Shown here: positions 1-47,687 of the stretch, piece after piece
Layout of the letters: each line of letters starts with the position of its first letter
How positions within the stretch are numbered: position 1 is the first letter of the stretch
DNA from: Betaproteobacteria bacterium
Lineage (GTDB): Bacteria > Pseudomonadota > Gammaproteobacteria > Burkholderiales > SG8-41
DNA length: 47,687 nt
Reading direction: 5' to 3'
Assembly (NCBI GenBank): GCA_016192825.1
Contig: JACPTK010000045.1
Coordinates: forward strand, 72,236 to 119,922
Translations under genes and position numbers: made by a program
Notes under the pieces: generated by a model
The model's database searches: none
Seen by the model: the letters and a program-made list of their open reading frames with translations, nothing else
Told to the model about the DNA's origin: nothing

Positions 1-440
1 GCCGAGATCGAGCCATTGTTGATGATCCGCCCGCCGCGCGGGTCCTGGTCCTTCATCATGCGGAACGCCGCCTGCGCGCACAGGAACATGCCGGTCAGGT
101 TCACGTCCACCACCGCCTGCCATTTCTCAAACGGCAGGTCCTCGAACGGCACGCCGGGCGCGTTGCCGCCGGCGTTGTTGAACAGCGCGTCGAGGCGGCC
201 GAACTTCTCCTTGATCCGGGCGAACAGCGCCTGCACCTGGTCCGGGCGGCCGACGTCGGTCGGCACGACCAGCGCGTTCCCGCCATTCGGGCCCGCCTCC
301 TTGACCGTCTGCTCCAGCATTTCCCTGCGCCGCCCCGCCAGCGCGACCCGGTAGCCGTCCTTCAGGAACGCGAGCGCCACCGCTTTGCCGACGCCCGTCC
401 CCGCGCCGGTGACGAGCGCGGTCCTGATCGTTGCAGCCAT
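1..440 (-). CDS. SDR family oxidoreductase, partial (N-terminal 146 residues)
   Basis: Short-chain dehydrogenase/reductase, expected to be a cytoplasmic NAD(P)-dependent oxidoreductase. The reading frame opens at an ATG (complement of 438-440) and runs off the left edge without a stop. Visible are the Rossmann nucleotide-binding motif TGAGTGVG near residue 11, a [11 protein letters not shown] segment where SDRs bind adenine, and the structural NNAG motif near residue 88. The catalytic Tyr-x-x-x-Lys lies outside the window, so substrate class cannot be judged. The gene is divergent from the antiporter at 745. The SDR fold is clear, the substrate unknown. Confidence 0.9.
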
Positions 441-744
441 CGTTCGATCTCCCCGATCGGTTTCGAGAGGATGCATGGTAGCGCACCCGCCGCGCCTTGG
501 GCGAGCAGCGCGAACGGGCTCGGCGCCGGCAGGCGACCTCATCCGGTCCGGAGACGGTTGTGTCGTTCACGATTTTCGGCATGGCGAAGTCCGCGCATGG
601 CGCAAGCTTTCAGTATCGCCGACCGGCGGTGCGGTTTCCTTGATCCCGGTCAACGGAGCGCGCGCGCATGATGGGTGTTCTGGGTCTTGCGCGTGTGCCG
701 TTTCGCCCCGGGCGTGGTTTAATTGCAGATTTCGCGCGAAACGC
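441..744. other. Divergent intergenic region without a recognisable gene
   Basis: These 304 bases separate the SDR gene (minus) from the antiporter (plus) and should hold both promoters. An in-frame upward extension of the antiporter frame exists, but its translation is low-complexity and unlike any transporter N-terminus, so I treat it as non-coding. I see no convincing -35/-10 pair, terminator or repeat. Confidence 0.5.
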
Positions 745-2304
745 ATGCTGCTGCTCGAGATTATCCTGTTCCTGATGCTGTGCTCGGTCGCGCTGGGCTG
801 GATCGCGCGGCGCGCGCGCGTCCCCTATCCCATCGCGCTGGTCATCGGCGGCGGCGCGCTCGGTTTCGTGCCCCAGCTGCCGCAGCTGCCGTTCGATCCC
901 CAGTTCATCCTGGTGCTGGTGCTGCCGCCGATCCTCTATCAGGCGGCGCTGCTTACCTCGTGGCGCGACTTCAAGGCCAACATCCGCTGGATCAGCCTGC
1001 TCGCCGTCGGGCTGGTCATCGCGACCACGCTGGTGGTGGGGAGCGCGCTCAAGTTCCTGGTGCCGGACATTCCGTGGGCCGCGGCGTTCGCGCTGGGGGC
1101 CATCGTCTCGCCGCCCGACGCGGTGGCGGCGACGGCGATCCTGTCGCGGCTCAGCATCCCGCGGCGCGTGGTCACGGTGCTCGAGGGCGAAAGCCTGGTG
1201 AACGATGCGTCCGGGCTGGTGCTCTACAAGTTCGCGGTGGCGGCGGTGCTGACGGGCGCCTTTTCCCTGCTCGACGCCAGCGTCCAGTTCGTGGGCGTGT
1301 CCATCGGCGGGATCCTCATCGGCGTCCTGATGGGATGGGTCTTCGTCTTCGTCCACCGCCACCTCGGCGACACCCTCATCGAGGTCCTCACCACGCTCCT
1401 GGTGCCGTACTTCGTCTATATCGCCGCCGAGTCCGTGCACGCCTCGGGCGTGCTCGCCGTGGTCGCGGCGGGGCTCGTGCGCGGGCGCTATTCCCCCGAG
1501 ATCGTCTCGGCCGAGATGCGGATCATCGCGCGCTCGGCGTGGAACCTGACCGTGTTCCTGCTGAACAGCCTGGTGTTCATTCTGATCGGCGTGCAGCTCT
1601 CTGGCATCGCCGAGAGGCTCACCGGATACACCCCGGCGCAGCTCGTCCTTGATGGAGCGCTCGTGGCCGTGGTGGCGATCCTGGTCCGGTTCGCGTGGAT
1701 CTATCTCGCGACCTACCTGCCGCGCCTGCTGAGCGAGTCGTCGCGCCGGCGCGGCCCGGCGCCGCCCGAGGCGGAGGTCTTCATCATGAGCTGGTGCGGC
1801 ATGCGCGGCATCGTATCGCTCGCCGCCGCGCTGGCGCTGCCGCTCGCGATGGATGACGGCACGCCGTTTCCCCAGCGCGATCTCATCATCTTTCTCACGT
1901 TCATGGTGATCGCGGCCACGCTGGTGGTGCAGGGCCTGACGCTGGCGCCGCTGATCCGCCTGCTGAACGTCGGCACCGACTGGAGCGGGCAGCGGGAGCA
2001 GCAGCACGCCAAGCTCGCCCTGACCAAGGCGGCGCTTGCCGCCATCGACGAGTTGGCGTCGAAGGAGGGGATCGCCGAGGAGCTGGCCGAGCGCATGCGT
2101 GCCGAATTCGCCGAGAAGATCACGATCGCGGTGCCGGCGGGCGAGGTGCTTCACACCGGCGTGGACCCGGCCAGGCGGCTGCGGCGCGCGGCGATCGAGG
2201 CGGAGCGCCGCGAGCTGATCCGCATCTGGCGCGACAACGAGATCAGCGACGACGTGCTGCACCACATCGAAGAGGACCTCGATTATCAGGAGTCGCGGCT
2301 CTAA
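745..2304 (+). CDS. CPA1-family Na+/H+ antiporter
   Basis: Inner-membrane monovalent cation/proton antiporter (Na+/H+ exchanger domain), 519 residues, with roughly a dozen hydrophobic segments. The family signature EGESLVNDASGLVLYKF, containing the conserved Asn-Asp of the ion path, lies near residues 147-163, and SPPDAVAATAI is just before it. A hydrophilic, charged C-terminal tail of about 90 residues follows the last membrane segment, as in other bacterial CPA1 proteins of 500-550 residues. I chose the ATG at 745 because the protein then begins directly with transmembrane helix 1 (MLLLEIILFLMLC); the open frame extends further upstream but without homology. It ends in a convergent arrangement with the Mut7-C gene. 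Confidence 0.92.
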   Translation: MLLLEIILFLMLCSVALGWIARRARVPYPIALVIGGGALGFVPQLPQLPFDPQFILVLVLPPILYQAALLTSWRDFKANIRWISLLAVGLVIATTLVVGSALKFLVPDIPWAAAFALGAIVSPPDAVAATAILSRLSIPRRVVTVLEGESLVNDASGLVLYKFAVAAVLTGAFSLLDASVQFVGVSIGGILIGVLMGWVFVFVHRHLGDTLIEVLTTLLVPYFVYIAAESVHASGVLAVVAAGLVRGRYSPEIVSAEMRIIARSAWNLTVFLLNSLVFILIGVQLSGIAERLTGYTPAQLVLDGALVAVVAILVRFAWIYLATYLPRLLSESSRRRGPAPPEAEVFIMSWCGMRGIVSLAAALALPLAMDDGTPFPQRDLIIFLTFMVIAATLVVQGLTLAPLIRLLNVGTDWSGQREQQHAKLALTKAALAAIDELASKEGIAEELAERMRAEFAEKITIAVPAGEVLHTGVDPARRLRRAAIEAERRELIRIWRDNEISDDVLHHIEEDLDYQESRL

Positions 2305-2308
2305 GGCC

Positions 2309-2461
2309 GTGACTTGATGAGGCGTGACATGGTGCAGCGTGACATGATCAGGCGTGACATGAAGAGGCGCTACCCAGGCAACGCTGACCACGCTTCACCA
2401 TGTCGCGCTGCACCATGTCACGCAGCACCACGTCCCGCCGTACCACGTCACGCTGTACCGG
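2309..2461. repeat. Head-to-head array of 15-bp repeats between convergent genes
   Basis: Four direct 15-bp units (type GTGACATGGTGCAGC; 2309, 2324, 2339, 2354) are followed after an 18-bp spacer by five inverted units (type GTCACGCAGCACCAC; from 2387 to 2461). The arms at 2324-2353 and 2402-2431 are almost perfect complements: 25 bp with one G-U type mismatch. The transcript could therefore fold into a long stem in either direction. The array fills the gap between the antiporter and Mut7-C stop codons, a position suited to a bidirectional terminator, but there is no T-run. Confidence 0.8.
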
Positions 2462-2462
2462 G

Positions 2463-3176
2463 TTAGAGGCGCACGGCGAGCGAGGCGCCGAGCATCGCGC
2501 GCATGCGCTCCCAGTGCGAGCCCTGCCAGTAGATCCGGCCGCAGCCGGCGCAGCGCGCGAACTCCGGGTAACGCTCGGCGATGCTCGCGGGAACCCGCCC
2601 CGCAGCCTCGCGCTTGTCGATCGCTTCCAGCCGCAGGTTGCAGTGCAGGCAGAGCGTGAACGGGCGCATGTGGCGCTCGATCGCGTAGCGGGCCGCGACT
2701 TCCCGCAGCTGCGCCTCGGGCTTGAGCGCGTGCACGAAGCATCCGCGCAGCACGTCCCGGCACTTCAACAGCTCGCGGTCGCGCGTGAGCAGAACGCGGC
2801 GCTCCCGCCCGGCGAGCGCCACGATGTCGCGGTCGTGCAGCGCGTGGTCGTGCGCCGTGTCGAAGCCCAGCATCCGCAGCAGCCGCGCGAGCCCGCCCAG
2901 GTGGGCGTCGGCGAAGAACAGCGGCGCCTCATCCAGGGCGCCCGACTCGTGCGGAAAGACCTCGATCGCGTCGCCTTCGCGCACGATGCGGGAAAGCGTC
3001 GCCGGCTGGCCGTTGACGGTGAGCCGCGCGGCCTCGGTGTGGGGCACCCCGAGCGATTCGATCGCGTGCTTGATGGTCGCCGCGCGGGCGCAGGCGGTGA
3101 CGAACGTGACGCCCCGCCGCTCGCGGGCGAGAAGTTCGCCGAGCGCGCCGTGGAAGCGGAATGTCGCGGTCGCCAT
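2463..3176 (-). CDS. Mut7-C RNase-domain protein with N-terminal ubiquitin-like domain
   Basis: Predicted PIN-fold nuclease of the Mut7-C (DUF82) family fused to a beta-grasp, MoaD/ubiquitin-like domain; 237 residues. Residues 1-80 form the ubiquitin-like part (VNGQPATLSRIVREGDAIEVFP). The Mut7-C part starts at FFADAHLGGLARLLRMLGFD (Asp90) and continues with LLTRDREL (Asp133), the acidic positions expected of a PIN active site. A zinc ribbon follows, with Cys176/Cys179 and Cys209/Cys212. The domain pair is known in bacteria but its cellular substrate is not established. Start ATG is the complement of 3174-3176. The neighbour pcp is upstream on the same strand with a 69-bp gap. Confidence 0.88.
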   Translation of the reverse strand: MATATFRFHGALGELLARERRGVTFVTACARAATIKHAIESLGVPHTEAARLTVNGQPATLSRIVREGDAIEVFPHESGALDEAPLFFADAHLGGLARLLRMLGFDTAHDHALHDRDIVALAGRERRVLLTRDRELLKCRDVLRGCFVHALKPEAQLREVAARYAIERHMRPFTLCLHCNLRLEAIDKREAAGRVPASIAERYPEFARCAGCGRIYWQGSHWERMRAMLGASLAVRL

Positions 3177-3245
3177 CGGGCCGGATCGGATAGCCTCATT
3201 GATTCCAGCGCCGGGGACGAAAGCGGCCGGGGCGGGCGCGATCCG

Positions 3246-3851
3246 TCACCCGTCCTTCGACGCCGCCTCCACCACGATTTCCATGCCCCGGACGATGTCG
3301 TCCAGCGACATCGAGGGCCCGCCGCGGTCGCGCCCCGGCCGCGGCAGCGCGGGAACGTGGAGGAAACCGGCGCGGAAAGGATGGTTGCGCGTTGCGGCGA
3401 GGTGCATGAGCCCGTAGAAAACGTGGTTGCACACGAAGGTGCCGGCGCTCATCGAGAGTTGCGCCGGCAGCTCCGCCGCGCGCAGCGCGGCGACGGCGGC
3501 CCGCACCGGCAGCGTCGCGAGGTAAGCCGCCGGACCGCCTGCAACGACGGGAACGTCGGCCGGCTGCGCGCCATCGTTGTCGGGAATGCGCGCGTCCTGG
3601 ACGTTGACCGCGACGCGCTCGACGCACAGCGCCGCGCGGTCGCCCGCCTGCCCGGCGCACAGCACGATCGCCGGTCGCGCGCGCGCGATCGCGGCTTCCA
3701 GAGCGGGCAGCGCGCGCGCGTACGAGGTCGGCAGCGTCGCCGTGACGACCTCGCACGCGCCGATTCCCGCCGGAAGCCGCAGCACCGCCTCGAGCGAGGC
3801 GTTGACCGCCTCGCCGCCGAACGGCTCGAAGCCCGTCACCAGGACCTTCAT
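3246..3851 (-). CDS. pcp: Pyrrolidone-carboxylate peptidase (pyroglutamyl-peptidase I)
   Basis: Cytosolic cysteine peptidase (family C15) that removes N-terminal pyroglutamate from peptides. The 201-residue length is close to the family norm of about 215. The N-terminus MKVLVTGFEPFGG is the family hallmark. The catalytic triad is readable: Glu78 in CVERVAVN, Cys141 in TFVCNHVFYGLMH and His165 in FLHVP. Start ATG is the complement of 3849-3851. The gene may be co-transcribed with the downstream Mut7-C gene. Its promoter must lie in the repeat-filled gap shared with the aldolase gene. Confidence 0.95.
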   Translation of the reverse strand: MKVLVTGFEPFGGEAVNASLEAVLRLPAGIGACEVVTATLPTSYARALPALEAAIARARPAIVLCAGQAGDRAALCVERVAVNVQDARIPDNDGAQPADVPVVAGGPAAYLATLPVRAAVAALRAAELPAQLSMSAGTFVCNHVFYGLMHLAATRNHPFRAGFLHVPALPRPGRDRGGPSMSLDDIVRGMEIVVEAASKDG

Positions 3852-3866
3852 GCGAGTCGAGGAAAT

Positions 3867-3946
3867 GCGTGATGAGCGATAGGTGATGGGAGCAAGCTTC
3901 CGCGCATGCGGGGTACCTTATCACTTATCACCTGTCACCTATCACG
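3867..3946. repeat. Inverted heptamer repeats in a divergent promoter region
   Basis: Left arm (3867-3890): GTGATGA, GCGATAG, GTGATGG. Right arm (3914-3946): TTATCAC twice, CTGTCAC, CTATCAC. The right arm is largely the reverse complement of the left, so the region can form an imperfect stem between pcp (minus) and the aldolase gene (plus). It resembles the array at 10996-11089. Confidence 0.75.
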
Positions 3947-4012
3947 CCTTCGGGATGTTTGACCGTCCGGTGTGGGAAAATGCCGGCCACCCACTGATCG
4001 AGGAGGCATTCC

Positions 4013-4726
4013 ATGAGCAATGACCAGGCCTTGCGGCATGACGTCGCGCTCGCCAACCGCATCATCGAGCGTTTCGGGCTGTCCAACGCGTTCGGGCACG
4101 TGAGCGCGCGCATCCCCGGGACGAACACGTTCTACATTCCCACCCGCCGCAGCCCGGGTCTCGCCGACGAGAACAACCTGCTGGTGATCGACACCGACGG
4201 CAAGCTCCTGTCCGGCGAGGGCACGCCGAACAGCGAGTTCTGGATCCACGCGCGCATCTACGCCGCGCGGCCCGACGTCGGGGGCGTGGCGCACGCGCAT
4301 CCGCTCGCCTGCATCTCGCTCACCCAGATCGGGCAGCCCCACCGCGTCGTGCACCACCAGGGCGGGGCGTTCGCCGACGGGGTGCCGGAATACGAGCGCA
4401 TCGGCCTGATCCGCTCGCGCGAGCTGGGCGACCAGGTGGCGAAGAGCCTGGGCGGCGGCGTGGCGGTCATGATGCGCGGCCACGGCATCAGCACCGCGTT
4501 CCCGGAGGTGCGCGCGGCGACGATCGCCGCCTGCTTCCTCGAGGAGAGCGCCGACCTGCAGTTGCGCATGCTGGCGGCGGCGGCTGGCGATGCGAAAAAG
4601 CTGCGCGCCTTCACGCATGAGGAGGCGGTGCTCGTCCGCGACCAGACCGGGCCCGCCGGCCGGGTCGCGGCGCGGGCCTGGGAGTACTACTCGATGGTCG
4701 CCGAGCGCAAGCCGCTGGGCGGATGA
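4013..4726 (+). CDS. Class II aldolase/adducin family protein
   Basis: 237-residue cytoplasmic enzyme of the class II (zinc-dependent) aldolase/adducin fold, the family of fuculose-phosphate aldolase, ribulose-phosphate epimerase and related decarboxylases. Zinc-site residues are visible: the HAHP pair in GGVAHAHPLACIS and the later His in MMRGHGIST; NSEFWIHARIY supplies the usual acidic helix. A strong GAGGAGG Shine-Dalgarno sits 6 bases before the ATG. It precedes the split TPP decarboxylase on the same strand with a 186-bp gap, so a shared pathway acting on a 2-oxo or hydroxy acid is plausible. The exact substrate cannot be told. Confidence 0.9.
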   Translation: MSNDQALRHDVALANRIIERFGLSNAFGHVSARIPGTNTFYIPTRRSPGLADENNLLVIDTDGKLLSGEGTPNSEFWIHARIYAARPDVGGVAHAHPLACISLTQIGQPHRVVHHQGGAFADGVPEYERIGLIRSRELGDQVAKSLGGGVAVMMRGHGISTAFPEVRAATIAACFLEESADLQLRMLAAAAGDAKKLRAFTHEEAVLVRDQTGPAGRVAARAWEYYSMVAERKPLGG

Positions 4727-4912
4727 GGGCGGGTGAGAATTGACGGAGAACACAACCACCCCCACCCTCTGCTGCCTCCCCCGGAGAGGGAGGGAAGAAG
4801 TGCCGTGCTGCGCACCGTGAGGATCGAGGGATGAGGGAAACCGCTCGCTCGTTTGTTTTCGCGCGGCGCCTGTAGAATTCCCGTCAGCCCGTTTACCCAT
4901 GGAGACCACATT

Positions 4913-5431
4913 GTGACGCAGGCGCAGAAGGCGAGCCTCAGCCCCGAAACCGTGCTCGCGGAAATGAAGAAGAACCGCGTCACGCACGTCGTCTGGCTGC
5001 CCGACAGCGAGACCAACTGGCTGTACCTGCTGATGAAGGCCGAACCGTCGCTGACGCTCGTCGGGGTCAACCGGGAAGGGCTCGCGTTCTCCGCGGCGGC
5101 CGGGATATCGGCGGGCGGGAAGCACCCCCTGGTCCTCATCCAGAATACCGGCCTGCTGGAATCGGGCGACTCGCTGCGCGGGTGGGCCCTCGGCCTCGAC
5201 ATCCCGGTCGTGATGATGGTGGGCTATCGCGGCTGGACGCGCCACGGCGTCAACACCGACACGGCCGCGACCTACACCGAGCGCTTCCTCAACGCCTTCG
5301 GCATCAACTACTACCTGGTCGAGAGCGACGAGGATGCGCCGCGCATCTCCATCGCGTTCGAGGAGGCGAGGAAGACGAAGCGGCCGGTGGCGGTGCTGGT
5401 GGCGGACGAGTATCACGGCTTCAACCGATGA
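4913..5431 (+). CDS. TPP-dependent decarboxylase, N-terminal (alpha) subunit, ComD-like
   Basis: 172-residue protein equal to the N-terminal TPP-binding (pyrimidine) domain of sulfopyruvate/phosphonopyruvate decarboxylases encoded as a separate subunit. NREGLAFSAAAGISAGGKHPLVLIQNTGLLESGDSLRG contains the TPP-activating Glu (NRE) and the conserved NTGLGES-like turn. I chose GTG 4913 because GGAGA lies 7 bases upstream and the protein then starts at the first conserved region; the longer frame gives an unrelated leader. Its partner is the C-terminal subunit at 5589. The two are separated by 157 bases holding a palindrome, unusually far for subunits of one enzyme. Confidence 0.85.
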   Translation: MTQAQKASLSPETVLAEMKKNRVTHVVWLPDSETNWLYLLMKAEPSLTLVGVNREGLAFSAAAGISAGGKHPLVLIQNTGLLESGDSLRGWALGLDIPVVMMVGYRGWTRHGVNTDTAATYTERFLNAFGINYYLVESDEDAPRISIAFEEARKTKRPVAVLVADEYHGFNR

Positions 5432-5510
5432 GTCGACGCGGATCGCGGCTCGCGGATCGCGGGTCGAGCGGTTTTCCGACGAAAGCCTACGAAGCGCCAG
5501 TCACGAGCCG

Positions 5511-5551
5511 CTAGCAGCCTGCCGGACTTTGATGGTCCGACAGGCTGCTAG
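5511..5551. repeat. Dispersed palindrome, copy 1
   Basis: A 17-bp arm CTAGCAGCCTGCCGGAC is followed by a 7-base loop and the complementary arm GTCCGACAGGCTGCTAG, with one mismatch. It is one of five related palindromes in this window (others at 17915, 19059, 19235 and 47408). It lies between the two genes of the split TPP enzyme. Confidence 0.85.
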
Positions 5552-5588
5552 CCGCGAGTCACGACCCATATAGCGAGGAACGAGCGAC

Positions 5589-6179
5589 ATGATGGACACC
5601 GCCGAAATGCTCAAGGTCTTCAACCGCTACCGCGGCGACGCCATAGTCGTTCCTGGCCGGGGCGGCCGCCACTGGGTCGCGATCAGCACCCGGCCGAGCC
5701 GGGACCTCCCGCTGGGCGATCCCGCAATGGGCGGCCACGCGTCGTTCGCGATGGGGCTTGCGCTGGCGCGACCGGACCAGAAGATCGTGCTGTTCGATTC
5801 GGAGGGCGACGTGCAGATGGGGATGGGGATACTGGCGACCATCGCGGAGCAGCAGCCGGCGAACTTCTACCATTTCATGCTCGACAACGAGTGCTACGGC
5901 ACCACCGGCGGGCAGCCGGTTCCCGGCGCAAGAACGGTGGCCTACGACGCCATCGCCCGCGCCTGCGGCTACACCCGCACCCACGCCTACGACAACCTGG
6001 AAACCTTCTCGCTCAACGTCGAGCGCATCCTGTCCGGGCCGGGCCCGGTGTTCGTCGCGCTGAAAGTGCGGCCCGAGATCGAGAACGAGCCGATCGGGAC
6101 CCGCCGCAAATGGCGCACGCGCACGCAGGTGCAGGCGATCCGGGACCTGCGGCGCGAGCTGGGGATCGCGGAAGCGTAA
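5589..6179 (+). CDS. TPP-dependent decarboxylase, C-terminal (beta) subunit, ComE-like
   Basis: 196-residue protein matching the C-terminal TPP pyrophosphate-binding domain. The metal/TPP motif starts at GDVQMGMG (residues 73-80) and ends with LDNECYGTTGGQP (Asn90). Upstream, GDPAMGGHASFAMGLALARP matches the conserved GxxMG entry to this domain. With the protein at 4913 it should form a heteromeric decarboxylase like sulfopyruvate decarboxylase (ComDE) or phosphonopyruvate decarboxylase. A true coenzyme M role is not supported because this is a bacterium lacking the rest of that pathway in view. The substrate is therefore left open. Confidence 0.87.
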   Translation: MMDTAEMLKVFNRYRGDAIVVPGRGGRHWVAISTRPSRDLPLGDPAMGGHASFAMGLALARPDQKIVLFDSEGDVQMGMGILATIAEQQPANFYHFMLDNECYGTTGGQPVPGARTVAYDAIARACGYTRTHAYDNLETFSLNVERILSGPGPVFVALKVRPEIENEPIGTRRKWRTRTQVQAIRDLRRELGIAEA

Positions 6180-6183
6180 ATCG

Positions 6184-6869
6184 TCAGCGCGCCGCGCCGG
6201 GCTGCTGCAGTTTCTCGAATTCCAGCGCGGCCTGCCGGGAATCGTCGCGCGCCCGCCGGCGCGCTTCGGCGGCCAGCGTCTCCGGAATGATCGCCGCCGG
6301 CGCGACGTGCGGCACGATTTTCGCCTGCGACGCCGCGAACGAATCCAGCAGCTTGTCGAGCGCGCCGGCGGCGAGGCTGTAGCCGCGGTAGTCCTTGTTG
6401 ACACGTTCCTTGGCCTTGACCGCCTCCTGGATCCAGGCCCCGGTGCGGTTGTCAGCGCGCATGTGATCGAGCAGCGCCTGCGAGCTGTCCGCCAGCAGCA
6501 GGCGGTAGCGGTGGGCGTCGAGCTGTTTTTTCAGGATCTCGCGGGTAGTCAGGAGGTAATCGTCCGCGGCGTCCACCAGCGCCTGGCCCGGCGCGGAGCC
6601 GAGGCGCTTCAGCGCCTGCAGGTTGTGGTCCGCCGCCGCCGCGTGCTCGTCGAGCTTCTTGATGAACATCGCGCGGTCCGTCGCGCGGTGCGCGATTTCG
6701 ATGCCCAGCGCATCCCGCAGCCGGACGCTCGTGTCCGCCATCAGCGCCACGACCGAACGCTGCAGCTCGAGCTTCTTCTTGTGCGAGCTGTAGCCCCAGT
6801 AGCCGAGCGCCGCTGCGACGACGAGCGCCGCGGCGACGATCGCGATGGTCCTGTTCGAGGGCGTGGTGG

Positions 6870-6873
<4 letters not shown>
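6184..6873 (-). CDS. Membrane-anchored protein of unknown function
   Basis: 229 residues with one N-terminal transmembrane segment (about residues 8-27, TIAIVAAALVVAAALGYWGY). An alpha-helical, charge-rich remainder follows, predicted to sit on the periplasmic side, with no cysteines and no recognisable catalytic motif. The start ATG overlaps the ABC-F stop codon (ATGA, 6870-6873), so the two are almost certainly translationally coupled. The overall look, a four-helix-type region after a single anchor, recalls sensor ectodomains, but I do not recognise a family. Confidence 0.75.
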
Positions 6874-8828
<1,955 letters not shown>

Positions 8829-8981
8829 GGGGCTCCTGCGCGCGAGGCGCGCATTTTACCCGCAACTGCCTTGCATGACGAAGTCACCGGTGGAAGAGAT
8901 TCCCGTCAACCGCAGTGGGGCGATGCATCATGCGTCACCAAAAAAGAGTTAGTATTCGGGTTCCCAAATCGCGGAGGAAAC

Positions 8982-10100
8982 ATGCAGGTTCGTGGAGAAA
9001 TCATGAAGCAGCCGGCCAGCCTGACGCCCGGCCTCGCCTTTACGGATTGCGGCCTGAAAATCGCCGGACCGCTCGCGGCAAAGAAGGCGAAAACGGGCGG
9101 AAAATCGAAGGCGAAGGCCGCCGGGCGCCGCCGCGTGGTGAAGGTGGGCGGCAAACGCGTGAAGACCATCGACGTGCACGCCCACTGCGTGATCCCGGAG
9201 GCGCTCGACCTGCTGGGACTGAAGCTGGAGAACCAGCGCGGCCCGGGCATCGGCGAAGTCGGGGAGCGCCGCATCCGCGAGATGGACGAGCAGGGCATCG
9301 ACGTGGAGGCGCTCAGCATCAACCCGCAGTGGTACAAGGCGGAGCGCGACCTGGTCGCCGAAGTCGTCAGGATCCAGAACGAGAGGCTGGCGGAATTCTG
9401 CGCGACCTACTCGGACCGCTTCGTCGCCTTCGCCTCGGTGGCGCTCCAATATCCCGACCTGGCGATTCAGCAGCTCGTGCACGGCGTGAAGAAACTCGGG
9501 CTGCGCGGCGTCGCGGTCGGCGCGAGCGTCGCCGGCAGGGAGTTCTCCGACCCGATGTTCCACCCGTTCTGGGCGAAGGCCCAGGAGCTCGGCATTCTGA
9601 TCTTCATCCACCCGCAGAGCACGCCAGACCTCAAGAACCGGCTCAAGGGCAACGGCTGGCTCGAGAACACCATCGGCAACCCGCTCGACACCACGATCGC
9701 GCTCTCGCACCTCATCTTCGAGGGCACGCTCGACCGCTTCCCGGGGCTGAAGATCTGCTCGGCGCATGGCGGCGGCTTTCTGCCGTCGTACGCGCCGCGT
9801 TCGGACAACTGCCTGCGCGTCGCGCCGGAGATGGACACCGGCGTGAAACTGAAGAAGAAGCCGACCGAGTACCTGCGCGACATGTACTACGACACGCTGG
9901 TGTTCACGTCCGAGGCGCTGCGGCACCTTGCCGCGGAAGTCGGGTCCGACCGGCTCGTCATCGGCACCGACCATCCGATTCCCTGGCAGAGCAAATCGGT
10001 GGACCACATCCTCAAGACCCCGGGCTTCAGCGACAAGGAACGCCGGGCGATGCTCGGCGAGACCGCCGCGAAGCTGCTCGGCATCGAGCCCTGGAGGTGA
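8982..10100 (+). CDS. Amidohydrolase family protein (ACMSD-like TIM barrel)
   Basis: 372-residue metal-dependent hydrolase/decarboxylase of the amidohydrolase-2 family (relatives include aminocarboxymuconate-semialdehyde decarboxylase and gamma-resorcylate decarboxylase). After a Lys/Arg-rich leader of about 55 residues comes the first metal motif IDVHAHC. FIHPQST, CSAHGGGFLPSYAPR and the terminal Asp in VIGTDHPIPW follow, in family order. I chose ATG 8982 because GGAGG lies 4-5 bases before it; ATG 9003 is a possible alternative start. The basic leader is unusual for the family. A degenerate Bug-receptor fragment follows directly. Confidence 0.9.
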   Translation: MQVRGEIMKQPASLTPGLAFTDCGLKIAGPLAAKKAKTGGKSKAKAAGRRRVVKVGGKRVKTIDVHAHCVIPEALDLLGLKLENQRGPGIGEVGERRIREMDEQGIDVEALSINPQWYKAERDLVAEVVRIQNERLAEFCATYSDRFVAFASVALQYPDLAIQQLVHGVKKLGLRGVAVGASVAGREFSDPMFHPFWAKAQELGILIFIHPQSTPDLKNRLKGNGWLENTIGNPLDTTIALSHLIFEGTLDRFPGLKICSAHGGGFLPSYAPRSDNCLRVAPEMDTGVKLKKKPTEYLRDMYYDTLVFTSEALRHLAAEVGSDRLVIGTDHPIPWQSKSVDHILKTPGFSDKERRAMLGETAAKLLGIEPWR

Positions 10101-10132
10101 GCAGGCGCGTCAGGTGACGACGAGCCGCCGGG

Positions 10133-10384
10133 GCGGCAGCCGGCGGCTACACCATGATCCTCGCCGGCAACGGCACGGCGATCGGCGCGTCCCTGTTCAA
10201 GTCGGTCGCCGGCATCGAAGCGCAGGTCGTGCCGTTCAAGGGGACGCCCGCGCTGGTGACCGCGCTGCGCTCGGACAACATCGACGTCGCCTTCGAGTTC
10301 GCGCCGCCGGCCCTGCCGCACGTCAAGGCGGGCACGATGCGGGCGCTGGCCGTTGCCGCGGCGAAGCGCCACCCCGACTTCACC
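10133..10384 (+). pseudogene. Fragment of a Bug/TctC-type solute-binding receptor
   Basis: About 84 codons match the middle of Bug receptors: AAAGGYTMILAGNGTAIG, then VVPFKGTPALVTALRSDNIDVAFE and ALPHVKAGTMRALAVAAAKRHPDF. No signal peptide, N-terminal lobe or C-terminal lobe remains, and the frame soon degenerates after HPDF. Intact receptors in this window are 320-350 residues. It is a decayed remnant between the amidohydrolase and the CoxG-like gene. The rest of the 436-bp gap shows nothing. Confidence 0.85.
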
Positions 10385-10536
10385 AGCGCAGCCTGGACGA
10401 GCCGAGAAGACGCAGCTCGACGAATAAGCGGAGCCGCCTCAGTGACCCGTCACGCGTCACGGTCCCGATAGGGCAGGCGCCGCCGGTTGCTGTTAATATT
10501 GCGGCCCCGGAACGCTAATTCTCTGCCGTCCACATC

Positions 10537-11013
10537 GTGATCGAGGTCAGCGAGCGCATCGAGGTGCCATCGGCGCCGCGTATCGTATGGAATCTGCTGT
10601 CGGACCCGCGCGCGGTCGTCGATTGCGTGCCGGGCGCGGCGCTGGGGGAGCAGCTGGAAGACGGGTCGTACGACGCGACCCTGACGGTGAAGTTCGGGCC
10701 GGCCAAGGTTACCTTCCGCGCGCGGGTCGCGCTGGAGCTGGATAGCGCGGCGATGACCGGGCAGGTGTCCTCGAGAGGCAAGGACGATCAGGGCGGGACT
10801 CGGGTGAAGGCCGCGATGACCTTCAAGGTCGTCGAGGGCGAGGCGCCGGGCTCGTCGGTGATCCCGATCGACGCGCAGGTCGAGATTTCCGGCCGGCTCG
10901 CCTCGCTGGTGGAGAGCGGCGCGAACCTGGTGGTGAAGCGCATGACGGGCGAGTTTTCGGAACGGCTCGCCGCCAAAGTCGCGGGAGCGACTTTCGTGAC
11001 AAGTGACAAGTGA
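10537..11013 (+). CDS. CoxG/SRPBCC family protein
   Basis: 158-residue START/SRPBCC-fold protein resembling carbon monoxide dehydrogenase subunit G (CoxG). Typical segments are IEVPSAPRIVWNLLSDP, VVDCVPGAAL, the strand run YDATLTVKFGPAKVTF, and ISGRLASLVESGANLVVKRMTGEFSERLAA near the end. CoxG helps recruit CO dehydrogenase to the membrane, but homologues occur beside many unrelated oxidoreductases, and no cox genes are visible here. The start is a GTG at 10537. The last residues (VTSDK) and the stop are encoded by the GTGACAA heptamer repeat. Confidence 0.85.
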   Translation: MIEVSERIEVPSAPRIVWNLLSDPRAVVDCVPGAALGEQLEDGSYDATLTVKFGPAKVTFRARVALELDSAAMTGQVSSRGKDDQGGTRVKAAMTFKVVEGEAPGSSVIPIDAQVEISGRLASLVESGANLVVKRMTGEFSERLAAKVAGATFVTSDK

Positions 11014-11089
11014 CAAGTGATAGGTGATAGGGGTTTAGCGCCCGCTGCGCGGGAGACCTGTCACTTATCACTTATCACCTATCACCGGG
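10996..11089. repeat. Heptamer repeats forming inverted arms, overlapping the CoxG stop
   Basis: Left arm: GTGACAA three times, then GTGATAG twice (10996-11031). An inner hairpin (CGCCCGC-TGCGCGGG) follows. Right arm: TGTCACT, TATCACT, TATCACC and TATCACC (11058-11089). The arms are near complements and could form a long stem between the CoxG-like gene and the TPP enzyme gene. The array begins inside the CoxG-like coding region. Confidence 0.82.
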
Positions 11090-11105
11090 TTGGAGGAGGG
11101 AAAGC

Positions 11106-12761
11106 ATGAAGGTCTACCAGAGACTGGCCGCCGCGTTCAAGGCCGAGGGCACGACGCACGTCTTCGGCATCATGGGCGACGGCAACATGTACTGGATGCA
11201 CGAGCTGGACAAACTCGGCGGCGTCAAGATGCTCGAGGTGCGCCACGAGGGCGCCGGGCTCGGGATGGCCGACGGCTGGGCGCGGGTGACGCGCACGCCC
11301 GGCATTGCCACCGCGACCTGCGGTCCAGGGGTGACCCAGCTCGCGACCGCGCTGGTCACCGCGGCGCGCGCCCAATCGCCGCTCGTCGCCTTCTGCGGCG
11401 AGTATCCCTCGAACGACGACGAGTACAACCAGCGCCTGGACCAGGCAGCCTTCGCCGCCGGCTGCGAAACCGGCTTCATCCGCATCAACACGCCCGACGG
11501 CGCGGACGACGCCGTGCGCAAGGCGTTCTACCTGGCCAAGCTCGAGTCCCGTCCCATCATGTTGAGCGCGCCGATGGACGTCCAGCAGATGACCTTCGAG
11601 GACGACGACGAGCCGTACAAGCCGTCCTCCACGCTGCTCAAGCCGCGGGCGGTGCAGCCGGATCCCGCCGCGCTCGAGCAGGCGGCCGATATCATCGCCG
11701 GCAGCAAGAAGCCCGTGATCGTGGTCGGGCGCGGCGCGAAGTGGTCGGGCGCCGGCGACGCCGTGCTGAAGCTCGGCGAGCGCCTCGGCGCGCTGATCGC
11801 GACCACCCTGATGGCTAAGACCTGGCTCAGCGAATCCGAGTACCACGTCGGCGTTTCCGGCACCTACGGCACGCGCACGGCGATGCAGCTGTTCGAGGAG
11901 GCCGATTGCGTCATTGCCGTCGGCGCGAGCATGAACCGCTACACCACCGAGCACGGCTACCTCTATCCCAAGGCGCGCTTCGTGCACGTGGACGCCAAGC
12001 CGCACCTCATGATGAGCGGGGGGCGGTCCGCCGATTGCTACGTCCAGGCGGACGCGCGGGCGGGCGTCGAAGCGCTGGAAAGCCTGCTGGCCAAGCGTTC
12101 GGTCAAGATGACCGGTTACCGGACCCCGGAAGTCAAAAAGCGGCTCCCCTACCAATACGAAGACCGCACGGAATTCCCGATCGAGCCAGGCACCGTGGAC
12201 CCGCGCGAGATCGTCCTCGCCCTCGACGAGCTGGTGCCGGCGGACCTCAACCTGTTCACGGGCAGCGGCGCGACCGCGGGCTTCTCGAACATCATGTTCC
12301 GGCGCCAGCGCCCGGTGGTGCTGGCGAGCCATTTCTTCGGCTGCATCGGACAGATGCTGCCGGCCGCCATCGGAGGCGTGGTGGCGACGGGCAACAAGCC
12401 GGCGATACTCGTCGATGGCGACGCCAGCGTCATGATGCACCTGGCGGAGTTCGAAACGATGGTCCGCTACGGCGTCCCGCTGCTGGTGGTCTGCATGAAC
12501 AACCAGGCGCTGGGCTCGGAGTACTACAAGCTCGATGCGCACAAGATGAAGGCCGACCTGGCGACCATCCCGACTCCGGATCTGGGCGCCGTCGCCACGT
12601 CCTTTGGCGGCAGGGGCCGCCTGGTGCGCAGCGTGGAGGACGTGCGCGCGGCCGCGAAGGAGTGGCTGGCCAAGCCCGGCCCCATGATGCTCGACGTGCG
12701 AATCTCCCGCAGCGTGGTGACGCTGCCGTACCGCCGGGTCCATTACGGCCGCGACGAGTGA
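11106..12761 (+). CDS. Thiamine-diphosphate-dependent enzyme, acetolactate-synthase-like
   Basis: 551-residue single-chain TPP enzyme with all three domains in order. The N-terminal domain has the cofactor-activating Glu48 in VRHEGAGLGMADGWARV. The central domain shows VIVVGRGAKWSGAGDAVLKLGE. The C-terminal domain carries the TPP/Mg motif GDASVMMHLAEFETMVRYGVPLLVVCMNNQ. The family includes acetolactate synthase, benzoylformate decarboxylase and similar 2-oxoacid enzymes; the length fits. The usual acetolactate synthase small subunit is absent, arguing against a valine/isoleucine role. A good GGAGGAGGG site precedes the ATG. Confidence 0.9.
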   Translation: MKVYQRLAAAFKAEGTTHVFGIMGDGNMYWMHELDKLGGVKMLEVRHEGAGLGMADGWARVTRTPGIATATCGPGVTQLATALVTAARAQSPLVAFCGEYPSNDDEYNQRLDQAAFAAGCETGFIRINTPDGADDAVRKAFYLAKLESRPIMLSAPMDVQQMTFEDDDEPYKPSSTLLKPRAVQPDPAALEQAADIIAGSKKPVIVVGRGAKWSGAGDAVLKLGERLGALIATTLMAKTWLSESEYHVGVSGTYGTRTAMQLFEEADCVIAVGASMNRYTTEHGYLYPKARFVHVDAKPHLMMSGGRSADCYVQADARAGVEALESLLAKRSVKMTGYRTPEVKKRLPYQYEDRTEFPIEPGTVDPREIVLALDELVPADLNLFTGSGATAGFSNIMFRRQRPVVLASHFFGCIGQMLPAAIGGVVATGNKPAILVDGDASVMMHLAEFETMVRYGVPLLVVCMNNQALGSEYYKLDAHKMKADLATIPTPDLGAVATSFGGRGRLVRSVEDVRAAAKEWLAKPGPMMLDVRISRSVVTLPYRRVHYGRDE

Positions 12762-12850
12762 CCCGGAGACGGGTGCGGCGTGGCATGATGAAGCGTGACG
12801 GGTAAGGCGGGTTTGGTCCACTGGCGACCCACCACTCACGACCCACGGAA

Positions 12851-13489
12851 TTGGGCAAGCTGGACCCGCACGACCTCGAAGCGATCGCCGGGCGCACGCT
12901 GGATCATTACAACCGGCATGCCGAGGCGTTCTGGCGCGGCACGCGCGATCACGATGTCAGCCAGAACCTCTCCGCGCTGATCGAGCATATCGAGGCCGAG
13001 CCGCCGTTCACGATCCTCGACCTCGGGTGCGGCCCGGGGCGCGACCTCAAGGCGCTCACCGAGCGCGGCCACGTGGCCGTCGGGCTCGAAGGCTCGGAGC
13101 GTTTCGCCGAGATGGCGCGCGGCTACAGCGGCTGCGAAGTGTGGCAGCAGGATTTCCTCAAGCTGAGTCTCCCCGCCGGCCGCTTCGACGGCGTGTTCGC
13201 CAACGCCGCGCTGTTCCACGTCCCCACCCAGGAGTTGCCGCGGGTATTGCGCGAACTGCGCGCCACGCTTAAGCCGCGCGGCGTGCTGCTCAGCTCGAAC
13301 CCGCGCGGCAACAACGAGGAAGGGTGGAACGAGGGGCGCTACGGCGCGTACTGGGATCTTGCGACCTGGCGCCGGTTTCTGACCGAAGCGGGCTTCGACG
13401 AAATCACGCACTACTATCGCCCTGCCGGCCTGCCGCGGGAGCAACAGCCGTGGCTGGCGACGGTCTGGCGGCGAACCTGCGAGGCGTGA
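12851..13489 (+). CDS. Class I SAM-dependent methyltransferase
   Basis: 212-residue methyltransferase with the motif I loop ILDLGCGPGRDLKAL near residue 56, acidic motif II (VGLEGSERF), and FDGVFANAALFHV plus LRATLKPRGVLLSSNPRG later in the Rossmann fold. The N-terminal LDHYNRHAEAFWRGTRDHDVSQN stretch is typical of this subgroup. The best start is a TTG at 12851; no in-frame ATG precedes the conserved region and the ribosome site is weak. Between it and the TPP enzyme lie 89 bases with GTGAC/ACTCACGAC-type repeats. The substrate is unknown. Confidence 0.87.
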   Translation: MGKLDPHDLEAIAGRTLDHYNRHAEAFWRGTRDHDVSQNLSALIEHIEAEPPFTILDLGCGPGRDLKALTERGHVAVGLEGSERFAEMARGYSGCEVWQQDFLKLSLPAGRFDGVFANAALFHVPTQELPRVLRELRATLKPRGVLLSSNPRGNNEEGWNEGRYGAYWDLATWRRFLTEAGFDEITHYYRPAGLPREQQPWLATVWRRTCEA

Positions 13490-13731
13490 CGAGGCGCAGC
13501 CAACGGCGCGAATGCGAGCTTCAGGACGTCGGCATAATAATGCCGCAGCTGGCGGTCCGGCGATCGCGTCCACCCCCGTCGAGCCCGGCGCCGGCGGTTG
13601 TCACCGCCGATCCGCGGGCGCACAATGCCGTTACGCACACTGCCGCTTCATTGGGCATTGATTTCCTCATTCACCGGGCGTCCGATCGTCGGGCGCGCGG
13701 TGTTCCGCCAACGGGAGTCGGGGAGGGGATC

Positions 13732-14109
13732 ATGGACTACGTGATCATCGCAGCGATCATCGTCGTGGCGCTGGCGCTGCTCGCCTGGTGGCGCCGGGGC
13801 TCCGGGCATCCGTCATTCAAGCCGCTGGACGTGGGTGGACGCGCGGAACGCTCGGCCGAGGAATTCCACCGCGATTTCTACGCCGGCCTCGGCAGCGAAT
13901 CGATCCAGGACATCCACGCGGTGCTCGAGGCGGTGTCGCGCGCCACCGGCCTGCCCGCCGGCAAGCTCGAGCCCGCCGACGAGCTCGGCGCGATCGCCGC
14001 CGCGAACGGGCTGCAGCGCGCGTTCCTGGTGGCGGCAAAGGACGGCCGGATGCGCATCTCGGTCAACGGCAAGCTGTTCTACGAAGGTGCCTGCTCCGCC
14101 GAGGGATGA
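13732..14109 (+). CDS. Small membrane-anchored protein of unknown function
   Basis: 125 residues: an N-terminal transmembrane helix (MDYVIIAAIIVVALALLAWW, residues 1-20) and a soluble tail of about 100 residues with YAGLGSESIQDIHAVLEAVSRATGLPAGKLEPADEL and a final strand-rich RMRISVNGKLFYEG. No catalytic motif is recognisable. I chose ATG 13732 because GGGAGGGG sits just upstream and the helix begins at once. The tail has the look of a regulatory or docking domain; that is only an impression. The 242 bases before it hold no gene. Confidence 0.72.
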   Translation: MDYVIIAAIIVVALALLAWWRRGSGHPSFKPLDVGGRAERSAEEFHRDFYAGLGSESIQDIHAVLEAVSRATGLPAGKLEPADELGAIAAANGLQRAFLVAAKDGRMRISVNGKLFYEGACSAEG

Positions 14110-14294
14110 AGGATGACCACCTTGCAGCTCGCCGTGTGCCGTTTGCAGTTGCTGCGAACTGACGGCTGCCGCCTGGCAACTTACATGACTCATCGCCCAC
14201 GCATTTCGGCTCCCGGGTTGATCTAGAGCAAAATCCTCCCCCGCGCGGGCGGTTAGCATGGGCCATCGGCGCGATTGCCGTGGAGGAATCCACC

Positions 14295-15008
14295 ATGAAG
14301 TACGAAGATCCCGCGTGCGCGTACTGCCCGCCTGCGGTCAGGGCCTGCCGCCAGGGCGAGGACGCCGAGCGCGGCCCCGGCTTCTGCCCGACCAAGGTCG
14401 ATCCTGCAACCCAGGCGATGGCGCTCGAGCGCTACGAGGACCCGGAGGTCCGCAAGATCTCGCGGGAGTCGGCGCTGGTCGAGTCCGAGGGCTACTGCAA
14501 GTGGACGCGGGTGGAGGAGGTCGTGCAGTTCGCCAAGCGCATGGGCTACCGCAAGATCGGCATCGCCAACTGCATCAGCTTCGTCGACCACGCCTACGTG
14601 CTGAGCGGCATCCTGGAGAGCCACGGCTTCGAGGTGGTGTCGGCCGCCTGCAAGACCGGCAGCATTCCGAAGGAAGACCTGGGCATCGCCGATCGCGAGA
14701 AGGTCCGCCCCGGGCAGTTCGAGGCCCTGTGCAATCCGGTGTGCCAGGCCGAGCTGCTCAACGAGCACGGCTGCGAGCTCAACATCGTGCTGGGGCTGTG
14801 CATCGGCCACGACAGCCTGTTCTTCCGGCACGCGAAGGGGCTGACGACGGTGCTCGTCGCCAAGGACCGCGTGCTCGGCCACAATCCGGTGGCCGCGCTG
14901 CAGCTCGCGGATACCTATTACAGCCGGGTGTGGGGACCGCTCAAGCCGGCCAACCCGCCCAAGCTTCCCGTGGCCGGGCGGCGCAACGTCAAGACCGATG
15001 CGAGGTGA
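14295..15008 (+). CDS. DUF1847 domain-containing cysteine-rich protein
   Basis: 237-residue protein of the DUF1847 family. Cys8, Cys11, Cys18 and Cys31 lie in the first 31 residues (ACAYCPPAVRAC, GPGFCPT), and more cysteines follow in GYCKW, NCISF, AACKTG and LCNPVCQAELLNEHGC, which suggests a metal or Fe-S site. The remainder resembles other members: KIGIANCISFVDHAYVLSGILE, LGLCIGHDSLFFRHAKG and TTVLVAKDRVLGHNPVAAL. The function is not established. ATG 14295 is preferred because GGAGGA lies 7 bases before it; GTG 14280 would place the ribosome site inside the gene. It is convergent with the cytochrome gene. Confidence 0.85.
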   Translation: MKYEDPACAYCPPAVRACRQGEDAERGPGFCPTKVDPATQAMALERYEDPEVRKISRESALVESEGYCKWTRVEEVVQFAKRMGYRKIGIANCISFVDHAYVLSGILESHGFEVVSAACKTGSIPKEDLGIADREKVRPGQFEALCNPVCQAELLNEHGCELNIVLGLCIGHDSLFFRHAKGLTTVLVAKDRVLGHNPVAALQLADTYYSRVWGPLKPANPPKLPVAGRRNVKTDAR

Positions 15009-15046
15009 GTGATGGGTGATGCGGGCGGCTTGGCCTATTTGCGTGA

Positions 15047-15658
15047 CTACTTCGGGGCGCTCGCCGTCTGCTGCGGAAACTTGTAGTAGGTGGCGTTCAG
15101 GTAGGCGACGATGTCCTCGATTTCCTGGGGCGTCATCTTCGGGTTGAGAAGCTCGTTGCGCCGGTTCACGGCGTCGCGCAGTTCCGCGACGGACTTGATC
15201 CGGCCCCTGAACCGCGTGGGCTGCGCCGGGGGCTCGTCCGAAAGCCCGCTCGCCCTCAGCACCGAATCGAAAAAGGAGGCGGCGGCGGAGGTCACCGGCG
15301 CGGTGTAGCGCTCGATGCCGTGGCAGGAAAAGCACACGCCGTGTATCCGGGCCCCGCGCTTCGGGTCCCCGACCAGCGCGGGCGCCACCGCGATTTTTTC
15401 CGCAGCCTTGACGTACTCGGCGCGGATTTTCGCTTTTTCCTCCGGCGTCGCGGCCTGCTCCATGCGGCGCCGGTAGGTGTCGCGCTCGGCGCCGGTCATC
15501 CGTTCCGCGCCGGGAATGACCTCGCGCTGCGCCGCCGGCGCCTCGCCGCCGTGCGCCGCGTCGATCGCGGCCGCGGTCATCACCACGGCGCCCGCGGCCA
15601 GTATCAGTATCTCGACAGCCTTTCTGCTGCCCCGTGCCAAAACCCCATCTGCAGCCAT
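15047..15658 (-). CDS. c-type cytochrome, single heme
   Basis: 203-residue exported cytochrome c. A signal sequence (AVEILILAAGAVVMTAAAI, residues 14-32) precedes a charged linker of about 70 residues rich in Glu, Lys and Arg. One heme-binding motif CFSCH (Cys109, Cys112, His113) is present. The likely distal Met is in NPKMTPQEIEDIVAYLNATYY, the normal C-terminal cytochrome helix. The domain acts as a periplasmic electron carrier. The linker before the heme motif is longer than usual. ATG 15658 starts the protein just before the signal sequence. An FNR/ANR-like box lies about 90 bases upstream. Confidence 0.88.
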   Translation of the reverse strand: MAADGVLARGSRKAVEILILAAGAVVMTAAAIDAAHGGEAPAAQREVIPGAERMTGAERDTYRRRMEQAATPEEKAKIRAEYVKAAEKIAVAPALVGDPKRGARIHGVCFSCHGIERYTAPVTSAAASFFDSVLRASGLSDEPPAQPTRFRGRIKSVAELRDAVNRRNELLNPKMTPQEIEDIVAYLNATYYKFPQQTASAPK

Positions 15659-15743
15659 ACGCCACCTCACCGCCCGATCCTGATTCAATGCATCCTGCCT
15701 TTTCAGAACGAAAATATGGTGTTCCGGACAGTGCCGGCGTGTT

Positions 15744-15757
15744 TTGACATAGATCAA
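15744..15757. promoter_or_regulatory. FNR/ANR-like operator upstream of the cytochrome gene
   Basis: TTGACATAGATCAA matches the FNR/ANR/DNR consensus TTGAT-N4-ATCAA at nine of ten positions; on the gene strand it reads TTGATCTATGTCAA. The box centre is about 92 bases upstream of the cytochrome ATG, allowing activation from near -41 of a start site around 15709. The site implies expression under low oxygen. It faces only the cytochrome gene; dinB on the other side starts 123 bases away beyond a repeat array. Confidence 0.65.
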
Positions 15758-15764
15758 GGGTCTT

Positions 15765-15812
15765 GAGGGATGAGGGATGAGGGATGAGGAATGAGGGATG
15801 AGGGATGAGGGG
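15765..15812. repeat. Tandem heptamer GGGATGA array
   Basis: Six to seven head-to-tail copies of GGGATGA, one as GGAATGA. Single or double copies of the same unit occur near 4830 and, as TCATCCC, at 44333-44347. The array lies between the cytochrome FNR-like box and dinB. No coding frame is suggested. Confidence 0.85.
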
Positions 15813-15845
15813 AAAAAACCTCTACTCACTAGAACTTGTCTCAAA

Positions 15846-15876
15846 AACAAGAAATGGACAGGATTTACAGGATTAA
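15846..15876 (+). repeat. 31-bp dispersed repeat copy just before dinB
   Basis: A sequence of 31 bases (centre GGACAGGATTTACAGGATTA) is identical to the one at 19334-19364. Here it ends three bases before the dinB ATG, and its AGGA at 15869-15872 sits 7 bases before that ATG, where a Shine-Dalgarno is expected. There is no inverted partner at this copy. Confidence 0.85.
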
Positions 15877-15879
15877 GCC

Positions 15880-17004
15880 ATGACGCGCTTCATCGCGCAC
15901 CTGGACATGGACGCGTTCTACGCGTCCGTCGAGCTGCTGCGCTATCCGGGGCTGCGCGGCAAGCCGGTGGTGATCGGCGGACCGCGGCGTCCGGGGGGCG
16001 AAAACCCGGTGCGAGCCCTGCGCGAGTACAGCGGCCGCGGCGTGATCACCACGGCCACTTACGAGGCGCGGAAATTCGGCGTGAACTCAGGCATGGCCCT
16101 GATGAAGGCGGCGAAGCTCGCGCCCGACGCGCTGCTGCTGCCGGCCGATTTCGACGAATACCGGCGCTACTCGCGGATGTTCAAGGACGCGGTGCGCGCG
16201 CTGGCGCCCGAGATCGAGGACCGCGGCATCGACGAGATCTACATCGATTTCACGGCCCTGGTGGAGGCGAGCGCGGCCGAGGGCGCGCCGGACCCGTGGG
16301 CGCGCGCGCGGGTGCTCGCGACCGACGTGCAGCGCGCGGTGCGCGAGTCGACCGGACTCACGTGCTCGATCGGCGTCACGCCGAACAAGCTGCTCTCCAA
16401 GATTGCCTCGGAGCTGGACAAGCCGGGCGGGGTGACGGTGCTGCGCGCGGAGGACGTTCCCGCGCGCATCTGGCCGCTGCCGGTGCGCAAGATCAACGGC
16501 ATCGGCCCCAAAGCGGGCGCGAAGCTCGAGGCGCTCGGCATCCGCGCCATCGGCGAGCTCGCGCGCGCCGATCCCGCGCTGCTGGTGGCGCATTTCGGCC
16601 GGAGCTACGGCGCCTGGATGCACGACGCGGCGCACGGGCGCGACGAGCGGCCGGTGGTCACTTACAGCGAGCCGAAATCCATCAGCCGCGAGACCACCTT
16701 CGAGGACGACCTGCACCCGGTGCGCGACCGCGAGCGGCTCTCGCGCGTCTTCACCGGCCTGTGCGTGAAGGTGGCCGAGGACCTCGCGCGGAAGGGCTAC
16801 GTCGGCAGGACGATCGGGCTCAAGCTGCGCTACGACAACTTCAAGACGGTCACGCGCGACCGCACGCTCGCGGAGCCCACCGGCGACGCCGCCGCGATCC
16901 GCCGCGCGGCGGGCGAGTGCCTGAAACGCGTGCCGCTCGACCGGCGCATCCGGCTGCTCGGCGTGCGCGTGGGATCGCTGAGCCGGCCGGGCGGGGGTGG
17001 ATGA
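15880..17004 (+). CDS. dinB: DNA polymerase IV (Y-family), DinB
   Basis: 374-residue translesion DNA polymerase. The palm motif IAHLDMDAFYASVE gives catalytic Asp9. The second acidic pair is Asp118-Glu119 in GIDEIYIDF; the usual Ser before it is Gly. ENPVRALREYSGRGVITTATYEARKFG and SIGVTPNKLLSKIASELDKP are characteristic, as is the helix-hairpin-helix INGIGPKAGAKLEALGI. The little finger ends at LLGVRVGSLSRPGGGG, without the C-terminal QLxLGL-type beta-clamp peptide present in E. coli DinB. ATG 15880 starts exactly at the conserved N-terminus. Confidence 0.93.
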   Translation: MTRFIAHLDMDAFYASVELLRYPGLRGKPVVIGGPRRPGGENPVRALREYSGRGVITTATYEARKFGVNSGMALMKAAKLAPDALLLPADFDEYRRYSRMFKDAVRALAPEIEDRGIDEIYIDFTALVEASAAEGAPDPWARARVLATDVQRAVRESTGLTCSIGVTPNKLLSKIASELDKPGGVTVLRAEDVPARIWPLPVRKINGIGPKAGAKLEALGIRAIGELARADPALLVAHFGRSYGAWMHDAAHGRDERPVVTYSEPKSISRETTFEDDLHPVRDRERLSRVFTGLCVKVAEDLARKGYVGRTIGLKLRYDNFKTVTRDRTLAEPTGDAAAIRRAAGECLKRVPLDRRIRLLGVRVGSLSRPGGGG

Positions 17005-17082
17005 AGACGGAAGGCGGAAGAGGCATCCTTCAAGGTTCTTTCCGCCTGCCGCCTTTCGCTTTGCTGTTCGTCCCCCGCTATC

Positions 17083-17712
17083 ATGGCCGTGATGAGATCC
17101 CGCATGCGACACCGCCAGGCCGGCAGCGCGCTCGGCGAGAAGCTGATTATCGTCGCAGTCATGGGGCTGTATTGCGCGCTGCTGCTGGGGGCGTTCAGCC
17201 GGTCGCTCGTCGCCGGCTTCGGCATGGTCGGCTTGACCATCGGTATCGGCGCGCTGGTCATTGCCTACGGTCATATGCGGGACCAGCGGGCTGAGCGCGC
17301 GCGTGTGAACGCCCGGCTGTCCGACCTGGAGCAGGCGGCCCTGGCCCACGGCGCGGTGATCGAGGCGCTGTTCATCGGCCGGGGAGAGGGTGGCGCCGTC
17401 GCGGCCTTCGGTGTCGCCGGCGCGGCGGGTAAGGTCTTCTTCGCGCGCGAGACCTGCGAAAAGGACCGTACCCGCGTGGTCGAACTCGCACAGATCGCCG
17501 CGGCGTTCGCGCGGCCGGACGGCGAGGACCGCTACCGGCTCGAGGTGAGGAGTCGCCCCGGCGAAGGCCGCTCACCGCGCGCAACGCTGTTTGTGAGAGT
17601 GGAGAGCCGCGAGGAGGCCGGGCGCTGGGTGGACACGCTGAAGCCGTGCCTGGGAAACCGGGTGAAGCTCGTCGACACGGCGGACGAGCTTCACCTGAAG
17701 AATGAAGAATGA
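17083..17712 (+). CDS. Membrane protein of unknown function
   Basis: 209 residues. Two hydrophobic segments (about 20-42 and 45-63) are followed by a cytoplasmic region with a short helical RAERARVNARLSDLEQAALA stretch and a mixed domain ending in LFVRVESREEAGRWVDTLKPCLGN. I recognise no family. The stop overlaps the start of the 51-residue gene downstream (ATGA at 17709-17712), implying coupled translation. Between dinB and this gene, 17012-17047 holds an 8-bp stem (AGGCGGAA/TTCCGCCT), possibly a weak terminator. Confidence 0.7.
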   Translation: MAVMRSRMRHRQAGSALGEKLIIVAVMGLYCALLLGAFSRSLVAGFGMVGLTIGIGALVIAYGHMRDQRAERARVNARLSDLEQAALAHGAVIEALFIGRGEGGAVAAFGVAGAAGKVFFARETCEKDRTRVVELAQIAAAFARPDGEDRYRLEVRSRPGEGRSPRATLFVRVESREEAGRWVDTLKPCLGNRVKLVDTADELHLKNEE

Positions 17713-17864
17713 AATGGAGGCCTTTTCTGGCACGGATGGTCCCGCTTCTGGTCGCCGCCTTCATGGCGCTGACCGCTTCGGCCCAGCCGCCGTTCACCGA
17801 GCTGGAGACCGTCATCCGGGGCCTCGAGGCGCTGCTGCGCGAGCAGCGCAGGCGGGCCATTTGA
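17709..17864 (+). CDS. Small exported protein, 51 residues
   Basis: A short gene with a clear export signal: basic start MKWRPFLARM, hydrophobic core VPLLVAAFMALTA and a signal-peptidase-type site at SAQ. The mature peptide, about 26 residues, begins PPFTELETVIRGLEALLREQ and is an amphipathic helix. The ATG overlaps the preceding TGA (ATGA), so it is probably translated with the membrane protein upstream. No family is known to me. Pairing of a membrane protein with a small secreted helix is suggestive but unproven. Confidence 0.6.
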   Translation: MKWRPFLARMVPLLVAAFMALTASAQPPFTELETVIRGLEALLREQRRRAI

Positions 17865-17914
17865 GGACGTCGCAGAAACGAGAGACGACACACACGGCGC
17901 GCCTCGTCGTGTAA

Positions 17915-17954
17915 GCTAGGAGCATGTCGGACTTGGGTCCGACATGCTGCTAGC
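17915..17954. repeat. Dispersed palindrome, copy 2
   Basis: Arms of 18 bp, GCTAGGAGCATGTCGGAC and GTCCGACATGCTGCTAGC, enclose a 4-base loop with a single mismatch. The core GTCGGACTT/GTCCGAC is shared with the other copies. It sits between the 51-residue gene and the hydrolase gene. Confidence 0.85.
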
Positions 17955-17988
17955 AAGAAAAGCAACCCGACTCGATTCTTCCGCAATC

Positions 17989-19062
17989 ATGGCTCGCGAC
18001 CCGCAAGTTGACCTCATCCTGTCCCATTTCACTCCGCGCTACGTCGCCACGGGCGTGGATCCGAACGACTTGAACCGCTTGGCGGCCCGGATCGATAACT
18101 GGGCCGGCTGGTGCCGTGCCTGGTCCGAAGAAGCGGGCCGGCACGAGCAGCTCGCGGCGGAGGCCGCGGAAAAGAACCGCCGCGCAACCGCCGCGGAAGG
18201 CTTCCTGCGCGCGGCGATCTACTACCACTACGGCAAGCATCTGTTCGCCAGCTCACCCGCGGAATACCGGCGCGCGCACGAGAGCATGCTGCGCTGCTAC
18301 ACCGCCGCGGCCGCCGACACCGATCCGCCGATGCAGCGCGTCGAGTTCCCGTTCGAGGGCGCGCGCATGGCCGGCTGGCTGCGCCGCCCGCGCGCCGCCG
18401 GTCGCCCGCCGGTCGCGATCATTCTTCCCGGCCTCGACGCCTGCAAGGAGGAGCTGCACGCCTGGAGCAACGCTTTCCTCAAGCGCGGCCTGGCGACACT
18501 GACGCTGGACGGCCCCGGGCAGGGCGAGACGGCGTTCCAGCTGCCGGTGCGGCCCGACTGGGGGCGCGTCATCGGCGCGGTGATCGACGGGCTGGAGCGG
18601 CGCGAGGACGTGGACGGCGGCGCGGTCGGCGTCGTCGGGCAGAGCCTGGGCGCGCTCTACGCGCCGCTGGCGGCGGCGGGCGAGCCGCGGGTCAAGGCGT
18701 GCATCGCCAACTGCGGGCCGTTCGACTGGGGGGCGACGCTGCCCAAGATGCCCCGGGTTTCGCAGGACGTCTTTCGGGTGTGGAGCCGTGCGACGACGCA
18801 AGCCGAGGTCGACGCGCTCGCCGCGCGGATGACGCTCGAGGGCAAAGCCGAGCAGATCCGCTGCCCGCTCCTGGTGGTGTTCGGAGGAGGCGATCGGCTG
18901 ATAGCGCCGTCCGAGGGCGAACGGCTGGCGCGCGCGGCCTCCGGCCCGACGGAGTTCGTCCTGTTCGAGGAAGGCAATCACGTCTGCTTCAACATCAGCT
19001 ACCGCTTCCGGCCGCTCACGGCCGACTGGATGGCCGAAGCCCTGGCGGGGCGGAAGGCCTAG
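17989..19062 (+). CDS. Alpha/beta hydrolase, FrsA/DHPON-hydrolase-like
   Basis: 357-residue serine hydrolase. A helical N-terminal domain (residues 1-110) with NWAGWCRAW and AEGFLRAAIYYHYGKHLF precedes the catalytic domain, an arrangement seen in 2,6-dihydroxypseudooxynicotine hydrolase and FrsA-like esterases. The triad is readable: Ser219 in GQSLGALYA, Asp302 in GGGDRLI and His331 in EGNHVCF. I chose ATG 17989 (MARDPQVD) since the frame above it reads through palindrome copy 2. The TAG stop is part of palindrome copy 3. C-C or ester bond cleavage is likely; the substrate is unknown. Confidence 0.88.
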   Translation: MARDPQVDLILSHFTPRYVATGVDPNDLNRLAARIDNWAGWCRAWSEEAGRHEQLAAEAAEKNRRATAAEGFLRAAIYYHYGKHLFASSPAEYRRAHESMLRCYTAAAADTDPPMQRVEFPFEGARMAGWLRRPRAAGRPPVAIILPGLDACKEELHAWSNAFLKRGLATLTLDGPGQGETAFQLPVRPDWGRVIGAVIDGLERREDVDGGAVGVVGQSLGALYAPLAAAGEPRVKACIANCGPFDWGATLPKMPRVSQDVFRVWSRATTQAEVDALAARMTLEGKAEQIRCPLLVVFGGGDRLIAPSEGERLARAASGPTEFVLFEEGNHVCFNISYRFRPLTADWMAEALAGRKA

Positions 19063-19267
19063 CAGCCTGTCGGACTTGGTATTCCGGCAGGCTGCTAACA
19101 GCAAAACCGCTTGCGAATTTTCAACGAAATTCGGGATGACGCCTCTTCTTGGCCTTCAACGGACACGCGAGCAAGCTGAAAATACGGATTTCACCGCCTT
19201 TTTTCTTCCGTTATCGCGCAGGCGGTTTTGCATTAGGAGTTTGTCGGCCCAAGTCCGACAAACTCCT
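19059..19267. mobile_element. Non-coding MITE-like element bounded by two palindromes
   Basis: Palindrome copy 3 (19059-19098) and copy 4 (19235-19267) enclose about 136 bases. Just inside each lies a matching inverted repeat: AGCAAAACCGCTTGCG next to copy 3, and its near complement CGCAGGCGGTTTTGC next to copy 4. No reading frame of note is present. The first about 85 inner bases align with the terminus of the insertion element at 47447 onward, including ACAGCAAAACCGC and GGGAT. This fits an internally deleted, non-autonomous derivative of that family. A/T content is above that of the flanks. The left palindrome overlaps the hydrolase stop. Confidence 0.7.
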
Positions 19268-19291
19268 GGGGCGAGCGACTGCTTGAGAAGC

Positions 19292-19322
19292 GTGATTCGT
19301 GATCGGTGATTAGTGATTAGAG
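19292..19322. repeat. Tandem heptamer GTGATTA array
   Basis: Four head-to-tail units: GTGATTC, GTGATCG, GTGATTA, GTGATTA. It is one of several related intergenic heptamer arrays in this window and lies between the MITE-like element and the hairpin at 19341. Confidence 0.75.
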
Positions 19323-19340
19323 CTCAGTTCAAGAACAAGA

Positions 19341-19421
19341 AATGGACAGGATTTACAGGATTAACAAATTCAAGAACCGAACAAAATCATGTAAATCCTG
19401 TTAATCCTGTCTATTTTTTTC
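19341..19421 (+). terminator. Long hairpin with T-run built from the ACAGGATTTACAGGATTAA repeat
   Basis: The arm at 19341-19365 pairs with 19391-19415 at 22 of 25 positions (GACAGGAT... against ...ATCCTGTC), with a 25-base loop. A run of seven Ts (19414-19420) overlaps the base of the stem, as in an intrinsic terminator. The left arm belongs to the 31-bp repeat also found before dinB. It lies 50 bases upstream of the CoA-transferase gene. Together with the MITE-like element and heptamers it accounts for the 407-bp gap after the hydrolase gene. Confidence 0.6.
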
Positions 19422-19469
19422 GCGGCTCGCGGCTGGGCTGGGCCAATTGAATTCGCTGAAGGGACTTTC

Positions 19470-20858
19470 GTGGACAAGGTTTTCGCTTCGCCGGAGCAGG
19501 CCATTGCCGACATCGGCGACGGGGCGACGATCGCGATCGCCGGGTTCAGCGTCGGGCACCGCTTTGCCACCAGCCTGATCCTCGCCCTGCGCGACAAGGG
19601 GACGAAGGACCTCTGCCTCGTCTGCAACTCGCTGGGCGACCCGGGCGCGCTGCGCGGCCAGATACTTGCCGAGAGCAGGCAGGTGAAGAAGCTCGTCGCC
19701 GCGTTCTCGGTGCGGCCCGGCACGCCGACGGCGAGCGAGGAGCAGATCGCCGCCGGCGAGATGGAAGTGGAGCTGGTGCCCCAAGGCATCCTCGTCGAGC
19801 GCTGCCGCGCGGGCGGAGCCGGGATACCGGCGTTCTATTCGCCGACCAGCGTCGGCACCGATCTCGTGCAGGGCAAGGAAATCCGTGAGTTCGGCGGCAA
19901 GCCCCACGTCCTCGAGCACGCGATTCGCGTGGACTACGCTTTCCTGCGGGGCTATCGCGCCGATCGCCTGGGCAACGTGCAGTTCCGCGGCGGCAGCCAG
20001 AACTTCAACCCGGCCTTCGCCAAGGCGGCGCGCGTCGCCATCGTGGAGGTGGACGAGATCGTGGAGCCGGGCGGCATCCCCCCGGATCTCGTGGACCTGC
20101 CCGGCATCTTCGTCGCGCGCGTCGTCAGGACGACGCAGAAGTTCGACCTCTGGCGCCGGCCGGAGCGGCGGCCTTCGGACAAGCCGCGCCTCTACAACGG
20201 CAAGCCGGCGCTGACGCGACAGGGCATCGCGAAGAATGCCGCGCGGCTGGTCAAGGACGGGACCTACGTGAATCTCGGCGTCGGCATCCCCACGATGGTC
20301 TCGAACTTCCTCGTGCGCCGCGACGTGATCCTGCACGCCGAGAACGGCGTGCTGGGCTACGGGCACATGGTGACGGAGGACAAGGAGATCGACCCCGACG
20401 TCTACAACGCCGCGGGCCAGTTCGTCGCGTTGAAGCCCGGGGCGTCCTTCTTCGACAGCGTGACCTCGTTCGAGATGGCGCGCGGCGGCCGCATCGACAC
20501 GGTGATCCTGGGCGCCTACGAGGTGGACCAGTCCGGCAGCGTCGCCAACTGGAGCACGGCGGATGCGAAGCGCGGCGGCATCGGCGGGGCGATGGATCTC
20601 CTCTCGGGCAAGGGCGATCTCGTCATCGTGATGGAGCACACCGACAGCAAGGGCCGCCCGAAGCTGCGCAAACGATGCACCTACCCCCTGACGGGGAAGG
20701 GCTGCGTCACGTATGTCGTCACCGATCTCGCGCTTTTGCGCTGGGACGGCGCACGGTTCGTGCTCGACGAAGTGGCGCCGGGGTTCGCCCCGGAGGAAGT
20801 AGTTGCGCTCACCGAGATGGAGATCGCCATTCCATCGAGCGTGCGCTCGATGGAATGA
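19470..20858 (+). CDS. CoA-transferase family I, fused alpha and beta subunits
   Basis: 462-residue 3-oxoacid CoA-transferase-like enzyme with both subunits in one chain. The alpha half (residues 1-215) shows IGDGATIAIAGFSVGHRF, FYSPTSVGTDLVQGKEIREFGGK and ADRLGNVQFRGGSQNFNPAFAKAA. The beta half (from about 245) shows GTYVNLGVGIPTMVSNF and the catalytic Glu291 in HAENGVLGYG, then TDSKGRPKLRKRCTYPLTGKGCV. It moves CoA between acids such as succinate and a 3-oxoacid. The start is GTG 19470. The last codons (PSSVRSME) are spelled by a perfect palindrome, so the C-terminus may have been altered by its insertion. A transporter set follows. Confidence 0.9.
   Translation: MDKVFASPEQAIADIGDGATIAIAGFSVGHRFATSLILALRDKGTKDLCLVCNSLGDPGALRGQILAESRQVKKLVAAFSVRPGTPTASEEQIAAGEMEVELVPQGILVERCRAGGAGIPAFYSPTSVGTDLVQGKEIREFGGKPHVLEHAIRVDYAFLRGYRADRLGNVQFRGGSQNFNPAFAKAARVAIVEVDEIVEPGGIPPDLVDLPGIFVARVVRTTQKFDLWRRPERRPSDKPRLYNGKPALTRQGIAKNAARLVKDGTYVNLGVGIPTMVSNFLVRRDVILHAENGVLGYGHMVTEDKEIDPDVYNAAGQFVALKPGASFFDSVTSFEMARGGRIDTVILGAYEVDQSGSVANWSTADAKRGGIGGAMDLLSGKGDLVIVMEHTDSKGRPKLRKRCTYPLTGKGCVTYVVTDLALLRWDGARFVLDEVAPGFAPEEVVALTEMEIAIPSSVRSME
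20829..20856. repeat. Perfect 13-bp palindrome at the CoA-transferase stop
   Basis: ATTCCATCGAGCG and CGCTCGATGGAAT are exact complements separated by TG. The palindrome covers the last nine codons and the first base of the stop codon. There is no T-run, so it is not an obvious terminator. It is not related to the CTAGCAGCC family. Confidence 0.85.
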
Positions 20859-20993
20859 AGGCGGAAATGCGGGAGTCTTGACCAGTTTCGCCCCGAACGC
20901 GCATGATGCATGCTTGCCCATCCGACGCCGGAGAACCGGCGCGGGCCGGGTTGAAGACGTGTTGGTAAACGACAAGAACATGGAGGAGGCAAC

Positions 20994-21959
20994 ATGATCC
21001 GCACGCACGCACTGAAGGCCGTCGCGTTCGCCACCCTGGCGCTGGGCCTGCCGGCGCAGGGCCTGGCCGAGTATCCGGAAAAGGAGATCACTTTCATCAT
21101 CCCGTTCAGCCCCGGCGGCGGCATGGACACGACCCCCCGGGCGATCGTCGGGCCGATGAGCAAGTACCTGCCCAACAACGTCAAGGTGGTGCCGAAAAAC
21201 GTCCCCGGCGCGGGGGGGCGCAGGGGCTACGCCGAGCTGATGCGCGCGGCGCCCGACGGCTACACGATATGCGTGATCAACTTCCCCGGTGCCGCGATTC
21301 CGTCGCTCACCGGCCAGAAGGTCTCCTACGACATCAACCAGTTCGTGTGGATCGCGCGGATGTCGAACAGCGCGTACGTGATCGCCGCGGCGGGCAAGAA
21401 CGACGCGATCAAGGGATTCGCCGACCTCAAGAAGCTCGGCCGGCCGGTCAAGATGACGCACACCGGCTACGGCTCGACGTCCTACGCGGCCGCCGGCATC
21501 GTGCGCGACGCCACGGGAATCGAATCGGTTCCGCTGAGCGGCTACAAGAGCTCGAGTGAGTACATCGTCGGGATGATCCGCGGCGACGGCGACGCGACCA
21601 TCGCGCCGGTCGAGAGCTTCTACAAGTTCGTGCAATCGGGCGACGTGAGGGCGCTCGCGACGTTCGAGGCGAAGCCGACGCTGCCCAACGTGCCGACGAT
21701 CCGCTCGCTCGGCTACGAGGAGCTCGAGGGTCTCGGCGTCGACCGCATGGTGGCCGCGCCGCCGGGCACGCCCGATCACATCCGCAAGATCCTGTCGAAC
21801 GCCATCGTCAAGGCGATGCAGGACCCGGAGGCCCAGGCCTGGGCGAAGAAGGTCAGGCGGCCGTTCCAGCCGATGGACACCGATGAGGCGACCGCGCACC
21901 TGACGAAGTCGATCGCGTTCTACACCAAGTACAAATCGAGCCTGCTCAAGCGCGACTGA
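20994..21959 (+). CDS. Bug/TctC-type periplasmic substrate-binding protein
   Basis: 321-residue receptor of the tripartite tricarboxylate transporter (TTT) system. A signal peptide (MIRTHALKAVAFATLALGL, cleavage near LPAQGLA-EY) precedes the mature start YPEKEITFIIPFSPGGGMDTTPRAI, the typical first strand and ligand loop. The family-wide NVPGAGGRRGYAELMRAAPDGYTI follows. GGAGGAG lies 5 bases before the ATG. It is the only receptor here next to a TTT membrane component (22037) and is likely its partner. The ligand is probably a carboxylate. Confidence 0.93.
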   Translation: MIRTHALKAVAFATLALGLPAQGLAEYPEKEITFIIPFSPGGGMDTTPRAIVGPMSKYLPNNVKVVPKNVPGAGGRRGYAELMRAAPDGYTICVINFPGAAIPSLTGQKVSYDINQFVWIARMSNSAYVIAAAGKNDAIKGFADLKKLGRPVKMTHTGYGSTSYAAAGIVRDATGIESVPLSGYKSSSEYIVGMIRGDGDATIAPVESFYKFVQSGDVRALATFEAKPTLPNVPTIRSLGYEELEGLGVDRMVAAPPGTPDHIRKILSNAIVKAMQDPEAQAWAKKVRRPFQPMDTDEATAHLTKSIAFYTKYKSSLLKRD

Positions 21960-22036
21960 CCCGGCGCGGCACCAGCACCGGCGGGGGGAATCGCATCCCC
22001 TCGCCGATTGCCTGCGCCCGTCGCACCTGACCTGAC

Positions 22037-24052
22037 ATGCTGGAATCGACACTCACCGCCCTCGAGCTTCTGTTCACCGTGCGGGGGCTGCTGTTTCTCG
22101 GCCTCGGCACGGTCATCGGGCTGGTCTTCGGCGTGATACCGGGGCTCGGCGGCACGACCGCCATCGCGCTGCTGATCCCGCTCACGTTCAGCATGCAGCC
22201 CTACGAGGCGATCACGCTGATGGGCGGCATCATGGGGTCGGTTTCGTTCGGCGGCTCGATCACCGCGATCCTGCTCAACACGCCCGGCATCGCGCCCGCC
22301 GCGGCGACGTGCTTCGACGGCTATCCCCTCGCTCAACAGGGCAAGGCGGGCCTCGCGATCGGCGCCGCGGGTGCCGCGTCCTCGGTGGGCGGTCTCATCG
22401 GCGTCGTGATCCTGGTGGCGGTGATCCCGCTTGCGAAGCAGATCGTATTGCTGTTCGGGCCGCCCGAATTCTTCATGCTCGCGATCATGGGCTTGAGCGC
22501 GATCGCGCTCTCGACGGGGGGCCGATTTTTGCGCGGGCTCATCTCGGGCCTGCTGGGCCTGTTGCTGTCCTTCGTCGGCTACGACGCGGTGAGCGGCGGC
22601 ATCCGCTTCACCGCGGGCAGCGAATACCTGTGGGACGGCATCTCGCTGGTGCCGGCGCTGACCGGGCTGTTCGCGATCTCCGAGATGATCAACCTCTCGG
22701 TCAAGGGGGGCACGGTCGTGACCTCGGGGCAGGCCAACGTCAGGATCACGCGGGTGACCGACGGCGTGCGCGCGGTGTTCACGCATTTCGGCGTGACGCT
22801 GCGCGGCTCGGCGATCGGCGCGTTCATCGGTGCGGTGCCCGGCGTGGGCGGCACGGTCGCCGCGTTCCTGTCCTACGCCTCGACGCTGCACGCCGACAGG
22901 GACCCGGCGAGCTTCGGCAAGGGCAACATCAAGGGCGTGATCGCGCCCGAGGCGGCGAACAACTCCAAGGACGGCGGCGCGCTGATCCCGACGCTCGCGT
23001 TCGGCATCCCGGGCAGCGCCGAGATGGCGATCTTCATGGGCGTGCTGGTCCAGCACGGCATCGAGCCGGGGCCGATGCTCCTGATCGAGCACCAGGGCAT
23101 CGCGTTCAGTCTGATCCTCGCGCTCTCGCTCTCCTGCGTGCTCGCGACCGCGGTCGGGTTGGCGGTCACGCGGCAGCTCGCGCTGATCACGCTGGTTGAC
23201 GTGCACATCCTGGTGCCGTCGGTGGTCGCGATCTCGCTGGTCGGCGTCTACGCGCTGCACAGCGACATCGGCGACGTCATTCTCGCGTTCGTTTTCGGCG
23301 GCCTCGGCTACTTCATGATCCGCTTCGGCTATCCGCGCATCACCATGGTGATCGCGCTGGTGCTCGGCGAGCTCGCCGAGCGCAGCTTCCACCAGTCGAT
23401 GATGATGTCGGACGGCGCCCTCTCGGTATTCGCCACGCGCGGCATTTCCCTTGCGCTGTTCATCCTCACCGCGTTCATCCTGGTGACGCCGGCGATACGG
23501 CTGCTGTTCGCGCGCCTGCGGGCCCGGGGGGCGGTCGGGAGGAAGCGCCCGATCGCGGCGGCTCCGGCGCGCGGACGACGCCTCGCGCGGCTCGTGGTGC
23601 CGGCGCTGGTGCTGGCCGTCGCGGTAGTGATGCTCGCTTGGTCGTACCAGTACGACGGGCGCACGCGCATGGTGCCGGCGCTGACGGCATGGGCGCTCGC
23701 CGTGCTGGCGCTGTTCGACATCGCCGCCGCCACCGGCACGCGTGCGGGTGATTACATCGCGGCGTTCTTCACCGGCTCGTTGGGCGGGCCGGAGGGCGAC
23801 GAGGGCAAGCCGCAGCCGATGCGCCGGGTGCTCGCCGCCTGCGCCTGGGTGACCGGCTATCTCGGCGCGGTGCTGCTCGCCGGGTTCCATGTCGCGACGC
23901 CGGTCTACGTGGCGCTGTACGTCATCAAGCACGGGAAGATATCCGTCCGCAAGGGCGTGATCGCCGCCGTCGCGACGGCGGGCTTCATCGCCCTCACGTT
24001 CGAATGGGGAATGAAGTTCCAGCTCTACCGCGGCGTGCTGTTCGGGGGATGA
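22037..24052 (+). CDS. TTT permease, TctA-TctB fusion
   Basis: 671-residue inner-membrane protein. Residues 1-500 are TctA: GLVFGVIPGLGGTTAIALLIPLTF, MGSVSFGGSITAILLNTPGIAP, a second inverted half with IGAVPGVGGTVAAFLSYA, and VIAPEAANNSKDGGALIPTLAFGIPGS. After a basic linker (GRKRPIAAAPARGRR, about 510-524), four further hydrophobic segments up to residue 670 match the small TctB subunit in size and pattern. TctA and TctB are usually separate genes, so both appear fused here. It should import the ligand of the receptor at 20994 by cation symport. Confidence 0.88.
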   Translation: MLESTLTALELLFTVRGLLFLGLGTVIGLVFGVIPGLGGTTAIALLIPLTFSMQPYEAITLMGGIMGSVSFGGSITAILLNTPGIAPAAATCFDGYPLAQQGKAGLAIGAAGAASSVGGLIGVVILVAVIPLAKQIVLLFGPPEFFMLAIMGLSAIALSTGGRFLRGLISGLLGLLLSFVGYDAVSGGIRFTAGSEYLWDGISLVPALTGLFAISEMINLSVKGGTVVTSGQANVRITRVTDGVRAVFTHFGVTLRGSAIGAFIGAVPGVGGTVAAFLSYASTLHADRDPASFGKGNIKGVIAPEAANNSKDGGALIPTLAFGIPGSAEMAIFMGVLVQHGIEPGPMLLIEHQGIAFSLILALSLSCVLATAVGLAVTRQLALITLVDVHILVPSVVAISLVGVYALHSDIGDVILAFVFGGLGYFMIRFGYPRITMVIALVLGELAERSFHQSMMMSDGALSVFATRGISLALFILTAFILVTPAIRLLFARLRARGAVGRKRPIAAAPARGRRLARLVVPALVLAVAVVMLAWSYQYDGRTRMVPALTAWALAVLALFDIAAATGTRAGDYIAAFFTGSLGGPEGDEGKPQPMRRVLAACAWVTGYLGAVLLAGFHVATPVYVALYVIKHGKISVRKGVIAAVATAGFIALTFEWGMKFQLYRGVLFGG

Positions 24053-24101
24053 CGGCCGGCACGCTCCATGAGATGGATCGGGAAGGGAAGTTCCCGTCCC
24101 G

Positions 24102-24887
24102 TTACAAGCTCCCGATCAACCCGTACAGGCCGCGCTTGCGGATACCGCGTCGCATCAGCTCGACGTCGATCACCTGGTGATCGTCGATATCGAGGTTGGC
24201 CTGGTTGCCCAGGGTGCCGACATACCACGCCTGCGTCGCGCCGTCCTTGGCCTGGAAGATGAAGTCCTGCGCGTCGAAGCGGCCCACCAGGTTCAGCACG
24301 AAATCGCCCTTGAACTCGGCCACGCCTTCGCTTACGCCTTCCCCCTGCACCAGGACCTTCCAGGCGCCGGCCTTCCGGTAGGCTTCCACCATCTTGAACA
24401 CGTAGCTCTGGCTGGACGTCCAGTCCTCGATGCCTTTCTGCCCGGCCTCCGCGACGACCTTGAGGCCGGCGGCGGTCGCCATGCGGATCAGCTCGCACTT
24501 GTCGCGCAGCGACATCGCGACTTGAGCGCTCGATACCTCGACGGCCTCCGCGCCGTATTTCTTGACTGCTGCGTAGAACTGGTCCGAAACGCCCTGCTGG
24601 AACGCTGACTCCGTGACGTCGCCGGCGAGAAACACGCGGATTCTCGCCTTATGGAAGGCGGCGATCTTGCGCTTGAGCAAGACCTCGGTCTGCAGGCGAA
24701 ACGAGCCGATGCCGATCTTGACGAAGTCGATATACTCGCCGCCCGCCTCGATCAGGTCCGCCACCCGGTTCATCGCCATCCCGCGGTCGGCGACGATCGT
24801 GAGTCCCGCCTCCCGCGGCTTGCCCGGTCGCGGCGCCACGCGCACAAACGAAAATGCCATCTTTTTCAGGCCGGGATCCTTCTCCAT
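24102..24887 (-). CDS. Phosphosulfolactate synthase (ComA) family protein
   Basis: 261-residue TIM-barrel protein resembling ComA, which in methanogens adds sulfite to phosphoenolpyruvate. Conserved pieces are PRPGKPREAGLTIVADRGM, GGEYIDFVKIGIGSFRLQT, IRVFLAGDVTESAFQQGV, VEVSSAQVAMS and KVVAEAGQKGIEDW. Family members occur in bacteria outside coenzyme M synthesis, with uncertain reactions. The gene starts 19 bases after the aconitase stop, the end of an apparent five-gene minus-strand operon. A link with that pathway is inferred; sulfite chemistry is not shown. Confidence 0.82.
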   Translation of the reverse strand: MEKDPGLKKMAFSFVRVAPRPGKPREAGLTIVADRGMAMNRVADLIEAGGEYIDFVKIGIGSFRLQTEVLLKRKIAAFHKARIRVFLAGDVTESAFQQGVSDQFYAAVKKYGAEAVEVSSAQVAMSLRDKCELIRMATAAGLKVVAEAGQKGIEDWTSSQSYVFKMVEAYRKAGAWKVLVQGEGVSEGVAEFKGDFVLNLVGRFDAQDFIFQAKDGATQAWYVGTLGNQANLDIDDHQVIDVELMRRGIRKRGLYGLIGSL

Positions 24888-24906
24888 GTGATTTCCTTTC
24901 AGGGTT

Positions 24907-27579
<2,673 letters not shown>

Positions 27580-27668
27580 GGCTTTCTACCGGCGGCGCAT
27601 TTCGCGGGCGGATGCCGGAGTCCGGCTGCGGAACTGCGCCATCCTCCGGTTACCTGGCAGGCATGCGC

Positions 27669-28745
27669 TCATGCTTTCATCTTTTCGAGAAACCACGAGG
27701 CCGGCAGCTCGCGGCCGGCTCCTGCGGCGCGCGCCCGTTCATAGACCAGCGGCGCGACCGCGGCGAACTGCAGGCCCAGTCCCACGTTGTTCTTGAACAC
27801 CGTGATGTCCTCGTCCCGCGCCCGCACCGGCGCGGTGCCCGCAACGACGTCCGAGAGATCGTGTATGTCCTCCCAGCGCAGAATGCCGGCTTGCACCGGT
27901 TCCCACAGATCGCCGTGCTTCTGCGCCTGCGCGGCTTCCGTGGAATGCGCAACGACGAGCGCCGCGCGCCGCATGGTGTCATCGTCGAGCTCGCGGCGGC
28001 GGCACTTGTCGTCACCGCTCACGATCGAAACCACGTGCACCCCGGGCTTCAGCCACGCGCCCTCGATGATGGGCCGGCTGGTGTTGGTTGCGAGCACCAC
28101 CAGGTCCGCGCCCTCGATCGCCTCCCGCGCCGATCCCACGGCGGAAACCGCGATCCCGAGTTCCTCATGGGCCCGGCGCGCGAATGACTCGCGGTTGGCG
28201 GGCGTGGGGCTGTAGACGCGCACGCGCCGCAGCGGCATCACGGCGTTCATCGCGGCGAGATGCGCCCAGGCTTGCCCGCTCGAGCCGATCAGCCCCAGAT
28301 CGCCTGCGCCCTCGCGCGCGAGCAGGCGGGCGGAAAGCGCGCTGGTGCACGCGACACGGTAGATCTGGATGTAGCCGTCATGGATGATGGCGACCGGCGC
28401 AAGCCGCCTCAGGTCGAAGAGCATAACCAGACCGCAATAGGTCTCGCCGGGCCCCCGCGGGAGCTTTTCCCTGCGCGGCACGCCGTCCACCTTCGCCTCG
28501 CTTACGATGTCCGAGGTGATGCGCAGCGCCATGTAATTGCCGTCGAAGAGCGCCCCTTCCATGGTCTTGAGGCAATAGAACGTGTCGGGCTCGCCGAGAG
28601 GCACGTAACTCTGTGTGCGCTGCCGCACGACCGCACGGCCGGCTGCATGGGCGCGATACGCCTGTTCCAGCGCCTTGAGGCAGGCCTCGACATCGAAAAC
28701 GCCTTGCACGGCTTCGTTATCGAGAAGCAGAACGGAATCGGTCAT
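27669..28745 (-). CDS. Ornithine cyclodeaminase/mu-crystallin family protein
   Basis: 358-residue NAD(P)-dependent enzyme of the ornithine cyclodeaminase/mu-crystallin fold. Signature segments are RITSDIVSEAK, the nucleotide-binding loop LGLIGSSGQAWAHLAAMNAV, VVLATNTSRPIIEGAWLKPGVHVVSI and the closing NNVGLGLQFAAVA. Members include true ornithine cyclodeaminase, ketimine reductases and iminosuccinate reductase, so the substrate cannot be read off. It lies 26 bases from the MmgE/PrpD gene and 89 from aconitase, all on the minus strand. Confidence 0.88.
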   Translation of the reverse strand: MTDSVLLLDNEAVQGVFDVEACLKALEQAYRAHAAGRAVVRQRTQSYVPLGEPDTFYCLKTMEGALFDGNYMALRITSDIVSEAKVDGVPRREKLPRGPGETYCGLVMLFDLRRLAPVAIIHDGYIQIYRVACTSALSARLLAREGAGDLGLIGSSGQAWAHLAAMNAVMPLRRVRVYSPTPANRESFARRAHEELGIAVSAVGSAREAIEGADLVVLATNTSRPIIEGAWLKPGVHVVSIVSGDDKCRRRELDDDTMRRAALVVAHSTEAAQAQKHGDLWEPVQAGILRWEDIHDLSDVVAGTAPVRARDEDITVFKNNVGLGLQFAAVAPLVYERARAAGAGRELPASWFLEKMKA

Positions 28746-28771
28746 TCGCGTTTCCCTGTTTTCTGCGCTGA

Positions 28772-30163
28772 CTAGGCCGGGACTGCCAGCAGTTGCGACA
28801 ACCGGCGGCTGTCGTCGAGCTGTTCCAGCTCATTCACCATTTCCAGCACCGCCTGGACCCGGTCACCGGGCAGAGCGCATCCCGCGAGCAACGCGAACTT
28901 CGACTTCAGCCGCGCCTCGCTCACCGGATTTTCACGCGTGCCGGGACGATGCAGCGTTTCGAATGCCAGGGACTCGCCGTTCCGGGTCCGAAGGGTGAGG
29001 CTCACGGCGTAGCGGTAATCGTTGCCCATGGCATCGAACCGCGGATCGGAATCGACACGGATGCGCGGGATGAAGTCGAGTATGCGCGGGTCCCCGAGGC
29101 GTTCTTCCCGGAACTGCTCGATCATGGCGTCCCGGTCCAGCGCCATGACGGCGAGCGCATAGTAGATGTTGAGCTGCGCGGAGGCGACGCCCTGCGGTCG
29201 GTACGGCCACGCCACGTGCCGCTGGCAGTACGATGTGCAACGCACCGAGATTTCCGCGATGTCGTCCGCGGTAAGCCGGGTCCTGCCCATGATGTCATCG
29301 AGCCCCTGCAGCGAAGCGTGGATGGCGCCGGCAGTGGCGTACGGCTTGAATCCGACCGCCAGCGTTTCCCACGTCCGTCCTAGTCCGGCTGTAAGCGCTT
29401 CCGGCTGGCATTGGTCGGTCATCGCGCTGAAGAAGCCGCCGAAGGGGGCCTCCAGCACATTGGGAATGCCGGTGAACCCGCGGCTCGCAAGCAGCGCGGC
29501 GTAGACGCCGGTCTGCGCCGCGCGCCCGGAATGCAGGCGTTTCACCATGGCGCCTTCCTGCGCTGCCATCAGCCCGGACGCCAGCGAGCCGGCGATGCCG
29601 AACGCGTGCTGCATCTGCCCGGCGTCGAGCCCGATCAGCCGGCCCGCGGTTGCCGCAGCCGCGAAGACGCCGCAAACGGCCGCGGAGTGAAAGCCGCGCT
29701 TGAAGATGTTGCCGGCACCGGCAGCGCCGATCCGCAGGCCTGCCTCATAGCCGGCGACCAGCGCGGTGACGAAATCGCGCCCGTCTATCCTGCCTTTCCA
29801 TTCGCCTATGGCGAGCGCGGATGAAACGGTCATCGAGCCGACGTGCATTGAGGCTCGCGTGTGCGCGTCGTCGAGCTCGAATCCGTGGCCCGCGGTGCTG
29901 TTGACCAGCACCGCCTGGGTTACCGCGGTACGATGGGGAGTGCCGATCACCACCGCCTGCGGCGCGCCGCCCTGCTCCAGCGCCACGTCCCGGACGATGC
30001 GCGTCCAGGGCAGGGTGGAGCCGTGCAGCATGCAGCCGATTGCATCGAGTGCGCAAAGCCGCGACTTGGCGACGACTTCGCGCGGCAGATCGCGGTATGC
30101 CAGCCGCGACGCGTATGCGGCGAGCGCGCGCGTCGGCTCGGCCAGCGTGATGCGATCGTTCAT
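28772..30163 (-). CDS. MmgE/PrpD family protein
   Basis: 463-residue member of the family that holds 2-methylcitrate dehydratase, cis-aconitate decarboxylase and iminodisuccinate epimerase. Family segments include NSTAGHGFELDDAHTRASMHVGS, GYEAGLRIGAAG, KRGFHSAAVCGVFAAAA, the substrate-pocket helix MVKRLHSGRAAQTGVYAALLASRGFTG, and KPYATAGAIH. I start at the ATG complement of 30161-30163, eight bases after the Bug stop; its AGGAAG site lies inside that stop region. The neighbour aconitase suggests a tricarboxylate substrate, but the specific reaction is uncertain. Confidence 0.9.
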   Translation of the reverse strand: MNDRITLAEPTRALAAYASRLAYRDLPREVVAKSRLCALDAIGCMLHGSTLPWTRIVRDVALEQGGAPQAVVIGTPHRTAVTQAVLVNSTAGHGFELDDAHTRASMHVGSMTVSSALAIGEWKGRIDGRDFVTALVAGYEAGLRIGAAGAGNIFKRGFHSAAVCGVFAAAATAGRLIGLDAGQMQHAFGIAGSLASGLMAAQEGAMVKRLHSGRAAQTGVYAALLASRGFTGIPNVLEAPFGGFFSAMTDQCQPEALTAGLGRTWETLAVGFKPYATAGAIHASLQGLDDIMGRTRLTADDIAEISVRCTSYCQRHVAWPYRPQGVASAQLNIYYALAVMALDRDAMIEQFREERLGDPRILDFIPRIRVDSDPRFDAMGNDYRYAVSLTLRTRNGESLAFETLHRPGTRENPVSEARLKSKFALLAGCALPGDRVQAVLEMVNELEQLDDSRRLSQLLAVPA

Positions 30164-30171
30164 GCCGGCGA

Positions 30172-31176
30172 CTACTTCCTGACCAGCCCCAGCTCCTGGA
30201 CGACCGGTCGCAGGCGGCTCTCCTCGGCCTCGAGGAACTTGCGCGTGTCGGCGGCGCTGTGGAAGCGGGTTTCCTGGTGCCGCTTGATGAGCTCCTGTTT
30301 CCAGGCGTCCGAGTCGAGCAGGCGCTTGAACGACTCCTCCCAGAACGCAATCTGCGGCTGGCCGAGCTCGCGCGTGCCGAATGCCACGCGCCAGCTGCCG
30401 TAGGTGAAGTTTGCGCCCTGCTCCTTCCACGTGGGAATGTCCGCGAGTGGCCCGCTCAAGCGCCCCGGCGAGGTCACCGCCAGAACGCGCAAGCGCCCGG
30501 CGCCGATGTGGGTGATCGCCGTTGCCGCCGGGTTGACCCCGACATCGACGTGCCCGCCGAGCAGCGCGGTGAGCGACTCGCCGCCCGACTTGAAGATGAC
30601 GGTCTTCAGCTGCTTGAGGTCCACGCCTGCGGCCTTTGCCGCCAGCCCGATCGACAGGTGCGAATTGTTGCCGGGAGCCGACGCGAATCCGATCGATAGC
30701 GCCGTCGGGTCGGCCTTCAACCGGGCCAGCAGATCCGCCCCGTTCTTGATCGATGAGTCCGGCCGGACCACGAACACCATGTATTCGCTGAACAGCACCG
30801 TCAACGGCGTGAAGTCGCGAAAGCCGAGCTTGCTTGCCCCGATCAGCCGGTTGGTCACGAACGGCTCATTGACAATGCTGATGAAATGGCCGTTTCCGGT
30901 ATGCTGGTTGAGGTATGCCCACGCGATGGTATGGCTGCCTCCCGGCCGGTTGACCACGACGGAGTTCTCGACCAAGCCCTGGTCCTTCAGGATTCTTTGT
31001 ATGACCCGTGCGGTGATGTCGGTGCCGCCGCCGGGCGATGCGCCGACCACGATCTCGACAGGACGGTCCGGGCTCCATTGGGCCTGAGCCCATCCAACGG
31101 CGCAAACGAAGCACAGATTGAGGACGAGAACAGCGCGCAGGATTGCGCTCGTAGCGACGTTCCGGTTTGTAGTCAT
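30172..31176 (-). CDS. Bug/TctC-type periplasmic substrate-binding protein
   Basis: 334-residue exported receptor. The signal peptide (LRAVLVLNLCFVCAVGWAQA, to about residue 32) precedes WSPDRPVEIVVGASPGGGTDITARVIQRIL, the usual first-lobe start. VVNRPGGSHTIAWAYLNQH and the hinge LLGGHVDVGVNPAAT are also typical. No TTT membrane gene is near; it heads a catabolic operon and may capture the pathway substrate or act as a sensor. It is divergent from the VOC gene over a 77-bp promoter gap. Confidence 0.92.
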   Translation of the reverse strand: MTTNRNVATSAILRAVLVLNLCFVCAVGWAQAQWSPDRPVEIVVGASPGGGTDITARVIQRILKDQGLVENSVVVNRPGGSHTIAWAYLNQHTGNGHFISIVNEPFVTNRLIGASKLGFRDFTPLTVLFSEYMVFVVRPDSSIKNGADLLARLKADPTALSIGFASAPGNNSHLSIGLAAKAAGVDLKQLKTVIFKSGGESLTALLGGHVDVGVNPAATAITHIGAGRLRVLAVTSPGRLSGPLADIPTWKEQGANFTYGSWRVAFGTRELGQPQIAFWEESFKRLLDSDAWKQELIKRHQETRFHSAADTRKFLEAEESRLRPVVQELGLVRK

Positions 31177-31253
31177 GGGGCCTCCTCGTTGTTGCGGCCC
31201 GCGGCATCGGGACGCATAATGACGCGGTCAGTCACGACTTGGGTCGATTGATT

Positions 31254-32168
31254 ATGGCACGTATAGCCCACTTGGCCGTCAAGGTCACGGACATCGATGC
31301 ACCAAGTGCGTTTCTCGAAAGCGTGTTTGGTTTCCGCCACACGGGCACCGTCGTCCATCCTGCAACGAGCTTCAACGCCACCGGGAAAGGCGGCGGGCAT
31401 ACGTCCCGTCACTTGAGCGATGGCATCATGGACTTGACGCTGGTCCACTATGACGACGACGCGACTGCGGAGCCCGGATCGTCGGCGGGAACCGGCCCCA
31501 GTCTGCACCATTTCGGCATCGAGGCGGACGATCCGCAGTCGTTCGCCGAGGCAATTGCGTCCAACGGCGGACAGGTGCTGAGCGCGCCGGGCATGCCGAC
31601 CGTGAAGTTTCGCGAGCCGGGCGGCATCATGTCGGAGGTGGTTCCGACCGGCTGGTTCTCGGAGGAATCGATCGTCGCTAACGCGAAGCGTCGCCGGCGC
31701 AACGAGCATGCACGGCCCGAGGAATGCCGGGGAGCGCACGCGGGGCGCCGCGGCTACGCCTCGGAAGACCAGCCGCGGCTGACACACATCGCGATCAAGG
31801 TCGGAGAGGTCGACAAGACCTGCGCGTTCTTCGAGCGCGTCTTCGGATTCGAGGTGATTGCCGAATACTGGGAGCGCGATCATCTCGCCAAGCACCTTAC
31901 GGATGGCACCATCGACCTCGCTATTGTCCGGTTCGACCGTGATACCGACGCTGCGCGCGCGGCGGGGATGGGCCGCTGCATCCACCATTTCGGGATAGAC
32001 GTGCCGGAGCGGGAAATGGCGCAGTACAGGGACAAGCTGCAGCAGGCAGGCTGCGCGTTTGTCAGCGACCCGGGCGCCGTCACGGTCAAGTTCCGCCTCC
32101 CTGGCGGCGGGGCGCTCTCGGAGATTGCGCCTTTCGGATGGCATCTCCGCGCCGGGACGCCGTCCTGA
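31254..32168 (+). CDS. Two-domain VOC (glyoxalase/dioxygenase fold) protein
   Basis: 304 residues with two vicinal-oxygen-chelate domains. The first (1-135) begins RIAHLAVKVTDIDAPSAFLESVFGF and ends FREPGGIMSEVVPTGWF. After a basic linker, the second (about 175-300) begins LTHIAIKVGEVDKTCAFFERVFGFEV and ends VKFRLPGGGALSEIAPFGWH. Metal-site His near each start and a Glu near each end are in place, so each half could bind a divalent metal. ATG 31254 begins right at domain 1. Its last 83 bases overlap the oppositely oriented amidase gene. Confidence 0.87.
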   Translation: MARIAHLAVKVTDIDAPSAFLESVFGFRHTGTVVHPATSFNATGKGGGHTSRHLSDGIMDLTLVHYDDDATAEPGSSAGTGPSLHHFGIEADDPQSFAEAIASNGGQVLSAPGMPTVKFREPGGIMSEVVPTGWFSEESIVANAKRRRRNEHARPEECRGAHAGRRGYASEDQPRLTHIAIKVGEVDKTCAFFERVFGFEVIAEYWERDHLAKHLTDGTIDLAIVRFDRDTDAARAAGMGRCIHHFGIDVPEREMAQYRDKLQQAGCAFVSDPGAVTVKFRLPGGGALSEIAPFGWHLRAGTPS

Positions 32169-33894
32169 CGCTTTTGCCGCGTTGCCGCCGCCCCCGGTCG
32201 CGCCTCGCCGCCCATGCATGCCAAGCCTCGGGAAACCGGAAGACGTTGGCCGGCTCGTCCGGCCACGAATGCATGGGCAGCCGGCTTACCATCGCCAGCG
32301 CGTAGGGCGCCGCCTCGCACAACTGCTGCAGGACGGGCTCCGGCAAAGTGAGGCCGGCGCGGCCCACCAGCGCTTCGACGAGCTGCCGCATCCCGGGGTC
32401 GGGTTTTGGCCCTGCCTCGCCATGTTCGCTCAAGACCACGTCGGGCGCACGCGCACCGGCCACGAGCGGCGGGCGCCGCGTCCGCCATGCCGTTGCCTGC
32501 TCGTAGGCGTTTGCAACACGCAGCACCGTGGCATCGTCAAACGGGCGTCCCGCGATCTGCATTCCCAGCGGCATCCCGCTGCGCGCGAACCCATTGCACA
32601 GCATCAATGCCGGGCCGCCGGTCACGTCGAAGACCGTCGTAATGCTGGGTTTCTGCCACTTGTCCCAGAAGCCGATGCTTCTATGGGATTCCAGCCGCGG
32701 TGCGGGTCCCATGCCGGCGGTCACGAGCGCGTCATACTTTTCGTAAAGCGGCAGCATCTCCTCGACCAGGCGCCGCCGCTGCCGGTGCGCCCGCACGTAG
32801 TCCGCGGACTGGAAAAGGCAGGCAACCAGCACTCGACCCAGGTAGTGGGCGCCGTAATCGCCCGGACGCCTGGTGAGATCTCTTTGCTGGATGCAGAAGG
32901 CCTCGGATTCCGAAATGATGACCTTGACGTCGTAATAGTGCTGCGCGGGCCAAATGCGCGCTGTTTCAACAACCGCGCCAAGCTCGCGCAGAACGCCAAT
33001 CGCGTCTTCCATGGCTTGACACAACTCGTCGTCCGCGGGCAGGTCTTCTTCCCACAAGTGGCGCAGAACGCCCAGCCGCATGCCCTTGATACCTCCCGCC
33101 AGCAATGCGGGATAGTCAGGTACGGGCGCGTTGATGCTGGAGGGATCCTTGGAGTCGTATCCGGCGATCGCCTGAAGCATGATCGCGCAGTCCTCGACGG
33201 TCCAGGTCAGCGGGCCACAATGATCCAGCGAGAAAGAGTTGGGTATCACGCCGTGCCGACTCACCAGGCCGTAAGTCGGCTTCAGGCCGACGACGCCGCA
33301 GTACGATGCGGGCGTACGGATGGATCCTCCCGTATCGGATCCGAGGGCGCCGAATACCAGGCCCGCCGCCACGGCGGCGGCAGAGCCGCTGCTGGAGCCT
33401 CCCGTGAAGTGCGCGGTATTCCAGGGGTTGCGTGCCGGAGGCCATGGCAGGTCGAAAGACGGGCCGCCATGGGCAAACTCATGCGTCGCGAGCTTGCCCA
33501 TCAGCAGGGCGCCGGCCTCGAAGAGCTTGGCGCTCGTCGTCGCGTCGAACGAGGGCACGTGATCGATCCCGATCTTCGAGTGCCCCGAGGTCAGTATGCC
33601 CCTGGTGTAGAACAGGTCCTTCAGGCCGATGGGTATCCCGTGCAGCGGGCCGCGATACCGCCCCGCGGCGATTTCCCTGTCGGCCGCGCGCGCCTGCTCC
33701 AGCGCGCGCTCTGCGGTGAGCGTGATGAACGCCGACAACTGCGCATCGAGCGCATCGATGCGCCGCAGCGTCATTTCGGTCAGTTCAACTGCTGACAGCT
33801 CGCCGCGCGAAAGCAGCCGCGCGGCCTGCGCAATGGTCGATACCGGCATTTCAAGGCCTGATGCCGGCGCAGAGACTTTCCGGGCAGTAGTCAT
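32086..33894 (-). CDS. Amidase signature enzyme with C-terminal AtzG-like domain
   Basis: 602-residue amidase. The catalytic Lys92 is in GIPIGLKDLF, the glycine/serine loop in TGGSSSGSAAAVAAG (165-179), and the nucleophile Ser191 in GSDTGGSIRTPA. The core ends near residue 475 (AYEQATAWRTRRPPL). The next part (about 490-555, MRQLVEALVGRAGLTLPEPVLQQL to EPANVFRFP) resembles the small AtzG/DUF4089 partner of AtzE-type amidases, here fused. The last 40 residues are Arg-rich and lie in the region overlapping the VOC gene, so the true end is notable. It is last in the gntR-amidase arm. Confidence 0.88.
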   Translation of the reverse strand: MTTARKVSAPASGLEMPVSTIAQAARLLSRGELSAVELTEMTLRRIDALDAQLSAFITLTAERALEQARAADREIAAGRYRGPLHGIPIGLKDLFYTRGILTSGHSKIGIDHVPSFDATTSAKLFEAGALLMGKLATHEFAHGGPSFDLPWPPARNPWNTAHFTGGSSSGSAAAVAAGLVFGALGSDTGGSIRTPASYCGVVGLKPTYGLVSRHGVIPNSFSLDHCGPLTWTVEDCAIMLQAIAGYDSKDPSSINAPVPDYPALLAGGIKGMRLGVLRHLWEEDLPADDELCQAMEDAIGVLRELGAVVETARIWPAQHYYDVKVIISESEAFCIQQRDLTRRPGDYGAHYLGRVLVACLFQSADYVRAHRQRRRLVEEMLPLYEKYDALVTAGMGPAPRLESHRSIGFWDKWQKPSITTVFDVTGGPALMLCNGFARSGMPLGMQIAGRPFDDATVLRVANAYEQATAWRTRRPPLVAGARAPDVVLSEHGEAGPKPDPGMRQLVEALVGRAGLTLPEPVLQQLCEAAPYALAMVSRLPMHSWPDEPANVFRFPEAWHAWAARRDRGRRQRGKSVRTASRRGDAIRKAQSPRAPRRQGGGT

Positions 33895-33978
33895 TCCATT
33901 GTTCCTGGTTCATGCGCCGCAACGCGGTGTTGCCAGATTGACGCCCGTTGCTTTCCTGACCGGTGCCCGGCTGGGGCG

Positions 33979-34173
33979 TCAGAACTCCTCGCGCGGATAC
34001 ACGGGCGGGATCGGGTCGATCCGGTCCATCTCGTCGCCGAGGTCCTTTTCGACCTCGTTCATGAGCGCGAGCAGGCCGGAGAGCCGCAGCGCGACCGTGT
34101 TGAGGTCGCCATCCGGGATTTCGAGGCCGATGGTCTTCGCCAGGTTGCGGACGTCGTCTTTGCTGATTTCCAT
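33979..34173 (-). CDS. Small GatC/AtzG-like amidase partner protein
   Basis: 64 residues, beginning MEISKDDVRNLAKTIGLEIPDGDLNTVALRLSGLLALMNEVEKDLG and ending DPIPPVYPREEF. This helix pair plus proline tail is the pattern of GatC and AtzG, small proteins that wrap around an amidase. It starts two bases after the stop of the amidase at 34176, so the two are surely co-translated. I use the ATG complement of 34171-34173; the longer frame above it overlaps the amidase end and reads as low-complexity. Confidence 0.8.
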   Translation of the reverse strand: MEISKDDVRNLAKTIGLEIPDGDLNTVALRLSGLLALMNEVEKDLGDEMDRIDPIPPVYPREEF

Positions 34174-34175
34174 GG

Positions 34176-35642
34176 TCAGGCTCCCGCCATTTGCGCTCGC
34201 GATGGCTCGAGGGTTTTTTCGAGGTCGGGGTGGCGCCGGTGCCACTCGGTGGCCTGCTCGTAGGCGTGGGCCACGCGGTACATCAGGGCTTCATCGAACG
34301 GCTTTGCCGCGATCTGGACCGACATCGGCACGCCCCCGGCGGTGAAGCCAGAGGGCACCGACAGCGCCGGCACGTTCGCGACGCTGAATGGATAGGTGCA
34401 GATGCGGCGCGACTTGAACATGCGCGCCGCCACGTCCTCCCGGGTATCGATCTTCTCGACCGAATCCTGGAGCTTTAACGGCGGCACGAAGTTCATCAGC
34501 GTGATCAGCGCGTCGTATTTCGCGAACGCGGACAGGACTTCGTTGCGCACCAGCGCGCGGGCGCGCATCGCGCGGGCGTAGACCGTGGCGGGCACCAGCG
34601 CCGCCGCCGCGATGCGGGTGCGGGTGCCGACGTCGAACTTGTCCCAGTGCTTTCTCAGCCACTTGCGCACGAACACGGCGGCGACGTCGGGGTCCGATGT
34701 GAGGAACTGCAGCGGCACGGCGTACTTCACGCGCGGCAGCGAGATCTCCTCCACCGTCGCGCCGAGGGAGCGCAGCACGGCCAGCGCGGCCTTGAGCATC
34801 GCGTCAACCTCGGGGTGCAGCGCCTGGCCGACCGACATCTCGCGCACCAGGCCGAGCCTCACGCCTTTCAGGTCCGGCGTGAAGTGCCTGGCGTACTCCG
34901 GAACGGCGCGCGCGCTCGAGAGCGGGTCCTTCGCGTCGTGCCCGGCGATGGTTTGCAGCACCAGCGCGTTGTCCGCGACGGTGCGGGTCAGCGGGCCGAT
35001 GGTGTCCTGGGTCCAGGCGTACATGATGCCGCCATAGCGGCTAACCCGGCCGAAGGTCGGGCGGGTGCCGACGACGCCGTTCGCCCACGCGGGGCCGCGG
35101 ATCGAGCCGCCGGTATCCTCGCCAAGGGAAGTCGACACCAGGCCCGCGGCGACGCTGATTCCCGAGCCGGTTGAGGAATGCGAGGGCTCGTGTGCGGTGT
35201 TCCACGGGTTCTTCGGCTCGCCAAAATGGAAATTGACGGAGCTGCCTTTGCCGAACTCGTGCAGGTTGTTCTTGCCGAGCAGGATGGCGCCCGCATCTTG
35301 CAGCTTCTGCACCGCGGTGGCGGTCATGCCCTCGCTGAAATCGGGCTGGATGATCGAGGCCATGGTGGTAGGCACCTCGCCCGTGCAGATCTGGTCCTTG
35401 GCGCCAAAGGGGATGCCGTGCAGCGGGCCGCGGTAGCGGCCGTTGACGATCTCGGACTCCGCCTGCCGCGCCTGGCTGCGGGCGCGCTCGGCGCAGACTG
35501 TGATCCACGAGTGCAGGACGCCGTCCCACTTCTCAATGCGTGCGAGATAGAGATTCACCAGGTCGAGCGGCGATATTTCCTTCGTGCGGATCAACGCCGC
35601 CTGCTCGGCGATGCTCATATAGGCGAGTTGGTTGTCGTTCAT
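34176..35642 (-). CDS. Amidase signature family enzyme
   Basis: 488-residue hydrolase of the amidase signature family. The catalytic residues read Lys82 in GIPFGAKDQI, the serine loop SHSSTGSGISVAAG (154-167), and the nucleophile Ser180 in GEDTGGSIRGPA. The serine loop differs from the common GGSSSGS. The ATG (complement of 35640-35642) has AGGAAA just before it. Next to a GatC/AtzG-like gene and a second amidase, it likely hydrolyses an amide or biuret-type C-N bond in a dedicated pathway. It is not the GatA of tRNA amidation, since no gatB is near. Confidence 0.9.
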   Translation of the reverse strand: MNDNQLAYMSIAEQAALIRTKEISPLDLVNLYLARIEKWDGVLHSWITVCAERARSQARQAESEIVNGRYRGPLHGIPFGAKDQICTGEVPTTMASIIQPDFSEGMTATAVQKLQDAGAILLGKNNLHEFGKGSSVNFHFGEPKNPWNTAHEPSHSSTGSGISVAAGLVSTSLGEDTGGSIRGPAWANGVVGTRPTFGRVSRYGGIMYAWTQDTIGPLTRTVADNALVLQTIAGHDAKDPLSSARAVPEYARHFTPDLKGVRLGLVREMSVGQALHPEVDAMLKAALAVLRSLGATVEEISLPRVKYAVPLQFLTSDPDVAAVFVRKWLRKHWDKFDVGTRTRIAAAALVPATVYARAMRARALVRNEVLSAFAKYDALITLMNFVPPLKLQDSVEKIDTREDVAARMFKSRRICTYPFSVANVPALSVPSGFTAGGVPMSVQIAAKPFDEALMYRVAHAYEQATEWHRRHPDLEKTLEPSRAQMAGA

Positions 35643-35674
35643 GGCGTTTTCCTGCAATGGGTCCGGCCGGATCC

Positions 35675-36421
35675 TCAAACCTTTCTCAGGTCACTGTGGT
35701 ACACGTACGACTTCGTGCTTACCCAGCTTGTCCTGAGCTCGACGGGCTTCTCGTGATAGGTGAACGCGACGCGATCGATTATCAGGACGGGCGCGTTGGC
35801 GCGGATCCCGAGGAGCTTCGCGTGCTCCGCCGGCGCCGGGCCCGACCCGAGCCGCTCGCTGATTCGAATGACGTTGATATTGAACCGGCTCTGGTAGAGG
35901 GCGTATATCGTGCTCTCCCTGCTTGCGTAGATCGCCTCGGTCAGGCCGGGAACGAATGCCTGGGGAATCAGTATCTCGTCGATGAACACCGGTTCGCCCG
36001 CGAGTTTCACGAGATTGCGGACGCTGACGAGCTTCGATTGCCGGTCGATGTCCAGCGAATCGCACGCCTCGTCGGTGCCTCGTATCACGCGATAGGACAG
36101 GAGATCGGCGACCGGAACCTCCTTGGATCCATCGCGGCCGATCAGGTGGAAGAAGTGATAGTGCGTCCGGTCCCGGGTATGGGTCGCGACGAACGTTCCG
36201 CGCCCCTGCCGGCGGACCAGGATGTTCTCCGCCACCAGCTCATCCAGGGCGCGCCGGATTGTCCCCTTGGACACGCCGAAGCGTTTTGCGAGATCGGACT
36301 CGCTCGGGATGAGCTCACCGTGCTTCCATTCGCCGCTCACCAGCCCGCGCGTGATTTCGTCCCGGACCTCCTCATAAAGGGGGCCCGAATAGGGCGTGCC
36401 TGCAATCAATGCCGTCGACAC
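35675..36421 (-). CDS. GntR family transcriptional regulator, HutC type with UTRA domain
   Basis: 248 residues. The winged helix (14-80) has YEEVRDEITRGLVSG, PSESDLAKRFGVSKGTIRRALDELV and the wing RRQGRGTFV. A UTRA ligand-binding domain (about 95-240) follows, with EPVFIDEILIPQAF and APVLIIDRVAFTYHEKPVELRTSW. Such regulators usually repress nearby catabolic genes until a small ligand binds. It is first in the minus-strand amidase arm and divergent from the gene pair at 36692, with a TATAAC-rich operator candidate between. Confidence 0.92.
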   Translation of the reverse strand: MSTALIAGTPYSGPLYEEVRDEITRGLVSGEWKHGELIPSESDLAKRFGVSKGTIRRALDELVAENILVRRQGRGTFVATHTRDRTHYHFFHLIGRDGSKEVPVADLLSYRVIRGTDEACDSLDIDRQSKLVSVRNLVKLAGEPVFIDEILIPQAFVPGLTEAIYASRESTIYALYQSRFNINVIRISERLGSGPAPAEHAKLLGIRANAPVLIIDRVAFTYHEKPVELRTSWVSTKSYVYHSDLRKV

Positions 36422-36503
36422 GGATCTCCTTCTCTGGCTCCAAAGCCTCGATTGTCACGGGCGCGGGGGGCCGTCCGTTCCGGCCGGGTCCCATCGGTCC
36501 GGG

Positions 36504-36556
36504 TTGACAGCCCCGTCACCGACTAAGTAGTATAACTCTTATATAAGACCTATAAC
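36504..36556 (+). promoter_or_regulatory. Candidate promoter and GntR operator in the divergent region
   Basis: A consensus -35 TTGACA (36504-36509) is followed at 18 bases by a weak -10 TAGTAT. Overlapping and just after it lie TATAAC (36531), TATAAG (36542) and TATAAC (36551), and the perfect palindrome CTTATATAAG (36538-36547). This A/T-rich cluster stands out in GC-rich DNA and is placed to block transcription of the plus-strand genes. The matching promoter for the gntR side is not evident. Confidence 0.5.
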
Positions 36557-36691
36557 AGTAGGTTGTTTGGCGATCTGCGCGCCGCGCTGTCGTTGCCGCT
36601 CGCGGCCGGGAGACGTACGGCGGAGGACTGGCTGGAAAGCCGCCATGGATTGCGCCGGGCGATCGTAGACACCACACCGGGAGAAACCGGC

Positions 36692-37090
36692 ATGCGAATA
36701 GAGGATCACTGGTCGAAAGCCGGGCGTCTTGAAGGCACTCGAAGCGGGAAGCTCGATACGGCCGACGACTACGAGCTCGTGATCTGGGGCTGCATCCACG
36801 GCGGCGCGCATCTGGCGAACGTCGCCCTCCACAAGCTCGGCGTGACCGAGGAGACCTTCGATCTCATTCACTCGGACATTCCGGAATTGAATCGGGTCGT
36901 GCCGCCGGACGTGGCCGATATGCTGGCGACACTGAAGTCGATTGAGGCGCTCGGTCCGCGGTTCGTCCGGGGCAGCGAGCCGTTCGACCCCGCGGCGGTG
37001 AAATTCTGCTTGACCGCGTACAACAGCGTTAAGGCATTCGCGGAAAGGCTGATCAATCAGCAGACGGGGGTCGATCGTGAGAATCGCTGA
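36692..37090 (+). CDS. Unknown protein, first of a tandem paralogous pair
   Basis: 132 residues beginning MRIEDHWSKAGRLEGTRSGKL. The middle, DYELVIWGCIHGGAHLANVALHKLGVTEETFDLIHSDIPEL, and the end, YNSVKAFAERLINQ, are helical and shared with the next gene at about 40% identity by eye. Conserved Asp-His, Cys, Gly-x-His, Leu-His-Lys-Leu and His-Ser-Asp positions could bind metal or a ligand. The helix bundle recalls HEPN-type folds, but no diagnostic motif is seen. ATG 36692 is chosen because GGGAGA precedes it and the paralogue starts at the same residue. Confidence 0.75.
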   Translation: MRIEDHWSKAGRLEGTRSGKLDTADDYELVIWGCIHGGAHLANVALHKLGVTEETFDLIHSDIPELNRVVPPDVADMLATLKSIEALGPRFVRGSEPFDPAAVKFCLTAYNSVKAFAERLINQQTGVDRENR

Positions 37091-37448
37091 TCATGTGACC
37101 AAGGCGCGGCGGATCGAGGAGACGATGACAGGAAAAGTCGATCGCGACAGCGATTACGAAATCTTCGTCGAGGCCTGCATGCTTGCCGGAACGCATTGGC
37201 TCAATGCGTTGCTGCACAAGCTGTCCGTCACGAAGGAAGCTGCGGATCTGCTGCACTCGGACAAGCCGCAGCTGCAGGTTCCCGTCCGGGCCGATCTTCG
37301 GCCCGTCTTTGCGGCGATGAAGCTCATAGAGGACCTTCGCCCTGATTACCTTCGCGGAACGAAGCGCTGGAGCGTGGACGATGGGAGACGGTGCATGGAG
37401 AGCTATCAGCGCGTGAAGGCATTCGCGGAGAAGGTGATCGCGCAATAA
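37077..37448 (+). CDS. Unknown protein, second of a tandem paralogous pair
   Basis: 123 residues, GTG start at 37077, overlapping the preceding gene by 14 bases. It shares with that gene MRIxDHxxKAxRxE, DYE, CxxxGxH, LHKLxVTxE, DLxHSDxPxL, KxIExLxP, RG and YxxVKAFAE. The overlap indicates coupled translation and perhaps a heterodimer. It precedes the M24 peptidase homologue by 31 bases in the same apparent operon. No function is recognised. Confidence 0.75.
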   Translation: MRIADHVTKARRIEETMTGKVDRDSDYEIFVEACMLAGTHWLNALLHKLSVTKEAADLLHSDKPQLQVPVRADLRPVFAAMKLIEDLRPDYLRGTKRWSVDDGRRCMESYQRVKAFAEKVIAQ

Positions 37449-37479
37449 GCGGACGATGGGGCGATGACGGGAGACGACG

Positions 37480-38667
37480 ATGGGCGCATTCCTTGGATAC
37501 ATTGAACCGACCCGGCCGCTCATCGACTGGCAGTTGCTCCAGCAGCTGCGGTGGAAGCGGACCCGGGAGGCGATGGCCCACGAGGGTATCGACGCGATTC
37601 TGACGAACGTCGTGGACAACGTCATTTACCTGGCGGGCTGGCCGCGGTTCCGGACCAGCGTGTACGAGGGCTCCTACGGGGCGCTCTTTCTGAGAGAGGA
37701 GAAGGAGCCGGTCATCCTGTGTTCCGAAGGCGACGCGCGCGGGTTGCTGCAGGACCGGTTCTACCCGGACATCCGGGTCATGCCGCCAACCCAGGCGCGC
37801 TGGCCGGAACCGTTGAAGAAAGCGATCCTCGATTATGGGCTGGGCAAGGCCAAGGTGGGGCTCGACAACCGGATGCAGGCGTCACTCTACAACGCGGTCG
37901 TCAAGGCGCTGCCGGAGGTGGATTTCGTGAACGTGACGCCGGTGCTCAACCGGGCCCGGGCGGTGAAGAATCCCGAAGAAGTCAAGGCGTACGAATACAC
38001 CGTCAGCCTCGTGGAAAGCGGCACCAACGCGGCGATCAAGGCATGCAAGGAGGGCTGGGGCCGCTACACCGAGATCGAGGTTGCCGCACTCGCCAACCAC
38101 GAGCTGCTGCGCCGAGGGTGCAACACCCCCGACATCTGGTGCGTTTCGGGCGAGCGCGCCGCGCCCGTGCGCCGCTACAGCACCGACAAGGTCGTGCGCG
38201 GAGGCGAGCTTGCGGTGATCGACGGGGGAGCGGGGTTCAACGGGTTCAAGTCGGAATTCGCGCGCACCGTCTGGACGGGCGGACGGCCGACGAAGGAGCA
38301 GAAGCGCGTATACCAGACGGTTTACAACTCGCTCGAGGCGGCGAAGGCGATCATGAAGCCCGGCACGAGGACTTCGGATCTCGAGCGGGCGTGTCTGAAG
38401 GTCGTAAGCGCGGCCGGGCTGGAGGAGCACTACGGGGGTTATCCGTACACGGGTCACGGCATCGGCCTTCGCGCCGAGGCGTTCAACGTGACAACCCGCT
38501 ACCCCGACATGGACACCGCGCTCGAAGAAGGCATGATTTTCAATCTTGAACCGGGAATCTGGCAGGAAGGCGTGGGCGGGGTGCGGATCGAAGATACGTA
38601 TCTCGTTACCGCGACCGGCTACAGGGTGTTGAGCCGGGCGCCGTACGAAGATTCGCTCCTGGATTGA
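37480..38667 (+). CDS. M24 (Xaa-Pro aminopeptidase/creatinase) family protein
   Basis: 395 residues with the N-terminal creatinase-type domain (EGIDAILTNVVDNVIYLAGWPRF) and the pita-bread C-terminal domain. Metal-site positions: Asp248 in VIDGGAGF, Glu259 in GFKSEFART where an Asp is usual, His326 in TGHGIGL, Glu357 in NLEPG and Glu371 in VRIEDTY. The second active-site His normally seen after HGIG (HE) is replaced (LRAEAF). It may therefore be a creatinase/ectoine-hydrolase-like C-N hydrolase rather than a Xaa-Pro peptidase. It lies between the unknown pair and three Bug receptors. Confidence 0.87.
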   Translation: MGAFLGYIEPTRPLIDWQLLQQLRWKRTREAMAHEGIDAILTNVVDNVIYLAGWPRFRTSVYEGSYGALFLREEKEPVILCSEGDARGLLQDRFYPDIRVMPPTQARWPEPLKKAILDYGLGKAKVGLDNRMQASLYNAVVKALPEVDFVNVTPVLNRARAVKNPEEVKAYEYTVSLVESGTNAAIKACKEGWGRYTEIEVAALANHELLRRGCNTPDIWCVSGERAAPVRRYSTDKVVRGGELAVIDGGAGFNGFKSEFARTVWTGGRPTKEQKRVYQTVYNSLEAAKAIMKPGTRTSDLERACLKVVSAAGLEEHYGGYPYTGHGIGLRAEAFNVTTRYPDMDTALEEGMIFNLEPGIWQEGVGGVRIEDTYLVTATGYRVLSRAPYEDSLLD

Positions 38668-38699
38668 AGCGCGGAACCCGGCGCGGACTGGAGGCAACG

Positions 38700-39704
38700 A
38701 TGGGATGCTTCCGACGAACAGCTGGCTGGGCCATTGCTCTCTGGGTCATGGGCGCGGTGCCGGTGGCGGCTTTGGCCCAGAAGCGACCCGTTGACTCCGA
38801 GGCTCGGTATCCCAACAAGCCGGTCAGAATGATCGTCCCGAACCCGGCCGGCGGCGGCGTGGACATCATTGCCCGGCTGGTTGGAAACCGGCTCTCGGAA
38901 CGATTGAGGCAGGCCATCGTCGTCGAGAACCGGCCGGGAGCGGGTGGAACGATTGGAGTGGGCCTCCTCACCCAGGCGCCTGCCGATGGACACACGATCG
39001 GAATGGGCGTGACCGCCACGCTCGCCATAGCGCCCACGCTGTATCGCCGGCTTCCGTACGACCCGCTGAAAGACCTGGAGCCCGTAACGCTCATTGCCAC
39101 CCTTCCGCTGATCCTTGCCGTTCACCCTTCGTTGCCGGTCAAATCGGTCAAGGATCTCCTTGGATTGGCGAGGGCGCGCCCTGGACAGATCGATTATTCG
39201 TCCGGCGGCAACGGTACTCCGCCGCATCTCGCGGGTGAGCTGTTCAAGACGCTGGCTCGCTTGAATATGCGGCACATTCCCTACAAGGGCGGCCCCCCTG
39301 CAGTCACCGCCGCGGTCAGTGGCGAAGTGTCGCTCATGTTCGCAAACGCGCTTCCCGCCCTGCCGCATATCAAGAGCGGCCGCCTGCGCGCGCTCGCCGT
39401 GACTTCGAGCAAGCGAGCGGGTGCGTTTCCTGACATTCCGACCATCGCGGAGTCTGGAATTCCAGCGTATCACGCCGTGCAATGGTACGGCGTCATTGCG
39501 CCCGCCGGTGTCCCTCGCGTCATCGTCGAAAGACTCAACCGGGAGATCCGGCAAGTCATCACGATCGACGACGTGAAGGCACCGCTGATGGCCGAGGGCG
39601 CCGAGCTCGCGGATACCACTCCGGAGCAGTTCCGGCAATTCATCGAGCAGGAGATGGCCAGATGGGGGAAAGCGATCCGGGATTCCGGCGCGCGGATTGA
39701 CTGA
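38700..39704 (+). CDS. Bug/TctC-type periplasmic substrate-binding protein
   Basis: 334-residue receptor. The signal peptide AGWAIALWVMGAVPVAALA precedes ARYPNKPVRMIVPNPAGGGVDIIARLV, the typical start. ENRPGAGGTIGVGLLTQAPADGHTI and YSSGGNGTPPHLAGELFKTLA are family landmarks. ATG 38700 is preferred since GGAGG lies 5 bases before; the longer frame starts inside the M24 gene end. It is the first of three tandem receptors and is more similar to the third (41068) than to the second. Confidence 0.92.
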   Translation: MGCFRRTAGWAIALWVMGAVPVAALAQKRPVDSEARYPNKPVRMIVPNPAGGGVDIIARLVGNRLSERLRQAIVVENRPGAGGTIGVGLLTQAPADGHTIGMGVTATLAIAPTLYRRLPYDPLKDLEPVTLIATLPLILAVHPSLPVKSVKDLLGLARARPGQIDYSSGGNGTPPHLAGELFKTLARLNMRHIPYKGGPPAVTAAVSGEVSLMFANALPALPHIKSGRLRALAVTSSKRAGAFPDIPTIAESGIPAYHAVQWYGVIAPAGVPRVIVERLNREIRQVITIDDVKAPLMAEGAELADTTPEQFRQFIEQEMARWGKAIRDSGARID

Positions 39705-39774
39705 GCGGTCCGCTCGGCGCGCTGGGGATCTTCGCACCGATTACGAGCGTGCTTTATCGTGGAGGTACCACGTC

Positions 39775-40818
39775 ATGACGCGAGGAAAGTGTGGGTTGTT
39801 CGTCTGGGCAGTCATCGTGCCCATCGGAGTAATAACGCCCGGTCTTGCGGATCCGGGGCATGCAGCGCAGGGTCCCGGCGCGCGGGATGCCGGCGAAACG
39901 GCGCGGCCCCGCAGCGTTGCTTACCCGGCGAGGCCGGTTCGGGTCATCGTCCCCCAGACACCCGGAAGCAGCGCGGACTTCTTCGCGCGCGTTGTCTCCG
40001 AAAGATTGAACGAGAAATGGGACGTTCCCGTGGTGGTCGACAATCGGCCGGGGGCAGGGGGGGCGATATCGCTGGAGCTCCTCAAGCAGGCGACCCCCGA
40101 CGGCCATACGCTGACGCTCACCACGGAAGGCGCATTGGCCATCATTCCCCATCTTTACCGGAACCCCCGTTACAACACGCTGAAGGACTTTGCCCCCGTG
40201 ACGCGAGTCGCTTCCGCTCCGTACGTCTTGATCGTTAACCCTTCGCTCCCCGCGAAATCGGTGAAGGACCTTATCGCGCTGGCGAAGTTGAAGCCGGGGA
40301 ACATCAATTTCGCGTCCGGCGGCAATGGAACGGGGACCCATCTGTCCGGCGAGCTGTTCAAGTCCATGGCGGGGATCAATATCGTCCATGTTCCCTACAA
40401 GGGCGCGTCATTGGGAATGACCGACGTCATGTCCGGTCACGTGCAGATGATGTTTACGGGCGTTCCGACTGCGCTGACGCAAGTACGTGCCGGACGACTG
40501 CGCGCTCTTGCTGTCACTACGACCCGCCGCGTTCAGGTGCTTCCCGATGTCCCGACGGTGTCCGAAGGTGGGCTGGCTGGATACGAAGTTGCGCCCTGGT
40601 GGGGTGTTCTGGCTCCGGCGGAAACACCCCGCATCGTGATTCGGAAACTGCATGCGGACATCGTCGACGTCCTGCAACAGAGCGCGCTCACGAAACAATT
40701 CTCCGCGCAGGGCGCGGAACCCATCGGTGATACGCCGGCCCAGTTTGCCGCCAAACTCAAGGCGGAGTACGAAAAGTGGGGAAAGGTAGTCAAGGACGCG
40801 GGAGTGCGGATCCAATAG
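39775..40818 (+). CDS. Bug/TctC-type periplasmic substrate-binding protein
   Basis: 347-residue receptor. The signal peptide (KCGLFVWAVIVPIGVITPGLA) precedes a 35-residue hydrophilic linker before YPARPVRVIVPQTPGSSADFFARVV, longer than in its neighbours. DNRPGAGGAISLELLKQATPDGHTL and FASGGNGTGTHLSGELFKSMAG are standard. The first-lobe loop QTPGSSADF differs from the NPAGGGVDI of its neighbours, pointing to a different ligand. ATG 39775 has GGAGGT 8 bases upstream. Confidence 0.92.
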   Translation: MTRGKCGLFVWAVIVPIGVITPGLADPGHAAQGPGARDAGETARPRSVAYPARPVRVIVPQTPGSSADFFARVVSERLNEKWDVPVVVDNRPGAGGAISLELLKQATPDGHTLTLTTEGALAIIPHLYRNPRYNTLKDFAPVTRVASAPYVLIVNPSLPAKSVKDLIALAKLKPGNINFASGGNGTGTHLSGELFKSMAGINIVHVPYKGASLGMTDVMSGHVQMMFTGVPTALTQVRAGRLRALAVTTTRRVQVLPDVPTVSEGGLAGYEVAPWWGVLAPAETPRIVIRKLHADIVDVLQQSALTKQFSAQGAEPIGDTPAQFAAKLKAEYEKWGKVVKDAGVRIQ

Positions 40819-41067
40819 CGGGATCGACGGCGCCACTTGACTCGAGGCTCGCCGGAGGGATTGCCACTTCATTCGCTGAACGGCGATCATCTCACGAGCT
40901 TGGTCGTTGATCATGCAAAGCCGTTTGCCAGGGTGCTCGTCCGGTGTCCGGAACTTCAACGTGCTCAGTCGATTATCTGAGCGGTCGAGTGACGTCCTGA
41001 ACCGTGGCGCAGGATAGGACGGTGCGGATAAACCAACGATCGGCGGGATCTAATTCGGAGGTGACCA

Positions 41068-42072
41068 ATGACACATGCCGGGCGTGCCTTTCCGCTACTG
41101 GCGTCACTATTGACTTGGTCGCTGGCGCCTTTTTCGGTCTTTGCGCAGGCTCCTGCGCAGGGCAGTCGGGACGGGTATCCCAACAAGCCCATGCGGATGA
41201 TCGTCCCGAATCCGGCCGGCGGCGGCGTCGATATATTGGCGAGAACAATCGGACAGCCGCTATCCGAGAAACTTGGCCAGCCGGTCACCGTGGACAATCG
41301 CCCGGGTGCGGGGGGAACCATCGGGACCGGACTGATGGCGCGGTCGGCTCCTGACGGCTACACCTTGGGCATGGTCCATGAGGGTACTCTCGCCATTGCA
41401 CCGGCTCTGTATCGCAGCGTACCCTACGATCCGATAAAGGACTTCTCACCGATCACGTTGATCGCCAAGCTGCCCCTGATCTTGGCGGTCCATCCATCGT
41501 TACCCGTGAAGACGGTCAGGGATCTCATCGCTTTGGCAAGAGCCAGGCCTGGACAGATCGACTACGCTTCGGGCGGCAATGGCACGGCCCCCCAACTGGC
41601 TGCCGAGGTCTTCAAGATTATGGCGAAAGTGAAAATAAACCATGTCCCTTTTAAAGGAGGCCCTCCGGCGCTCATTGCGCTCGTCGCGGGAGAAGTGCCT
41701 GTCATGTTTATCAATATGCTGCCCGGCTTGCCGTACATCAAGAATCGTCAGTTGCGACCCGTTGCCGTGACCTCAGAAAGGCGTTCCGCAATACTGCCTG
41801 ACATTCCTTCAATCAAAGAGTCAGGACTGCGCGACTATAACGTGGTCCAGTGGTATGGTATCGTGGTTCCATCAGGCACACCTGCGGCAATCGTCGCCCG
41901 GCTTAATCGGGAGATTCGGCAAATACTCGATTTGACCGGCGTAAAGGTACGCCTGCAAGGCGAGGGCGCGGAATTGGCGGGCTCTACACCCGAAGCGTTT
42001 TCAGCCTACATACGAAGCGAGCTGGCGCATTGGGGAAAGGCGGTCCGGGATTCGGGCGCAAAGCTTGACTAG
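41068..42072 (+). CDS. Bug/TctC-type periplasmic substrate-binding protein
   Basis: 334-residue receptor. After a signal peptide (PLLASLLTWSLAPFSVFA) come YPNKPMRMIVPNPAGGGVDILARTI, DNRPGAGGTIGTGLMARSAPDGYTL and YASGGNGTAPQLAAEVFKIMA. It closely parallels the receptor at 38700, suggesting tandem duplication, yet its codon use is visibly less GC-rich. GGAGGTG precedes the ATG. The 249 bases before it contain no gene I can support. It is convergent with the deaminase pair. Confidence 0.92.
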   Translation: MTHAGRAFPLLASLLTWSLAPFSVFAQAPAQGSRDGYPNKPMRMIVPNPAGGGVDILARTIGQPLSEKLGQPVTVDNRPGAGGTIGTGLMARSAPDGYTLGMVHEGTLAIAPALYRSVPYDPIKDFSPITLIAKLPLILAVHPSLPVKTVRDLIALARARPGQIDYASGGNGTAPQLAAEVFKIMAKVKINHVPFKGGPPALIALVAGEVPVMFINMLPGLPYIKNRQLRPVAVTSERRSAILPDIPSIKESGLRDYNVVQWYGIVVPSGTPAAIVARLNREIRQILDLTGVKVRLQGEGAELAGSTPEAFSAYIRSELAHWGKAVRDSGAKLD

Positions 42073-42175
42073 CGGCACGTTAATTTATGAAAACTCTCCG
42101 GCCTAGCACGGTCGTGACTTAAGCACCCAATTCGCCTCATCGCTCATGCTAGGCTCGCATCGCAATCTGCGTGCG

Positions 42176-42682
42176 CTAAGCTGACAGCGAGCGAAGTGTT
42201 TCGAGCCGCAATTGCTTGTCCGACAGGGAGCGCAGCCACTCCGATCTGAGCTGATCGCATTCTGCTTCTCTCACGCCAGCGATGACCGCCACGTCGTCGC
42301 GTTTGGTGAATGCGAGAAACGACTCGACCGAGTAATCGCCCAGATCTTTCCGGCCCAGCCGGGCGTGCCGCCCACCCAGTACCACGCGTTTGATCTGCGC
42401 CTCCAGGATAGCGGTGGCGAGACACGCAGGACACGGTTCCATGGTGGTGTAAAGCGTGCTGCCCGATAAATCCAGCGTACGGAGCTTGGAGCATGCGTCG
42501 CGAATCGCTTCGACCTCGGCATGGGCGCTGGGGTTCTTATCAGCAACAACCGTATTGATTCCCCGCCCGACGATTTTCCCGTCCTTCACTATCACGGAGC
42601 CGATCGGGCGCCCTCCTATTCCTATTTCCGCACGTGCGTGCTCTAAGGCCACGTCCATGAAGTATTCGTGGTTGTCATTCAT
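42176..42682 (-). CDS. Nucleoside/guanine deaminase-like protein, second of tandem pair
   Basis: 168-residue zinc-dependent deaminase of the cytidine/guanine/tRNA-adenosine deaminase superfamily. The zinc site is complete: His54-x-Glu56 in AHAEVEAI and Cys84/Cys87 in EPCPACLA. The C-terminus has YSVESFLAFTKRDDVAVIAGVREAEC, close to its neighbour. The start ATG overlaps the neighbour stop (ATGA, 42679-42682), so the pair is translationally coupled. Substrate may be a free base or a heterocyclic amine rather than tRNA, given the catabolic surroundings (inference). Confidence 0.9.
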   Translation of the reverse strand: MNDNHEYFMDVALEHARAEIGIGGRPIGSVIVKDGKIVGRGINTVVADKNPSAHAEVEAIRDACSKLRTLDLSGSTLYTTMEPCPACLATAILEAQIKRVVLGGRHARLGRKDLGDYSVESFLAFTKRDDVAVIAGVREAECDQLRSEWLRSLSDKQLRLETLRSLSA

Positions 42683-43227
42683 CGCGTGTTCTCTCCACCT
42701 TGGTCGTGACTCGCTCGCGAGCGGAGCAGCTCCAATCGCACCTGTTCGTCCGATAGCGACTGGAGCCACTCCAATCGCAGCTCTTCGCACTCTGCTTCTC
42801 TCACTCCGGTCACGATTTCGACGTCATTGTGTTTGATGAATGCGAGAAAGGACTCGACCGAATAGTCACCCAGATCTTTCCGGCCCACCCGAGCGTGCCT
42901 TGCTCCCAAAACCACGCGTTTGATTTTCGCCGCAAGGATCGTCGTCGAGAAGCACATGGGACACGGTTCCAGGGTGGTATAGAGCGTGCTGCCGGATAAA
43001 CTCACCGCATGGAAATCCGGCGTGTCGAGCTTGGCGCATGCGTTGCGAATCGCGTTAATCTCGGCATGGGCGTTGGGATTAATGTCGGCGATAACCGAAT
43101 TGAGCCCCTGCCCGACGATTTTTCCGTTCCTCACTATCAGGGCGCAGACCGGGCGCCCGCCCCGCCTGGCTTCCGCGCGCGCCTGCTCCAGAGCGAGGGC
43201 CATAAAGTGTTCGTGATTCTCACTCAT
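42679..43227 (-). CDS. Nucleoside/guanine deaminase-like protein, first of tandem pair
   Basis: 182-residue paralogue of the downstream gene with the same zinc motifs: His54-x-Glu56 in AHAEINAI and Cys89/Cys92 in EPCPMCFS. An extra five residues (TPDFHAV region) lie before the second motif, and a tail RASHDQGGENTR extends the end. I chose the ATG at 43225-43227; a GTG immediately before is an alternative. The ATG overlaps the stop of a LysR remnant (TGATG). Both genes have lower GC than the rest of the window. Confidence 0.88.
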   Translation of the reverse strand: MSENHEHFMALALEQARAEARRGGRPVCALIVRNGKIVGQGLNSVIADINPNAHAEINAIRNACAKLDTPDFHAVSLSGSTLYTTLEPCPMCFSTTILAAKIKRVVLGARHARVGRKDLGDYSVESFLAFIKHNDVEIVTGVREAECEELRLEWLQSLSDEQVRLELLRSRASHDQGGENTR

Positions 43228-43450
43228 CACGGGTGCCTATAAAACAGTCTATACGATCTGCGCTTTTTCTGGGTCGAGACTTTCATCATGGTGCTTTCGT
43301 GTGCCTCCAGCAGCTTGATTCGGTTGCTCACTGCGCCATGGGTGACGTACAGCTCGTCGGCGGCGCGGGCAAAGCTTTGCAGATGCGCCACAGCTTCGAA
43401 GGCGGTGAGGGCGTATAACGGGGGGCTTCTTGAACTGGAGAGGCGACATA
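43227..43450 (-). pseudogene. LysR-type regulator remnant (helix-turn-helix only)
   Basis: Minus-strand frame reading [46 protein letters not shown], the N-terminal DNA-binding part of a LysR regulator. It then runs into unrelated sequence and stops at 43227-43229. No effector-binding domain follows and no good start codon precedes. The stop touches the deaminase start. It may once have regulated the deaminases. The rest of the 463-bp gap before the GST gene holds an aconitase scrap, heptamers and otherwise nothing I recognise. Confidence 0.8.
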
Positions 43451-43628
43451 AAATGTTTACCGACCCGCCCTCTCAACAAATGGGCGAAGGTCGTCAAAGT
43501 GGCGGACATGCGTGCCGGGCAAGGGCACGTTTCCCACATCAAAGAGGTGCCAGCTGATTGATCCCAAATCCCGCACTTTGTGCGAGGTTGCCGCGCAAGG
43601 TGACAGGTATCGCTACTACAGCTTACTC

Positions 43629-43665
43629 GCCGCAGCAGGTTCTCCGCCAGCACGCGCAGCGAGAA
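43629..43665 (-). pseudogene. 37-bp fragment of an aconitase gene
   Basis: These 37 bases match acnA codons at 27426-27462 in 36 positions and encode (SLR)VLAENLLR, residues 41-51 of AcnA. Both sides are unrelated to acnA. Such a match is too good for chance and marks a small copied or left-over piece. It directly adjoins a heptamer array. Confidence 0.8.
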
Positions 43666-43692
43666 TCACCAATCACCAATCACCAATCACGA
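43665..43692. repeat. Tandem heptamer ATCACCA array
   Basis: ATCACCA repeated three times, then ATCACGA, directly after the aconitase fragment and ending two bases before the GST stop codon. Confidence 0.8.
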
Positions 43693-43693
43693 G

Positions 43694-44311
43694 TCATTGA
43701 TTCTTGGCGTGCGCGGTGCCGCTGAACGACGTCCGCGCCGCGAGGCGCTCGGCGAGACGGGCGAGGGCGGGGTGTGACTTGCGCCACTCGATCTCCGGCA
43801 GCGCGAAATCGAGGTAGCCCAGCGCGTAGCCGGTGGCGATGTCGGCGAGGGTGAAGCGGCCGCCGAAGCAGAACGCTTCCTTGCCCAGGTCCTTTTCCAT
43901 GACGGCGAGGCCGCGGTCGATCTTGAGCCGTTGCCGCTCGTGCCAGTCCGGCGCGTGCTGCTTCTCCTTCGGCTCGCGCCGGTCGTGATTGATCGCCACC
44001 GTCGCCTCGGCGATGCCGTCCGCCAGCGCCTCCCAGCGCTTCACCTCGATGCGCTCGTCGAACTTCTCCGGTATCAGCCGCGGCCCGGTCCCCAGCGAAT
44101 CGAGGTATTCGACGATCACCGGCGAGTCGTAGAGCGCCCGGCCGTCGTCGAGCACGAGCGTGGGGATCTTCCCGAGCGGATTGAACTGCGGCACGCGCGA
44201 GCCTGGCGCGGAGCCGCGCTCCACGATGTATTCGTGGGGAATGCGCTTTTCCTCGAGGACGATGCGCGCCTTGCGCGCGAACGGGCTTCCCGGCGTGCCG
44301 AATAGCTTCAT
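43694..44311 (-). CDS. Glutathione S-transferase family protein
   Basis: 205 residues. The thioredoxin-like N-terminal domain reads MKLFGTPGSPFARKARIVLEEKRIPHEY and has the glutathione-binding cis-Pro/SPVIVEYLDSL segment (IPTLVLDDGRALYDSPVIVEYLD). The helical C-terminal domain includes FCFGGRFTLADIATGYALGYLDF, the N-capping box motif of the family. I prefer ATG 44311 (GGGAGAA just upstream) to an upstream in-frame ATG. It is a cytosolic detoxification or glutathione-dependent enzyme; the electrophile is unknown. Confidence 0.92.
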   Translation of the reverse strand: MKLFGTPGSPFARKARIVLEEKRIPHEYIVERGSAPGSRVPQFNPLGKIPTLVLDDGRALYDSPVIVEYLDSLGTGPRLIPEKFDERIEVKRWEALADGIAEATVAINHDRREPKEKQHAPDWHERQRLKIDRGLAVMEKDLGKEAFCFGGRFTLADIATGYALGYLDFALPEIEWRKSHPALARLAERLAARTSFSGTAHAKNQ

Positions 44312-44332
44312 TGGGTTCTCCCTGTGAATCGT

Positions 44333-44347
44333 CATCCCTCATCCCTC
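44333..44347. repeat. Short heptamer repeat (TCATCCC type)
   Basis: Two adjacent copies of CATCCCT in the GST leader, the reverse complement of the GGGATGA unit at 15765-15812. The rest of 44312-44481 shows no gene. Confidence 0.6.
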
Positions 44348-44481
44348 GGTCAGCCTATCACCGCAGCCGTCGCTCGGCGTGCTGCGCGGCATCTCGCGTG
44401 TGCACGCGAGTAAGCTCGGAGCCTGCGGCGCAGAAATTGTCCGCTTGGTGGAACGAGCCAGCGCCGGCCGAAGGCTCGCGG

Positions 44482-44871
44482 CTAGCGCTGCTCGGGCGGC
44501 TCCTGCGCCCGGCAAGGTCCCAGCACCATCGAGAGAATGACGGCGCGCCGAAGGGAGGGCTTGTCCTTCAGGAGCGCGCGCACGGGGTGCAGGCGTCGCA
44601 CGGCTGAGGGCGCGGCGCGGGCCGGCGATGGCGACGGGCGCACAACGGGCACCGGGGCCGGGGCGGGCGCCGGCACGGAAGCCGGGGCTCGACCCCGGCT
44701 GTACTCGACCGGCTCCGCCTCGAAGGGCGGCGGCTCGCCCTGACCCGGTTCCTCCGCCTGGGCTTGCTCTTCCTGCTGGCGGCGCCGGGCCGCCTGCTGC
44801 GCCAGCCAATTGAAGAGTACGAAGCCGGCGAAGATGACGACGTAGATCAGCTCTACCGGGAAGCGCTCCAT
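44482..44871 (-). CDS. Small proline-rich membrane protein next to floA
   Basis: 129 residues: one transmembrane segment (LIYVVIFAGFVLFNWLA, about 8-24), then a charged stretch QQAARRRQQEEQAQAEE, a Pro/Ala/Val-rich linker and a C-terminal basic helix with LKDKPSLRRAVILSMVLG. It starts 4 bases after the floA stop and is the third gene of the operon. The design suggests an anchor with a flexible linker and a docking helix. I know no named family. Confidence 0.75.
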   Translation of the reverse strand: MERFPVELIYVVIFAGFVLFNWLAQQAARRRQQEEQAQAEEPGQGEPPPFEAEPVEYSRGRAPASVPAPAPAPVPVVRPSPSPARAAPSAVRRLHPVRALLKDKPSLRRAVILSMVLGPCRAQEPPEQR

Positions 44872-44875
44872 GGCG

Positions 44876-45853
44876 TTACGGCTTCCGCGGCGCGGCGGGC
44901 TCTTCGCCGCTCGCGATGGCGCCGCGCATGTCGGTGTCGGCCTGCACGTTCTTCATGCGGTAGTAGTCCATGATGCCCATGTTGCCGCTGCGGAAGGCCT
45001 CGGCCATGGCGCGCGGCACTTCGGCCTCGGATTCCACGACCCGCGCGCGCATCTCCTGCTCCAGCGCGACCGCCATGGCGCGGCGTTCCTCGGCTTTCGC
45101 CTGCGCGATCTGCTTGTCGGCGTTGGCCTGGTCGATCTGCAGCTTGGCGCCGATGTTCTCGCCGACGTCCACGTCCGCGATGTCGATCGACAGGATCTCG
45201 TAGGCGGTGCCGGCGTCCAGGCCCTTGGACAGGATGTGCTTGGAGATGTGGTCCGGGTTCTCGAGCACGCTCTTGTGGTTGGCGGCCGAGCCGATGGTGC
45301 TCACCATGCCCTCGCCGACGCGCGCGATGATGGTCTCCTCGCCCGCGCCGCCCACGAGGCGGTCGATGTTGGTGCGTACCGTGACCCGCGACACCGCGAT
45401 GAGCTGGATGCCGTCCTTGGCGACCGCGGCGATCTTCGGCGTCTCGATCACCTTGGGCAGCACCGACATCTGCACCGCCTCGAGCACGTTGCGCCCGGCG
45501 AGGTCGATGGCGGCGGCGCGCTTGAAGGGCAGCGGGATGTTGGCCTTGTCCGCCGAGATCATTGCGTTGACCAGCCGCACCACGTTGCCGCCCGCGAGGT
45601 AGTGCGATTCCAGGTCATTGACCGACAGGTCCAGGCCGGCCTTGACCGCGCTGATGCGCGCCGTGATGACCGTGTTCGGCGGAATGCGGCGCAGGCGCAT
45701 GCCGATCAGGGTGAAGAGGCCCACGTACGCGCCCGAAGCCCAGGCCGCGATCCACAGCGGAATGGGCACCAGGTACAGCAGGATGAAAACCGCCACGACG
45801 ACGACGATCAGGATGCCGAACATCCCGGTGATACCGGTATCGATTCCAGTCAT
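44876..45853 (-). CDS. floA: Flotillin-like protein FloA
   Basis: 325-residue flotillin-like scaffold of membrane microdomains. The N-terminal hairpin membrane segments ([22 protein letters not shown] and [19 protein letters not shown]) are followed by an SPFH-type domain ([64 protein letters not shown]) and an Ala/Glu-rich coiled coil ([47 protein letters not shown]). Length and order fit YqfA/FloA. The ATG overlaps the nfeD stop (ATGA, 45850-45853), the usual nfeD-floA pairing. Confidence 0.94.
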
Positions 45854-47226
45854 TTGCTCCGCTCCTCGTTGATGTTGGTTGTTGGCCGCACCACGATGCG
45901 ATTGCCGTCCACCCGCGTGACCTCGATCGGCGTGCCCGGCTCGATCATCCCGCCCTCGGACACGACGTCCACGCGCGCGCCTTCGATGTCCGCGATGCCC
46001 GCCGGGCGCAACGGCGAAGTCGTGCGCCCGCGCTTTCCGAGCCAGCGCAGGTCGCTCTCGGGCGCCGAGCCGTGTTCGTGTCCCGTGCCGAGGCCGCTTT
46101 GCAGGATGAGCTGCCGCCCGAATGGCAGGCGCGGCATGAACCGCAGCAGCACGAAGCTCGCGATCACGGCGACCAGCAGGGACAAAAGGATGCGCCCCCC
46201 GGCCAGCATGAAAAATTCCGGCGTCGCCCCCGAGCCTATCACGCTCATGACCAGCGCGGCGAACAGGGCGAGGATGCCGGCGATGCCGGCGAGGCCGAAG
46301 CCGGGGATGACCAGCAGCTCGAGGACCAGCAGCGCGACGCCGAGCAGCGCGAGCAGTAGCTCGCCCCAGCCGGCGAGCTTCACCAACCAGTGCCCCCAGA
46401 AGAACGCGGCCAGGCTGCCCACGCCGATGGCGCCGGCCACGCCGAAGCCGGGGCTGCGCAACTCGATGATGATGCCGAGCATGCCGATGGTGATGAGCAG
46501 CGAGCTCAACACCGGGTGCGTCAGGAAGCGAACCACTTTCTCCGCCCAGTTGGGCGAGGCGCGCCGGATTTCCGCTCCGCCGAGGTCCAGCCGCTGCAGC
46601 GCGGCCTCCAGCGTGTCGGCGCGGAAATCGGCGAGCTTGTGCTTCAGCGCTTCCTCGGTCGTCAGCGTCAGCAGCTTGCCTTTCTCGATGACGCCGCGGA
46701 TCGCCACGTCCGCGTCCACCATCGCCTCCGCCAGCAGCGGCGGGCGCTTGCGGCTCTCGGCGGTGGCGCGGAATTCCTTGCGCACGTAGGAAACCGTCTT
46801 TTCCTCGACGGGCTGCGCGCCCGCGCCGGGCTGTCCCGCGTGCACCGGCGTCGCGGCGCCGATGGTGCTGCCGCCCGCCATGACGATGTTTTCGGCCGCC
46901 AGACTGATCAGGGCGCCTGCGGAGATGGCGCGCTTGTTCACGAATGCAATCGTCCGCACGCGGCTGTTGAGCAGCGCGTCGCGAATCTGCACCGCTGCAT
47001 CCACGCGCCCGCCGAAAGTGTTGATCTCCAGCACGACCGCCGTCGCGCCTGCCGCCGTTGCCTCGTCGAGCACGCGCTGCACGTAGGGCGCCAGCCCCAG
47101 GTCGATGATGCCTTCGATGGGAGCGACATAGACGACGGGCCGCTTCTCCTGCGCGAAGAGAGCGGCCCCTGCGCAAAGCAGCCCCAGCAGGAGCAGGATG
47201 CCGAACGATCGTAAGCGAGCCGCCAT
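45850..47226 (-). CDS. nfeD: NfeD-family membrane-bound serine protease (ClpP class)
   Basis: 458-residue NfeD long form. After a signal/anchor ([18 protein letters not shown]) the ClpP-like protease domain has [10 protein letters not shown]-type [22 protein letters not shown] and the catalytic Ser102 in [12 protein letters not shown] with Lys143 in [12 protein letters not shown] as a likely base. Several membrane helices follow (from about residue 230), including [20 protein letters not shown] and [26 protein letters not shown]-terminal OB-fold ([40 protein letters not shown]) ends it. Such proteases cleave membrane-microdomain partners such as flotillins and stomatins. Confidence 0.93.
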
Positions 47227-47407
47227 CGGATCAGTTTACAAGTACCCGGTATCTCGAGCGCGCTTGCGGGAGGGTGAGGGAGAAGAACGGCCTGAAGTGG
47301 GTTTTTCCCGCCCGAAAATGCGGGTTTAAGCGTCGAAATGGTGGCCTTTTCGCGGCTTGGCAATTTCAAATCGATACGTTGCGCTGGTCCGACCCGGATT
47401 AGCGTCC
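47227..47407. other. Intergenic region upstream of nfeD
   Basis: These 181 bases should contain the nfeD promoter, but no clear -35/-10 pair is visible. A small stem (CCCGC/GCGGG near 47308-47325) lies in a GGGTTTTTCCCGCCCGAAAATGC-like segment. No gene is present before the mobile element. Confidence 0.5.
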
Positions 47408-47687
47408 CTAGCAGCCTGTCGGACTTAAGTGTCGGACAGGCTGCTAACAGCAAAACCGCCTACGGATTTTGAATGAAACCCGGGATAGGGACCCTTATTG
47501 CCCTGCAAAAGGCGGACGAGTAGGCTCGAAATGAAGTTTTCATTGTTTTTGGCAATGTTTCACTTAATGGGTAAACGCTGCGTCGAAGACACCAGCCGCT
47601 TAAGCATAAACGCTATGAAATCGGTGTCTTGTGGCATGCGATGCTTGATGTCAGCTTCTGCGAGATATCTCGGCAGGTGTTTGGGGC
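47408..47687 (-). mobile_element. End of an insertion element, cut by the window edge
   Basis: The element starts at palindrome copy 5 (47408-47446; CTAGCAGCCTGTCGGAC with its complement). The conserved inner segment ACAGCAAAACCGC and about 110 non-coding bases shared in part with the element at 19059 follow, then the 3' end of a transposase-like gene. The rest lies beyond 47687. That makes the palindrome either part of the element end or a preferred target. Confidence 0.6.
47560..47687 (-). CDS. Transposase-like protein, C-terminal 41 residues (partial)
   Basis: An open frame enters from the right edge and stops at a TGA (complement of 47560-47562). It reads PKHLPRYLAEADIKHRM and ends KRLVSSTQRLPIK. 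The KHLPRYLAE stretch resembles the C-terminal part of ISXO2/IS1595-type transposases, but the piece is too short to be sure. Its position inside the palindrome-bounded element supports a transposase. The catalytic region is outside the window. Confidence 0.45.
   Translation of the reverse strand, partial: PKHLPRYLAEADIKHRMPQDTDFIAFMLKRLVSSTQRLPIK

Follow-up and report, generated by a model that had tools for sequence, protein, structure and literature searches.

A palindrome-ended MITE with IS1182-type outer arms in a betaproteobacterial draft genome

Architecture of the element and of the right edge

The window, i.e. the whole stretch of 47,687 nucleotides that was analysed (G000:C49:72236-119922), belongs to the draft genome of a Betaproteobacteria bacterium (5.1 Mb, 123 contigs); the contig terminates at 47687, the right edge of the window. 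At 19059-19269 lies an element for which a first-pass annotation had reported palindromes at both termini, an inner inverted repeat and the absence of a gene. We confirmed all of these features, and the parts of the element are as follows:

19059-19269, plus strand: whole element with the flanking putative 4-bp target copies (CTAG at 19059-19062, CTGG at 19266-19269)
19059-19079, plus strand: left outer arm, an IS1182-type terminal inverted repeat, CTAGCAGCCTGTCGGACTTGG
19060-19097, unstranded: left (Y) palindrome, formed by the terminal repeat and its reverse complement
19101-19115, plus strand: inner inverted repeat, left arm, core GCAAAACCGC
19217-19231, minus strand: inner inverted repeat, right arm
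19235-19267, unstranded: right (Z) palindrome
19249-19269, minus strand: right outer arm, an IS1182-type terminal inverted repeat, reading CCAGGAGTTTGTCGGACTTGG

The stems of the left palindrome (19060-19074/19083-19097) match over 15 nt at 93%, those of the right palindrome (19235-19247/19255-19267) over 13 nt at 100% and the arms of the inner inverted repeat (19101-19115/19217-19231) over 15 nt at 93%. The outer inverted repeat (19058-19079/19249-19270; 22 nt, 82%) was absent from the first-pass annotation and proved to be the key to the identification of the element. Folded as single-stranded DNA, the sequence reached -55.2 kcal/mol (z -7.79), which none of 200 shuffles equalled; Rfam gave no match at the gathering threshold anywhere in the window. 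With regard to the surroundings, the upstream gene takes its TAG stop codon from the CTAG of the element (window 19060-19062; the same is seen at L125:11135-11138), and a repeat, ACAGGATTTACAGGATTAAC..., at window 19329-19426 adjoins the element and has a 98-bp match of 93% identity in the relative G002 (C19:6635-6732).

The element had also been described as related, at roughly two-thirds identity, to an insertion element at the right edge of the window. The kinship stands: palindrome and inner repeat are common to both sequences, 19098-19186 aligns with 47446-47538 in 65 of 97 columns (67%), and the similarity exceeds the claimed length, as the palindrome at 47409-47446 aligns too. The local alignment score of the element against the right edge was 68, whereas 300 single-base shuffles reached 20 at most. 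What does not stand is the reading of the right edge as a single element, since it consists of a sibling of the element up to 47550 and of another insertion sequence (IS) from 47551 on:

47408-47550, plus strand: sibling element from a second subfamily, interrupted by an IS so that only its left part is present
47551-47687, plus strand: left end (GGCAATGTTTCAC...) of a different, unnamed IS that runs off the contig; identical terminus at 8 contig ends

The second subfamily comprises nine complete copies of 207 bp (L052-L054, L056-L061), all with the same right-hand palindrome at their end, and imperfect copies, of which L050 consists of the left part only, L051 has a truncated left palindrome and L055 has altered ends. 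The IS starting at 47551 with the bases GGCAATGTTTCACTTAATGG has an identical start at eight places, L042-L049, each at the end of a contig or close to it, and the eight preceding flanks are all different, two of them being MITEs of the element's family; thus, a different IS has inserted into the sibling MITE at 47551. The left end GGCAATGTTTCACTTAATGGGTAAACGC is the terminus of this unnamed IS in the window (47551-47687) and at L042-L049. In a plasmid collection searched at 1e-5, there was no match for either the element or the right-edge IS.

Copies, distribution and insertion sites

In the host genome, BLAST returned at least 40 alignments of at least 174 bases with 84-100% identity, query included, among the best 40 of 302 candidate stretches. 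The pattern GCAAAACCG-N96-122-CGGTTTTGC, representing the inner repeat, occurs at 116 places of this genome, and the reversed pattern used as control at none. Of 41 genomes, nine contain the inner-repeat pattern, all of them within the same family, which accounts for 25 of the 41, whereas the pattern is missing from the 16 genomes of the order's other families; with BLAST at an E value of 1e-5, a match was obtained in 12 of the 41, every one within the family.

The length of the copies, measured from the A of the left CT/AG to the last base ahead of the right AG, is nearly constant. The 55 distinct host copies that remained after collapsing duplicates are 206 (7), 207 (22), 208 (22), 209 (2), 210 (1) and 202 (1) bp long, and the range of 206-209 bp accommodates 53 of these 55 copies as well as 20 of 23 copies from relatives; the searches behind these counts admitted outer spacings of about 160-270 bp and 180-255 bp, respectively, and truncated and chimeric copies (e.g. 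L062-L065, L125:3640 and L125:11137) were excluded. The interior differs among subfamilies although the length is near-constant. Conservation among the 55 copies breaks off sharply at the left CT and the right AG, their flanks are unrelated to each other, and 43 of them have CTAG on both sides. Two further sets were used, one of 76 copies (53 from the host and 23 from relatives) and one of 62 host copies retrieved via the inner repeat for the comparison of sites.

Palindromes of this kind are also found alone, twice in the window itself:

5511-5551, unstranded: solo palindrome like that of the element, CTAG at both ends
17916-17953, unstranded: solo palindrome like that of the element, CTAG at both ends

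Solo palindromes of another class, AGGA(A/T)TTTGCCGG... (L110:16381, L111:2635, L129:14684 and L127:17048), have neither the two-sided CTAG nor the inner repeat. At L129:14172-14549, two elements of different subfamilies have the middle palindrome in common (Y-core-Z-core-Y), which gives the locus a mosaic-like appearance.

Eight host sites were compared altogether with those of relatives, and sites lacking the element were found. At L115:16882, the element is absent from six relatives, with other bases at this place in G003; compared to G002, about 15 bp differ beside the insertion and no duplication is legible. The element at L125:11137 is absent in G003, and further empty sites exist in G002 or G003. 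For the site of the 19059 copy itself, the right-hand gene was matched at E 1e-20 in five of nine same-genus relatives and the left-hand gene in none of the nine, among the best 33 candidates per genome.

A target duplication could be read to the base at two of the eight sites, L037 and L041, with one of the two target copies changed in each. At L037, the element splits the remnant of a TctC-like gene (...GGSSDI/LARKIG...) and is flanked by CTAG on the left and CTGG on the right; with one target copy, the remnant reads PPGGSSDI-LARKIG and matches the homologous gene of G002, in which CTCG is present once, the comparison being with a homologous gene and not with the same site, and the rest of the remnant being decayed. 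At L041, CTAG on the left and CTCG on the right face a single CTAG in G002, where the bases CTAGGAGTTTG are themselves element-end-like and possibly a remnant. These two sites fit a 4-bp duplication of a CTAG-type target, as judged from their sequence. A duplication of this length is also apparently listed for ISPse1, a member of the IS1182 family caught on a trap plasmid, for which the consulted part of PMC3281130 gives IR 16/16 and 4, the latter read as the length of the direct repeat.

Taken together, copy number, lack of coding capacity and empty sites bear out the first-pass description of a MITE-like, non-autonomous element: it is a MITE of more than 100 copies, abundant and mobile on an evolutionary scale.

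Relation to IS1182 termini

The outer arms were compared to the termini of 65 loci with genes for relatives of the L139 transposase, taken from a collection of 84,980 species (GTDB genomes). Because L139 itself has an end of this type, the survey samples L139's own branch of IS1182. With up to one mismatch allowed, the motif CTAG[CG]AGNNTGTCGG was found at the right end of 53 of 61 loci, at the left end of 25 of 41 and at both ends of 20 of 37, compared to a background of six matches in 248,528 bp outside, counting both strands. In the MITE, ACTT follows TGTCGG in most outer arms (Y, 66 of 76; Z, 68 of 76) and in none of 150 inward arms, and the same ACTT is present in the IS1182 ends L140, L142, L143, L145, L174 and L187. 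Given this match to IS1182 termini, including the ACTT, the outer arms are IS1182-type terminal repeats, of L139's branch. The end palindromes arise because each terminal repeat precedes its own reverse complement.

Remains of such elements are present in the host. Within the 388 kb of host genome read, a broken IS1182-family element at L128:7953-8472 starts with CTAGCAGCCTGTCGGACTTGG and ends with GTCCGACAAGCTGCTAG, and another one, in L110, terminates at 14988 with a comparable palindrome. The sole NCBIfam match of the host fragments was the IS1182 transposase NF033551, with scores below the curated cut-off because the transposases are incomplete; NF033551 was also the best match of the full-length L132, here above the cut-off. 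L132, the one full-length ORF from a search with PF05598, has ends that differ from those of the MITE, and the IS1182 copies L132, L134, L137 and L138 of the host and G006 share only CTAGGAG with the MITE, followed by CTGCGCGG or similar. No intact IS1182 element with MITE-type ends was found in the host among the four loci of the PF05598 family search and the fragments within the 388 kb. PF13751 (IS1182 transposase) was detected in three of nine element-bearing relatives, out of 11 matched by BLAST, a count that speaks neither for nor against the link to IS1182 and is to be read with the loss of multicopy ISs from draft bins in mind. Judged by its ends, the likely parent of the MITE is the IS1182 family.

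Doubling of the ends to palindromes was seen at four of 89 IS1182 ends, with none in an inner control. Two of these four, L140 and L174, come from one record set, L140 being a contig of the same-genus G006. In the MITE, the two arms of a palindrome are in agreement over their first eight bases in 131 of 150 cases, and this agreement persists where the stem varies among subfamilies, e.g. AGGAGTTT, AGGAGCTT and AGGAGTGT. The inner repeat GCAAAACC is present at 145 of 152 MITE ends, compared to none of 102 IS1182 termini. Doubled ends together with a second, inner inverted repeat are, among the termini compared, unusual for IS1182. The inner repeat has a nearly invariant core, a continuation that depends on the subfamily and an almost constant spacing between its arms. 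Across 54 distinct arm pairs, within-copy agreement was 6.48, compared to a mean of 5.85 and a maximum of 6.19 in 2000 shuffles, relatedness of the copies being uncontrolled. The inner repeat could be a second recognition site, a device for pairing the ends or a site for a host protein.

Mode of movement and comparison with known systems

On the basis of these data, the element is very probably a MITE of the IS1182 family, which encodes DDE transposases, moved in trans via its outer arms by an IS1182-type transposase with a 4-bp CTAG-type duplication. We infer the IS1182 transposase as the mover from the terminal sequences. Such an enzyme, supplied in trans, would bind both ends at their outer arms, CTAG(C/G)AGNNTGTCGGACTT, and move a unit of roughly 205 bp into a CTAG-type tetranucleotide, the four bases of which would be duplicated on insertion. 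The inward-facing copy of each terminal repeat may derive from back-to-back ends, and the inner inverted repeat may help, e.g. by bringing the ends together, because the length stays near 206-209 bp while the interior diverges.

A more elaborate, two-layer organization is conceivable but doubtful. The core, of a fixed length of about 20 helical turns and delimited by an inverted repeat of its own, GCAAAACCG(C/G)C, would lie between two 38-bp palindromes, each of them a minimal back-to-back pair of IS1182 ends that is also able to move alone. If so, the palindromes would act as tiny arms of a composite transposon, and many of the genome's scarce CTAG sites would be occupied by the family. On contig C123 (L110-L120), CTAG occurs 64 times compared to about 699 times expected from base composition, a roughly tenfold deficit, and termini of elements, palindromes or IS1182 copies make up 16 of the 64. 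The window has 14 CTAG compared to 147 expected, six of them termini, and in nine stretches chosen for containing palindromes, such termini account for 40 of 73.

The arrangement of two different palindromes in inverted orientation, separated by a spacer with complementary ends, is the one described for REP heterodimers in the consulted parts of PMC3733652 and PMC3116915, and the element could in principle be a REPIN- or BIME-like REP dimer moved as single-stranded DNA by a RAYT (Y1 HUH transposase). The host genome has eight Y1_Tnp loci, and the shared middle palindrome at L129 would suit such a dimer. However, inspection of the fetched flanks placed the element's palindromes near only one of the eight loci, L078, and there the Y1_Tnp gene is flanked by a different palindrome, GCAAGACCTGACCCC/GGGGTCAGGTCTTGC. 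In addition, the tag is CTAG and not GTAG or CGTC, and the outer arms match IS1182 termini. Finally, two of the compared sites carry signs of a 4-bp duplication, which is not expected of HUH enzymes. We therefore consider movement by a RAYT unlikely, and a RAYT/REPIN origin was rejected as the main reading, no cognate RAYT with the same palindromes being present among the eight Y1_Tnp loci. The gene at L078:1361-2206 (G000:C119) is RAYT-like, has its own palindrome on both sides and a MITE copy just downstream.

Even less probable is stem-loop-replacing transposition, in which an inverted repeat of the target is replaced and nothing is duplicated. This mode has been proposed for IS1272, a member of the IS1182 family, in the part of PMC5678879 consulted, and it would suit both the approximately 15 bp of G002 sequence missing beside the insertion at L115:16882 and the solo palindrome at L122:9063-9096, which sits between the inverted flanks TTCGCCG/CGGCGAA. 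Against it, the flanks of the 55 copies show no inverted-repeat symmetry beyond CT/AG (8 to 17 of 55 per position), and two sites carry target bases on both sides. There is hardly any case for the first-pass proposal of the right-edge insertion element as autonomous parent: 47408-47550 has palindrome and inner repeat in common with 19059-19267 but belongs to a MITE subfamily of which nine complete copies exist elsewhere, and a separate IS, the same at eight contig ends with eight flanks of which only two are MITEs, begins at 47551.

Read as an IS1182-type MITE, the element resembles IS1182 ISs (NF033551) in its outer ends, CTAG(C/G)AGNNTGTCGG..., and in the CTAG at both ends, but has no gene, has each end doubled to a palindrome and, unlike the IS1182 termini examined, contains the additional inner repeat. 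With bacterial MITEs such as Chunjie (PMC10969869), RUP and NEMIS (PMC3733652), as far as these are described in the portions consulted, it has in common a size of about 200 bp, IS terminal inverted repeats, the lack of coding sequence and the many copies, whereas two nested inverted-repeat systems and a near-constant length with diverging interior set it apart. REPINs and GTAG- or CGTC-tagged REP dimers likewise have two inverted palindromes, a spacer with complementary ends and solo palindromes, but the element differs from them in being tagged with CTAG, in having IS1182-type ends and signs of a 4-bp duplication, and in lacking a recognised cognate RAYT. The PATEs of Haloquadratum have near-terminal palindromes and no transposase either, but according to the part of PMC3119063 consulted they have neither terminal inverted repeats nor duplications, and their relatives are IS605-type elements. 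Searches of PMC full text with two 12-base pieces of the palindromes gave unrelated matches, and neither there nor in the literature on IS1182, MITEs and terminal inverted repeats did we find a description of this element family; IS1182 is absent from the main text of the MITE review PMC10969869, as far as consulted.

If moved by an IS1182 transposase, the element would represent a REP-like population of palindromic repeats that is linked to a DDE insertion-sequence family and not to RAYTs. Shape alone would therefore be insufficient to assign palindrome-ended repeats to a RAYT, and the element may serve as a natural test of the use of palindromes by IS1182 transposases.
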